This document shows, in pieces, positions 1 through 64,000 of a DNA stretch of 64,000 nucleotides. The stretch covers positions 137,043,587 to 137,107,586 of the forward strand of contig CP136061.1 in the NCBI GenBank assembly GCA_032622095.1, in the 5' to 3' direction. Both the position numbers and the translations under genes were made by a program. Position 1 is the first letter of the stretch. Each line of letters opens with the position of its first letter. The DNA is from Siphonodentalium dalli (taxonomy: Eukaryota > Mollusca > Scaphopoda > Gadilida > Siphonodentaliidae). The notes beneath the pieces were generated by a model. The model worked only from the letters and a program-made list of their open reading frames with translations. It was not told the DNA's origin and searched no databases.

Positions 1-1185
1 TTACTGCATATCACAGGTTTTGCCGGTCGATGCATACCAGAGCTACCAACTTGTTTCCATCCGTAAACACATTTTGCATTATTATAACTCAACCATTTGT
101 ATGTATATTTGTGCACTAGAGTCTGCAGTATAGTCTCAGTCAGATTTTATTCTTGATTTTAGTTTGAACTTTGAAGAAATTGAAGAATGTCATTTCTCAA
201 AGCATCTGAATGCATCACATTATTTCAGTTCATCTATTTGTAAGCGATAACAGTATACAATTAGTATTGTAGTTTAGTCTTGTTGAGCAGTATTTAAGCT
301 TCAAGACGAAGTTCGTAAATTAAAGGAGAATAGCGTCACCTTCAGTTGGGATTTTCTGAACAATAAACAGTAACGACCATTCATCATAACCAATTCAGTT
401 TTATTTGGATAAGTGCTGCAAATTAACATTACTTGCAATCATTAAAAAGATGAGAAATAACCAGAAGGAATGAATTTGATTGCATGCCAGAACAAGACAG
501 TATTTCAGACATTAGACATTTATGAGATACCCTTTTAAATTTCATGTTATGCAACAATCGGGTCAATGATATCTAGTCATCATTGAGTATTCACCATGTA
601 GTATTTGTTATACAGTTTTTTTTATTTTATTACTTTTATTCGGGTAATACAACTGGGTAATACATTAATTTTTTTTTAAAATAAATTACGGTTTTCCACT
701 GAGAAGTGGGACGGGATGCTGTGAAATCCAGAATGTTGCTAAATCTGAGGCTAAATAGTCACTATAGCTGTCTATATAGCCATATGCCAACAAACATGAT
801 ACTAACATGCTTACAAACAACATTACATGGTCAGTCCTTGTAAATTGTTTGAAAAAAAACCCATTTTGGAAAAAAAATTACAAGCACGATTGTTTCGGCC
901 TCTGGACCTTTGTAGACCCCCTCATGTCGTCGGTGGTCTATTTTGTCCCACGTCCTTTTCCTCGGTTGCTCATTGTTGAAATGTGCACAAACGTGTACTG
1001 TTACACGCAGCATGTTTATGTGACCGGTGGTCAATCTATGATTGACGCCAATCACCTTGATTGGATAATCCTATATGGCGCGGCGATGTCTTCCCATCGA
1101 TATGTCCACCGACAGCTTCGCATTGAGCGTCGCCTCGTAAACTACCTGGACTATATTATAAACCCAGCCGGTGAATAGCACCCCT
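1..1185. other. Unassigned AT-rich DNA
   Basis: No gene, RNA or repeat is recognisable here. The longest open frame (807-1178, plus, 123 codons) has no motif I know, and an overlapping minus-strand frame of 74 codons is no better. The segment lies just beyond the 3' side of the degraded minus-strand LINE A, so part of it could be unrecognised LINE 3' sequence. Confidence 0.5.
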
Positions 1186-1445
1186 GATCTTTTAAGACCA
1201 CTTTGGATTTATTCCCGCTGTAATATATTAGTAATAATATTGAGCATCTTGCCATTAATTATAGATATCCACATTTAATACCATAGACCTTCCCTCCACA
1301 CAGAATCGAAAGCTTTTTCCAGGTACACAAACGCGTAATAAAAACATGTTTTGTTGTGTAATCGTGCTAAGTCAATCAAATAATTGAGGAAAAATAGAGT
1401 GTCGGTTGTGGATTATCCTGTTCTGAATTCACTCTGAAAATTTTG
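1186..1445 (-). pseudogene. Reverse transcriptase palm fragment of LINE A
   Basis: The minus strand encodes SEFRTG, a stop, then STTDTLFFLNYLIDL and, a little further on, YAFVYLEKAFDSVWREGLWY followed by a stop. These match RT blocks in which F(R/K)xGxST is followed by the xFxDxxKAFDxVW block that carries the first catalytic aspartate region. The next residues (INGKMLNIITNI) are readable in a shifted frame. The YADD block is not present, so the copy is truncated or diverged beyond it. Confidence 0.8.
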
Positions 1446-1473
1446 AGAGCAAAATCCTGACTGAGAAAAAGAA

Positions 1474-1976
1474 TTAAAGACACGGTTGGCCTTGGCGGTG
1501 GGTATCCTGTGAAAATATATCCACCCGTCAAAAACCGCCACAAACAGAAAGAACATCAAAATTTAGATAGACTTTGTACGTATACAAATAAGAAATATCG
1601 CATAAACAGTATGTTATGGTCATATGTTTGACCATTGTTATGTAAACAAAAGCATAAAAAGTTACTTTTCTGGTGTTTATTTATATTATGATGGTAAACA
1701 TAACGAGCGTTCTTTGTTGGTGAATACCTGATATGGAACTAATAAAGAGCGTTTATGCCATTTGTGTGTGTATCAACCAGTAGCATTGTGCTGTCTTCTG
1801 TAACACAATCAGGCTCTTGCTTAGGTAAAATATATTAGGTCTTTATGATAACATGCTGTTTACGCGATGGTCATGGTATATATGAACGGAACTGTATGCG
1901 TTTTAATGTTTTTCTGTCTACTGTGTTTGGAACAAATATGAATATTTTCGACAATTAAGGCCGCACGTGCCTTTAA
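1474..1976 (-). mobile_element. MITE family T1, copy A (TTAA-flanked), inserted in LINE A
   Basis: About 503 bp bounded on both sides by TTAA, with short terminal inverted repeats of the form TTAAAGRCACG / CGTGCCTTTAA. The interior matches, in inverse orientation, two other copies in the window (20095-20586 and 55238-55738) along its whole length. No coding capacity. TTAA on both sides of all three copies indicates a TTAA-targeting family (piggyBac-type and Kolobok-type transposases do this), but no transposase is present to decide. Removing the element with one TTAA restores an open RT frame in the surrounding LINE, which fixes the boundaries. Confidence 0.9.
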
Positions 1977-2404
1977 GCCTGATATTAAGAACAGAGGTAA
2001 AAATCTACCAAAGACAACTATGGATATTTATGCCACGATAATTTCTAGGCTAACGTTTTGACCCTTTTTTATTATATATCGAGATTATATTACCCACCAA
2101 CCAACATCAGCGCAAAACCATAATAAAAAATTAAATTAAAACGTTTTACATAGATTGGCATCATAATATCCACTGAACTTGTCAAATATTCATTTCTGAT
2201 AAGATCATCGGAAATGGCTTTATTATTTTTCAGGTTAGCAATACTGTTTCTTATTTCATCTTCGGTAATTTTTGTATTCAAATCATGTTCAACATCGATA
2301 TTGATTTCCGGTACTGAGAACGGATTGTCAGTATGTTTATTCTCAACACGATTTAATTTTTGAAGATGACTATAAAGAGCGCCGTGAGATATATTGTTGT
2401 CCAC
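1977..2404 (-). pseudogene. Reverse transcriptase N-terminal fragment of LINE A
   Basis: The minus-strand frame 2404-2090 (104 codons) contains ITEDEIRNSIANLKNNKAIS followed by DDLIRNEYL and MPIYVKRFNLIFYYGF, the usual finger region of LINE RTs (xxIxxLKNNKAxGxDxIxNEYLK, then P-x-YVKLFN). Below 2090 a diverged stretch still reads IIKKGSK, then NYRGINIHSC and FTSVLNIRLN, the NYRPIxLL block, running straight into the TTAA MITE. Several stops interrupt it. Confidence 0.8.
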
Positions 2405-2729
2405 GTTCCGGTTATTTGTCGTTTTATAGCAGTATTCAACGATCGCTTATAAGATTTTGCTGCGTTCGTCAAATGGACCTTATTTGCATTAGATGGGTTG
2501 TGCCTTCCTATATTTTGTACGGCTTTCTCTGCAATTCTTGTTAAACCAAGGGTTATTTATTTTGCTTCCCGATTGGTCTTGAGTTTTGGGCTTTAGCTTA
2601 CCGAACGTTTCCTGAGCAGCGTCATTGAGGACATAATATATCATTTCTACAACTTTGTTATGATCGATCGTCCCTTAAAATAATGAATATTTCTTCTACG
2701 TGGCTTCGGTTGAGGTTTCTCAAATATAT

Positions 2730-2807
2730 ATTTGTTTCTCTCGGGTCCCAGTTACGCGGCGCTACTGTATTTGTTTCTCTCGGGTCCCATGCAGTTACGC
2801 GGCGCTG
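2730..2807. repeat. Local tandem duplication of ~39 bp in LINE A
   Basis: Two adjacent copies of a unit containing TTTGTTTCTCTCGGGTCCCA and TTACGCGGCGCT. The second copy carries four extra bases (TGCA). It lies in the LINE connecting region and is one of the causes of lost reading frame. Confidence 0.85.
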
Positions 2808-2883
2808 CAGTATTCTGACCATGTTCTGGTAAGGTGCGCGTAAAACGATGAAGTGATATTCGATCCCCGAAAACAAGTTTAAA

Positions 2884-3618
2884 AGATATTGACGAGTGCA
2901 CGTCTGAAAAAAGTAAATTCAATTTCTGTACCTCAAATTCCTAATAAGTTTGGCCGCGGAGTTCGAGCTTAATACATAATCGACAACAGATTACCATCGA
3001 CATGTAAATTTACCGATCCATTTATCCACACAACCTACATGTACCTTTGCCGACGAAAGGCCGTTTGATTTACATAGTTCTAATAATGATCTTCCAAAAT
3101 TGTTAAGTTTGTTATCACGACTACACCTCTCTATTGGGAACTAGTAGGTTGTTTCAAACGGGTTCATATCAGTATGGGTATAATTCAAGTCACTAACAGT
3201 CGACATACATGCATTAAAATCTCCAACGAGATATATATTTTTTAACTCACTAGAAATACTGAGATATTCACAGAACAACTGTGTGTATGGATCATTTATC
3301 GAGTATGACTTGTTCCGAGGTGGGATATAAACAATACCTATAATGAGATCCTTAGCTATATTAGCTACACGGTGATCGATTTTCAACCACAATATATATT
3401 TACAATCTGTTCTGATGGTGTCGATAGCCCCATCCAAACATTGTTTATATCCCACACGATTCCACCCGACTTTCGCTTTGAAAATTTAGTACGTTTTTTT
3501 CATAATAAAATCATAACCATCGAGTACGGGTGTGTCACAATCATCTGTTTTGGATTCTTGTATACAAAGAATGTTATAATCACTACAGAGATCCTAAATT
3601 CTGGATAATTAAGTCCGA
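2884..3618 (-). pseudogene. APE endonuclease fragment of LINE A
   Basis: The minus strand reads CSDYNILCIQESKTDD, then LDGYDFIMKK, and from 3455 an open run of 104 codons with YILWLKIDHR, IGIVYIPPRNKSYS and YLVGDFNA. Below 3140 it continues as NNFGRSLLELCKSNGL, IGKFTC and SVVDYVLSSN. These are the xxLQETK, YIPP, GDFNA and SxVDY blocks of apurinic-type LINE endonucleases. At least three stops or frameshifts break it. The catalytic SDH motif near the C-terminus is not recognisable. Confidence 0.85.
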
Positions 3619-3690
3619 GTCATCAACCCATACACATTGATCGGCAGAACATTTAAATTACTGAAATTTTAATTATGATTAGTATTAGTA

Positions 3691-3939
3691 TTGTCTCTCT
3701 CCCTGTGCGTGGTTTTGAGTCTGGCACTACATGCTCTCCTGGTCGATCATATGATGTCGGTGACGGCCCTGTGTGTCGGCGATTCATCTGGCGTCTACCA
3801 TCTGGCATTGTGGTATGCGATCTTGCTGCTGGTGTTGCTGTTGTTTCGGTATGTGGAGAAACCCATCAATATAAAGACTGTCAGGGACCATTTTTACTTT
3901 CTTTCTTTGCTGTCGGGCATCTTTCTTAACGGGGTATAA
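3691..3939 (+). CDS. Weak hypothetical ORF, 82 codons, one hydrophobic segment
   Basis: An 82-codon open frame with a strongly hydrophobic stretch (YHLALWYAILLLVLLLFRYV, about residues 46-65) followed by charged residues, like a single membrane span. The local base composition is less AT-rich than its surroundings. A second frame (3675-3929) is open over nearly the same bases, so openness alone is not evidence. It lies immediately upstream of LINE A on the opposite strand. I recognise no family and see no splice sites or promoter. Probably chance, possibly a captured exon. Confidence 0.15.
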   Translation: MSLSLCVVLSLALHALLVDHMMSVTALCVGDSSGVYHLALWYAILLLVLLLFRYVEKPINIKTVRDHFYFLSLLSGIFLNGV

Positions 3940-4634
3940 CTCTCGTCTACGGGCCCACACACCGATGGGTGCGGGGTGGGTGTCATGTTTACCAGAGGCA
4001 CTGCCATTATAATCTCTACGTCAATCTGACATCAGTGTTTATATGTACCGTCAAATCTGATGCAATGATCGATGGAAAATGCACTTTTGCTGTGAACTAT
4101 TCTCCGTTTTATCGGTTGCTTTGTGACAGGAAGCGTGTTTGATTTCCAGATTAGGTCAATCGTGTAAAACAGCCTGTGAGGAGATAATGGCAGTAGCGCA
4201 TATCCTACAAAGGAAATCGGTGTAGTTGAACAACAATCACTATGATCTCCACTTAATCGCTGCACGAATTAAAGACAATTTACCGCCACAGCAACAAAGC
4301 ATTCCAGATCGATTCGATTTGTAGATTGCCTGCAGTCCATGCCGACACAGAAAAAAAAAACGAGTGGCGACAGTGCGTGTGCCAGTAGTTATTACAGCCT
4401 TTCGTATTTCTCTTATTCTACCATCTCTCCAATATTGTATGGTTGACTACGCGGTGAATTTGATTGGATCTTATTATGTCAAATAATTCTGAAACGGGTC
4501 GTGGTTAATGATATCCTTGAACTAGAATTTTACATATTAATAGGTTCGTTTGCCACCAGGGAGCCTCCAGTCACATTCCGTTGGCTCAGTTGATGTTAAC
4601 GCGGTGATATGTGCGACATGTATGCAACCGAGGA

Positions 4635-4647
4635 GGGGGGGGGGGGG
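4635..4647. repeat. Poly-G tract (13 G)
   Basis: Uninterrupted run of 13 G on the plus strand. Similar runs occur at 5941, 8599 and 42235. Confidence 0.95.
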
Positions 4648-5837
4648 TAATACGAATCCTGCATGGGCGAGATTGTGAGTTGCTCGGTGGTTTGGACGTG
4701 GTTTGGACATGTTTTCACATGCAGTGTAATTAGCCTTCTGATAGGCACTTCGCCATACAATAATAACGACAACGTCTTGTAAGACGTTTTTAAAACCCGA
4801 CAAACCGACGGCAAATGAAGAAGAACTCTGAATGCCTATATTTATGCGATACTTTGTAATGGATGAACCTTAAGTTTGACTGGTTTGGTTACGAATAACC
4901 ATTTCCCGGTACCCCATTGCCACATCGGAAAAGGGAGATAATATGATTCGTGTATATGGGATATATGGCAGTTGCCGATCGGGGTTTGGTGGTGAAATGA
5001 TTCGGTCTAACAGCGGTAGCCCAGCTAATTAAAGTGATTTGAAACACTCTTGCTGTGTCTAACAGCACATAAACTAGCTCAACGCATGTGTTTCAATAAA
5101 TTTAGTATCATAATTGCCAGAACACAGCGCCATTATGTCATATAAATTAAATAAAGTGACTCCTTGACCAAATTATTCTCGATTGTTTATCGGTGATTTG
5201 TTCGGGACGGATTCACCACTGTTTGTTTACATTTTTGGGTAGTTCAGACGTCGCGTGTTCTATGAAATGACACATACGATGTTGTTAATTAGTTTTACTA
5301 TAATAGTTGTATGGTGCATTCTTCAGTTGTTGTAGTGGCTGAGTCGTATAAAATAATGTAAGTTTTAAAGTAGCGAAATAAGCACTATATTTGACTTTAC
5401 TGGAGAATGTAGATCACTTTGGCCAGTCGAATCGCCTCAATGTACAATGCAGGGGGATTTATTTTGCCAGTGAGTAGTGATTTGTACGTGTGCTGCTATA
5501 CTATGTATTACTCTCAAATACTGTAATTTCAGTTTAATGAGAAATAAAAAAATTTAATTTAATACTGAACTGAAGTTTCTTAGTGAAATTGACCATTCGC
5601 CACAGTTCCCCAATCAATATAACTGACAACAATGTGATATGGCCTAGTAACTTAAATGACCCTTATACTCTGCGCACTTGTTCAGTGTTTGACTGGGTTT
5701 TAACTTTCGGAAACATTGACAGGGATTTAACTTTCGGAAACATAGAATACATGCACTTCAGACGTTTTTCATGTTCAGTACTTCATATCTGCTGAATTAA
5801 CCATGTGCAAGGCATCGTCGCTACCCATAAAACTAGG

Positions 5838-6516
5838 AACGTCGTGTTGTAGTATAGCGGCTGATATCAATGAATCAACGTCACTTGGCACCATTTTGCG
5901 TTATATTAAATCACATTGTCGTATTTTATTGACCATTCCAGGGGGGGGGGGGGGGGTCTTTAGAATGGGCGATACATAAAATTTAATGAACAAGCAAAAT
6001 AAATTATAAACCTTGCCCCAAACTAAATAAATTATGAATAAAAATTGTATTTCATTTTGCCACGTTTATCGTTGAATTTAACACATGTGTTCTAGATATG
6101 ACTTCAGGACACTTGTCCTGGAGTTTCTGATAACAGTGTAGTGAAATTAATTAACCCTATGCGAGTCATTTCCTCCACCAAATAATAATAACAACTCCGT
6201 GTTGTGGTATGGCGGCGGATATGACGCTTATAATCCTGAACGAATCAACGTCATTTGGCACCATTTCGCGTTCCGGTCGCAGACATATTTTTGCGTAAGA
6301 TGAAGGAAATTCCGAATCGATTCTTTCCTTCTACAAAGGCAATACAAGTGATGTAATTAGAACGCCGTGTGAATTGGCGGAGACCCGACGTCCAATTTAC
6401 AGCCAACAGCGCAGCACCACTTCACCGAGGGACCCAGGATAATGTCCTGTCCCACTAACATTCTGTTATATTAAATCACATTGTCGTATTTTTATTGACT
6501 ATTCCAAGGAATCACT
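5838..6516 (+). repeat. Direct duplication of ~105 bp; second copy split by ~204 bp
   Basis: Copy 1 (5838-5942) contains GTGTTGTAGTATAGCGGC, AATCAACGTCACTTGGCACC and TTATATTAAATCACATTGTC. Copy 2 shows the first part at 6192-6270 and the last part at 6475-6516, with about 204 bp (6271-6474) between GCACCATTTCGCG and GTTATATTAAATCAC. The first copy acts as a putative empty site. The intervening piece has no obvious terminal repeats. Confidence 0.75.
5941..5956. repeat. Poly-G tract (16 G)
   Basis: Run of 16 G at the end of the first copy of the 5.8 kb duplication. The second copy has ordinary sequence (CCAAGG) at the same place, so the run is a copy-specific expansion. Confidence 0.95.
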
Positions 6517-6827
6517 TTCTGCAGAATTGGCAATATCAATTGATCAGCGTCATGCTAGCGTTGTCGACAGGCGGTATTTTTCCATATCTCTTGGCGCGTT
6601 TTAGTCTCGCTTTAACACTTCCTTAAATATTCAATGGAACTAGTGTCATAAATTGAACATATTTCATACACTATCAATCCGCTCGTCGATCATTAATTCT
6701 GGCACGCTCGGCTGGCTCAAACTTAATCAACCGAACATACGATTATAGGAAAACTCCCCGATCTGAAGCGGCTTTACTGTGCTGTTCACGGAACGTGTCT
6801 GCACAAAGAGACCCACTGGCACGTGAG

Positions 6828-7080
6828 TCATTTAAAGTGATGTGGAACACTCCGTGGGGGTGATCGAATGGGAATATCTGGAACATAGTAGTTGTTTTCA
6901 TAAATGTTATATCAAAACTAGCAGCAAGCAACGTCACTCATGCGCATGAATGGTAAACAATGAAATCGTTATCGACACTAGAGAGGTTTCGCATGTGACG
7001 CGGGTAGAGTAACGGATACGTTTACAGCTATTCGTATCCATAGAGCACAATCCCACTGTTGCAATCGTTACCTGATTTTT
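6828..7080 (+). repeat. Dispersed repeat D1, copy 1
   Basis: Matches 51640-51905 in the same orientation: TTTAAAGTGATGTGGAACAC, GGGTGATCGAATGG, then GAAATCGTT, GGGTAG and TTGCAATCG-like blocks recur in order, with many substitutions and small indels. No terminal repeats are visible. Confidence 0.6.
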
Positions 7081-7325
7081 GGTAAAGCACACCAATTCCC
7101 AAGGCTGGCGAAGGAATAGTTCAGTGATTATCCAATTGTTAGGCACCCGCAACTCATAACAAACAAATCGCACGGGCGCTTCAAAGTGGGAACAGTCCGT
7201 GTTGTTTCGGACATATATATTCACATTCAGTTCATGTTAATCACGTTTTTGGGCGTGGCTAACCGGCTATTGTGTCCAATCAGTTTATTGCATTATGTGT
7301 GATCAATTGTGCTCTAAGTTGGTCA

Positions 7326-7404
7326 GAGCACGCGAATTGTTCTTTACCAGAATAAATCTCGTCTCCGACTCGATTGATTCTGGTAAAGAACAATTCTTGT
7401 GCTC
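7326..7404. repeat. Hairpin with 28-bp arms
   Basis: The left arm (7326-7353) and right arm (7377-7404) share GAATTGTTCTTTACCAGAAT and its complement, with GAGCACG/TTGTGCTC at the outer ends and two or three mismatches. The loop is 23 bp. A related CTTTACCAGA piece occurs near 36848. Could be a small MITE or a cruciform-prone palindrome. Confidence 0.8.
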
Positions 7405-7769
7405 TAACCATTACGTATAGCATTCATGTGGGCCAAAACGGTAGCGACCAGGATTGTTGAACAGTCTTGTACTTTAGAATTATAATATAATAACGATCGA
7501 GATTGGAACGGGGTGTGTGCAAATGGAATAACTTGTGAAAATTGTGTTTGGTATTGTTCAACGTTTGATTGATTGATTGATTGAGGTTTAATGTCGCTTT
7601 CAGCAGCTAAGGGCATATCACGACATTGCCGGTTTTAGTGGTGGAGGAAATCCGCACACTTACGGCTAATCTAACAGTAATTTTAATGGCTGATAAACTC
7701 GTCGACGATGTGGGGCAAACCACCGGCCATCGGCTAGTAATTGGCAACTCCACCAGATAACGATTTCGA
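7405..7769. other. Possible SINE-like segment, otherwise unassigned
   Basis: A GATT microrepeat (about 7566-7583) is followed by GGTTTAATGTCGCTTTCAGC and a segment mentioning GGCATATCACGAC. The layout of a GATT/GAGT microrepeat followed by a 'GTTTAACG'-type segment resembles dispersed short elements I know from gastropod genomes. No A/B boxes or tail are clear, so this is only a suggestion. Confidence 0.25.
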
Positions 7770-7965
7770 GTTACAAAGTCCACGATGGGAACATGTGATT
7801 TTGAACCATCATCGCCAGCGCCGGAGAGGGCATAACGGCTTGGGGTTGTACCGCTATACTGTTCAACGGAGTGCAGATGGAAATTCCAAGGTGGACACCA
7901 CTCCCACCCGACGGATACTCTCTAACCATGCACGTATCTGCCTGCACGGAGAACGTGATGAAAGG
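7770..7965 (+). repeat. Dispersed repeat D2, partial copy 1
   Basis: Contains TGGAAATTCCAAGGTGGACA, CCCACC and GAGAACGTGAT, matching in order the D2 copies at 8646-8964 and (inverted) 9439-9779. Only the distal half of the unit is present. Confidence 0.6.
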
Positions 7966-8034
7966 GGTAGTTTGTGTTTAGTCGGATATCTCTTCTTTAA
8001 TTTTTATACCCTCGGGTGTAGCGTTTCACACATT

Positions 8035-8165
8035 TCATTAATATGTGCCGTTTCTGCTCGAGCTATCGACTTGGGGACTAGAACTTTGGTACATACAGGT
8101 CTATTCTGCACGTTAGTACATGCCCCATCTCGCTCGGAACTCTAGGGCAGGTGCAGTCGGCGGGT
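8035..8165 (+). repeat. Dispersed repeat D3, copy 1
   Basis: Includes CTATCGACTTGGGGACTAGA, ACTTTGGTACATACAGGTCT and ATTCTGCACG. It recurs about 360 bp downstream (within 8325-8555) and in inverse orientation at 45318-45545. Confidence 0.8.
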
Positions 8166-8324
8166 GTTATTTTCGGCGTTTTGCGTACATTCATAGCGAA
8201 TTCGACAGCAGCGTGTATGGTTTAATATATTCACGCCCGCTACTGATAATGACTTGCCTGATCGCTTATGGGCGCAGAGGGGTATTCGCTGTATGGTATC
8301 ATGTCCCTTTCCGTTGCCAGGCAG

Positions 8325-8555
8325 CTAGGGAATGTGCGGTCGGTGCCTTTGTGGATTTTGCGTCTCTGACGGAAACGGCTGCAAGTATGGGTTAATAGTG
8401 TCGTTTTCGCTCAAGCTATCGACTTTGGTATTGGAACTTTGGTACATATACAGGTCTATTCTGCACGATAGTCCATGCCCCATTCTGCTCGGACCCATGG
8501 GGAGGTGCGGACGGGTGTGGTCGGGTGCGGGCTGCTTTTAGTAGGACCCTATATC
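8325..8555 (+). repeat. Dispersed repeat D3, copy 2
   Basis: The most complete copy on this side. It starts with TTTGTGGATTTTGCGTC, runs through GCTCAAGCTATCGACTTTGG and ATTCTGCACGATAGT, and ends with TTTTAGTAGGACCC. The whole length matches 45318-45545 inverted, including the outer GTAGGACCC/GGGTCCTAC end. Confidence 0.85.
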
Positions 8556-8598
8556 GATTGAGATTACACGGAACGTCAAATGGGTTGGCACAAATATC

Positions 8599-8614
8599 GG
8601 GGGGGGGGGGGGGG
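8599..8614. repeat. Poly-G tract (16 G)
   Basis: Uninterrupted 16-G run between D3 copy 2 and D2 copy 2. Confidence 0.95.
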
Positions 8615-8645
8615 TGGTCTCACACCAACTTTGGTCAACAATATT

Positions 8646-8964
8646 CTTGGAAAGCTGAGGCCAGTCTAGTTGCTATATATATTTCGTGTTCAGATTAAAA
8701 ATTTATCTCACACCGGGCCGAACCATGACATTTAAAAATGTTCTCATGCATTGCCACAAGACTATACTGATCCATTCAAAATATGCTACCACTCCGGCCT
8801 GCGATGGAACAGTTAGGAAAATCAAAGCCGAAGGGGGTGCAAATTTAATATCGCAAACTTGTGAGTTTGGTGTGGTTCAAGAGGGTACAGTTGGAAATTC
8901 CAATGTGGACATCCCACCTGCGGAAACCTACTAGTCAAGTCCCTGTCTACACACGAAGAACGTG
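8646..8964 (+). repeat. Dispersed repeat D2, copy 2 (left arm of an inverted pair)
   Basis: Runs from CTTGGAAAGCTGAGGCCAGT through CTCACACCGGGCCGAACCAT and TTGGAAATTCCAATGTG to GAAGAACGTG. The same blocks occur in the same order on the minus strand at 9439-9779, so the two form an inverted pair with a 474-bp spacer. Together they may be the ends of one ~1.13 kb element, or two independent copies. Confidence 0.85.
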
Positions 8965-9438
8965 ATTAATGTGGTGATTTGAATAACTCCCGAGAAATCC
9001 GTGCCCACGTAAAGTCGACCAACGGAACTGAGTTATCAGATAGAATTCAAAGCAAGGAATGGCTAGTCAATTGTACGCAGTGAGTATACCACTTCGCTCG
9101 ATCCAGCATGTAGATTATGTACAGCGCGAACGATAATCTTCTTATCAATTGGCCAAAGGGGTATAGTTGTCCAGTCTGATTAATGATGCCTGCATGATAC
9201 AACAAAACAAATTGACAGAGTGTCTTTATTTTTAAGTGGATTTTTGGCAACACACCGAAGACGTTGATACTATATCCGTCGCACGGTTAGGACATTGCGA
9301 CTATATATACGTTTAGAAATTGTGCATAATTTGATTACCCATTTATACCCTATAACTGTCGCATTAAACGTATCCGTTCCGTTGGTCGACTTACCGCGGG
9401 CACGAATTTATAGGGATATATTCAAACCACCATATTCA
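8965..9438. other. Spacer between inverted D2 copies
   Basis: AT-rich, no ORF with a recognisable product and no internal repeat seen. If the flanking D2 copies are terminal repeats of one element, this is its body. Confidence 0.5.
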
Positions 9439-9779
9439 CCACGTTCTTCGCCTGCAGACAGGAACTTGACTAGGGAGTTTCTGTTGGGGGGGTGTTCACA
9501 TTGGAATTTCCAACTGCACCCCCTGAACTATACATAACTCACAAGTTTGCGTAATTCCATTTTCATCTCCCCATTGGGCTTGGAATTTCACAACTGTTGC
9601 CTGGCGGGCCTGCATGTAGCCTATTTTGAATGGATTAGTATTCTTGTGGCTATATGCATTAGAACATTTTATGATGAAAACCTGAAAATTGCATGGTTCG
9701 GCCCGGTGTGAGAAAATTTTGAAATCTGAACATGAAAATTGCTAAATCCTATTAACCAGACTGGCCTCAGCATTCCAAG
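9439..9779 (-). repeat. Dispersed repeat D2, copy 3 (right arm)
   Basis: Reverse-complement match to 8646-8964. CCACGTTCTTCGCCTGC, CATTGGAATTTCCAACTGCA, GGTTCGGCCCGGTGTGAG and GGCCTCAGCATTCCAAG mark the ends and middle. Confidence 0.85.
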
Positions 9780-9914
9780 TGTTGGAATTTCCAACCGGAT
9801 ATCCCCGCTAATTTCCAACAGATGTCCATTTCAGTCCAATATTTTGACTTAAAGTAGCAAAATATGCAAATGTTGGTCTCAAAATAACAAATTCCCCACT
9901 AATGAATAGTTGGA
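9780..9914. other. Short unassigned segment
   Basis: Contains more GGAAATTCCAAC-type sequence near 9784-9820, probably a further worn piece of D2. The 3' boundary of LINE B lies at its right edge. Confidence 0.4.
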
Positions 9915-10435
9915 AAATCAAACTATGTATACCATGTAGTTCGGAGTTGATGGTTTTAATTTGAGAAGCATTTTACAAAATGTAAGGTGGACACGTTCAA
10001 TGATAGAGTTGTCTCCCATACCCACATACATCACACCCGTACAGCATTACAGGTAAGACAATAGTGTCAAACAATCGTAAATGGTTAATGACCGATAATT
10101 GTTTTTAATTTAGACCTTCACATTTTAAACACGTCATGCATAACTCTGGTCGCTTTCGTAGCTATTTCACGCTTTGTCTGCACAAAAGAGCCATTTCTTG
10201 TGAGTTGTATGTCCAAGTAAGTGAATGACTTAACGATGCCTAGTTCATCATTTTTATATGTAAAACGGAATTTTATGTTGCCTCCCTCTACCAAATACCA
10301 TTACCGTGGTTTTCTGCAAATCCTCTTTCGTTTCTGATATAATTACTGTATTCTGCGTATAGTAAAGCATCAAGTTTCAGGTAAGTATTCAGTTTTATTT
10401 GGAGCTCTGTGGTTAATTATTGCATTCCTCTCAAC
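9915..10435 (-). pseudogene. LINE B RT distal part and C-terminal region
   Basis: Minus-strand blocks read LLYAEY (10348-10359, in the place of the catalytic xYADD), then IVKSFTYLDIQLTRNGSF and VQTKREIATKATRV, LFDTIVLPVMLYGC, and RVHLTFCKMLLKLKPSTPNY. These follow the order of the RT thumb and post-RT region of this LINE group (SFxYLG, YGSE-like, FCKxLL). The change from ADD to AEY and several frame breaks mean no active enzyme. Confidence 0.82.
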
Positions 10436-12362
10436 GGGTGTGACTAAACACCGCCCGGACCAGCCCGGACCAGCCCGGACCCCCCATATGGACTATATGA
10501 GTGATTGTAAGGCCAATATAAGCGGCACTTCCGTTTGACCTTGACCACTCTCCGTGCGTATTTGGGTTTCATTAACACCCTCGCACATGTATGGATACTA
10601 AAATCACACCTGGACGCAGCAGGGGCGGTCCGGGCTGTTAGCTTCATTTCACGGCGAACATTTTCGCCGATGCCGGCATTTTGAGGGTTAATAGCGACCC
10701 TGAGTGGGTTTCCATGACACCCCTGCACTTATATTGGCCTTACAATCACTCATATAGTCCATATGGGGGTCCGGGCTGGACTGGGATGGTCCGGGCTTTC
10801 AGCGTCGTTATCGTTAAACATAATCGGTGATGCGGCATTTTGGGGGTTAATTGCCAGGCATTCGTGGGCGACTCGCCCTTGTATCTTCGTGAGTGTAGTC
10901 GAGGGTAGTTCCACAACACATATGTAAGGAGTTATTAGAAGTACGAGGACATTAAGGGGGTCCGGGCTGTGAATTTGTTTATTGGGGGCGCAATTTTTTA
11001 ATTCTGGCTGAATCTGGGAAGTTTAGGGGTTAATAAGCGGCACTTCCGTTTGACCTTTACCACTCTCCGTGCGTATTTGGGTTTCATTAACACCCCCGCA
11101 CAGGTATGGATACTAAAATCCCACCTGGACGCAGCAGGGACGGTCCGGGCTGTTAGCTTCATTTCGCGGCGAACATTTTCGCCGATGCCGGTATTTTGAG
11201 GGTTAATAGCGACCCTGAGTGGGTTTCCATGACACCCCTGCACTTATATTGCCCTTACAATCACTCATATAGTCCATATGTGGGGTCCGGGCTGGACCGG
11301 GATGGTCCGGGCTGGTCCGGGCTGTCAGCGTCGTTATCGGTAAACATAATCGGCGATGGCGGCATTTTGGGGGTTAATTGCCAGGCATTCGTAGGCGTCT
11401 CGCCCTTGTATCTTCGTGAGTGTAGTCGAGGGTAGTTCCACAACACATATGTAAGGAGTTATTAGAAGTACGAGGACATTAAGGGGGTCCGGGCTGTGAA
11501 TTTGTTTATTGGGGGCGCAATTTTTAAATTCTGGCTGAATCTGGGAAGTTTAGGGGTTAATAAGCGGCACTTCCGTTTGACCTTGACCACTCTCCGTACG
11601 TATTTGGGTTTCATTAACACCCTCGCACATGTATGGATACTAAAATCACACCTGGACGCAGCAGGGGCGGTCCGGGCTGTTAGCTTCATTTCACGGCGAA
11701 CATTTTCGCCGATGCCGGCATTTTGAGGGTTAATAGCGACCCTGAGTGGGTTTCCATGACACCCCTGCACTTATATTGGCCTTACAATCACTCATATAGT
11801 CCATATGGGGGGTCCGGGCTGGACTGGGATGGCCCGGGCTGTCAGCGTCGTTATCGGTAAACATAATCGGTGATGGCGGCATTTTGGGGGTTAATTGCCA
11901 GGCATTCGTGGGCGACTCGCCCTTGTATCTTCGTGAGTGTAGTCGAGGGTAGTTCCACAACACATATGTATTAAGGAGTTATTAGAAGTACGAGGACATT
12001 AAGGGGGTCCGGGCTGTGAATTTGTTTATTGGGGGCGCAATTTTTTTATAATTCTGGCTGAATCTGGGAAGTTTAGGGGTTAATAAGCGGCACTTCCGTT
12101 TGACCTTGACCACTCTCCGTGCGTATTTGGGTTTCATTAACACCCCCGCACAGCATTCTGAACTCCTCGACCTCCTGAAACGGTGACGGAATCTGACGAG
12201 GTTTGCCGAATGCCCCGCACAGGTATGGATACTAAAATCCCACCTGGACGCAGCAGGTGGGATTTATATTGCACTTATATTGGCCTTACAATCACTCATA
12301 TAGTCCATATGGGGGGGGTCCGGGCTGGTCCGGGCTGGTCCGGGTGGTGTTTAGTCACACCG
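10436..12362. mobile_element. Element H1: non-autonomous TIR transposon with 8-bp target duplication
   Basis: A 1927-bp insert in LINE B flanked by CTCTCAAC on both sides (10428-10435 and 12363-12370). The terminal inverted repeats are about 85 bp and nearly identical: GTGTGACTAAACACC, then CCGGACCAGCCCGGACCAGC, then CCATATGGACTATATGAGTG. An 8-bp duplication fits hAT-type, Merlin or P-type transposons; the ends do not decide between them. No transposase is present. The interior is three head-to-tail units of about 515-527 bp plus a partial fourth. The open frames here (for example minus strand 10444-10728, 10998-11243, 11462-11770) are repeats of one non-coding unit, not genes. Confidence 0.92.
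10519..12279 (+). repeat. Internal ~520-bp tandem units of H1
   Basis: TAAGCGGCACTTCCGTTTGA recurs at 10519, 11034, 11561 and 12084, giving unit lengths of 515, 527 and 523 bp. Each complete unit also carries a GTCCGGGCTG-rich segment and the sub-terminal CACTCATATAGTCCATATG block, so parts of the element's end are repeated inside it. Unit identity is high, implying recent amplification. The last unit is cut short by about 300 bp and includes a unique segment (about 12153-12215). Confidence 0.92.
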
Positions 12363-12370
12363 CTCTCAAC

Positions 12371-13010
12371 CATGAGCTAGCTGGGAGGTATGTTAAATCA
12401 TTGACATGCATATGAAAGAGGAAAGGTGAGAGGTTATCTCCCTGTTTAGGCCAATAAGTGATGGGAATGATTATGATGATCGACAATTTTCGATGCATTT
12501 CTCATTTATTTTGTTAATGGCAAGTTTATACCACATAGCATATCTCCAAATAGTATCAAACACTTTCCGTAAGTCGATGAGGGCACAAAATAATTTATTT
12601 CCTTTCAGTTTACTTATCTCAAATACCTGTTATCAATTGTCGAATGCCCTTTGCGAAAACCAGTTTGGCTGTCATGGAGAATTCCAAAAATGTCGAGATA
12701 TTCATTGAGCCTTTCATTGAGAATATAAGTAAAAAGCTTGCTGAAGCAGCTAACGATAGTTATAACTCTAATTATTAGGATCACTAGTTGTCACTTTATT
12801 CTTGCATATAGGTATATTGTATATTATTTAATCATAAGCCATGATTCCGGGACAGAGCCAGAGTTGACAATTAGATTAAACAATCTCACGTATATGGACA
12901 TGCGTTTGGTCTCAGAGAATTTCAATTACTCATTTAGAATGTCGTCATCCGATGACGTTGCTTTGTTTATTTTCAATTGCTTGAAGCATGTAGATATTTC
13001 TTGTTCAGCA
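12371..13010 (-). pseudogene. LINE B RT fingers and palm
   Basis: Minus strand blocks: KQLKINKATSSDD and ILNE, MSIYVRLFNLIVNSGSVPES (the P-W 'VPESW' block), ITIVSCFSKLFTYILNERLN, FGILHDSQTGFRKGHSTIDN, and a worn FDTIW catalytic block near 12550, then QGDNLSPFLFHMHVNDLTYL up to the H1 insertion. These are RT blocks 1 to 4 in order. Frame changes occur near 12780 and 12600. Confidence 0.85.
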
Positions 13011-13606
13011 ATAGGGCGGTTTATGACGTCACAGCGAGAGCCCCCTTCCTTCTCTGGAGAATGGGTGGTGCCTTTTGTAATTCGTTCGCGTTTATACCTT
13101 CAAAATGTTACGTTCAGTTAATGATTCCAGCGTTATATTCGAATCTTGACAGAAAGCCTGACAGTCACAGCAATGCAATTCCTCCATTTTCTTTCGGAGC
13201 ATATTATTGTGTTTTCTGACAGCTTCCTTTAGACTTTTCTTATGCCGTTTCTCAAAAGTTCGAAATACAAATTTACCACCGGGGCTGCTAGTTTTCAGAT
13301 ACTTATTCTGGGCTTTTTAAATATTATTTTCGCAATTTCTTAGTTTCTTCAGATTGCCACGTGTTTTCTCATTTATTCCCCCGCTTTTAGCTTCTTTTCT
13401 CGTAAAATTTCGCACAAAGGTGGATACCCCGATTTAGTTCAAATGTTCCCGATGGTATTACAGAGCAAGCTAATTTCACCGGACGACGAATCTGAATTCC
13501 CAATGTTGTCAAATAGCTGAACCGCTTCGAGTATATCTTCTTCATTAATATTGCTTATAAACTCCCTTCACTTCGAAACAACCCACCGATTTATTCTACT
13601 TATTTG

Positions 13607-14000
13607 TTAAGTATGTTTCTCAGAGCTGAGGGGCTCGCGTTGTTTAGATTTCAAGACCAACGACAGGGCAGAATGTGCATCTGCACATAGACAACTAAAA
13701 TTCATAACACGAAATGAGTCAATACAGTGGGTATTACAAATAACATAATCGACGGCAGATATCCATTTACACGTGGACCATCCCTCGTTACAAAATCGGC
13801 CGTTCATAATATACAGGTGGTTGTTTTGACAACATTCAATCACGATTCTCCAATGTGTTAATACATGGATCATAACTGGTTCGAACTAAACATAAGCCAC
13901 AATCCAGCCGTTCTTTAAAGTTAGGATTAAGGCCATCGATGTCATCACTGTGGTCTGAAGATAAATCAAATAGTTTATAGTTAGGCTCACTAGCTCACTT
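13607..14000 (-). pseudogene. LINE B endonuclease C-terminal fragment
   Basis: The minus-strand frame 13873-13607 (88 codons) reads NNHLYIMNGRF, CKWISAVDYVIC and RVMNFSCLCADAHSALSL, the LNGR / SxVDYxI / SDAH(C)xxS blocks of LINE endonucleases. The expected Asp-His pair appears as ADAH. Above 13873 a shifted frame continues with DIDGLNPNFKERLDCGLCLV. The upstream endonuclease N-terminus is not recognisable. Confidence 0.8.
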
Positions 14001-14852
14001 AAGACTTAAGTTGAGCAAATCACATTCCGGCGGCGGTGTTTAACCCTGACAATTAAAGTATGTGGTTTTATGTGTAAATCGACCTACGTTTCACGAATTT
14101 CGGCGAAAACAAAAGCTGTTTATTATAAAGCCGTAGGCATGCATATATTTGGCTTCCGAAATTCATCACTTTCCACGAAAGTTCTCATCTGAACGATGCT
14201 GCAATTAAAATGAATACATCGTTTTTGTTTAAGTTGTGGATTCTGCATGCCTGATTTGGCATCGTACAGATTATAATGAAGCCACATTATGCAGGATTGT
14301 GGGCAACTGCGCCAGACATCACACCAAGCAGCGAGAGGCTATACTATTATATTTGCTGCTGTTCTGAAATCTCGCATCCAGATTGTGATCAGGATTTAGT
14401 TCACCCTTTGGTTGCTAGATAGTCAAACCCTTCATAAACACCCGGAATGGTGATCAAACTATTTACTATAACCAGTGGTCGACTTACTGATGGAATGGAA
14501 GAAAGCAAAAATAAAAATGAAGGGTGGTTCCGTTCAGTGACTGGGTGTGGAGGTGGATATGGGCGTCTCTCTAATCACTGCCCCACGTAGCCACCCTCTC
14601 CGCGTTACTGCGCCGATGTGAAGGGGGCTTCTTCCTCCGCTTTTTTGTCGCAACTGTATTCCCTTGTGCTCTTGTCCCATGGTCTTGTGACGGTACGGGG
14701 ATACGAGGTGCAACCCGGTAATCCACATGAACCTGGACGCGGATACTCTGAGCATAAATAGTATGCAGCTCAAGGCAGATTCCACATGCAGTAGCCAAGG
14801 AACTTCGACCACCTCGGCAGGGATTAAAGAAGAACCCATTAGCACACTAATT
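14001..14852. other. Unassigned DNA
   Basis: No confident feature. A minus-strand open frame (14534-14926, 130 codons) with a hydrophobic start overlaps the left end of the long inverted repeat and has no family I recognise; a second minus frame overlaps it. Confidence 0.5.
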
Positions 14853-17512
14853 AGAGAAAGCCTAATCACAAGTCGACCAATAATCTGATTTAAAAATAAA
14901 AGGTAAATAATTACGGTATATATCACCAGTTTTGCATTTACCCAGAGAAGGGGTCATCTGGCGATGTCCAGTTCGACTCTTTGCAGTCAGGATTTTGTTT
15001 GATGCTGAAAAACAGGGTGTAAAAACTCGTAGTACGAATATGTAAAATGTTGCCCATATCGGTATTCTATAGTTCGTTTTATGCAATTCATCAGCATAAC
15101 CTGTGGAATGTTTGATAAAAATCCCAGTGAAATCACTGGCGTATATCCGTGAAAATATGTGAAAATCAAGCAAAACGAAGGGTGGTGATCACACAAAATG
15201 GCACAGCGGACTATCAGTGTATGCCAACAATGGTTATTAGTGCCGCAATTTCTTCATATGGAAAATGATATGGGGTATATATACATGTAAGTGGACGCTT
15301 TATATATGAGATCAGCTAACGGGAATGCCACACCCCTCCCCAAATAGCGGGGCATGCATGATTTGGTCCCTGTAGTTTGAGTTATGTGTTGATCATGTAA
15401 GGCGTTACAGTATGTATATATGTTTGTGTCTACATTCATACAGGGGTGGTTAGATGGATATGTGGATATCATCACTGGATGGGTTGGTGTGTCGAATGAT
15501 AATTGCGCCATATATAGTCTGCATTAATTTATGTTTATACGTGGATGGATTGGCGAGTAGACGAATGCGTGTTTGCATATTGATGGATGGAATGATCAAC
15601 AAATATATTAATTGGTGAATGCCTGGATATGACATATTTCGGAGTGGGTGGGATGGGAGAATGAATTGGATGGGTCTGTTGATGAATTAGTGAGTGAATG
15701 GTGGGTCGATGGTTGGCTGGGTTGTTTGGGTGGATGGTTGGATGGTTGGACACATAGATTAATGGATGAATGATGTGGTGGATACATACACAAATACATC
15801 GATATTTTTCATGACTGCATGCGAAGATGGATAAATATAGGGCTTATTTTATGCATATCTAAATTTTCTTAAATTTTTGTTTCAGAAAGAGAAATCACGG
15901 GAATGAATGGTATGGGAGAAAGAAAGTAAGAGATCGGACAGAAACCGCATTCGACAGCGGAAGCGGACAAGTTCAACTTGAAGATAAAGACGTTGATCGA
16001 AATGTCAAATGGAAGCCTGTCATCAAATTTGAGCTGCAAGTATCTGAAAAAGATAAATTAGAATGGCATATATCACCTAGGATATAATAAATACAGCATA
16101 GCATGAGAAATATATTTTTGTTTCACTAAGAAATCATGCATATAAACAAGACAGCTAAAGACATAGATATGGCACCGCAACGGATGGATGTAACAACCAA
16201 TACATCAAGGATTAGATATTAAACAATAACTAATCGGGGTTTACAATTAGATATCGATTGATATTCAATCTGAGTAACAGGTGACATGCGAACGCGATGT
16301 TAGGATTATATTTGTATCCCGATTTAATCGAATGGGTTGATTATATTAACTAAATAATGGAAATATAAAAAAAATTATAATAACGGAGCGTTTTTTTAAT
16401 TTCTGAACGAAGAAGTGGCGTTTTAAAAAAAAGCAATTCACGTTTGGTCTCCACTTCTAGTTGTGAAAAACAACTCAAACGAATATGATAAACGGTCGGT
16501 GAACTACGCGATAAAAATTAAACATCAAAACATATCTTGTACTAATGCATGAACCTATATTTATCTATTGGTCGTAAAATTTGGCAGATGGGCATTTTTT
16601 AATGAAGGTGGTCACTATGCAACACCGGACATAACTGGGTGGCCGAAAACTGATACTCTAAGTCAAACTCAAGGCAGAGTTATCTCCCTATCAGTCAATA
16701 CGCTGGCCACATCGACCACCCCTCCAACAATATTAAGATCTTTTGTGAAATTATCTGTACTATATATGGTCCGGGAACAGGCCGGTGAGAATTGTTCTAC
16801 AATTGAGTTGTCTGCCTCCAGCGACACTCATATTTAGGTCAGACAAGTCTTTTAGAAAGTTTTAGAAAGTTCATTTTCATTTAATAGTTTGCAGTTCAAA
16901 CTGGTGTGTCCCCATAGTTTAAAGAAACATTCTACGAAAACGTCATATTTTGACCCAGCCACCACTTACGTCAATTGTATCATTGTACCATTCTAGATAA
17001 ATTTTGTCGCTATTTGGGGAGGGGTGACGCATTCCGGTAGCTGAACTCATGTATAAAGCATCCACCTATATATACCCCGTATCACTTGCCATATGAAGAA
17101 AATGCGACACTGGTACACCGCGTTGGCATGCACTGATAGTCCGCGTTGCCATTTGGTGTGATCTCCTCACCTAGTTTCGTTTATTTTTCACGTACTTCAA
17201 CGGATATACGCCAGTGATTTCGATGTGCATGTGTACTGATAGATTCCACTGCCGGGATTTTATAAAATATTCTACAATCAGGAATTGCATAAAACGAACT
17301 ATAGAATACCGATATGGGCAGAAGTTGATCTACCCCGCCCCTACGAGTGTGTACACCTTATTTTATGTTTTAGACAAAATCCAGATTGCCCAAGTCGAAC
17401 TAGACATCGCCAGATGACCCGTCCACTGGATAAAACAAAACTGGTTATATATACCTTTATTGTGTGACGTTTGGAAGCAGATTATTGGTCAACTTGTGCT
17501 TTGGCTTTCTCT
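14853..17512. mobile_element. Long-inverted-repeat element L1R (2.66 kb)
   Basis: Left arm 14853-15349 and right arm 17008-17512 are inverted copies of each other, about 500 bp each. Shared blocks in mirrored order include AGAGAAAGCC, CCAATAATCTG, GGTCATCTGGCGATGTC, CATATCGGTATTCTATAGTT, CGTTTTATGCAATTC, ATATGGGGTATATATAC-like sequence and CCCCTCCCCAAATAGC. Identity is moderate with small indels, so it is not recent. The 1.66 kb spacer holds a TGGATGG-rich low-complexity tract and no recognisable transposase. It may be a foldback or a decayed TIR transposon. No target duplication was found. Confidence 0.82.
15540..15790 (+). repeat. TGGATGG-rich low-complexity tract
   Basis: Degenerate microrepeat of TGGATGG, TGGTTGG and GAATGAATGG motifs inside the spacer of the long-inverted-repeat element. 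Overlapping minus-strand open frames rich in His, Pro, Ser and Thr here are by-products of the repeat. Confidence 0.8.
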
Positions 17513-17742
17513 GAATCGACAAAACACACCAATATGCCTATGCGGGACACTGATAACACTGATAGGCAGCGTACCGGTTAGGCAGTGTGATTAGAGAAGA
17601 AAGCATGAGGTGTCACTTCAATCCCCAGACAGAATTCGGTGGAGCGTTCCACAGACGACCCGATCCGACCGACGGTCGACGCACGAATGATGATATCATA
17701 CATCTGGTGCATGTCCAAATGCTAGACTTTACTTTTAATAAC

Positions 17743-18003
17743 TACACCCTTAGAAAATACTGTCGGTTTGACGGTGTCGGACCGTCATAATCCGACGGTC
17801 CCACACGTTTCATCAGTTGTACGGTGAATTGCCGTTGATTTATGTGCTCTGAACATGGTCAAAGTTAAAAATGTGCGTGTTTCCAAGTTCATGCCGTCAA
17901 AATTCAACAATATATATATCGGCGACCAAATTATATACGGCAGTGACTCCATACAGTATGACTGAATCTGACCGTGCTGGTATTTAATATATATATTTTT
18001 TAT
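17743..18003 (+). repeat. Repeat D4, copy 1 (palindrome-rich MITE-like)
   Basis: Begins TTAGAAAATACTGTCGGTTT and contains GACGG/CCGTC inverted motifs, TGCCGTCAAAATTCAA, and ATACAGTATGACTGAATCT. The same order is found at 18350-18605. The start resembles the TGTTAGAAA end seen in copies near 29955 and 30708, which suggests a family with such termini. Confidence 0.8.
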
Positions 18004-18119
18004 TTATTTGTCTGAATTCAGTGCAATGATGCAGTATATTCATTCTGTGAAATGCAAAGATCCGTCTTGTCTTGCGTCCGCAATTAAATTATGTTATTTT
18101 TACGAGCTGTTACTTTTAC

Positions 18120-18349
18120 CATTCACGAATTTCTTTCTCGCTATTCGCCATGTTATCGCCCAGTCATTACGAGAATTTACGGACCGGGAGTCCACTTTTG
18201 GATATTCTTATCAAACTATCTTTGGCTGACTCACTGAGATGGATACTAAGTGCTGTGATACTAGTATACACAGCTTGAGGTGTCATGCTATAAAATTTCA
18301 TCGAAAATGTGGGAATATATAAGAATGTTGTAACCAAGTCATCACGCAT
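18120..18349 (+). repeat. Repeat D5, copy 1
   Basis: Matches 19360-19580 in the same orientation: CCATGTTATCG, TCTTATCAAACTATCTTTGG, CTGACTCACTGA, ACTAGTATACA and AAGTCATCACGCA. Direct distance is about 1.24 kb. Confidence 0.8.
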
Positions 18350-18605
18350 ACACTGTTAGAAATTACTGTCGGTTCGACGGTTTCGGGCCGCCATAATCGA
18401 CGGCCCCATACCGTTTCATCAGTTTGACGGTCCCATACCGTTATATTATGTGCCCATGAAAATTGTCTCAATTAAATATTTTCGTGATTCAAAGTCATGC
18501 CGTCAAAATTCAATAGTATATTTATCGGCGACCATAATGTATACGGCAATGACACCATACAGTATGACTGAATCTTACTCTGATGATATTTAATACGTAT
18601 TATTA
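18350..18605 (+). repeat. Repeat D4, copy 2
   Basis: Starts CACTGTTAGAAATTACTGTC and shows GGTTCGACGGTTTCGGGCCG, TGCCGTCAAAATTCAATAGT and ACAGTATGACTGAATCT in the order seen at 17743-18003. It directly follows D5 copy 1. Confidence 0.82.
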
Positions 18606-19359
18606 ATGCGGCATTCATTCTTTGTTATGAGGTCCGTACGAATTATCATGAGTACGGTACGTAATTCTCATTCCGGGGTTAAGTTTCCGATTTAGCACTC
18701 AGCTCATTTCTTCGCCATTTTATGATTTATCGTTGATAGCAAACTATTGTTTTTTGGGAAACTGTTACCTTTTCTATTGTGGACAGTTGTTAAGACGGTC
18801 TGATTTCGGTTCCTTTGATAACCGGACAAGTTTCAATTCTGCGAATACAGGCTTAATCATTGACAATTTCCAATAAATTCGAGAGTAGAGATTCGTGTCA
18901 ATCATGGCATGATTCGCCGCCCGCGGTCTGACTTCATTCGACGCAGTACTGTTGTTGAAATTTCAGTGTTGTGACTTAGTATCAAAACACTGGCACATTT
19001 ACTGACACAGAGGATACAGGTACAATTAACACAAGCTTCGATGTCAACCAATAGTGACAATAATAACAACAACGACTCAACGAGCAGCTATTTCTATTAG
19101 AATGTTGACAATCTAGTTGACAGTGTTCTGAATCTGATTTCAAAGCACATGCATGTGCAGTTACAAGAGAGGATATACATGTACCGTACGCACCAGTGTA
19201 ATTCACAAGAGCTTCAATGTCAACAACAACACCGTAAACAATCATAATGAACTGACGCCGCGTATTGACGGAAGATCACATATCTACAATTCCAACTTTA
19301 CAATTACACGGACAAATTCATCCCGTGTTCATCAATTTTATTTGAAACGTGTGGATATG
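18606..19359. other. Mostly unassigned; one weak local duplication
   Basis: Two related pieces about 165 bp apart (near 19005-19065 and 19165-19235) share GAGGATA-ACA, AGCTTC-ATGTCAAC and ACAATAATAAC-like blocks. Nothing else is recognised. Confidence 0.5.
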
Positions 19360-19637
19360 AGACATTGTCATCATTCTCCATGTTATCGTAAAGTTATTAC
19401 GACAATTTACCGGGAGTACACTATTGGTTGGATGTTCTTATCAAACTATCTTTGGCTGACTCACTGATATTGATACTAAGTCAGTGTCGTGATACCAGTA
19501 TACAGTTTGATGCATCATGATTTACAATTTCATGGAAAATGTGCAGGAGAACAATGTCGCCAAGTCATCGCGCACAGTTATTATGGGATCTGCTGTTGTC
19601 TTGAAGGTTCCAATCCCAACTAGCTGTTATTGATATA
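19360..19637 (+). repeat. Repeat D5 copy 2 plus left part of host repeat R
   Basis: 19360-19580 is the D5 match. From about 19575 the sequence GTTGTCTTGAAGGTTCCAAT continues a repeat (R) also found at 29965-30160. It is broken at 19636-19637 by the Tc1/mariner-type element. Confidence 0.78.
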
Positions 19638-20646
19638 CAGTACCAGTCAAAAGAAGTGGTATATCAAGCGCGCTATTTTCGCGCCCAATATCGCAATAAT
19701 ATTGCAAGTGGAAACGCTTATAAGCATGTCACTTGTGATATTATTGCAATATTTTGCACATAATATCTCAATATTTTGCGCTTAATATTGCGACATCTTG
19801 CGCTCAAAATTATATTGTGACATTTAAATCAAATTATTGCTTCTTCTATATTGGTTATTGTATAAATAGAGACAATGTTTTAGATATGTATATAATTATA
19901 GTTGTAAATGCTATATGTACACTATATGTACACTACATGCACAGTATTTATCTAATATAAATATTACACTATCGGGTCTATATGAAAGTTAGCGCGCTTA
20001 GTATCGCAATATTTTGCGTTCAATATTGTAATAATAAGCGCAACAGATTTTTGGTATTGTGCTATAATCACGCCTTTTTCTAAATTAAAGGCACGTGCGG
20101 CCTTAATTGTCGAAAATATTCATATTTGTTCCTAACACCGTAAACAGAAAAACATTAAAACGCACACAGTTCCGTTCAAATATACCATGACCCTCGCGTA
20201 AACAGCATGTTATCACAAAGACCTACTATATTTTACCTAAGCAAGAGCCTGATTGTGTTACAGAAGACAGCACAATGCTACTGGCTAATCACACACAAAT
20301 GACATAAACGCTCTTTATTAGTTCCATATCAGGTATTCAACAACAAAGAACGCTCTTTATGTTTACCATCATAATATAAACAAACACCAGAAAAGTAACT
20401 TTTTATGCTTTTGTTTACATAACAATGGTCAAACATATGACCATAACATACTGTTTATGCGATATTTCTTATTTGTATACGTACAAAGTCTATCTACGTT
20501 TTGATGTTCTTTCTGTTTGTGGCGGTTTTTGACGGGTGGATATATTTTCACAGGATACCCACCGCCAAGGCCAACCGTACTTTTAAGCACGCTCAATATC
20601 GCAATAAATGTGCGCCTAAAAATAACACTTCCTCTGACTGGTACTG
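19638..20646 (+). mobile_element. Tc1/mariner-type non-autonomous element M1, with nested MITE
   Basis: Ends CAGTACCAGTCAAAAGAAGT on the left and the complement of CAGTACCAGTCAGAGGAAGT on the right, flanked by TA (19636-19637 and 20647-20648). CAGTACCAGTCAAAAG is a familiar Tc1/mariner-family terminus. The body is rich in CAATATTTTGCGC-type subterminal repeats and has no transposase. A 0.49 kb TTAA MITE is inserted at 20095-20586, so M1 itself is about 0.52 kb. The paralogous sequence at 30011-30020 (GATATATTGT) is the empty site. Confidence 0.92.
20095..20586 (+). mobile_element. MITE family T1, copy B, nested in M1
   Basis: About 492 bp from TTAAAGGCACGTGCGGCC to CCAACCGTACTTTTAA, with TTAA at both ends. 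Colinear with copy C (55238-55738) and inverted relative to copy A (1474-1976). Internal landmarks: GAAAATATTCATATTTGTTC, CCTAAGCAAGAGCCTGATTG, AACGCTCTTTAT (twice) and TTTTGACGGGTGG. Confidence 0.93.
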
Positions 20647-21130
20647 TATTGTCATGATGTACGGATTCACCTGTTAAAAATAAAAACTGTGTTTACAAGT
20701 GACTGTACAATTTCACGCCTTACATGTTACCAAAAAGTATGCCATTAAGATATTTTACTTTTACATGTACATAAATTTGAGTTTTAACTGTGAAGCTTTG
20801 TTCTTTTTGTGGCTTAAAAGGGCATGCCGATTCATGTTTTAGAATGGTTGAAATTAGTATTAATCATAACTGCATAGTGATGGGTTTTATTGGGTTGGCT
20901 TATCAGCTATTACTAGAATCGTTTTTTTTATTTACAGCCATATTTATAGTCAGGAGGCAAGCACCCCAAATTTTTTTTTTGCTAAACATTTTTAGTACCA
21001 CATGCCAACATATCCTGGGTGGTAGAGTTTGGTCCACTGATTAAAAAAAACATTGTTGGCAATTTCCTATTATCGTGTTAGAGGTCAAAGGTCAAGGTCA
21101 AATGTATAGGTGCTTTTCTGTCCTAGCCTG
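20647..21130 (+). repeat. Host repeat R right part, and repeat D6 copy 1
   Basis: 20649-20740 matches 30017-30105 (GATGTACGGATTCACCTGTT, TTTCACGCCTTACATG) and 20890-20955 matches 30113-30150 (TTTATTTACAGCCATAT). From about 20950 to 21110 (GTCAGGAGGC, GCTAAACATTTTTAGTACCA, GGTCAAAGGTCAAGGTCAAA) the sequence is an inverted match to 29215-29385. The 84-codon frame 20790-21044 lies in this repeat and is not a gene. Confidence 0.78.
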
Positions 21131-21945
21131 AATTTTTCAACATATAGAATGATATTTTTGTTAGTAAGAGCTGTTGATGAATGATGTATTGTACCAAGGA
21201 CCAGTGAGGCATGGTAATCTGATTGCTGATGTGTCTGGATTCTTGTGTCGTTTCCTTAGCAACCGTTGCTATGAAATTGTTTTTCCATAGCAACCAGCCT
21301 CAAACGGTCGTTTTTATCCATGTTATGGCATCTACTACTGAAAATATCCGAATAATTATACTTTGTGATGATCTTGAGTGTGCTTGCATGAAAATACATA
21401 CATTTAGAGCACAATAGAGTGAATAATGTGGAGTGTACAGTATGGCCCAACACAGTAGGCCTATACTGTTACAACATATACATCCAATTGGCTGTAATTT
21501 GGCACTAAATGTCAATAGTGGAGTTACTTAGGGGTTGAATCTTGACTTTAGTGACTAAAGCATGACACTTTAAAGATATCTTGCTTATTCATAGAGAAAA
21601 CTTTTTGGAGTGGTGCCCGGGTGGGGGTCCTGTGTCGGGATAAAATCAGGTTTCCATGGCAACGGCATAAAATATCTGGAGACAAATTTTAAAAGGCCAA
21701 TCTTGAGAACCAACAAACCATGTGTTTGAAGAAATGATGTTAACTTATAGTGTCAATAATGGTTCATCAAGCGGACTGAGTCACTTTGACATATATAGTC
21801 AAGGTCAATTGCTACGGTCAAGGTCATTCGAAAAATGTGATATTTTGGCCTATTTTTAGCTCAACATTGTAAAGTTTGAGCTATTGCCATGGCTTGGTAT
21901 CTGTCGTCCGTGTGTGTGTTCGTGTGTGAGGCGTCAACAATACAG
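21131..21945. other. Unassigned DNA, some worn repeat
   Basis: Short blocks with TTAGCAACCGTTGCTATG and CCATAGCAACCAG echo 29025-29075 inverted, continuing D6 weakly. From about 21856 the TAGCTCAACATTGTAAAGTT segment leads into the tandem block that follows. No coding signal. Confidence 0.5.
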
Positions 21946-22421
21946 GCTACAGGTCGTACCTTTGGTCTGATCATTATGAAATTTGTCATAGTTGTTGACA
22001 TGGGCATGTAGATGGGAACGTTTTGGGTCATTTTGGGGTCATTTTGAAAAAACATGGCCGCCAGCGGCCATATTGGATTTCAAAATTCAATCCATTAGCA
22101 CGGGTTACAGGTCGTACTGTTCGTCTGATCCTCATGCAATTTGTCATGGATGTTAACATTGACATGTAGATTGTAACGAGTAACTTTGTATTGGGGTCGT
22201 TCGGACAAAAAAATTTGACCGCCAGCAGCCATCTTACTCTTTGCATGACTAAATCCTTTGGCACGGGCTACAGGTCGTACCTTTGGTTGGATCATTATGA
22301 AATTTGTCATGGCTGTTGACATTGACATGTAGATGGGAACGAGTCATTTTGGGGTCATTCGGCAAACGAACATGGCCTCCAGCGGCCATCATGGATTTCA
22401 AAACTCAATCCATTAGCACGG
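21946..22421 (+). repeat. Diverged tandem repeat, three ~160-bp units
   Basis: GCTACAGGTCGTAC-like starts lie at 21946, 22104, 22267 and 22422 (spacings 158, 163, 155). Each unit carries ATGAAATTTGTCAT, TTGACATTGACATGTAGAT and a GGCCGCCAGCGGCCAT-like block. The minus-strand frames across it are repeat products. Confidence 0.88.
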
Positions 22422-22436
22422 GCTACAGGCCATACT

Positions 22437-22655
22437 GACACAATGACTCTCCATACCAAATATAAGCTGAATATAGGCCGGATGGTACTTGATAGGAAGA
22501 CATTTTAACAATTATTATGGATAGAAAAGGTATGGTCCTGGCTCCGCCCTTGTTGTGTACATGGCACTCAATGACCATCCATACCAAATAAAGCTAGATA
22601 GCCCCGATGGTTTTTAAGATGTTTTAAGAATTAATATGGACGGAAAAAGCTTGAC
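22437..22655 (+). repeat. Two-copy tandem repeat, ~129 bp
   Basis: CAATGACTCTCCATACCAAA at 22440 and CAATGACCATCCATACCAAA at 22568 start two similar units that both run on through AAGCT, a GATGGT block and ATATGGA-like sequence. Confidence 0.7.
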
Positions 22656-23080
22656 CCCTTTTTGACCCGGCGACCCCATTTGAACAAATCAGAAACCCAG
22701 TCACCTGGGGACCGTCCACAATATATATAACTGAATTCTGACTTGAGGTTCTTGAGAAGAAATTGACGGATGTGTAGTGGCGACTATAGCTACACTGGAG
22801 ACTTTGTCTCATGTGAGCTAAAAACCCACCACCCTCCTCTAATTTATAATATGTAATGGCCCGATAACAGAGGAAGTTATTTTTAATGGCATGACTGTCA
22901 GATTCACAATTGGGAAGCAACACTTAAGCAATATTTATAACTGCAATGCATTGTTTTGTTATATATTCCTTATTGTGTGAGACATATGTTATGGGTGGCC
23001 CCTTTTGGGGAGAATTCGTCCATAGTAAACCTAGGGGCTAACCACTAACACAAACTGTCCTCGCTAGTGTATTATACGCC
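22656..23080. other. Unassigned DNA
   Basis: No feature recognised. A minus-strand frame 22624-22923 (99 codons) has no motif. Confidence 0.5.
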
Positions 23081-23880
23081 CGGCCACAAACTGAGCGTAA
23101 GTAAATGGCGTCAAAACGAACCAAAAAATGTTGCTAAAATTTCAGATTGTGGGACATCTATTTGTGGCACCTAGCTATTCGTGAATTCCTCCATAGCAAC
23201 CATAGCAACTATTCGTGAATTCGTCCATAGCAAATCGCTGCTAAAAAAGTACCGGAGTAACCCATTATATCAGGTCACAATTTGGGCGTAAGTATAGTCT
23301 GGCATCAAAACCGACTGTAAACTATTTCAAAATTCCTGATTTTGGTAGACCTATGCAATTGGAGGTCCCTTTCAGAAAAGTACCCTGGTCGCCAATTTCA
23401 CCCGGCCACAAATTGGGCGTAAGTAGAGTCTGGTATCCTAACGAACCCTAAAATATCGCTAAATTCCCAATTTTGGGGTGAATTCGCCCAAAACCACCAT
23501 AGGGCCAAATTACTATCAAAAACGTATCGGCTAGCCCATTATTTCCGGCCACAAATTGGGCGTAAGTAGAGTATGTATATATGCAAACGGGCTCTAAAAT
23601 GAAGCTAGACTTCCGATTGTAAGATACAGATGTCATTGCTTCATGGCCCATCTTGGTGTGAATTCGTCCATAGCCGCCTTAGGGGCAAATTACTGTCAAA
23701 ACAATTCCCGATCAATGGATATTTTGCCACGTTTGGGGTGACTCCGCCTATAGCGAACCTATGGCCAAATTATTGTTTAAAAGTATCCGGTTAGCCCATT
23801 ATAGCGGCCACAAATTGAGAGTAAGTCTGGCGTCACAACGGAACCTAAAATGTTGCTATACTTTCCTGATTGTGGGAGAC
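23081..23880 (+). repeat. Diverged tandem repeat with CGGCCACAAATTGGGCGTAA units
   Basis: CGGCCACAAA-like unit starts at 23081, 23272, 23403, 23545 and 23804, so unit lengths vary from about 131 to 259 bp. Other shared blocks: GTGAATTCGTCCATAGC, GGGCCAAATTACTGTCAAAA-like, and GCCCATTAT. Old array with indels. Confidence 0.82.
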
Positions 23881-23884
23881 ATTT

Positions 23885-25340
23885 CTAAATTTGATAAAAT
23901 TGGGTTTAGTCACGGATTGCCACCACACTTATACAATAACACCCCATGGTATGAGGAGTCTAATCGTGTGGCTTAAATCTGTCAACAGTGGCGTAATTCG
24001 ATTCAGGGGTGCACTGAAAGGGAGAGGGGCACCAAAAAAGATGCATAATATTTTTAGCGCCAATTTATACCAAATTGATACACATTATTATCCATGATAC
24101 GAGGAGTCTAATCTTGTGATTTAAAAACACGTCATATCGGTGATGTTTGGATGATAAATGGGGTGGGGTGGGCACTAAATTTGATAAAAATTTGTTTAGT
24201 CGCCTATTAGCACCAAACTTATAAATAACCATTTCCATGCAATCAGGAGTCTTATTGTGTGGATTAAGCATGCCACAAGTTGGGATGCACAGAGGGTGAA
24301 AGGGACACAAAAAATTATAAACAATATTTAGCATCGATTTCCACAAGATTTATACATATTCTTCTCCGTGATAGAGGAATCTAATCGTGTAGTTTAGATA
24401 CGCCAGATTGGTGTCGTTTGGGGTGAGAGATGGGGGCACTAAATTTGATACGAATTTGTATACTCGCCAATTATATATAGCATTTCCTTGGTGAGCCTAA
24501 GTGTGTGGTTTAATGATGACAAACGAGGCGCCGCTTGAGTTCAAAATAGGGACAGGAGGGTCACAAAAAATGATAAAAAAAAATGTTTAGTTCTAACTAC
24601 AAGCAAATTCATACACATTCTTCTCAAATAGTGCATGTTAAAACGGCCACATGTGGTGCCTAGATATATTTGCGACTAATTTTCTGTTTATATGTGTCCT
24701 ATATATGACACCACGGGGTACAATCGAGGTGGCACCAAGGCGGTCTAAGAGGGGTAACATTTTACGAGGAAGATAATGGCGCAGGTTAAAATTTTCTAAA
24801 GTGACGCTGTTGGTATCAGGGGCAGGCAGCAAAACAAAATGATGTGATAGGTTTGTCACTTATTTCCACCAAACTTATACATAATCAACTCTGGGATATG
24901 GCGCCGTTCAAGTCAGGGGTGACGGGGCCATCAACAATTGATTTAATAAACTATTTTAGCGCAGATTTCTACCACATTGATATAGTTTTCTTCTCCGTGA
25001 TACGAGGAATATAATCATGTGATTTAAAGACGTCAAATTGGTGCCGTTTAGGTGAGAGATGGGGGTGTCATAACTATAATAATAATTTGTGTACTACCGA
25101 TTATCACCAAACTTATATACAATCATCTCCATTATATCATGCATCCATGAGTCTAATCGACGTGGTTTAAATGTGTCAAAACTGGCGTCGTTATATAAAG
25201 TCATGCATGAGGAGGGGAGTTGCACCAAAGCTGATTCAAATATATTTAGCACTAATTTCCACCAAATTCATAGACGTTCTTCCCTAATGATACGGTGTAT
25301 TAAATCACATTTGGTGCCGTTTGGGTCATGGATAGCGAGA
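23885..25340 (+). repeat. Diverged tandem repeat, ~130-150-bp units
   Basis: Around ten worn units, each with ACCAAACTTATAC-like, GAGGAGTCTAATCGTGTG-like, GCCGTTTGGGT-like and GGGGGCACTAAATTTGATAA-like blocks. Adjacent units alternate in the block after the ACCAAA motif, hinting at a ~280-bp two-unit period. No frame is conserved between units. Confidence 0.8.
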
Positions 25341-26063
25341 AGAGATGCATTAGCATTGATAAAATTGCCATTCGACGATATCCACCGGTCATCCGCCAGG
25401 CCATCTCCATATCGTTTTAAGTAGTTTTTGGCATTCAAATTTCACAATCTCGACAAATGGTGACACATTTAAGTCACTTGAACAATTATATCTTCTGAAC
25501 TGGGAATGAGGACATTCATATAATGAGCCAGCAAACAATACACAGAAGAAAGCATTAACAGTATATTTATCATTCCATTTAAGAGATACACATTTTCTTG
25601 CAACTGAGAGAACTCGAACCGTCAGATGATTGCATATTAAATTGGCTAATATACATATATTATAACAAAATTGTCTGTTCCATTCAGTATCTTCGTGTTG
25701 ATATGATAGCCAGGTGTCCCCAAAATCTTAGTCTGACCCACTATATTGATAGATACATCTCTATATGTAAAATCATGTTGTCGTCTTTTATTTTTGCTGG
25801 CTATGTGTTTATGATATTCATGTTTCATCTTATAACGTCTAAACTACACGCAGTTGTAAATAAATAAATAAATACCTCTTTATTGGTGGAACGGATTAAT
25901 CGCGATAAACAAAATGACAATCGACAACGTGAGCCACTAATAATATTCTATGAGCAAGAATCATGTTTTGTGATGCTATTTGAATATAAAATTGATGAGA
26001 ATACGTGTAACACTTTGAGCAAGAGTATTCTCTATTCCCACCAAATATCCACATCATGCAGAT
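25341..26063. other. Unassigned DNA upstream of the Helitron-like end
   Basis: AT-rich. An open frame 25883-26065 (60 codons, Arg/Asn/Asp/Gln rich at its start) lies just upstream of the Helitron-like terminus but does not resemble Rep or helicase motifs that I know. No Helitron 5' TC end was identified. Confidence 0.4.
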
Positions 26064-26108
26064 GATTTCACATCACTTTAACTTGGGCAACGCCGGGTAA
26101 CCCTGCTA
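26064..26108 (+). mobile_element. Probable Helitron 3' terminus
   Basis: ACTTGGGCAACGCCGGGTAA followed by CCCTGCTAG and then T. A GC-rich GGGCAACGCCGGGT segment a few bases before a terminal CTAG next to a T is typical of Helitron 3' ends in animals. The hairpin is short (GGG TAA CCC). The extent of the element to the left is unknown, and Helitrons leave no target duplication to test. Confidence 0.5.
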
Positions 26109-26619
26109 GTTTATGCTAAAATCGGAAATGAGCCGGAATTTCCATTTATTTATGAAAGTAAGCTATAGTCGCTATCATATTGAGGGAACATTCCGCTTTC
26201 AAGCAGGAAGATATATTTTAGCCCTGCTTCTGTTCCTTCAACATACAACCATGACTTTCGGACTATCGACCCACAAATTATTATTATACATGCTCTTATT
26301 GGCATATTAAATGTACGAGTGAATCCAGGGATGAACACTAGTAAACTATATATGCAAATAGTAAATACATTCTAATTTCCACTGAAATTAACGTCAATTG
26401 TCTATATATAGGTCATTTTTATTAAAATTATGTGAAGATACGATAAACTGTTATATAGGGCCTATTAACAAAATGGATCGTAAAAACATTTGTCTGGGTA
26501 TTATTGTCGATTGTAATACATTACTTATATTATGACCGTCTCGTAAATTGAACGTGCATGAGTCTTATAGTAGACCTACTGAACATTGATATACATGAGC
26601 ATGGTGTTTCACTACTAAA
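26109..26619. other. Unassigned AT-rich DNA
   Basis: No feature recognised. Confidence 0.5.
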
Positions 26620-26654
26620 CTATGGAACGCAATAGCTGCCTTATATTGCTGATT

Positions 26655-26905
26655 GTCTTTATATGCAGATACGTTGTCAATATATGTAGATACTTTGTCA
26701 ATATATGCAGATATTTTGTCATTATATGCCGATACTTTGTCTTTATATGCAGATACTATGCAGATAATTTGTCATTATATGTAGATACTTTGTCATTATA
26801 TGTAGATACTTTGTCTTTATATGCAGATATTTTGTCTTTATATGCAGATACTTTGTCTTTATATGCAGATACTTTGTTAATATATGCAGATACTTTGTCG
26901 GTATA
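26655..26905 (+). repeat. 21-bp tandem array, left
   Basis: About 12 units of TTTATATGCAGATACTTTGT plus C, with substitutions at a few positions (GTAGAT for GCAGAT, CATTATATG for CTTTATATG). Because 21 is a multiple of 3, it gives long frames in both strands (heptads such as YADTLSL on plus, and KYLHIKT on minus). Confidence 0.93.
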
Positions 26906-27076
26906 ATTATGTAGTTGTATGCAGGTAGGCCTACCTTGCTTTTTGTGCAAATATCTGTTAAAAAGAAAACTATTATTAAATTTATAGTTTTTCCGTGAAA
27001 TTTCCGTTTCAAGAACACATGTTCATTCCTGCTTTTGTACGATTTCGGATGATGTAGGTTTCTTTTTAACGCGTTT

Positions 27077-27200
27077 GTGTACGACGTGGAAGATATTCTT
27101 AACAAGAAAACCATAATCATAAATGGTAACGCCCTCAAGATCATATTATTAGCCATAAATATAAATTATAATATAAAATATATTGGTTACATGAATTCAG
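27077..27200. repeat. Repeat D7, copy 1
   Basis: 27105-27165 is an inverted, nearly identical match to 35490-35550. In both, the strand carrying ATGGCTAATAATATGATCTT can be read as MANNMILRALPF. Also, ATAATATAAAATATATTGGT at 27168-27187 recurs as AGAATATAAAATATATTGGT at 27573-27592. Confidence 0.8.
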
Positions 27201-28290
27201 CGCCTCAGAATTCCGTTAAAACAACTAATCCTTCGAATTATTACAAACATCTACGGTTTATTACTGCAGGTTTCTCATTCACCTCACCAGAAAGCTTCTA
27301 AATGCGGATCAAAAATCGGAGGTAGTGTGTTCCCGCCAAGAGTGCATGGTCCAGCCATTGTTCATACCTAAATATCGAAAGCAATTAACGCGGTCATAAT
27401 TGTTACATACTGCAACTATAAGACATCCAGCAGATACATACCCCACGAAAACCCGAAATGTGTTGTCCTGCGAGAAATCCCATCGATATAGCTCAATTTG
27501 ACACGGCCAGATTAGACTTCCTACAATATCCATAAACAAGATCATATATTATATAACCATGATTTTAATTATAGAATATAAAATATATTGGTTTCGCGAA
27601 TGACCAACTCAAAATAACAATAACAACCAGCACCTAATTAACGAACCGGCGGCCGACTCCAACCATGCACAACCATCAGTGGGCTGCAGAACGAAAATAT
27701 CTCTAAAAGTTGAAATATAAGACTTACAACTTATCTTTTAAATTTCTATTATTGGTAATTGACATAGCTTGTCACAAACCAAAAATCAAGATTATTGACA
27801 TAATAATGTAAAGGACAATAAACGAAATTGAAATTCCCAAGAACACCTTTTACCGGTGACCGGTGATCGCGCAGTTCGACTTTTAAATAAATAAACCGGA
27901 AAAACCAATTTTCTATTTATAAAACGCTCATCGGCTCACGTCTTTCTAATATTTGGCCACCAGTATACACGCGGGCGTGCTAAAAAGCTAAACTTGGATG
28001 GGCTAACTGATTTCAGATTTTAAGCGCATTTTTTCCGGAACATTAAGTTGCAATAAAAAAGTGGAGCGCGTCACGGAACGGACCACGTGCAGAAAATTCC
28101 ACGTATATCATAATTGACACAAAACTGAACTAATATGATTGGCATAATAATCTTATCGCCTGATAAATATACACATTAGGCAAATAGTGATAACAATAAA
28201 TTGTGAACTTTAGTTTCAGTCAGCCACCTGGAATGAGATCGGTTCCGTTTGTCTTCAGACTTGGCTTCCGCAAAATGGATACAACATATA
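27200..28290. other. Centre of the 21-bp-array element
   Basis: No gene recognised. The block 27790-27890 (ATAAACGAAATTGAAATTCC, CACCTTTTACCGG) is an inverted match to 34670-34770. A 78-codon minus frame (27309-27545) has no known motif. Confidence 0.5.
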
Positions 28291-28317
28291 ATATCATGGA
28301 ACGAACGTATAATGAAA

Positions 28318-28508
28318 AGAATCCGCATATAATGACAAAGTATCTGCATATAATGACAAAGTATCTGCATAGAAAGACAAAATATCTACATATAATGGCA
28401 GGGTATCTGCATATAAAGACAAAGTATCTACATATAATGACAAACTATCTAAATATAATGACAAAGTATCTGCATCTAATGACAAAGTATCTGCATCTAA
28501 TGACAATC
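28318..28508 (-). repeat. 21-bp tandem array, right (inverted)
   Basis: About nine units of ATAATGACAAAGTATCTGCA plus T, the reverse complement of the left array. It starts and ends inside mirrored flanks of the same element. Confidence 0.93.
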
Positions 28509-28540
28509 GACAATATAAGGCAGCTATGGCGTTCCATACT

Positions 28541-29214
28541 AAACAGTTTAGTCTCAGTATATTATAATATTACTCGACATATGTAAGGGAGCCGATATGT
28601 GTTTATATAGGGGTGACGCATATTGGGAGGGAGCCAAGCCCTTGTGGTTCATAGTTCGGGTTAATTTATACATGTATTAGTTTCAATATTATGAATATTC
28701 CATGTTCAAAAAGCTAACTTATTTCATCAATTATAACAGCATTATATGCATGGATGCATGTATTCGCGTTCCGAGTTGTTGAATAAAATAATTTTGGAAG
28801 TTATTTGGAGTTCACGTGTTTTCACGAAAATAATAGTAAAAATAGGGAAAATGCAACAGAACAGTTATTAGTCCAAGGTATATAACTAAGAGAGGAAAAG
28901 AGAATGTAATCGTCAATATATATATTTTTGAAGCACATATGCCAAGTAACAATTAAATTGTGAACAATATGCAAAGTTTGGTATATTTGGCATAAAAATA
29001 AAACAGTTAAAGTTAGAATTTGGTCTCGTTGCTAGGGTAATTTAATTGCATAGCAACTGTTGTTATGGGCAACACATTTGACAACCCAATCATCATGAGA
29101 GGAATGGGGAGGGAAACATTAATGTGGACACAAAGTTTCTGGCGGTCTAAGCCCTTTCACTCGAAAAGGTTCTAAAAACATTTTTTTAATCCAATTTATG
29201 CAAATTTGGCATAT
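28541..29214. other. Mostly unassigned
   Basis: No coding signal. Around 29025-29075 GTTGCTAGGG and GCATAGCAACTGTTGTTATG weakly mirror the 21.2 kb segment. Confidence 0.5.
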
Positions 29215-29385
29215 CTAATTTGACCTTGACCTTTGACCTTGACAGAGGTGACTAGAAAATTGCCAACAATTATTTTAATTATCGGGGTATCCCATAGCAC
29301 ATTATTAACATTGTTGGCATATGGTACTAAAAATGTTTAGCAAAAATTGTTCTAGCCACATTTTCTCTGATCTGCCTCCTGACTA
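29215..29385 (-). repeat. Repeat D6, copy 2
   Basis: Inverted match to about 20950-21110: TTGACCTTGACCTTTGACCT, TGCCAACAA, GGTACTAAAAATGTTTAGCA and GCCTCCTGAC. Confidence 0.82.
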
Positions 29386-30712
29386 TTATACAGTAGTTAG
29401 TGAAAGGCGAACACATTACGCGTGCGCACCCTTTTTCGGATTAAATTCTACGAGGCAGATAAAAAGCTTGATCCTCTGCGAACTGCAAAGTTTCATAAGT
29501 ATTGTCTATCACTTTATGCATTGAGGATTTACATTTCATCAAAACTATGATCATAAAATAAGGACTAAGATGTATTTTTCAGTTACGAATAATACTAGTT
29601 TCGACCATACAAAAACATATGAATCGTAATGCCTACCGGGAAATCATATTGTCACCATGGGAACCTGGCTAATTCTATGGTAAATTAGCAAATTAAGAGC
29701 AAAAAATTGGTGTTGACCCATGAAAAATACCTTTGGTCTGACCTTTATTAGTTACGGTCTTGATATTAATTAAACGGTGCTGAACCGTAACAAATATAAC
29801 GGTCTGACAGTTACTGGTTATGGTTTGCCAGTTACTTAAACGGTTTTATATCGTGGAACATGCTACGGCCTGACCGTATGTTTAACGGTCAAATGTTGGC
29901 AGCAATGTTGCGCGGTCTCAGACCGTTAAAGCGACGGTATTTTTTCTAACAGTGTAGTTATTACAGGCTTTGCTGTTGTCTTGAAAGTTTCAATCCCACC
30001 TAGCTGAACTGATATATTGTCGTGATGTACGGATTCACATGTTAAAACTAAAACTGTGTTTCCAAGTGACTGGACAATTTCACGCCTTACATGAAGGTTG
30101 GGCTTTTCAGCTACATGTTGTATTATCGTTTTTTATTTACAGCCATATATATACAGTAGTCAGTGAAAGGTGAACACATCACACAGTCTTTTTCTGGATT
30201 ATATTCCACGAGGCAGATAACAAGTTTGATTCTCACCAAACTTCAAAGTTTCCTAAGTATTGTCTGTCACATTATTCATTGAGGATTTAAATTTCATCAA
30301 AACTATGATCGTAATAGAAGAATTAAGATGTATTTTCAGTTACGAATAACACTAGTTTCGATCATTCTAAAACATAGCAATCGTAATGCCTATCGGGAAA
30401 TCATATTGTCACCACGGGCTAATTCTATGGAAAATTAGTAAATTAAGAGCAAAAAGTTGGTGGTGACCCGTGAAAAATAGCATTCGTCTGACCGTTATTA
30501 GTTACGGTCTAGATATTAATTAAACGGTGTTGAACCGTAAAAAATACAACGGTCTGACTGTTACTGGTTAGAGTGTGCCAGTTACTTAAACAGTTTTGTA
30601 CCGTAGAACATGCTCCAGCCTGACAGTATGTTTAACGGTCCAAGGTTGCAGCGACGTTGCGCGGTATGACACCATTACAGCGACGGGCCTTTTTCTAACA
30701 GTGTACTTATTT
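29386..30712 (+). repeat. Segmental direct duplication, two ~570-bp copies
   Basis: 29386-29960 and 30150-30712 match along their length: CAGTAGTTAGTGAAAGGCGA, TTCATCAAAACTATGATC, GGGAAATCATATTGTCACCA, TAATTAAACGGTG, GCTAC/GCTCC-GCCTGAC, and a right end of TTTTTCTAACAGTGTA. The second half (29710-29955 and 30470-30708) is full of AACGGT/ACCGTT motifs and ends in the TTCTAACAGTG terminus, so it is probably one MITE family duplicated with its neighbour. Confidence 0.88.
29961..30160 (+). repeat. Host repeat R, uninterrupted copy
   Basis: Paralogue of 19575-19637 plus 20647-20955. It contains GCTGTTGTCTTGAAAGTTTC, CCACCTAGCTGAACTGATAT and ATTGTCGTGATGTACGGATT without any insert. The TA at 30015-30016 corresponds to the M1 target. 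Confidence 0.88.
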
Positions 30713-30974
30713 GTCAACTGTTAATTCTATATCAGTACAGAAATTATTCTGTTTCAGTTATACAGTCGCCATGTTCCATAATAAAACGACAACCTTATAG
30801 AGTCTTCCTGCTACTAATAACCGATATCTGGAACAATTTGGAAATTAGAATTAGTGTATTAATGTACTACGGGAATACTAGTGTAATAGTATTTTTCATT
30901 CAATGTGTGTGCTTGGGGGGGGGGAGGGTGGTGCATTTCTGACTAAATAAGCCAACAATAGTATTATAGAAAAC

Positions 30975-31165
30975 CTTCGGAATAGCGAATCATCGGACTA
31001 GCGAACCTTCTGAATAAAGAGCTTTCTGAATAGAGAACTTCGGAATAGAGAACCTTCGGAATAGAGAGCTTTCTGAATAGAGAACTTCGGAATAGAGAAC
31101 ATTCGGAATAGAGAGCTTTCTGAATAGAGAACTTCGGAATAGAGAACCTTCGGAATAGAGAACCC
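30975..31165 (+). repeat. Minisatellite with 47-bp higher-order unit
   Basis: Built from ~16-bp pieces of CTTCGGAATAGAGAAC type. CTTTCTGAATAGAG recurs at 31022, 31069 and 31116, exactly 47 bp apart, so three pieces form one higher-order unit. The left flank holds more worn pieces. The minus-strand 65-codon frame across it is a repeat product. Confidence 0.93.
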
Positions 31166-34100
31166 TGCCCGACAAACCCATTAACACACTTGTGTCGTTC
31201 TCTATGTACTTTGTGTATGAGGGCTGATAAAGCTATTGAGTCCTTGGTGAAGTTTACATTATGTTATTTCACAATAACCGAAATTGCAGCAGGATGTGAA
31301 TCAATTATGTGTCACAGGCAAAGTAAAAAAACCCAGTTTATATATATTTTTTAAATCGATAAATAAAATATAACGTCAAACCCCCACCCATTACGATATA
31401 GTCATCCACATGACAACCAATATGATAATATGCAAGTCTTATATATTGCTCGACACCGGGATGCTGTTAAGGGGAAGGACCTTGTGAAGGGTCGTGTAAA
31501 TAATCATGAAACTATATGCCTATTTAGGCCTAACGCATGGTAACGACGCAAATGGTTGATTAATCTTGTAGTAGATCATTTTATGCGAGTAGACTTCAAT
31601 AAGTATGGCTATAGATATAACCTATATGGTTTAGACATCGGCATTTGATGATAATTACCTATCAAGGCTACCATATACTAACGAATATGTTGAATGTTTT
31701 ATAGAATGTATGTCGATGTAATTAAGCCAATAATTAAGGATGCCATCTTCAGACTGAAGTTCCACCCGATACAGGCCCGTCTATAAACTTGTATAGAAAC
31801 AATACTAGAAATGAAGGTTCATGTTAGACGGTAGACCGTAAATGAATATTCAAGTCTAGTGAGGCGAAATCAGTTGTCTGAGACGGCATGACAAGTGCAG
31901 TCTTGTCTGGATTATGACCCTCAAATTGTTTGACGTTCTGACGTCATGGAACATGTCATGACGTCATAACTGGTTTTTATTAATGTAAAAAAACGAAATA
32001 GATCTTTTTAGAATCTCAACCTATTTATTTATAATAACTGTATATGTTTACAAATAAATACATTCTTCAATTGTTCATTATCACATATCGGAATTTGTGA
32101 AGTAGCAAATGTTCTTTTCATCATGTTGGTCCATTGCTGATTCCGCGCTTTTGCGCAACTACTGCATGATGTCACGTGAGTTTGTTTTTTCTCGAAAAAG
32201 TTTAGTCGTTGAAAAACCTATGCATTCAAACAGAATAACAGTGACACGCACTGACATGCTTTGGTATGACGAATACATGATGTAAATTATGTATAATCAT
32301 TTAAAGTTCTGGTTCGTTATACAATCAGTGTATATCATGTTCAAAGAGTGAGTATACATAGACTCATTTAGATTTATAATTCATCGTAAACCTACCAGAC
32401 GAGTTCTATATAAGAACGAATACTGTTCTCGTTGATCGTTAATGTACTGTCTCCTTTTATAAGAGCTCCGTGATATATTACGATAAGATTACGAAAGATC
32501 TCGTGGTTTGTATCAATTCCGTGCGATGGTGAAAAGGGATTTAAGAAATTCATTAAAATAAAAAGTGTACAGGTAAACAGATGCTCCATATATTCAGCTG
32601 CGTTACCACTTCTTCTGGAAAGGGACGTGCCGGCTCACGTTACCTTACGCGTTATATATGAATATATACCCGGTGCCCTTGCCTGTTCGACCGTTTCCCG
32701 TAAACAGATGCCCGGGCGCCCATGAAACTATTCCGTCCTTATGATTCTTATGAACAGTTACCTCGGTTCCTTGGCAAAAGTTAACAGGAACAATTTCTCT
32801 TTATATTGAAACCCGATGATGTATTAAGTCAATCCTGCGCGAGTCCAAATGCGCCCAAAACATTACGCGTTCTTCTTTCCGAAACTGATGACGTGTCGAT
32901 GTAATTATGAGGCTGCAGTTATGAGCTGTTGCGCGTTCACCGAGAAATAATTGCAACTAGCCACGTGGGCGCCGAACAATCGGAATGCTGGATTTAGTGA
33001 TGATCACACTTTGTATGTAAATATATATAAATCACAAACAGTTCTGAAACAGAACTTAGCTATAGTGTTTGTCGTACATAAGTGAGCGATTTGAACGATG
33101 CAGACCAATCCGCCTAGGCCAAATATATACTATCTGTGGTTTCCCTACGGATGCGATGTTAAACCCCCTATATATAAACCCTAAAGTTGTTTCATGGTTT
33201 TCAATAAAATTATTTTTCGGTAAAATAAAACCAAAAAACACTTTTAAATTCTCTGTTTTCTGTGAAAGAATTGTGTTTATTACATATTATATATAGAAAA
33301 TAAAAATTAATCCTATCTCAATATTGCTGAAGACACAAAAACAATAAGAATATGTCAAAATAAAAATAAAACAATGATTAACATAATAAAACTGTTAGCC
33401 TACCAACCGACCCTTTAATTCTGACTTGTAACCCGAACCAGATATTTAATTTTCTTTGGCCCTAGCTATCTATAGGTCAATAGAGTCAGCCATTGGCCCC
33501 AAGTGGATTTCGATTCCTTGATATGATGTATCGTTCCATTGAACAAGAAGAGACAAGCCGATTCTCTGGAGTGTAATGTTGCAGAGAGATCAAGTGGTCA
33601 GTGAAATGCGATAAAGCGCGAAACACTGCGAACTGGCGGATTGCTTTTGTCCAGACTTATTGAGATATTGCATGAGAATGGCGCAATCAGGCATCGGTCG
33701 TATTGAATGATTTTCATATTGACTGTAACTGTTGAGACGGAGAGAAGAATCGCGAAACATATTGGAAATGGACTCATTCGTGTGACGTATTGCACTGCAT
33801 GGGTATCGAGGAGAACAGAAATATATGACGTAATCATTGAACTGGATTGCGTCCCTCCAGACGTTGACACTTAACCATTTCTTTACCAAATGGATTATCC
33901 CACTCAGTTATGGATTTGTGCGTTGGATTTGTCTATTATCCATTTGGAGGGTGTTCAAAAAAAAATTAACAGACGACAGGCAGACGAAAAGATAACGCAG
34001 GTGTAAAAATATTCCTTGATTGGCATAGTTCCATAGCCGAATTAACCTTATACTAGTCGTCATTTTCTCTACATCAATAAAGCTGACACCATCGGGATAT

Positions 34101-34669
34101 TGGGTGAAATTATTCGGGACGTCCAGCATGTTTAATTTTAAGTATTGAGTACGAAGGGTTTGATGTGCTGGAATTGTGGGGATGACCGGGGTGACAGAAC
34201 AAACCCAATTCTTAAGTTCCGCAATTACAGCATAAAAAAACACAAAGAACCCCAAAAATCACTTTTATTTTTAACTTTCGAGTACGGGCATGAAATTCGC
34301 TGTGATACAATATAATAAAAACAGAACTTAAGAAATGTGTTTGACAGCATTTTCAGACAAGAAGGGGTCATTTAATAGAACCCCCCGACCCCCCAAAGTA
34401 CGTCCTTTATATTTACTATGGTTAATCTCAGGTATATACTACAAACAGAAACCCAACTTAATAAGCTGATAAGAAGGAGTAGTTTGACCTCTCCCCTACG
34501 AGTGTGGAAATTCGTTTTTAATCCGGGGTTTCATAGCCCAGGGTACCCATGCACCACCATGACTTAACTTCATCGCACTCATTTCGCCGCCGGGTGTATT
34601 ATCAGCTACGGTTTCTTGGTATTCAATGGGCGCATTGGTGTTTTATATATAGAAATTGGTATTTTTGGG
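31166..34669. other. Unassigned DNA, 3.5 kb
   Basis: I see no gene, RNA or repeat I can name. The longest frames, 33908-34255 (minus, 115 codons) and 33590-33889 (minus, 99 codons), have no recognisable motif, and the second is overlapped by another open minus frame. Neighbouring ACGTCATG copies near 31941-31969 and a C-rich run near 34381-34394 are the only visible irregularities. Confidence 0.5.
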
Positions 34670-35590
34670 ACGCATTAAAAGTTGTAGTGCGACCCCGAGG
34701 CCGAGTCCGGTAAAAGGTGTAGTTGGGAATTTCAATTTCGTTTATTGTCGTTTACATTATTATTTCATGGAGACATGCTTGATTGACCCATGGTAATTTA
34801 AGTGTGAGACGATTTATTCTAACGGGAATTCGCAAGTTAACCATTAGCGCGCTGCGCGTTATGTGTTTCTATTGTTCTTTAACTTGCTTTGTCGCTTGTT
34901 ATTTGAACATCTTTCGTTTATTTTCACGTGACATAAATCGGTATGCTATCTACTATTATACTGCACGGGGATTTGATGATTGTATAAGAAATTTAATTCG
35001 AACATGAAGCTACGAGGTGTTTGTTTATATCGGTGTTTAACATGTTATTTAATATCGTTTAGTGAACTTTTTCATTTAGTTATACGCGACAAATATCGGC
35101 ATGTTATATTCTAAATGAATTGGGATGGTAATTATTAACCAATTCCCACGTTACTCCTTCGTGCTGTTTGTAAATATTGACATTTCATTTCTTTGTATAT
35201 CGGAGCTATGAATAGAGATGTTATTAAGAAATGTTCCAACACCAACCCTTCACATTGGTTGTTTAACATACAATGTGGCCTAATTCTAAACAACATCTTT
35301 ATTTATGTGTACCGAGGATATATCAGAATGCTATATGAATTGAAGAATGTTCAGAAATTATCCCCCCCCTTATTGTGCATGCTATATCATGCGCTATTCA
35401 GACCACTATTTCAAATATATAATCAACTACATAGGCGTTTCCTATATACATATTTTTTAACAATCACCACATTAAGTTGTTATATTGTATATATGGCTAA
35501 TAATATGATCTTGAGGGCGTTACCATTTCTGACTATGGTTTTCTTGTATTATTATGTCCCTCAACTTTTAAGCAATGTTAGTATAAAAAG
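34670..35590 (+). repeat. Segment sharing two blocks with the 27 kb element
   Basis: 34670-34770 matches 27790-27890 inverted (GGTAAAAGGTG, GGGAATTTCAATTTCGTTTA, TTTACATTATTAT), and 35490-35550 matches 27105-27165 inverted. Order and orientation are preserved, so this is probably a diverged relative of the same element without the 21-bp arrays. The middle does not align by eye. The 143-codon plus frame (35193-35624) runs through it and is not supported as a gene. Confidence 0.65.
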
Positions 35591-35640
35591 TGGCCGCGTG
35601 GAAACCAAGCAAGATGGCGTCTAACAATGCAGCCGTTATT

Positions 35641-38600
35641 CAGGCGAGGCACTAAGTCAGTTTGATCCAAACTATAATGATAAAATATTGTTGAATTTAT
35701 ACACATGAAAATATTTTTTGTGAAAATAAGACATAATTTCATCATTTTAACGCAGACTTGGAACTCCCCGCCAAAGATGGCCACCAAAATGGTAACAACT
35801 AATAAGTTTGTAGATCAGTTCTTCTGTTTGGAACTTGTGGAGAATTTTGGCTTTATTTTGTTTAATTGTTCACGTAAAACGATCACTGAAGCAATGACAC
35901 GTGTCATTTTCGGGCTCCAACCACTTCTGATCCCTCAGATGGTCATAGTTACAGAACGCGGTACAAAATTTTACACAAAATCGTCATTGGGCTTCTAATC
36001 ATATTTCAACAAGAAATGAATATAACTTGGAGATGTAAGTGAAGAATACTGTTTATTACCTATGAATATTTCACATGAATAGAACAACAGTTGTCACATT
36101 GGCTCAAATGGTCATCAAAATGCGGCCAAAACATGCTCCAGTGTGCCCTGGACAAGTTTACACTTTTCGTTGATCGACAATCGTGGCCTTATATGCCCAA
36201 CATGCATTTAATCACTTATCGTTTTTCTATCGCAAACGTGACATCGGAGTTGACAAAATTTAACTTTTCAGGCTCCGACAATGTTTTCAAGAAATAATGA
36301 AACTCGTTGCTATCAAATGTGTTTCTTGTTTTAAACTGTCTTAAATGTGTTACATTTTGGGAAATTGTAGACCGAATGACACACAAACTAAAGGCCGATT
36401 GTTCACATATCGAGAACCATATTCTCCGAAAGGTAGCAACTTGTTACTCACATAATTATTAACAACGTCAATCAACTGACAACTAAATATACTATTCTCA
36501 GTTGCTCAGTTACTTTATGTGGCATGACAAATTCGTTTTAAATGATGTAGTAGGGGCTTTGCTTATAATTCCTTTCATGAATATGGACATGTTTTGAAAG
36601 GAATGAGATTAATTGTGTAAAGAAAGTGAGAGGGGTTATACTATTTGGTACTCTGGTCCATTATCATCACATGTGTGAACTACTTAGTACAATGTGGATG
36701 CCAAGACAGATACCAAATGTCATTATATTATTCTCTATTTACTCTGATAGTACTTTAAATGTGCGATGTGTGAATATGTTTGATCATTGCGCCCTACTAC
36801 ATATGGGATTCACGAAATGAAGAAAGTTTTCTATGATACAATAATTCTTTACCAGAGAATGGGGTTTGCAGTCTCGACAGTACACATGTTAGTATATTGG
36901 GTATAATATATCACTATATATGGAATATTCTCTTTCTCGTGTCTATCTATAAATAACGTATATGTCGTGATTGCACGCAGATCAACATGAACATCCAGGT
37001 GCAAATAGTGAGGTTGTTTCAAATACTATTCACCTGAATCCTTGATGCCCCAAAACTGGTTATTTCACTTCAAAGCTATGTTATATGTTGGATCGGCGTA
37101 TATAAATTTACATATAACATTCCATTCCCTGTGCAAAATATGTTGTAATTCAAGGAAGGGCGATGCCTCTTTTCCCATCTTACAATGATTCTGGTGGGTT
37201 TCTGATTCACAATAACATGGTGAGGAATATAAAGTCAAATCCTTTTTCCTGAACATCACCATCCATGCGAATATGGAGAAAGAATTTTATGACATGTTCG
37301 TATCGGTCGTCAGAAACGTTGTGGGCAATGTGTATATATTGTCGCTTAAAAGAGTGGCAGCGTCGAGGTACTATTATTTGCACATATGATACCGCTAATC
37401 GGGCGATTCAAGTGGTATATTTGCCAGCCATTTTCCATCTGTATCGCTTTATGCCTGCATAAAAAGTTGCATGGAGTCATAATTCAGAACCCAATAACTG
37501 GTACTATAAGAAAAAAATATCAGAAGAGTAGATTCCAATACGAATATATATATACATGTACATGTACATATATCAATTCCAGTAATCCATACCTTCGAAT
37601 AATTTATTTAATATATAACTTATCAAATGCTATTAAATATTTGTACTTTGCTTTTGACTACTGGGGCGTTCTTATCATTATAAAGAGTCATCTGTGTTTA
37701 TGTAATCATCTGCATAATATTATATATCATACCATGACTAAATGATTGCACGCATACACAACCAATGTGATACCTTGATATCCCTCAAACGTAAATAGAG
37801 AAATTCAGAAATTGATCCAGAGCTATATACAATATTGAATTAAATAACATTCTCTGACAAATCAGGTACAAGCTAACGCTATAATTTGATGAAATAACAC
37901 ACTTCAACATAAACTGCGTTCATACTGAAGTTTACATGGAAGTTGTTTCATTTCTATGAAAACCGCTGACCAACAGCAGTTTTAAACCTGAAAACCGATC
38001 ATTGAACACTAACTAAGTAATCCGTTGGTCTTACATGTAGGCAAATTCATTGACGCATTGTGAGTGTTTCTGATGTAGAGCACAATATAATGGAATTGCT
38101 TTCTTTTTGGCTGTCGTTGTGGATTATGCCAATATTCGACTAATTCCATATTACTTTCTTTAAATGAATTTGTCATGGCGCATACGCCACTGGAACTGAC
38201 AACATAGAGTGTTCAGCGGTCAATTGATAACGTAATATGTTTAATAACCAAATTAGGCACAATTTGCTACCTTTTTTGAACATCAGATAATAATGTTCGA
38301 GATAAATGTGTAAAATGGAGTGTTTTAACAAATATGGTTGCCATTTTGCAAGCCATCTCGAGTTATTTGGTTAGTAATGTCGCAAAGTAACAAATTTAAG
38401 ACAGAAAACGAGAAATACCTTGCATACCAACCAGGTTCATTTGTCAACTTTGCTGCCAAGTTAGGGTAGAAAAAGTCAAATATTTATTGTAATGTTAGTG
38501 GTTATTAATCAAGGTGCATCATAAATGTAAAGGTTAAAGGCATATTAGCCAATAGTATACATAAACCACAACGTGTATGTACTATGTTGTAAGCGATCCA

Positions 38601-39121
38601 TGGCACGCTTAATCATTTCATATATATTAGCCGCCATTCTGGTGGCCATTTTGGTTAAAATTATAACTTTGGTTCTATTCAGTTAGAATATTCAAAACTA
38701 ATCCTATGATTCACATACATTGCCAAGTTCTGATCATTTCTTGTTGAAATATGATTAGAATCCCAATGTTGTTGTTTTTGTTTGTTTGGGTCAAATGTTA
38801 TAATATGTTCTATAAAATCGACATTTTGAAGGATATGATGGGGATGGAGCCCAAGCAATAATACATTTCAGTGCTCAAATGATCTACTGACATGGAAAAT
38901 GAAAGTGAAAGCCACAACTATCCACCAGTTCCAAACAAAAGTAACTGATCGATAAACTATTGGTGAACACTAGTAAAATGTTTCATTTTGGACGGTAAGT
39001 TACAAGTTTGCTGTAAAAAGATGGCATTATGTTTTATGTTCACAAAATCATATACCTTTGTATACATTGGACAATATTTTCTCATTATAGTTTGGATCAA
39101 ATTGACTTAGCTCCTCGTATG
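35641..39121. mobile_element. Long-inverted-repeat element L2R (~3.5 kb)
   Basis: The left arm (35641-36367) and right arm (38381-39121) are inverted, moderately diverged copies. Mirrored blocks include CTAAGTCAGTTTGATCCAAA then CTATAATGA, CTTCTGTTTGGAACTTGTGG, CATATTTCAACAAGAAATGA and TGTCTTAAATGTGTTAC. The spacer (36368-38380) is AT-rich without a transposase that I can recognise. The arms differ by indels (the right has a GGCCACCAGAATGGCGGC-like piece on its minus strand that the left lacks). No target duplication found. Confidence 0.78.
36368..38380. other. Spacer of L2R
   Basis: No gene recognised. Open frames such as 37386-37745 (119 codons) are AT-driven and have no motif. TACATGTACATGTACATATA near 37554 is simple repeat. 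Confidence 0.5.
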
Positions 39122-39825
39122 GAAGCTACATGGCGATACAAGGAGTATTATTTGTGGTCACTGTTAGGAATACATGTACCTCAGAACTAAATATGACATG
39201 ATATGCATGGGCGCAGCTCGAAACTTGGAAGTGGTCATCAATCCCAATTTAGACCCATCTAGCTACGTCACTTAATAGGAATATATTCGATGCTGGGAGA
39301 CTTCCGTGCATCTTCGTTTTCAACTGGTTAACGTTATTTTCTAAACTCAATTTATCACACTTATGCACTGGTGCCTAAACTGGGTTCCGTTTTTATGCGG
39401 CGTTTGCTGTTTAGCAGAAGGCTCCCGCTATGTTTTTGTCAGGCGAGTAGATCGGGTACCTAATCGGGCAGTCATCTGGGGAGAGTAGTAAGACATTTCT
39501 CATACGCGATGATGAATAACTTCCCATTTATCATCTAATTCCCTGACATACTCCGACTGCTCGCCGCACATCGCTCATCCTTCATTAGAGAACGGATCAT
39601 GCCTCACCCGGAATCTGTCACATTGAGGCTCCACCACCTATTTTTGGTATACCACGTGATTGATGGCATACGCAGTTTGATCAAGAACTGTCGATGTGCG
39701 TCATGGTTGTCTGATATCCTATATATAGGGTAGTTAATTTCAATGATATGGCGATAAAACTGTTGTTCAAAGCCTGTTAGAACCCTTCCATGACTTCATT
39801 TGGAGCTTCCTGGATTTTTGCGAAA
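39122..39825. other. Unassigned DNA
   Basis: No feature recognised. Confidence 0.5.
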
Positions 39826-39904
39826 CCCTGTACCAATGCATTTTCTTATATATGCGAGTCTCCCATGGGGAGCCTCGCATATATAAGAGAATACATTGCA
39901 TTTG
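39826..39904. repeat. Short palindromic unit S, copy 1
   Basis: CCAATGCATTTTCTTATATA then TGCGAGTCTC, centre CCATGG, then GAGCCTCGCATATATAAGAG and AATACATTGC, forming an almost perfect ~70-bp palindrome. The same unit occurs twice in 56250-56718, and half of it at 45263-45300. It abuts the 5' end of LINE C. Confidence 0.9.
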
Positions 39905-39929
39905 CCTAACAGTCATCATGTTATCAAAT

Positions 39930-39953
39930 GACACAGAAAAGAACCCTGGACCT
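39930..39953 (+). other. 2A-like peptide motif DTEKNPGP
   Basis: MLSNDTEKNPGP begins at the ATG at 39918 and runs straight into the endonuclease (FHYNIRSIRNK). It fits D-x-E-x-N-P-G-P, the core of ribosome-skipping 2A peptides; the usual residue after the Asp is Val or Ile, here Thr, and the usual Gly before it is Asn. 2A-like sequences at this position are known in several APE-type LINEs. The upstream residues in this copy come from flanking DNA because the element is truncated here, so activity in this copy cannot be expected. Confidence 0.75.
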
Positions 39954-40605
39954 TTTGAACAAGAAACTCTTTCAGTTTTTCACTACAATATACGAAGTAT
40001 CAGAAACAAAATCTCACACATTGCAGAGGAGATAGATGATTTTGATATCATCTGCTTTAGCGAAACACATCTAAATGCAAACTTTCCCAGTGAAAACATT
40101 ACCTTATCTAACTGTCAACCTCCAATTCGACTTGATATGAATGAACGTTGTGGTGGACTTGCCGTATATATTTTCGACTCATATCACCTTTAAATTCCTA
40201 GACTTTTTATGCTTTGACGATGAGATTTTATGGTTTGAGGTGGGAACCAAGCACAAATTTATTCTTTGCGTAACTTACCGTTCAGATAACGAATGTATTG
40301 AGACATATTGGAACAAACTAGATGAAGCTATCGAACGTGCCTTGTCCATAAATTCTTCGCTGGTGATAGTAGGCGATTTAAACTGCGATTTGCTGAAAAG
40401 ATCAGGTCCTCTTCAGTCAATCATGACAAAATTTACTCTCAAAAATGTCATAAGCGGACCAATTAGAATAGCAGGAAACTCGGAAACTTTATTAGACCCG
40501 ATCATAATAAGTGACACCATTAAATCAATGAACCCCTCTACTTATGATCTCGGAGTATCAGACCACCTTGCAACGTCTGTTGAAGTGTGTGTCCCAATAT
40601 ATTAA
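39954..40605 (+). pseudogene. LINE C endonuclease domain
   Basis: The frame from 39954 contains FHYNIRSIRNKI, DIICFSETHLN (the catalytic Glu block) and GGLAVYI. A one-base frameshift near 40190 leads to the second frame with ILWFEVGTKHKFILCVTYRS, SLVIVGDLNCDLL (GDLNCD at 40372) and LGVSDHLATSVEV (SDH at 40558-40566). All catalytic blocks of an APE endonuclease (N, E, Y-R, GDxN, SDH) are still recognisable. A stop at 40606 ends the frame. Confidence 0.9.
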
Positions 40606-41288
40606 CGAAAATCCTACAAACGTTCTGTTTGGAATTATTCAAAGGGCAACTATGAGAGATTAAACTTGGAACTCTCCAATATCGACTGGAAACAAATGTT
40701 ACATACCGAAGCCGACTCGACGCATATAGATAAAATGCCGGGTTGACAAATTCACTGAAACTTTCTTAGAGGTCTCCAAAAAACACATCCCATACCATGA
40801 GATAACAATCCGAAAACGTAATAATCCCTGGTTTGACGGTATCATCAGAAAACATATCCGAAAACGCGACCGACTGAAAAAACTGACAGTTCGTAGAAAT
40901 ATTGAGTCTGATTGGAACAAATATAAGTGTGTTCGAAACAAAGCTAACAATTTTTTAAAAGCAGCAAAGGAAAGATACATGAGCGATCTAGACGAAAATT
41001 TAAGTGTGAATACTAAACCAAAACAATTCTGGCACACTGTAAAACAACTTCTCAACAATTTTTCGACCGACAATACAATTCCTATACTGAAATCAGGTAA
41101 TACGGATATTGAAGATGAGATTCAAAAGGCAGAACTCCTCAATGAGATATTCACTAAACATGGCACACTAGAAACTAATAAAATGGAGCCCCCGATCTTT
41201 GCAGATAGAACCATTGAGTTTTTAAAAGAAATTAAAACAAATGAGAAAGAAATATTTGACATTCTATAAAATGCATTCGTGTTAATTA
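40606..41288 (+). pseudogene. LINE C linker between endonuclease and RT
   Basis: Shifted frames read KRSVWNYSKGNYERLNLELS, then VSKKHIPYHEI, NNPWFDGIIRKHIRKRDRLK and ANNFLKAAKERYMSDL, followed by an Asp/Glu/Asn-rich stretch up to EIFDIL and a stop at 41267. The PWF-x-x-x-IRK-x-x-R block is the usual landmark before the RT. The region ends at the DNA-transposon insertion. Confidence 0.85.
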
Positions 41289-42783
41289 GGGTGGATACAC
41301 ACATGCATGTAATCTCTGTAATTATCGTGTATTTGTCGTTTTACATGGATCATACAGAGCATGTAATATGTGTCCGCTGACAACCCAATCATTGCGGCTA
41401 TGTTTGACCACAGTGAGCCAAGCTCTGAACTTGCAGAGATCCGTTGACTGAACGAAGTCCCCAGGCCGCTTAAAATAATTGTTCGCGTGATAACACAACT
41501 GTTGGACTTTCTGTTTAAATCATTGTCAGTCTTCTCTTGATTTTTCTACCAGTGGCGGCCCCATGCTTTCGACAACGCAGGGGCTATGCTCACCAGCATG
41601 GGGAGCTATATTATCCCGGAAGCTACCGGACTGATTATTGCATATTTCCTCGACGGGTGGAGTGGGGGCATGCAACACCCTGAGTCCTGACCCCCCCCCC
41701 CCCACCCATGAAGCCACGAAGTCACTCCTGACTTATAAATATTATAGTTGACAGTCATTTCTGTCGTCTCTGTTTGCTACGAGTGATTAATCTAATATTC
41801 AGCAGTTAATGCTATTCATAAAATTATGAACACAGTATCACAGCTTTAAATTTGAGAGTACAGAAGGTAGTGTTGCTGTGTGTCTTCATTCTGGGAAAAG
41901 GGTTGTCTAGATCTACGAGTTCCCAACAACGTCACATTTCCTCTCTTATGTTATATATGTATACGCAAAATGTACAACTGTGGAATATTTAAGTTAAACA
42001 TATTGTACATTCATGCCCAGATAATCCCGACTAATACATTCAACTAAATCCCTTAGTTATTCGAAGCTTTTGAGAACCATCCCCCTGCCCTCTCCTCCAA
42101 TCATGGATTATGCTCCAAAATGTTATAATTCAAGCGTGTACAAGCTAAAAGTGTGACAGTTAAGAACTTGTTCAACCTTTGGTTTAAGAAACATATACTG
42201 TTAATTCAACTTATGTAAATTCTGGGTGAAAAATGGGGGGGGGGGGGGTGTCACTCTTTTTACTTTCGACGCTGTACCTGCTTTATTTTTTTGTCGCTGT
42301 AATGGATATTTTCATGGAAATCCCAATTGAATATTATCACATGATCTCGTTCTGAAACTATCCGAGGAATCTCAACGAACCGGTATTGTGTGTCTTAATT
42401 TTACAATGCCAGTTATTCAAGGAATGAGAGCACCATATCGGATTGTTAATGTGACACTAAACACTTGTGTATCACAATCGCACTAAAAGAGCTTCAAATT
42501 TTGCACATTTTATTTTTATTTTGGATGACCCTGAAATGACGAAAAACAAATCAAGTATAAAATCGACGGACTCAAATCCACTTTTCGAAATGAATTAAAA
42601 CTCGTGAAAAACAGCAACATATATCAGACAGGATTTATTCATTTCGGCATCCATGAAAGAATTTATGACTGGCCTGAAATTTCAGTTTGATAATGGCTTA
42701 TAACTGCTCATCAATGATTGGTGTGACCATGTAAAATACATGGATTTTACATACAGAAATTACATGCATGTGTGTATCCACCC
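41289..42783. mobile_element. Non-autonomous TIR DNA element N1 inserted in LINE C
   Basis: A 1495-bp insert flanked by TA (41287-41288 and 42784-42785). The 32-bp terminal inverted repeats start GGGTGGATACACACATGCAT and differ at one position; weaker similarity (TTTTACATGG) extends inward. Removing it with one TA lets the LINE frame run from NAFVLI into KKSNGPDGI. No transposase; interior open frames (for example minus 41526-41717) are short. It contains C- and G-homopolymers (41690-41702; 42235-42248). A TA duplication is compatible with Tc1/mariner-type elements, but these ends are not ones I can place. Confidence 0.92.
42235..42248. repeat. Poly-G tract (14 G)
   Basis: Run of 14 G inside N1; a C-rich run lies at 41690-41702 in the same element. 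Confidence 0.95.
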
Positions 42784-43040
42784 TAAGAAGTCAAACGGTC
42801 CTGATGGGATAAACAATAAATTGCCCAGGGAAACATGCAGCTCCATCAGTAAACCCTTATATTATATGTTTAATAAATCTTTTAAGAGCGGTTGTTTCCC
42901 TGTGGCATGGAAAAGAGCAAACATAATACCAATATTTAAAAATGGTAACCGCAGTGATCCAAATAACTATCGCCCCATCTCACTAATAAGCTGTATTGGT
43001 AAAATATTAGAAAAAGTGGTATTCAACAAAGTCTTTAATC
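42784..43040 (+). pseudogene. LINE C RT, N-terminal blocks
   Basis: Reads KKSNGPDGINNKLPRETC, SKPLYYMFNKSFKSGCFPVA then WKRANIIPIFKNGNRSDPNN and YRPISLISCIGKILEKVVFN. These are RT fingers (K-x-SxGPDGI, P-x-x-WK-x-A-x-x-x-PIFK) and the NYRPISL block. The open frame runs without a stop to the second insertion. Confidence 0.92.
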
Positions 43041-43046
43041 ATTTAA

Positions 43047-43405
43047 GAAATGGATGTTGATTTTGTTGCGTTCCATAGAGTATGGATGCAAGTTGGTCTG
43101 ACATTTTGTGTGGGACGCGAAAGCATTCCACACATGAAAATGTCAGACCAACTTGCATCCATACTCTATGGAACGCAACAAAATCAACATTCATCACTTA
43201 TATCTACCCTCAATCGAGTCAACTGTCAGATTAAAAGAGTTTTAAGCGTCTATTTCCAACGTTATTATCGTGGCTCGGAGCAAGTTGCGTCTACACTAAA
43301 ATGGATGCAAGTTGGGGTCAGCGCGCGACGTCATGTGATGTATTTTCGACCAACCAACAGCCTGCATTCATGTTCCACAACGCGAAAGCATGTTTGAGTG
43401 TAAAT
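43047..43405. mobile_element. 359-bp foldback-like insert in LINE C
   Basis: Flanked by ATTTAA (43041-43046 and 43406-43411). Its left part is a long hairpin: the arm 43053-43113 pairs with 43128-43192, including TTGCGTTCCATAGAGTATGG and GATGCAAGTTGGTCTGACAT, around a 14-bp loop. A third, worn piece of the arm (ATGGATGCAAGTTGGGGTCA) lies near 43301-43320, and GACGCGAAAGCATT from the loop recurs as AACGCGAAAGCATG near 43380. Removing it with one ATTTAA gives an open LINE frame (FNHLNINNLLYKYQSG). The ends have no inverted repeats with each other. Confidence 0.88.
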
Positions 43406-43411
43406 ATTTAA

Positions 43412-43872
43412 ATATAAACAACTTATTATATAAATACCAATCCGGTTTTATACCAGGCCACAGTACCGAACTTCAACTTGTTGAAATTTTTCATAGAATA
43501 CACCACGCTGTAGACAATGAACAAAGCACGTGTGATGTTTTCTGTGACATCTCGAAAGCGTTTGACAAAGTATGGCACCAAGGTCTCTTACTCAAATTAA
43601 AACACTATGGAATAACAGACAACTTGCATAAATGGTTCACAAATTATCTTGACGGGCGGCAGCAAAGGGTGCAGATAAATTCTAGCTTCTAAATATTCGC
43701 CAGTAACAGCAGGGGTCCCCCAGCGGTCCGTAGTCGGCCCCCTGCTATTTTTAATCTATATAAACGATATTGCTGACAACTTGTAATCACAAATCAGACT
43801 ATACGCCGATGACACATGTCTCATAAAATCTGATACGGACATACAATGCCTTGAACATAGTGAAAATAACGA
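43412..43872 (+). pseudogene. LINE C RT palm
   Basis: YKYQSGFIPGHSTELQLVEI, then CDVFCDISKAFDKVWHQGLL (first catalytic Asp region), and after a stop/frameshift at 43690 [20 protein letters not shown] then NDI, and RLYADDTCLIKSDTD with the catalytic YADD intact at 43802-43813. A further TAA at 43785 interrupts between ADNL and SQIRLYADD. Confidence 0.92.
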
Positions 43873-43873
43873 C

Positions 43874-44509
43874 ATGGAGAAAATAAGAAAGTGGGCGGAC
43901 ACATGGATAGTGAAATTTAATAATTCTAAGACAAAATTACTATTTTTCACAAGTTCTCAAAACCTTGAGAGACCGCTCATAACCTTTGATGGGTTGAGAC
44001 TTGATTACTCTAAACAGCACAAGCATCGAGGCATGGATATAGACGACGACTTAACATGGGACAGTTATATAGAAAATGTATGTACCAGAGCTTATGCTAA
44101 ATTATCCCAACTACGAAGACTCAAGTATCTTTTAAACCGCAAAACTCTTGAAATCCTCTATTTGTCACACGTACGCCCAATCATGGAATATGCTAGTAGT
44201 GTCTGGGCAGGAGCACCAGACACGTTACTCAAACAACTAGATGATGTAGAATATGAAGCCGCACGCATTATAAGTGGCTGTACGAGATCTGTATCGCGCA
44301 AAAGAATACTAACCGAAATGGGTTGGGAAACACTTTCAGAAAGAAGACAAACAAAAAGACTTTCACTTTTTCATAACATTGTCAATCACAAAGTGCCCAA
44401 ATATTTAGTTGACTTACTTCCCCCAAAATTCTCAGATATAAGCGACCATGATACTAGATTTGCATCAAACTTTATACATTTTAAACCTAATACAAAAAGA
44501 ATGGAGTAA
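43874..44509 (+). pseudogene. LINE C RT thumb and post-RT region
   Basis: A continuous 211-codon frame: EKIRKWADTWIVKFNNSKTK, HKHRGMDIDDDLTWDSYIEN, AYAKLSQLRRLKYLLNRKTL, SHVRPIMEYASSVWAG, and DVEYEAARIISGCTRS. These are typical RT thumb and downstream blocks of the CR1/Jockey-like group (KCxxLxF, HLGxxxxxDLxWxxHI, RPxLEYAxxVWxP). It ends at a stop at 44507; the protein continues in another frame. Confidence 0.92.
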
Positions 44510-44886
44510 ACATTGATGCCCAATGTGTAAAAAAATTGGAATGCAACCAAAATTAAGACTCGAGATCTTAACCTACAATGTTATCTAAACACATTTAAAC
44601 ATGAAATACCCAAACCCCCCAAATATTACAATGTAGGAAAGCGGACTGAAAATATATATCACTGCAGATCACGATGTGAATGTAGCAACCTCCTATCAGA
44701 TAAGGTTCAAAATTACATTGCAAGTTGCCAAGACTGCTCATGTGGAAACGGAGAAGAAAATGCCTTCCATTATTTCTTTGATTGTTACCTACATTCGATC
44801 CCAAGAATTCGCCTATTGAATAAATTACTTCCTTATAATATTTATTCACTAAAAAAATTTCTTAGCTGTACAATCATTCATCCGTG
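44510..44886 (+). pseudogene. LINE C C-terminal Cys/His region
   Basis: After a frameshift the frame reads NATKIKTRDLNLQCYLNTFK, then HCRSRCECSNLL, CQDCSCGNGEENAFHYFFDC and YLHSIPRIRLLNKLLPYN, ending at a TGA at 44884. The C-x-C-x(8)-H-x(4)-C pattern is the known C-terminal Cys/His motif of this group of LINEs. About 350 bp of 3' UTR follow; no long A tail. Confidence 0.88.
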
Positions 44887-45262
44887 AGACAAAACTAGAT
44901 TCTATTGACTAAGTCTAGCAAATACATATACAAGCCAGCAAATGACTCAAACAAAGACGACTTTCAAGTAATTCATATATAAACACAAGACTGACTCGGG
45001 GGATGGAAACGACCGGTGATATGTACATGTATATAAGTTCAACTTGCCTTTGGTAGTCATGTTGCAATGCCATTATTCTTGATTTATTTTTCAGTGTAAT
45101 AGCAAATGGGAGAGGAGGTACTCATAAGTGAGTCAGCACTTGTCCTCAAATCCCATTGTCTATACAATTGTATGTGTCATTTCCTATATGTGTTATTGAA
45201 ATTAGACAAATAAATATGTTTAAACTAAAACTATTTCCCTAACAGTATTTCCTTAATCGTGT

Positions 45263-45300
45263 AAGCCAGTGCATTCTCTTATATATGCAAGGCTCCATGG
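45263..45300. repeat. Short palindromic unit S, half copy
   Basis: AAGCCAGTGCATTCTCTTAT then ATATGCAAGG and CTCCATGGG, one arm of the unit at 39826-39904. It lies 17 bp beyond the right candidate target duplication of LINE C. Confidence 0.8.
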
Positions 45301-45317
45301 GTAATTCATCGATTCTA

Positions 45318-45545
45318 AAGGGGTCCTACTAAAAGCTGACTGCACCAGACAGCACCTCCCCCAGGATCCGAGCGAGATGGTGCATGCACTATCGTGCAGA
45401 ATAGAGCTGTATATACCAAAGTTCCAACCCCCAAGTCAATAGTTCGAGCGGAAACGGCACTGTTAACCTGTAACTTGTGGCCGGTTCCGTCGGGTACGTA
45501 AAATCCACAAAAGCACAGACGTTCATCTATTCTGCATATAGATAT
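45318..45545 (-). repeat. Dispersed repeat D3, copy 3
   Basis: Inverted match to 8325-8555: GGGTCCTACTAAAAGC, CCGAGCGAGATGGTGCATGC, ACTATCGTGCAGAATAGAGC, CCAAAGTTCCAACCCCCAAG and AAAATCCACAAAAGCACAGA. Confidence 0.85.
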
Positions 45546-45723
45546 TGTCCATTTTGATATACTTCCTCACACATTACGTACACATAATTATAAGGTTCAG
45601 AGTAGCCATGAATGTCTGTTTTTAAGATGAAATATATAGCATAGGCGAAATCCACTCAGTTACAATTAAGCAAGCAATACGAAACAATAAAATATGAGCT
45701 CCTCATGTTTGTTTTTCATCCAT

Positions 45724-48700
45724 GAAGAGCAGTATTACATGCAGCATGACAGAAGAGCAGTATTACACGCAGCATGACAGAGGAGCAGTATTACACACAG
45801 CATGACAGAAGACCAGTATTACACGTAGCATGACAGAAGAGCAGTATTACATGCATCATGACAGAAGAGCAGTATTACACGCATCATGACAGAAGAGCAG
45901 TATTACATGCATCATGACATAAGAGCAGTATTACATGCAGCATGACAGAAGAGCAGTATTACATGCAGCATGACATAAGAGCAGTTTTACATGCAACACG
46001 ACAGAAGAGTAGTATCACATGCAGCATGACATAAGAGCAGTATTACATGCAACACGACAGAAGAGCGGTATTACATGCAGCATGACAGAAGATCAGTATT
46101 ACACGCAGCATGACAGAAGAGCAGTATTACATGCAGCATGACATAAGAGCAGTTTTACACGCAGCATGACAGAAGAGCAGTATTACATGCAGCATGACAT
46201 AAGAGCAGTATTACATGCAGCATGACATAAGAGCAGTATTACATGCAATACGACAGAAGAGCAGTATCACATGCAGCATGACATAAGAGCAGTATTACAT
46301 GCAGCATGACATAAGAGCAGTATTACACGCAGCATGACGGAAGAGCAGTATTACACGCAGCATGACAGAAGAGCAGTATTACACGCAGCATGACATAAGA
46401 GCAGTATTACACGCAGCATGACATAAGAGCAGTATTACACGCAGCATGACGGAAGAGCAGTATTACATGCATCATGACATAAGAGCAGTATTACATGCAG
46501 CATGACAGAAGAGCAGTATTACATGCAGCATGACAGAAGAGCGGTATTACACACAGCATGACAGAAGAGCAGTATTACATGCAGCATGACATAAGAGCAG
46601 TATTACATGCAGCATGACATAAGAGCAGTATTACACGCATCATGACAGAAGAGCAGTATTACATGCAGCATGACATAAGAGCAGTATTACATGCAGCATG
46701 ACATAAGAGCAGTATTACATGCAACATGACAGAAGAGCAGTATTACATGCAGCATGACAGAAGATCAGTATTACACGCAGCATGACAGAAGAGCAGTATT
46801 ACATGCAGCATGACATAAGAGCAGTATTACATGCAGCATGACATAAGAGCAGTATTACATGCAACACGACAGAAGAGCAGTATCACATGCAGCATGACAT
46901 AAGAGCAGTATTACATGCAGCATGACATAAGAGCAGTTTTACATGCAACACGACAGAAGAGTAGTATCACATGCAGCATGACATAAGAGCAGTATTACAT
47001 GCAGCATGACATAAGAGCAGTATTACATGCAACACGACAGAAGAGCAGTATTACATGCAGCATGCCATAAGAGCAGTATTACATGCAACACGACAGAAGA
47101 GCAGTATCACATGCAGCATGACATAAGAGCAGTATTACATGCAGCATGACAGAAGAGCAGTATTACATGCAGCATGACAGAAGAGCAGTATTACACGCAG
47201 CATGACAGAAGAGCAGTATTACATGCAGCATGACATAAGAGCAGTATTACATGCAACACGACAGAAGAGCAGTAACACATGCAACACGACAGAAGAGCAG
47301 TATTACATGCAACACGACAGAAGAGCAGTATCACATGCAGCATGACATAAGAGCAGTATTACATGCAGCATGACAGAAGAGCAGTATTACATGCAGCACG
47401 ACAGAAGACCAGTATTACATGCATCATGACAGAATAGCAGTATTACATGCAGCATGACATAAGAGCAGTATTACATGCAGCATGACATAAGAGCAGTATT
47501 ACATGCAGCATGACAGAAGAGCAGTATTACACGCAGCATGACAGAAGAGCAGTATTACATGCAGCATGACATAAGATCAGTATTACATGCAGCATGACAG
47601 AAGAGCAGTATTACACGCAGCATGACAGAAGAGCAGTATTACAGCATCATGACAGAAGAGCAGTATTACACGCAGCATGACATAAGAGCAGTATCACATG
47701 CAGCATGACATAAGAGCAGTATTACATGCAGCATGACATAAGAGCAGTATTACATGCAGCATGACAGAAGAGCAGTATCACATGCAGCATGACACAAGAG
47801 CAGTATTACATGCAGCATGACATAAGAGCAGTATTACATGCAATACGACAGAAGAGCAGTATCACATGCAGCATGACATAAGAGCAGTATTACATGCAGC
47901 ATGACATAAGAGCAGTATTACACGCAGCATGACGGAAGAGCAGTATTACACGCAGCATGACAGAAGAGCAGTATTACACGCAGCATGACATAAGAGCAGT
48001 ATTACACGCAGCATGACATAAGAGCAGTATTACACGCAGCATGACGGAAGAGCAGTATTACATGCATCATGACATAAGAGCAGTATTACATGCAGCATGA
48101 CAGAAGAGCAGTATTACATGCAGCATGACAGAAGAGCGGTATTACACACAGCATGACAGAAGAGCAGTATTACATGCAGCATGACATAAGAGCAGTATTA
48201 CATGCAGCATGACATAAGAGCAGTATTACACGCATCATGACAGAAGAGCAGTATTACATGCAGCATGACATAAGAGCAGTATTACATGCAGCATGACATA
48301 AGAGCAGTATTACATGCAACATGACAGAAGAGCAGTATTACATGCAGCATGACAGAAGATCAGTATTACACGCAGCATGACAGAAGAGCAGTATTACATG
48401 CAGCATGACATAAGAGCAGTATTACATGCAGCATGACATAAGAGCAGTATTACATGCAACACGACAGAAGAGCAGTATCACATGCAGCATGACATAAGAG
48501 CAGTATTACATGCAGCATGACATAAGAGCAGTTTTACATGCAACACGACAGAAGAGTAGTATCACATGCAGCATGACATAAGAGCAGTATTACATGCAGC
48601 ATGACATAAGAGCAGTATTACATGCAACACGACAGAAGAGCAGTATTACATGCAGCATGCCATAAGAGCAGTATTACATGCAACACGACAGAAGAGCAGT

Positions 48701-51537
48701 ATCACATGCAGCATGACATAAGAGCAGTATTACATGCAGCATGACAGAAGAGCAGTATTACATGCAGCATGACAGAAGAGCAGTATTACACGCAGCATGA
48801 CAGAAGAGCAGTATTACATGCAGCATGACATAAGAGCAGTATTACATGCAACACGACAGAAGAGCAGTAACACATGCAACACGACAGAAGAGCAGTATTA
48901 CATGCAGCATGACAGAAGAGCAGTATTACATGCAGCATGACAGAAGAGCAGTATTACATGCAGCATGACAGAAGAGCGGTATTACACACAGCATGACAGA
49001 AGAGCAGTATTACATGCAGCATGACATAAGAGCAGTATTACATGCAGCATGACATAAGAGCAGTATTACACGCATCATGACAGAAGAGCAGTATTACATG
49101 CAGCATGACATAAGAGCAGTATTACATGCAGCATGACATAAGAGCAGTATTACATGCAACATGACAGAAGAGCAGTATTACATGCAGCATGACAGAAGAT
49201 CAGTATTACACGCAGCATGACAGAAGAGCAGTATTACATGCAACATGACAGAAGAGCAGTATTACATGCAGCATGACAGAAGAGCAGTATTACATGCAGC
49301 ATGACAGAAGAGCGGTATTACACACAGCATGACAGAAGAGCAGTATTACATGCAGCATGACATAAGAGCAGTATTACATGCAGCATGACATAAGAGCAGT
49401 ATTACACGCATCATGACAGAAGAGCAGTATTACATGCAGCATGACATAAGAGCAGTATTACATGCAGCATGACATAAGAGCAGTATTACATGCAGCATGA
49501 CATAAGAGCAGTATTACATGCAGCATGACAGAAGAGCAGTATTACATGCAGCATGACAGAAGAGCGGTATTACACACAGCATGACAGAAGAGCAGTATTA
49601 CATGCAGCATGACATAAGAGCAGTATTACATGCAGCATGACATAAGAGCAGTATTACACGCATCATGACAGAAGAGCAGTATTACATGCAGCATGACATA
49701 AGAGCAGTATTACATGCAGCATGACATAAGAGCAGTATTACATGCAACATGACAGAAGAGCAGTATTACATGCAGCATGACAGAAGATCAGTATTACACG
49801 CAGCATGACAGAAGAGCAGTATTACATGCAGCATGACATAAGAGCAGTATTACATGCAGCATGACATAAGAGCAGTATTACATGCAACACGACAGAAGAG
49901 CAGTATCACATGCAGCATGACATAAGAGCAGTATTACATGCAGCATGACATAAGAGCAGTTTTACATGCAACACGACAGAAGAGTAGTATCACATGCAGC
50001 ATGACATAAGAGCAGTATTACATGCAGCATGACATAAGAGCAGTATTACATGCAACACGACAGAAGAGCAGTATTACATGCAGCATGCCATAAGAGCAGT
50101 ATTACATGCAACACGACAGAAGAGCAGTATCACATGCAGCATGACATAAGAGCAGTATTACATGCAGCATGACAGAAGAGCAGTATTACATGCAGCATGA
50201 CAGAAGAGCAGTATTACACGCAGCATGACAGAAGAGCAGTATTACATGCAGCATGACATAAGAGCAGTATTACATGCAACACGACAGAAGAGCAGTAACA
50301 CATGCAACACGACAGAAGAGCAGTATTACATGCAACACGACAGAAGAGCAGTATCACATGCAGCATGACATAAGAGCAGTATTACATGCAGCATGACAGA
50401 AGAGCAGTATTACATGCAGCACGACAGAAGACCAGTATTACATGCATCATGACAGAATAGCAGTATTACATGCAGCATGACATAAGAGCAGTATTACATG
50501 CAGCATGACATAAGAGCAGTATTACATGCAGCATGACAGAAGAGCAGTATTACACGCAGCATGACAGAAGAGCAGTATTACATGCAGCATGACATAAGAT
50601 CAGTATTACATGCAGCATGACAGAAGAGCAGTATTACACGCAGCATGACAGAAGAGCAGTATTACAGCATCATGACAGAAGAGCAGTATTACATGCATCA
50701 TGACATAAGAGCAGTATTACACGCAGCATGACACAAGAGCAGTATTACACGCAGCATGACAGAAGAGCAGTATTACAGCATCATGACAGAAGAGCAGTAT
50801 TACATGCATCATGACATAAGATCAGTATCACATGCAGCATGACACAAGAGCAGTATTACACGCAGCATGACATAAGAGCAGTATCACATGCAGCATGACA
50901 TAAGAGCAGTATTACATGCAGCATGACATAAGAGCAGTATTACATGCAGCATGACAGAAGAGCAGTATCACATGCAGCATGACACAAGAGCAGTATTACA
51001 TGCAGCATGACAGAAGAGCAGTATTACATGCAGCATGACATAAGAGCAGTATTACATGCAGCATGACATAAGAGCAGTATTGCATGACATAAGAGCAGTA
51101 TTACATGCAACACGACAGAAGAGCAGTATTACATGCAGCATGACATAAGAGCAGTATTACATGCAGCATGACATAAGAGCAGTATTACATGCAACACGAC
51201 AGAAGAGCAGTATCACATGCAGCATGACATAAGAGCAGTATTACATGCAGCATGACAGAAGAGCAGTATTACATGCAGCATGACATAAGAGCAGTATTAC
51301 ATGCAGCATGACAGAAGAGCAGTATTACATGCAGCATGACATAAGAGCAGTATTACATGCAGCATGACATAAGAGCAGTATTACATGCAGCATGACAGAA
51401 GAGCAGTATTACATGCAGCATGACATAAGAGCAGTATTACATGCAGCATGACATAAGAGCAGTATTACATGCAGCATGACAGAAGAGCAGTATTACATGC
51501 AGCATGACAGAAGAGCAATATTACATGCATCATGATA
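45724..51537 (+). repeat. 28-bp satellite array, about 207 monomers, with higher-order structure
   Basis: Monomer AGAGCAGTATTACATGCAGC plus ATGACATA, repeated over 5.8 kb with single-base variants (CATGACAGA, CACGCAGC, CAACACGACAG, CATCATGAC). Marker variants recur at fixed distances: GCATGCCATAA at 47061, 48656, 50084 (1595 and 1428 bp), GCAATACGAC at 46245 and 47840 (1595 bp), and GCGGTATTACACACA at 46541, 48136, 48976, 49312, 49564 (1595, 840, 336, 252 bp). These are 57 monomers minus one base, then 51, 30, 12 and 9 monomers. A 28-bp unit with TGA and TAA carries no frame, so it is non-coding. No CENP-B-box-like motif is visible. Confidence 0.97.
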
Positions 51538-53793
51538 TGCAGATTTACAACGCATGCAACAACTTACACACAAACGACGGTCACCGGACCTCGTAAGTTT
51601 CATTGGTCGAGGGGCTGATCGAATTGTCATCAATTGTTTAAAGTGATGTGAAACACTCCGGTAGGGTGATCAAATGGAAATGGAGAATAATTTTGCTCAA
51701 AGTAGTTATTTTTTACAAATATTATATCCAAATTGGCAACACACATCGTCATTCTTATATATTAATTAATTGCAGTGATTCTCGAAGGTGAAATCGTTTT
51801 CGTTAGTTTATCGCAGATAGTTGCGTCCCGAATCGAGAAGTAAATATTTACTAGTGAGGGTAGTTCAGACGATGATTTCTATAGAGTGTTACAATCGATT
51901 TGGTTGAAATTTTCGGCGATGTTACTAAAATGCTACATTCCTCCAGTTGACATAGCGCCTGAATGCTAACTTATCAGTTTCACATACCCGAACAAGTCCA
52001 TAATATGTCTTTAATCAAATTCTGCCATCTGCGATAGTCGCGACATACAGTGTTGTGTCAATAACTCCATGAGGGCCAATACCAGCATCGCTGATTAATT
52101 CACTTGTCCGTGATTAATAACTACACGTAGCACATGTCCCTGTTCTGGTTTGATAAATCACTGACTTCATATGGCCCCAATTCCTGTCCAAAACAAGAGT
52201 TTATCGCGCATCCAATCATTCTACGCAGCACATACAATGTAGTATATCGAATGTGTTAAAGATTCTAACATTCCCTGTGGTGATAACGGTCTTACTGACA
52301 GGAAATGACAATCCCATCCATCTCACATCCTCTATTATACAACATGGGTTGTCCGGGGTAACACCACAATACCTATAAAATAAATATTGAGAATCACAGA
52401 AACGTGACTTCATCCTCTCTATACATATATACGATTAAAGCATCAATGTCGATGTGAGCTGATCAATTACACACCCTCGTAGAAACTCAGGTGGACATTC
52501 AAAAGATTTGAAGCCATCGATTTGCATTTACAGTAAAGTAGATATTTTCACTTACCTACATGGACTGTTGAATTCCAAAGGGAGTTAATTCGTGAATCGG
52601 AATTAGATATAATATTATCTGTATAGATGTAGTTGAAGCATTAGGAAAATCGCAAAAACTTAAAAATGATATTGGCATTTATCTGTGATTCGTGTCCAAT
52701 ATATTCAATCGACCTAGCCTACAGCTTACTAAAAGGCTCATTCTGGTTGGTCAATCGCCTGTGTTTTCCCGTGTATATGTTGACGTCGTGTTGTGGTACT
52801 GTGTTATCTGTATTATATATACTGTACCACATATACATGTACATGGTACAATGGACGCAACGTTGTTAATAGACTTAACCGTCCGATGTCTGAAACACAG
52901 GCGAATTTGTAAAAATCACGCAAAACTGTAGACAGGTACATAACTGGTTACCAACACTAATAATGATTATGACACAAGAAATAAAAGAAATAAACAGATT
53001 AAAACTGAAAAGCTTGCACGCAGTTACACAAAGTATGAAGAGTCATGTGGTCATATTGACGTCCTTTTATGAAACAGTAGCGAACTTTTGGTTTAAAATT
53101 ATACCACGTAGAGAATATTACATAACGCGCTTCTGAAACACAAAATGGCACATTGAAATCACCCAGTCGAATCACAATATAAGAATGCAAGCAAAGCTCA
53201 TATATGCGTGTATGATAAAATTGACCACATAACACGGGCTCCATCCAAGACAAGGCATTGCACACATGCAAATCACAATCACAAATGATTATATATCTCG
53301 TCTGATTTACCTTAAGTACTATGTCCTTCACATGAAGTAACATTTTTTCCACGAGTAGAGAACTTGTCCAATCCTCTTTCTCAATCTCTCTGTATCTATA
53401 TGTGTATTACGATTGTGTCGTATGTTTGATTTAACAAACAATAGATATTGTTTACACCAAAGGCTGGAGGCTGATGCGTGTTAATTAACGTCTGGTACCT
53501 TCAAGCAAAACGACTTCACCTATCCAATGTACCCTGAGACGAATATAACAAGGTTGTGAGTCTCGAGTATATCCTCCAGAAGATACTCTGTTCCGTGCAT
53601 CTTTCTATGTAATCGACAATCTCTACCAGAGCGCACCAGTCATATTGTACTTCCTTTCTGACTCTGTCACCGGCTGGGTACTAGTCTGTGGTTTCTTTGT
53701 TTAGCGCGGGGTTTTCCAGCAACAATGGTGAAAACCTATCGCCCGAAAGTCAAATTTCCGTCCTATGTGCTTTGAGAACAATTCCCGCACTAA
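51538..53793. other. Unassigned DNA with dispersed repeat D1 copy 2
   Basis: 51640-51905 matches D1 at 6828-7080 (TTTAAAGTGATGTGAAACAC, GGGTGATCAAATGG, TGAAATCGTT). The rest shows no gene; the longest frame is minus 52999-53352 (117 codons), with no motif I know. Confidence 0.55.
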
Positions 53794-54192
53794 AAACTTA
53801 ATGACAGAATAGAGGATCAGAGCGGTAGATTGGTGACACTTAATGACATAATAGAGGATCAGAGCGGTAGATTGGTGACACTTAATGACATAATAGAGGA
53901 TCAGAGCGGTAGATTGTTGACGCTTAGTGATATAATAGAGGATCAGAGCGGTAGATTGGTGACGATTAGTGACAGAATAGAGGATCAGAGCGGTATATTG
54001 GTGACGATTAGTAACAGAATAGAGGATCAGAGCGGTAGATTGGTGACGATTAGTGACATAATAGAGGATCAGAGCGGTAGATTGGTGACGATTAGTGACA
54101 GAATAGAGGATCAGAGCGGTAGAATTGTGACGATTAGTGACAGAATAGAGGATCAGAGCGGTAGATTGGTGACGATTTTCACAAGCTACTAG
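53794..54192 (+). repeat. 42-bp tandem repeat with an open 14-residue-repeat frame
   Basis: Nine units of GACAGAATAGAGGATCAGAG plus CGGTAGATTGGTGACGATTA plus GT. One plus frame is open from 53794 to 54192 and reads VTISDRIEDQSGRL-type repeats with a few substitutions (LND, IED, GIL). There is no ATG; the frame begins after a TAA at 53791 and ends at TAG (54190-54192). One minus frame is also open through a unit, so openness is partly a property of the 42-bp length. It could be an internal exon (AG precedes AATAGAGG at 53806) or just a minisatellite. Confidence 0.85.
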
Positions 54193-55029
54193 TCAAATTT
54201 GCAGCAAATAAGAACTCTTGTGTTTGACTTGCCACGCATGTTGTCGTGACATTGTCGTCCATGTGCGTTTATACGTTTGTGTTCATAAAATAATCGGAGA
54301 ACCAAATCACACCGTTTCGAAATATAGTTCTTTGCTTCTAGTAGGACATTCCAAACTTAAGGTACGAAATTGCAAACATTTTAGTCGATATTTTGTGTGT
54401 TCAACAAGGGCAGCATGTTGCTCTGCTCGCTTAGTATATATCTTAATATCGCGGAAGTCCACCAAATGTGGGTAAAATGTCGCCGATATCGGTCTTACCG
54501 AGTCATCAAGGGAGGTAACCCCTGCATGGAGTTTGTGTAATTGGATTCCAATAAGGCTATTTTCCAAAAGCCCAATTTATATCAATGCCGCTCTGATTAA
54601 AGGAACTGAGGGACGCGTCTTATTGAATTTAACACTCACCACGTGACATTGGCACATCCATTCCGGAAATCCACACGTATGTGGGAGTACACTTATTGAG
54701 TTATCTTCGAATGAACTCGTCAATTGAGATAAATAATTTCACTGGATCTATCCCCAGCAGAGCAGTCCGTGATTAGTGAACATTATGTCGCTCACACCAG
54801 CTGTCGCACAGCGTACGAAGCCACACATTTCATAGATTGCAGTGTGGGTCGTTTGTCATCAGGGCAAGGAACCTACTAGATCATGTCATGAACCTCTACT
54901 CTGGTTAATGCCCGTAGTGATCATATTCCACCAGTACAGAACCTGCGAACATTTTGAAGTTTTGACAGGGAACCTTATAAAGTCGAAAAAATAACGGGGG
55001 GAATATAATTCTTAGTTATTATCTGTTTC
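54193..55029. other. Unassigned DNA
   Basis: No gene or repeat recognised. Two overlapping opposite-strand frames of 85-86 codons (54218-54567) have no motif. Confidence 0.5.
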
Positions 55030-55241
55030 TTAATAATGTACTTCACTGTAGGTGAAGGTCCCAACTCGAAATTTCACGATTTAAGTTAATTTGTGAGCGA
55101 TTTTGCTTCGCGTTGCATACAATTATGGCATTTTTCCTGGGTAATTACTTTGATGTTTATTGCGATATCGGCTCGCAAAAGTCAGAGAAAAGCATGCAAT
55201 TTTGAGTTGGGACATTCACCTACAGTTAAGTACATTATTAA
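55030..55241. mobile_element. MITE family T2, 0.2 kb, TTAA-flanked
   Basis: Terminal inverted repeats of about 40 bp: TAATGTACTTCACTGTAGGT then GAAGGTCCCAACTC on the left, GAGTTGGGACATTCACCTAC then AGTTAAGTACATTA on the right, with TTAA at both outer ends (55030-55033, 55238-55241). The right TTAA is also the left TTAA of MITE T1 copy C. No coding capacity. Confidence 0.9.
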
Positions 55242-55738
55242 AGGCACGTGAGACTTAGTTGTCGAAAATATTCATATTTGTTCCAATCACCGTAAACAGA
55301 AACACATTAAAACGCATACAGTTTCGTTCATATATACCATGACCATCGCGTAAACAGCATGTTATCATAAAGATTTACTATATTTTACCTAAGCAAGAGC
55401 CTGATTGCGTTACAGAAGACAGCACAATGCTGCGGGCTAATGACACACAAATGGCATAAACGCTCTTTATTCGTTCCATATCAGGAATTCACCAACAAAG
55501 AACGCTCTTTATGTTTACCATCATAATATAAACAAACACCAGAAAGGTAACTTTTTATGCTTTTGTTTACATAACAATAGTCAAAGATATGACAATAACA
55601 TACTGTTTATGCGATATTTCTAATTTGTATACGGACAAAGTCTGTCTACATTTTGTTGTTCTTTCTGTTTGTGGCGGTTTTTGACGGGTGGGAATATTTT
55701 CACAGGATACCCACCGCCAAAGCCAACCGTACCTTTAA
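55238..55738 (+). mobile_element. MITE family T1, copy C
   Basis: Colinear with copy B over about 501 bp: TTAAAGGCACGTGAGACTTA at the start, AACGCTCTTTATTCGTTCCA in the middle, and CCAACCGTACCTTTAA at the end. TTAA at both ends. It shares its left TTAA with the T2 MITE. Confidence 0.93.
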
Positions 55739-56249
55739 GGAAAAGTTAGCAACCAAGAAATATATTTCTCGCGTTATGTTCCCTGGTGTTGTACTGGTTG
55801 AATATGGTCTCTACGGGCGTTAGCCAGAGTAGATATCCATGACATGATCTAGGAACCGACGTACTCATTATGCAATATCTAAACAGTTCACTCAGACATT
55901 CGGATAGCTGTTATCTGGAACTTATGCAGTGGATGAGATATATATAGATTGTGTGAATTTTTCTAACAACTATTTAATGGTTGATGTGTGTTTGGTGTTC
56001 AAAATCGGTGCTCAATTGATACCTACCGAGAGCTTTCCGATGAATTTCAACAAGCCATATTTCCGACTAAATCCTGAAACGTTACCCAGAATTCTGCTGT
56101 AGTTAAAGAGTCGATTACTTAGGGCATTACTGTAGTTCCCTTGTAAATTTCAGTTATAGATAAGATTTTTTAACAAATGCTGATGTTGAATGTGCATTGT
56201 GAATTTCCACAGTTCGTTTACTAGTTTATGCCGTCAGACAAATGTGTAT
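55739..56249. other. Unassigned DNA
   Basis: No feature recognised. Confidence 0.5.
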
Positions 56250-56718
56250 ATATGTGACCCGCCATATCAAATCCAGTCGGAAGTCGGGATTTTTTTACCC
56301 TGTGCCAATGCATTCTCTTATATATTCGAGTCGACCATAGGTCGCCTCGCATATATAAGAGAATGCATTGGCCTAACAATTTTTTACAATTTTAATAATC
56401 TTTTCTTGTATTCTTAATTTTTTTTTATAATTTCACCCATACAGAGCCCCAGACAAACATGAGCAGACGACACTCTTCTATATGCTTCTATATATGCGTG
56501 GGGCTTCCTGCAGGGTAATGGATGTTTTAGTTTTTTTTATGTCCTAAAAATTGTCAGAAACATTTATTTAAAAAAAAAGATTAAAAATTGTTAGGCCAAT
56601 GCATTCTCTTATATATGCGAGGCGACCTATGGTCGACTCGCATATATAAGAGAATGCATTGGCACAGGGTAAAAAAAATACCGACTTCCGACTGGATTTG
56701 ATATGGCGGGTCACATAT
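56250..56718. mobile_element. Nested palindromic element (unit S copies 2 and 3)
   Basis: The outer arms (56250-56398 and 56577-56718) are almost perfect inverted copies: ATATGTGACCCGCCATATCA, AATCCAGTCGGAAGTCGG, ACCCTGTGCCAATGCATTCT, and GGCCTAACAATTTTT. Each arm itself contains the ~70-bp palindromic unit S centred on CCATAGG/CCTATGG. The loop of about 180 bp is AT-rich. No coding capacity. High arm identity implies a recent origin or gene conversion between the arms. Confidence 0.95.
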
Positions 56719-57642
56719 GTTTAAACAAATTTATATTCAAACCCGCTTTGGGTTAGAGACTTGATTGGTGACGTAGGTTCCTGACCCAGTGAAACCCACA
56801 TCATAACAATATAGTAGAGCGACTAAGTGTAAAATCGTTCATGAGTGATCAGTATGGGCCACTTAACAATATTTTCAAAAATGGCCACCATTTTCAAGAT
56901 GGTCGCCATTCTCAGCGGAGCCAGTAATCTAATTTGGGCATACAAACCAATTTTATAAATTCAAATAAGAGCTCTTATATTATTTCCGAAGAGAACATGA
57001 TTGTTAGCACATAATTTGAGCTTGGTAAAACAATATATTGTTGAACAATACCTGCTTTATTTAGAATGTTTGCTATAGCTACCTTTGTTGATTTCAGTCG
57101 GATCAAATAGACAGAACACAACGCACATCTTAATCGAGAATCTGTTATCGAATGAGTTTCGGGCGCCGGATCTTGAGCGAAATGTAACTATGCGCGGTCC
57201 GCAACGAGTTCGATAAAAGATTATAGATTATGATGCAAGCTGTATTTATTCCACATCCTTGTTTTGGATAAGTGTAATCCACGACTGTGACTACCATTGA
57301 TATACCATAACTACATTTAATGTGATTTAAGTCTGATGAAAACCCGGTAATTACTTGTGCATCACCCAATCGGATTGTTGACGTTATTTACACCATCGCC
57401 CTTTGGAAAAACGTCAACTCGAAATAGTCCGACTTGTATTCTTCTTGTGCTATACAACGACATGTTATTCAATGGCATTTAATCTATTGAATACATGTGT
57501 CTCACACCAAGTGGTGTGGAATAAAGTTATAGTATCTACTGTAGTCAATAGTTTGCCTGTGTAACAGCGGTTTATTCCATGGAATATACTCAATAAACCC
57601 AGTGTGTGACTTGTTTCTGCTTTTCGTGTTTCAGAACTCTTA
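56719..57642. other. Unassigned DNA
   Basis: Contains AAAATGGCCACCATTTTCAA then GATGGTCGCCATT near 56878, a worn motif like the GGCCACCAAAATGG piece in L2R. Nothing else recognised. Confidence 0.5.
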
Positions 57643-58099
57643 CGCACGGTGGGAAATCACGTGGTTTCGATGTTGGTGAATACCACGCATTCAAAATGGC
57701 CAAGACCACCGCATATCGCACAAAAACGCAATATATGAGGAATTGATACAAAACATAGCATATGCTAGTTTATTTTAAAAAACAAGTTGGTGCCTTATTT
57801 GTTCAGAAATACTCAGTAGTTTTCTATAACATAATAACCAAAGTTGCCAGTCGGAGGTTCGTGGAATACACCAGTCCATACATCTAGCAGAATCCTTCGA
57901 CTGACAACTTTGGTTAGAATGTTAGAGCAAACAACTGCACGTTTGGACACACGTGAGATATCAGCTCGTTTGAAAATAGTACAGCATACGCTCGTAGCTA
58001 CCACACTAATGTAATATATAATATCCTAGTTTATTACCTATTTTCCTAGTTTCTGGTCGCGTTTTCCTCGTCAAGTCAAAACCACGTGATTCCTCACCG
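57643..58099. mobile_element. Possible MITE with short inverted ends and a central hairpin
   Basis: ACGGTGGGAAATCACGTGGT on the left is mirrored by ACCACGTGATTCCTCACCGT on the right (58079-58098). In the middle, TAACCAAAGTTGCCAGTCGG (57836-57855) pairs with CGACTGACAACTTTGGTTAG (57898-57917). No clear target duplication, so the element status is tentative. Confidence 0.55.
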
Positions 58100-59028
58100 T
58101 CAGAAAGCCTACTCGACGTTTCTAAGCATGTACTGAAACATTTGTAGCCAATATTATGTTACCATAGCGGATACAAAGAATCCGTGTTCTCGATAGCTGT
58201 CAGCGAGTTAATCACCCATTCACATTTTGCCAACAACATAGCAGCATAAAAGCAACATTAATATATTTGATAAGACGGTCGAAGATGGCGTTCTGTCTTC
58301 CGCGCATCGCTTAATTCGATTATATCGTCTGTAAGTTTGGGCAATAAATCAACGGCACGCAAAATATGACACTAAAACGATCAATTGGGAGAATATTAGC
58401 TTTGAGTTGCGCAATTGCTCGTTTCTGTGTTTCCTGTGTGATATCCCCTCACGATCGAATTCGCTGTACACTAGACACATATGTGTATGGTTTGGGATGC
58501 TTCGTGCGTGGTCCACTTATGGGACTAATGTATTTCTCCCCCAAATTAGGACGGAGACTAGGTTTGTTTTGTCTTGTTGTCTACTAACTTAAATCAACTT
58601 GCGGATTGCTCTCCAACTACTAATATTATTTAATAACTGGCAATTTTCAATGGATTTTCGAAATTCTTTCAGTTTCATGATCAGCTGATGGTGTTATATT
58701 CCAAGTTTCATGCGATTCGGAGACGACAAATATTTTGGTACCACCATACCCAAACGACACTGGTAACATTTGGAGAAAAATTAGAACTCTTTATTACGGA
58801 CACATATAACTATATTACCTCCGACATGTGTCGGTTTCAGAGGAGATAGTTAAGAACAATGAAAAAGTGACTTTTGCAGTAAATAATTTTGTGTTGCCAG
58901 TTTCAAGGCTTCCTGTTCTATAATTTGAGTATCTACAGTCATTAACCTTTCGCTGACTGTTTCGTCACACAATAATCATGTTTAAGATGAAACACTATAA
59001 TTGACCGACATTCAATAATTGATAAGCC
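58100..59028. other. Unassigned DNA
   Basis: No supported feature. AAGATGGCG at 58284 followed by a nine-codon frame looks like a start context but leads nowhere. Confidence 0.45.
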
Positions 59029-59238
59029 ATGTCGGTTTTATTAACGAGTCGGGGTATTGGTCATTTCAGGAACCTATACCGGCTGCAGGCTGTGTGTCCC
59101 GAAGACGCAGTAATTCCACGAGCCGGAGCCTTTTCACCAGAAGAGATAAGAAGGGTATTAGAGGAGAGCAAGAGGGTACAAGAACGAGCTCATGAACAAA
59201 TTAAAATCTCAGAAGAAAACACCATAAAGAACAGATAA
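59029..59238 (+). CDS. Hypothetical small protein or first exon, 69 codons
   Basis: Opens with ATG at 59029 and encodes an unusually protein-like sequence: SVLLTSRGIGHFRNLYRLQA, CPEDAVIPRAG, then FSPEEIRRVLEESKRVQERA and HEQIKISEE, the last part a probable charged amphipathic helix. Base composition is more balanced than its neighbours. After the TAA at 59236 another frame reads ITPPSSVDKPPPKKNTQKRR and then meets a GTAAGT (59318-59323), which could be a splice donor; a frameshifted exon or pseudogene is therefore possible. I do not recognise the family. It may be a host gene, a captured exon or a transposon N-terminus. Confidence 0.4.
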   Translation: MSVLLTSRGIGHFRNLYRLQAVCPEDAVIPRAGAFSPEEIRRVLEESKRVQERAHEQIKISEENTIKNR

Positions 59239-61615
59239 CATCACGCCACCGTCTTCAGTAGACAAGCCACCACCCAAGAAAAACACTCAAAAAAGAAGAA
59301 ATCACATTAATTGTGTAAGTTGTTTTAAATTGAATTATGTTTTTTTGCTTCTTTTTATTTCTGTATCTAAATTAAAGGCTTTCAAGTGAGGGACGAAGGA
59401 ATAGATATATCGGTCTATTCTACCATCCCGTGGCTAGCCCCCTAATAATATCGTGACTACTTAACCAGATTTATCGATGTTATATTATATCAACATGTTT
59501 GAAAACACTTGATTTTAAAGTATAAGTTCAAGTTGAGTCGTCGAGTCCAATATAACAAGTGACGGGCCACCATCACACCTTATGTACACGATTAGATAGC
59601 GAAAGATACTTAATCTGGGTTCACGATTAGATATCGATTCAAACGGAGTAACAAGTGACACGCCAGATTAGAGTCACATTTAGAAATTAGTATCCTGAGT
59701 TATTCAGTTATTATCATGCATGTCCGTCCGCATTTCTGGCCAAAATGGTAGGTGTGATTATCCCGAACGATGTGTTTTAGTAACAGCCGGTGAGAAAATC
59801 TCGTAATGCAACTTGATCATACATGGGAGGCAACTCTATTATATATACTTTCGATATCCAAGTTATCCAATACATGGACTGGTTTACTCTGCACGTTTTT
59901 CGGTTTCGGTATTCCTTGTATTGTATGTATATATTATTATATCCATCTAAAATAACTTGAGGTAGATTTGTGCGTATAACCAGGAGTATAGTTTATCAAC
60001 TCGATCCATTAAGTATCGATTTTTTAACATTAGAGGACCACGTCATGCTCGAGTCCCGTTCTTTACAGATACATCAATGTGAAGTTTTATTTAATATGTT
60101 ATTCGTGAAATAAAGGATAACTATATATTACCCCAAGATAACAAATGAAACGCATTTGGCCTAGACATGTCATTAAGCGATACGACACCTTCAGTTTCAT
60201 TTCGGCTTCAACAAAGCTTCTCTATTTCCACACCCAATCAATCAATTCGTTGACATGTCGGGCTGTAGTCAACCCCACAACTACGCAACATAGTAGACGC
60301 ATATATAGGTGAACTAATATGCATATCCAAAGTAATTAGCTGATAAGTGCATATTAGCACACACGCATACATACTTGTCCCGAATGACGTCATTACATAA
60401 ACATATTAAAGAATCTATATATAGACATCGGGGAACCCCATAGAGAGCAGGGGGTGTAGTAAACAAATTACAAGAAGGTATGCCGGGGGTGGGTGGGTGG
60501 TCCGAGAGGACAAAAACGCATTTGATATATATACAACCTCGTGCAATTTTTTTAGTAAAGACATTTTGTACCCATATCTGACATTTGAAACAATTAAACA
60601 TATTATAACTGCAAAAACACCACGTTACCACGTTGAAGCTACTGGGAACTAATATGGACCTTTGTGGAGAAGACATTAAGCTATAATGGAATGTCGCATA
60701 AATATGGGATGGTGAGGTGAAAAACTTCCCTCCCGACACCATTCGGAAAGAACCCGGCATTTTAGAAGAAAAAAAACTTAGTGAGATCTGGAATCATATA
60801 TTTTTAACAAAATAATAAGTAAAAATAGACTGGAGGCCAGTGTGGAAACTTCAACAAATAAGAAGACCGGAACGTGCACCGCGGAAGTTACTACACGCAG
60901 GAGCCAAAACAAGAATCCAAACTGACAAGACGTATAATTTATTGTTGCTGTTTATAATCCATAATAATCTTCTGCTGCTTCAAGATGTACTGATCGCGAG
61001 AGTACGTTTAATCTTTATTATTAAATTGTATGCTGTTAATTTGTAGCGTCAAGTTATATAATATTGGCGTTTGTCGTCAATAATGGATGTTTTTGCGGGA
61101 TAAAATTTAACAAAACCTTACCCCAATTTCCACGTGTTTTTTTCTATTGCCTTGTAAATCATTGTTTTTCTCTTAAAATTATTGCTAATACTATATGCCT
61201 ATATAAATGGCTTTTCGTGGCATTGCGTGTTACTAGTTTTTTCGTTTTTGGGAAAGAGTGTTAGAAAAAGTTAGAATTTTCCACATTGCTTCCGGCATGG
61301 AGAATTTTGCTCAAATGACAGAATTTTCCACATGGCTTCGCGTGAAGTCAGCCCCATACGAAGACGTCCCGCGCGAAGTCGCCCCCGTATATATATATAA
61401 CAGAAACATTGTTTAAAATCATTTATCACGATTCTTGATAATACTATATAGCGGAGAATGGTTTATTGCTCGACACGAATTAACATGTTACATGCAAAAC
61501 ATATATACATTATTACATATCTATATACAAATGGAGCAAAAATATCAATGCAATGCATAGGAATAAATCAATTTCACACATGTATATACAATTTTGCATT
61601 GTGCCCACTCCGCTA
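59239..61615. other. Unassigned DNA
   Basis: No supported feature. The 148-codon minus frame 60314-60760 has no recognisable motif. Two GAATTTTCCACAT copies (61275-61287 and 61321-61333) form a small local repeat near a TATATATATA run. Confidence 0.5.
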
Positions 61616-61617
61616 TA

Positions 61618-62047
61618 GGTTACAGTGAAGTAATTCGATTGGTAGCGCCCTCCAACGGAGAGAATTAAAACAATTCTGGGCTCTGGTTGGTTAATATTAG
61701 TTTCGATATTTAAACATATAAAATACATGCAATCACTCCTCTTGAAATTTCAGACTCCAAATAAAACATTGGCACATTGTAAAGCACGTGGTTCCTAGAT
61801 TTAATTTTGTTGGTGTGAGGTAAAAATGTCAATATTTTGTTCATGCAATTCTGACTCTCGATTATAAATCCCAAATTTAAAGGTACATTCCATGCTCGAC
61901 GATATGATTTTTTTCATGCAGAAACTTTGCACAGATGCCAATTCCGGTGACCATGTACTCATTTATCACAATTCATGGATAGTCAGGGCTGCAGGCAATT
62001 ATATGTTAACACTGAGGCCTATGGGAAATAATTACTTCACTGTAACC
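61618..62047. mobile_element. MITE family P, copy 1 (TA-flanked)
   Basis: About 430 bp with 18-bp perfect terminal inverted repeats GGTTACAGTGAAGTAATT and TA on both sides (61616-61617, 62048-62049). A second copy starts at 63637. An uninterrupted site, CACTTTAAAGCAC at 62741-62753, shows the right-hand target without the element. No coding capacity. Confidence 0.9.
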
Positions 62048-62049
62048 TA

Positions 62050-63636
62050 AAGCACAAAAATTATCCGTTTTCTCATTTGGGCCCAGTGGTGGGTTTCCTA
62101 TAAATATTGACCAACAAACAATTAGGGAACTTGTAGCACGTGGCATATTATATTATTTGAGTCGGTGGTAATCAATGAGAAGCCAAATTAACCCATCTGG
62201 GACAATTTTTGCTTCAAATTTTCACCTCGAAAATCTCCCTTTTTGTCCGTTATGAACACATATGTGTACCTTTAATGAATGTCATGGTAACAAATCACGA
62301 TGTGTTTGAGTGATCTGACTGTTTCCATGCACATACATGTAGGCACATAATCATTCTGCTGCACTCAAAACTTCAGTTTTTGCCAAAATTTCGTTTACCA
62401 GGACTCAGAATTTGTCAAGTGCGCCCAATTCAAGCTCCAGCGTGTCCATGTTTATCAGGCGAACCATCGTGCATATTTTCTCAGAGAGAAATCGGTCAGC
62501 TTCCACGCCAATGATGGGTATATATGCTACCATCGTTTACTTTATCGACATGGACCTCACATGGTGACTTTTCGTGTTCATTTTAAGATATTTTGTGTTG
62601 CAATGGTAAACAGGGGTGGGGTCAGGAAAGGGTTAATAAGACGAAAACAAAGTCATGGATAGAGATTTTGTATTTTATTTTCAAATGTGAAGAGTCCAGT
62701 GACCGATTTGTGTCATTTTCAGATGGCATGTCATTGTTGTCACTTTAAAGCACAAAAATGATCCGTTTTCTCATTTGGGCCCAGTGGTGGGTTTCCTATA
62801 AACATTGACCAACAAACAATTAGGGAACTTGTAGCACGTGGCATATTATATTATTTGAGTCGGTGGTAATCAATGAGAAGCCAATATTAACCCATCTGGG
62901 ACAATTTTTGCTTCAAATTTTCACCTCGAAAATCTCCCTTTTTTGTCCGTTATGAACCCATATGTGTACCTTTAATGAATGTCATGGTGACAAATCACGC
63001 ACTGAACATCGAGGGTCAGTACACAACTGAAATAAGGGCTTTTCGAATTGCCATGAGAGCAATCTACATCGCTATCTGTGGCAGGTCTCTAAAATTTGAT
63101 GTAAAACATGACCAGTGCAGGGTTAAATGGCAGCCAATTAGTCTGCTTGAGGTGGCTTGTTGACAAAAAGTGTAACACGGTGGTGTGTTTGAGTGATGTG
63201 ACTGTTTCCAATCACATACATGTAGGCACATAATCATTCTGCTGCACTCAAAACTTCAGTTTTTGCCAAAATTTCGTTTACCAGGACTCAGAATTTGTCA
63301 AGTGCGCCCAATTCAAGCTCCAGCGTGTCCATGTTTATCAGGCGAACCATCGTCCATATTTTCTCAGAGAGAAATCGGTCAGCTTCCACACCAATGATGG
63401 GTATATATGCTACCATCGTTTACTTTATCGACATGGACCTCACATGGTGACTTTTCGTGTTCATTTTAAGATATTTTGTGTTGCAATGGTAAACAGGGGT
63501 GGGGTCAGGAAAGGGTTAATAAGACGAAAACAAAGTCATGGATAGAGATTTTGTATTTTATTTTCAAATGTGAAGAGTCCAGTGACCGATTTGTGTCATT
63601 TTCAGATGGCATGTCATTGACGTTGTTGTCACTTTA
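62050..63636 (+). repeat. Tandem duplication Q (62050-62747) and Q' (62748-63636)
   Basis: The two units are over 95% alike by eye, from AAGCACAAAAAT-ATCCGTTT to TTGTTGTCACTTTA. Q' carries about 183 extra bases (63000-63182) between two CACG motifs, absent from Q, consistent with a deletion in Q at CACG microhomology. Q' also has an extra ACG near its end. The 62-codon frame 62975-63163 lies mostly in the extra segment and has no known motif. Confidence 0.95.
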
Positions 63637-64000
63637 GGTTACAGTGAAGTAATTCGATTGGTAGCGCCCTCCAACGGATTTTGGACCAAGATGCAGGAGA
63701 GAATTAAAACAATTCTGGGCTCTGGTTGGTTAATATTAGTTTCGATATTTAAACATATAAAATACATGCAATCACTCCTCTTGAAATTTCAGACTCCAAA
63801 CAAAACATTGGCACATTGTAAAGCACGTGGTTCCTAGATTTAATTTTGTTGGTGTGAGGTAAAAAATGTCAATATTTTGTTCATGCAATTCTGACTCTCG
63901 ATTATAAATCCCAAATTTAAAGGTACATTCCATGCTCGACGAAATGATTTTTTTCATGCAGAAACTTTGCGCAGATGCCAATTCCGGTGACCATGTACTC
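63637..64000. mobile_element. MITE family P, copy 2, cut by the window edge
   Basis: Starts GGTTACAGTGAAGTAATTCG after TA at 63635-63636 and matches 61618-61960 closely. It has a 20-bp segment (TTTTGGACCAAGATGCAGGA) missing from copy 1, where GGA microhomology marks the deletion. The right end lies beyond the window. Confidence 0.92.

Follow-up and report, generated by a model that had tools for sequence, protein, structure and literature searches.

An asymmetric insertion in a LINE of Siphonodentalium dalli that very probably derives from a foldback MULE

Analysis of a 64,000-nucleotide stretch of Siphonodentalium dalli DNA (the window; positions 137,043,587 to 137,107,586 of contig CP136061.1, assembly GCA_032622095.1) revealed a 1,925-bp insertion in a LINE, which is very probably a non-autonomous, shrunken and asymmetric derivative of a foldback MULE. 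A sequence-only reading of the same DNA had described a TIR transposon inserted in a LINE and interpreted it as a MITE-like element that grew by adding tandem units. Its description of the insert was confirmed almost to the base, with two refinements: a single extra base outside the inverted repeat, and a left end that is the remnant of an opposed arm.

The sequence CTCTCAAC is present on both sides of the insert, at 10428-10435 and 12363-12370 (read from the sequence), as that reading had it. A single G lies at 10436 and again at 12362 (both plus strand), between the duplication and the inverted repeat, and just inside it at each end lies an inverted 16-mer, GGTGTGACTAAACACC (10437-10452, plus; 12346-12361, minus), which is an imperfect palindrome of the form GGTGT..ACACC. 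Inside it lie subterminal decamer repeats, (GCCCGGACCA)x2.9 at 10453-10481 (plus) and again at the right end at 12317-12348 (minus), which are candidate transposase-binding sites. The inverted similarity of the two ends reaches approximately 86 bp at 97% identity, in agreement with the near-identical terminal repeats of about 85 bp described earlier. The 86 bp at 10437-10522 (minus) form the remnant of a 3' arm and are opposed in orientation to the units on their right. The two arms meet at a centre junction (10518-10522) with a 5-bp microhomology, ATAAG, and the interior that follows repeats directly at intervals of 515, 527 and 523 bp, every unit containing a copy of the subterminal block, as had been described for internal units of 515-527 bp. 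The 5' arm consists of units at 10518-11032 (515 bp), 11033-11559 (527 bp) and 11560-12082 (523 bp), and of a terminal partial unit at 12083-12361, all on the plus strand. The partial unit is internally deleted and carries a filler of about 59 bp (12154-12212) between two copies of CCCCGCACAG, again as read from the sequence. At 12144-12222 this unrelated filler is followed by a deletion with an inverted repeat, ATCCCACCTG/CAGGTGGGAT, an arrangement that looks like repair by template switching.

Other repeats were seen elsewhere in the window. The stretch at 26621-28538 is a second foldback-like element, with opposed arms of tandem repeats of about 21 bp (TTGTCATTATATGCAGATACT), outer ends that read TATGGAACGC... 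and possibly a 7-bp flanking sequence, ACTAAAC. Two tandem arrays were also found: 5.8 kb at 45724-51535, with approximately 208 copies of a 28-bp unit (GAAGAGCAGTATTACATGCAGCATGACA) at 92% matches, and nine copies of a 42-bp unit at 53798-54177, at 94% matches.

When the joined LINE flanks were used as a query, many loci matched straight through the target, with up to 91% identity over about 240 bp, and approximately 20 other LINE copies are continuous across the insertion point. These clean empty sites bear out the earlier proposal of a transposon inserted in a LINE. The further claim that removal of the insert restores the LINE frame stands in part: the joined flanks do read SSWLRG in a minus-strand frame, but this frame runs into a stop three codons further on, and the Pfam RVT_1 match to the joined reading is only weak. 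Insertion into one LINE copy is therefore better backed by the uninterrupted LINE loci than by the reading frame.

Exact copies of the terminal 16-mer number 436 in forward and 445 in reverse orientation across the 2.23-Gb genome, against none for the reversed control; the ends are thus not a product of chance, and the family has 881 exact ends or more. Most of the copies sampled come from contig C1, where many inward-facing end pairs lie 178 bp to 32.7 kb apart, and the sampled copies span 178 bp to 10.9 kb. Exact target duplications were found in 16 of the 24 pairs read (8 bp in 11, 9 bp in four and 10 bp in one), a duplication with one mismatch in three more, including a doubtful one of 18-19 bp (L055), and none was seen in the remaining five of the 24; two of the pairs (L047 and L049) have common flanks and are not independent. 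The sequence-only reading had named duplications of other lengths as evidence against itself. Such lengths do literally occur, 9 bp being common and 10 bp found once, yet they are normal for MULEs, for which target duplications of 8-11 bp have been reported (PMC6446971). Seven copies (L021, L022, L029, L032, L033, L041 and L043) combine the same terminal 16-mer with different subterminal sequence, so several subfamilies have these ends in common, and perhaps the transposase as well.

In nearly all sampled copies, units of approximately 517/527 bp lie on the minus strand in the left arm and on the plus strand in the right arm, and the number of full-length units per arm ranges from 0 to 9, in line with the earlier expectation that copies with other unit numbers should exist. 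The sampled copies thus have the long inverted ends, built of tandem repeats in variable number, by which the foldback class is recognized. Unit runs also reach about 14 kb and are satellite-like (C1:196575326-196589344). Such long arrays speak for the view that the insert is a satellite-type array which acquired transposon ends on both sides by a chance insertion or recombination event and is not a transposition unit at all. We regard this as extremely unlikely: at more than 15 separate sites the same combination of ends, opposed arms and target duplications is found, and the site in the LINE is cleanly empty in other copies.

Read as a foldback derivative, the window copy has a left arm that consists of the first approximately 86 bp of an arm, joined through the ATAAG overlap to about 3.5 units of the other arm. 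With up to two mismatches allowed, the 30-base junction has a single occurrence in the genome, compared with 1,414 occurrences for the matching stretch of an ordinary unit, and the window form is therefore private; loss of the core and of one arm is the simplest reading. Other coreless copies have differing centre junctions, mostly with overlaps of 0-7 bp and some with a short filler or an older, divergent unit. In one coreless copy of 779 bp, the centre (L023:1602-1631) forms a perfect palindrome whose halves directly adjoin (TGAGTGATTGTAAGG|CCTTACAATCACTCA).

The earlier suggestion to seek out an element with these termini and determine its transposase family proved fruitful, and the family found is MULE. 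In a 10.9-kb copy (L058), the arms enclose a core of 3.7 kb that matches MULE weakly. A fuller core, that of L080 and L071 on C6, gave the MULE domain PF10551 (E 6.9e-7, 30.1 bits against a cut-off of 27.6) and, in hand-joined exons, a PHD finger at the N terminus, PF00628 (E 1e-5, with 25.9 bits, where the cut-off is 24, and 25 of 47 profile positions covered); PF00872 remained below its cut-off (E 1.3e-3), and Pfam reported no FLYWCH or SWIM match in this core. The PHD exon has Tyr in place of the expected next Cys, so the C6 copy may be impaired. The motifs D-[RK]-TFNL, G-[ST]-D-[DE]-E, C-x2-H and NN-x-CES-x-N are conserved in five diverged relatives and are taken as marking the catalytic D, D and E. 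At C1:196275741-196308462, matches to the 5' part and to the catalytic part are accompanied by units on both sides; this is a complete, enlarged element with both arms, a core and a 9-bp target duplication, GGGCATACA. Related MULE transposases with long open frames (>1000 aa) were also seen at G000:C8:69474844, C5:248312806 and C2:204964041 (L082-L084); these are possibly intact and of other families.

The DDE domain, together with duplications of 8-10 bp, places the family in the MULE superfamily. A foldback element of another superfamily, such as hAT, P (as in Galileo) or Merlin, could be considered because 8 bp is the commonest duplication class and some members of these groups also make duplications of 8 bp. 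However, the transposase that lies between such arms is MULE, with D-D-E and C-x2-H conserved and a Pfam match above the cut-off, and 9-bp duplications are common, which leaves this assignment with hardly any probability.

In all 24 copies, the two sides agree in the extra terminal base (G in 13, C in 11). Polarity could be read from four independent copies in which a core, or what remains of one, was usable (L057, L058, L072 and L075/L076): relative to the transposase, the 5' end is C-GGTGTG and the 3' end, where seen, is G-GGTGTG. In the window, the G at 10436 marks the 3' end of the element and the right end reads C-GGTGTG on the minus strand, as a 5' end does; by this terminal-base rule the window copy is reversed and its long arm is the 5' arm. 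Origins of the extra base as a copy of the target or as a circle junction were considered and rejected: it is only ever G or C, it is equal on both sides even where there is no duplication, and in the four independent cases it is tied to the direction of the transposase.

Loss or gain of whole units could be seen directly. The L058 insertion and a second locus about 105 kb away have common flanks and the same 9-bp duplication, CAAACATTA; from the left arm of the second locus exactly three units, 4-6, are missing (1,581 bp), and the right-arm units match. This second locus, a segmental duplicate of L058 (L078 and L079, C1:196736400-196752900), also carries a nested insert of approximately 13.9 kb in its right arm. 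In L055, units 2-4 and units 5-7 are 100% identical, a duplicated three-unit block. Slippage or unequal exchange, the processes invoked by the sequence-only reading, would produce such changes. Among 122 units, the nearest neighbour lies in the same arm in 32.5 cases against 3.7 expected and in another element in 63.5; local amplification is thus real, atop inherited variation. As about half of the units have their nearest counterpart in another element, most unit diversity is inherited, not made locally.

These shifts by whole units, and the existence of a genuine MITE of 178 bp that has these 16-mer ends (L053), are the points in favour of a MITE-like element that was enlarged from a one-unit ancestor by replication slippage or unequal exchange. 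We nevertheless consider this origin very unlikely and do not retain this part of the earlier interpretation. Typical copies have two long, opposed arrays, coding copies have both a core and arms, and the short arm of the window copy ends in a private junction that fits loss better than growth. MITEs are short, uniform and non-coding and arise by internal deletion, a description that does not suit a copy of 1,925 bp whose junction is single in the genome.

A full element of the foldback family carries, at both ends and in opposed orientation, the 16-mer palindrome, the decamer repeats and an arm of approximately 517/527-bp units, and, in coding copies, a core between the arms that encodes a transposase with a PHD finger at its N terminus and a MULE DDE domain. 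In the mechanism proposed for the derivative, the transposase would bind the ends, and the element would be cut and pasted in trans. During repair of breaks inside the element or left by it, the repeated arms could misalign and whole units would be lost or gained, and the same repair may delete the core and one arm at junctions of little homology. The window copy is very probably one such product, in which a private deletion removed the core and nearly all of the 3' arm, either during its entry into the LINE, shortly before it or later. Points against this reading are the five pairs with no duplication and the doubtful one of L055, the Tyr in the C6 PHD exon and the large share of units that resemble a unit of another element most.

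Other foldback elements whose arm units vary have been described (Tetris, Galileo, Tm1 and Muta1), and the present family is a further example. Tetris from Drosophila virilis has arm tandem repeats of about 220 bp, allelic copies with three or four units and large, satellite-like arrays (PMC4079207); it resembles the window family in its foldback form, in arm repeats that have sequence in common with the outer domain and in whole-unit differences. However, no transposase was found for Tetris, whereas here the unit is approximately 520 bp and coding copies are present. Galileo in D. mojavensis and D. buzzatii has long inverted repeats in which internal tandem repeats expand or shrink independently at each end (PMC3573991), but it has a P-superfamily transposase, unlike the MULE family of the window. 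Tm1 of Meloidogyne is a MULE/foldback family whose composite ends vary in length and bear asymmetric motifs beyond the inverted repeat (PMC3169594); it differs in its repeats of about 14 bp, in an asymmetric motif of 7 bp compared with one base here, and in its Phantom-like transposase. Muta1 of Aedes aegypti is a MULE and a type 2 foldback element, with a palindromic motif at its termini and, next to it, subterminal tandem repeats of about 12 bp, duplications of 8 or 9 bp and hundreds of non-autonomous copies (PMC5225508). The window family is likewise a MULE with a terminal palindrome (the GGTGT..ACACC 16-mer) and short subterminal repeats (the decamers), the combination that characterizes the Phantom/Muta1 type. 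In contrast, Muta1 has ends of 145 bp without arrays of ~520-bp units, and the N-terminal domain here is a PHD finger. The zinc fingers surveyed for the Phantom/Muta1 type were none, FLYWCH or SWIM (PMC6446971), and since some Phantom members have no finger, the family may still belong to that group with a PHD finger and no FLYWCH or SWIM match.

The PHD finger is the main point of interest, as among the MULE-like groups in Table 1 of PMC6446971 it is listed only for Rehavkus, which also has 9-bp duplications and a minisatellite near the 3' terminal repeat and has been reported from arthropods and annelids. The C6 copy (PF00628) has a PHD-finger MULE-like transposase as Rehavkus does, and duplications of 9 bp were found in four of the 24 pairs and in the complete element; however, 8 bp is commonest here (11 of 24), and in place of a minisatellite there are tandem arrays of ~520-bp units, in both arms. 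On a comparison by description, the family may belong to Rehavkus. We also put forward, as a speculative proposal that is rather unlikely as a whole, that the family is a PHD-finger, Rehavkus-like MULE in which transposition itself drives unit turnover, each excision and gap repair resetting arm length with ~520-bp satellite arrays as a by-product, and in which the fixed base that differs between the ends (C at 5', G at 3') marks functional polarity. For a number of foldback families, Tetris among them, the known copies all lack their transposase, and ideas on how the arms lengthen and shorten are mostly guesswork. In the present genome, hundreds of ends occur alongside several coding copies, a complete element with two arms and one insertion that is found at two loci with a difference of exactly three units, and arm turnover thereby becomes measurable; the combination of a PHD-finger MULE transposase with arms of Tetris-like design may also help to place the little-known Rehavkus group.
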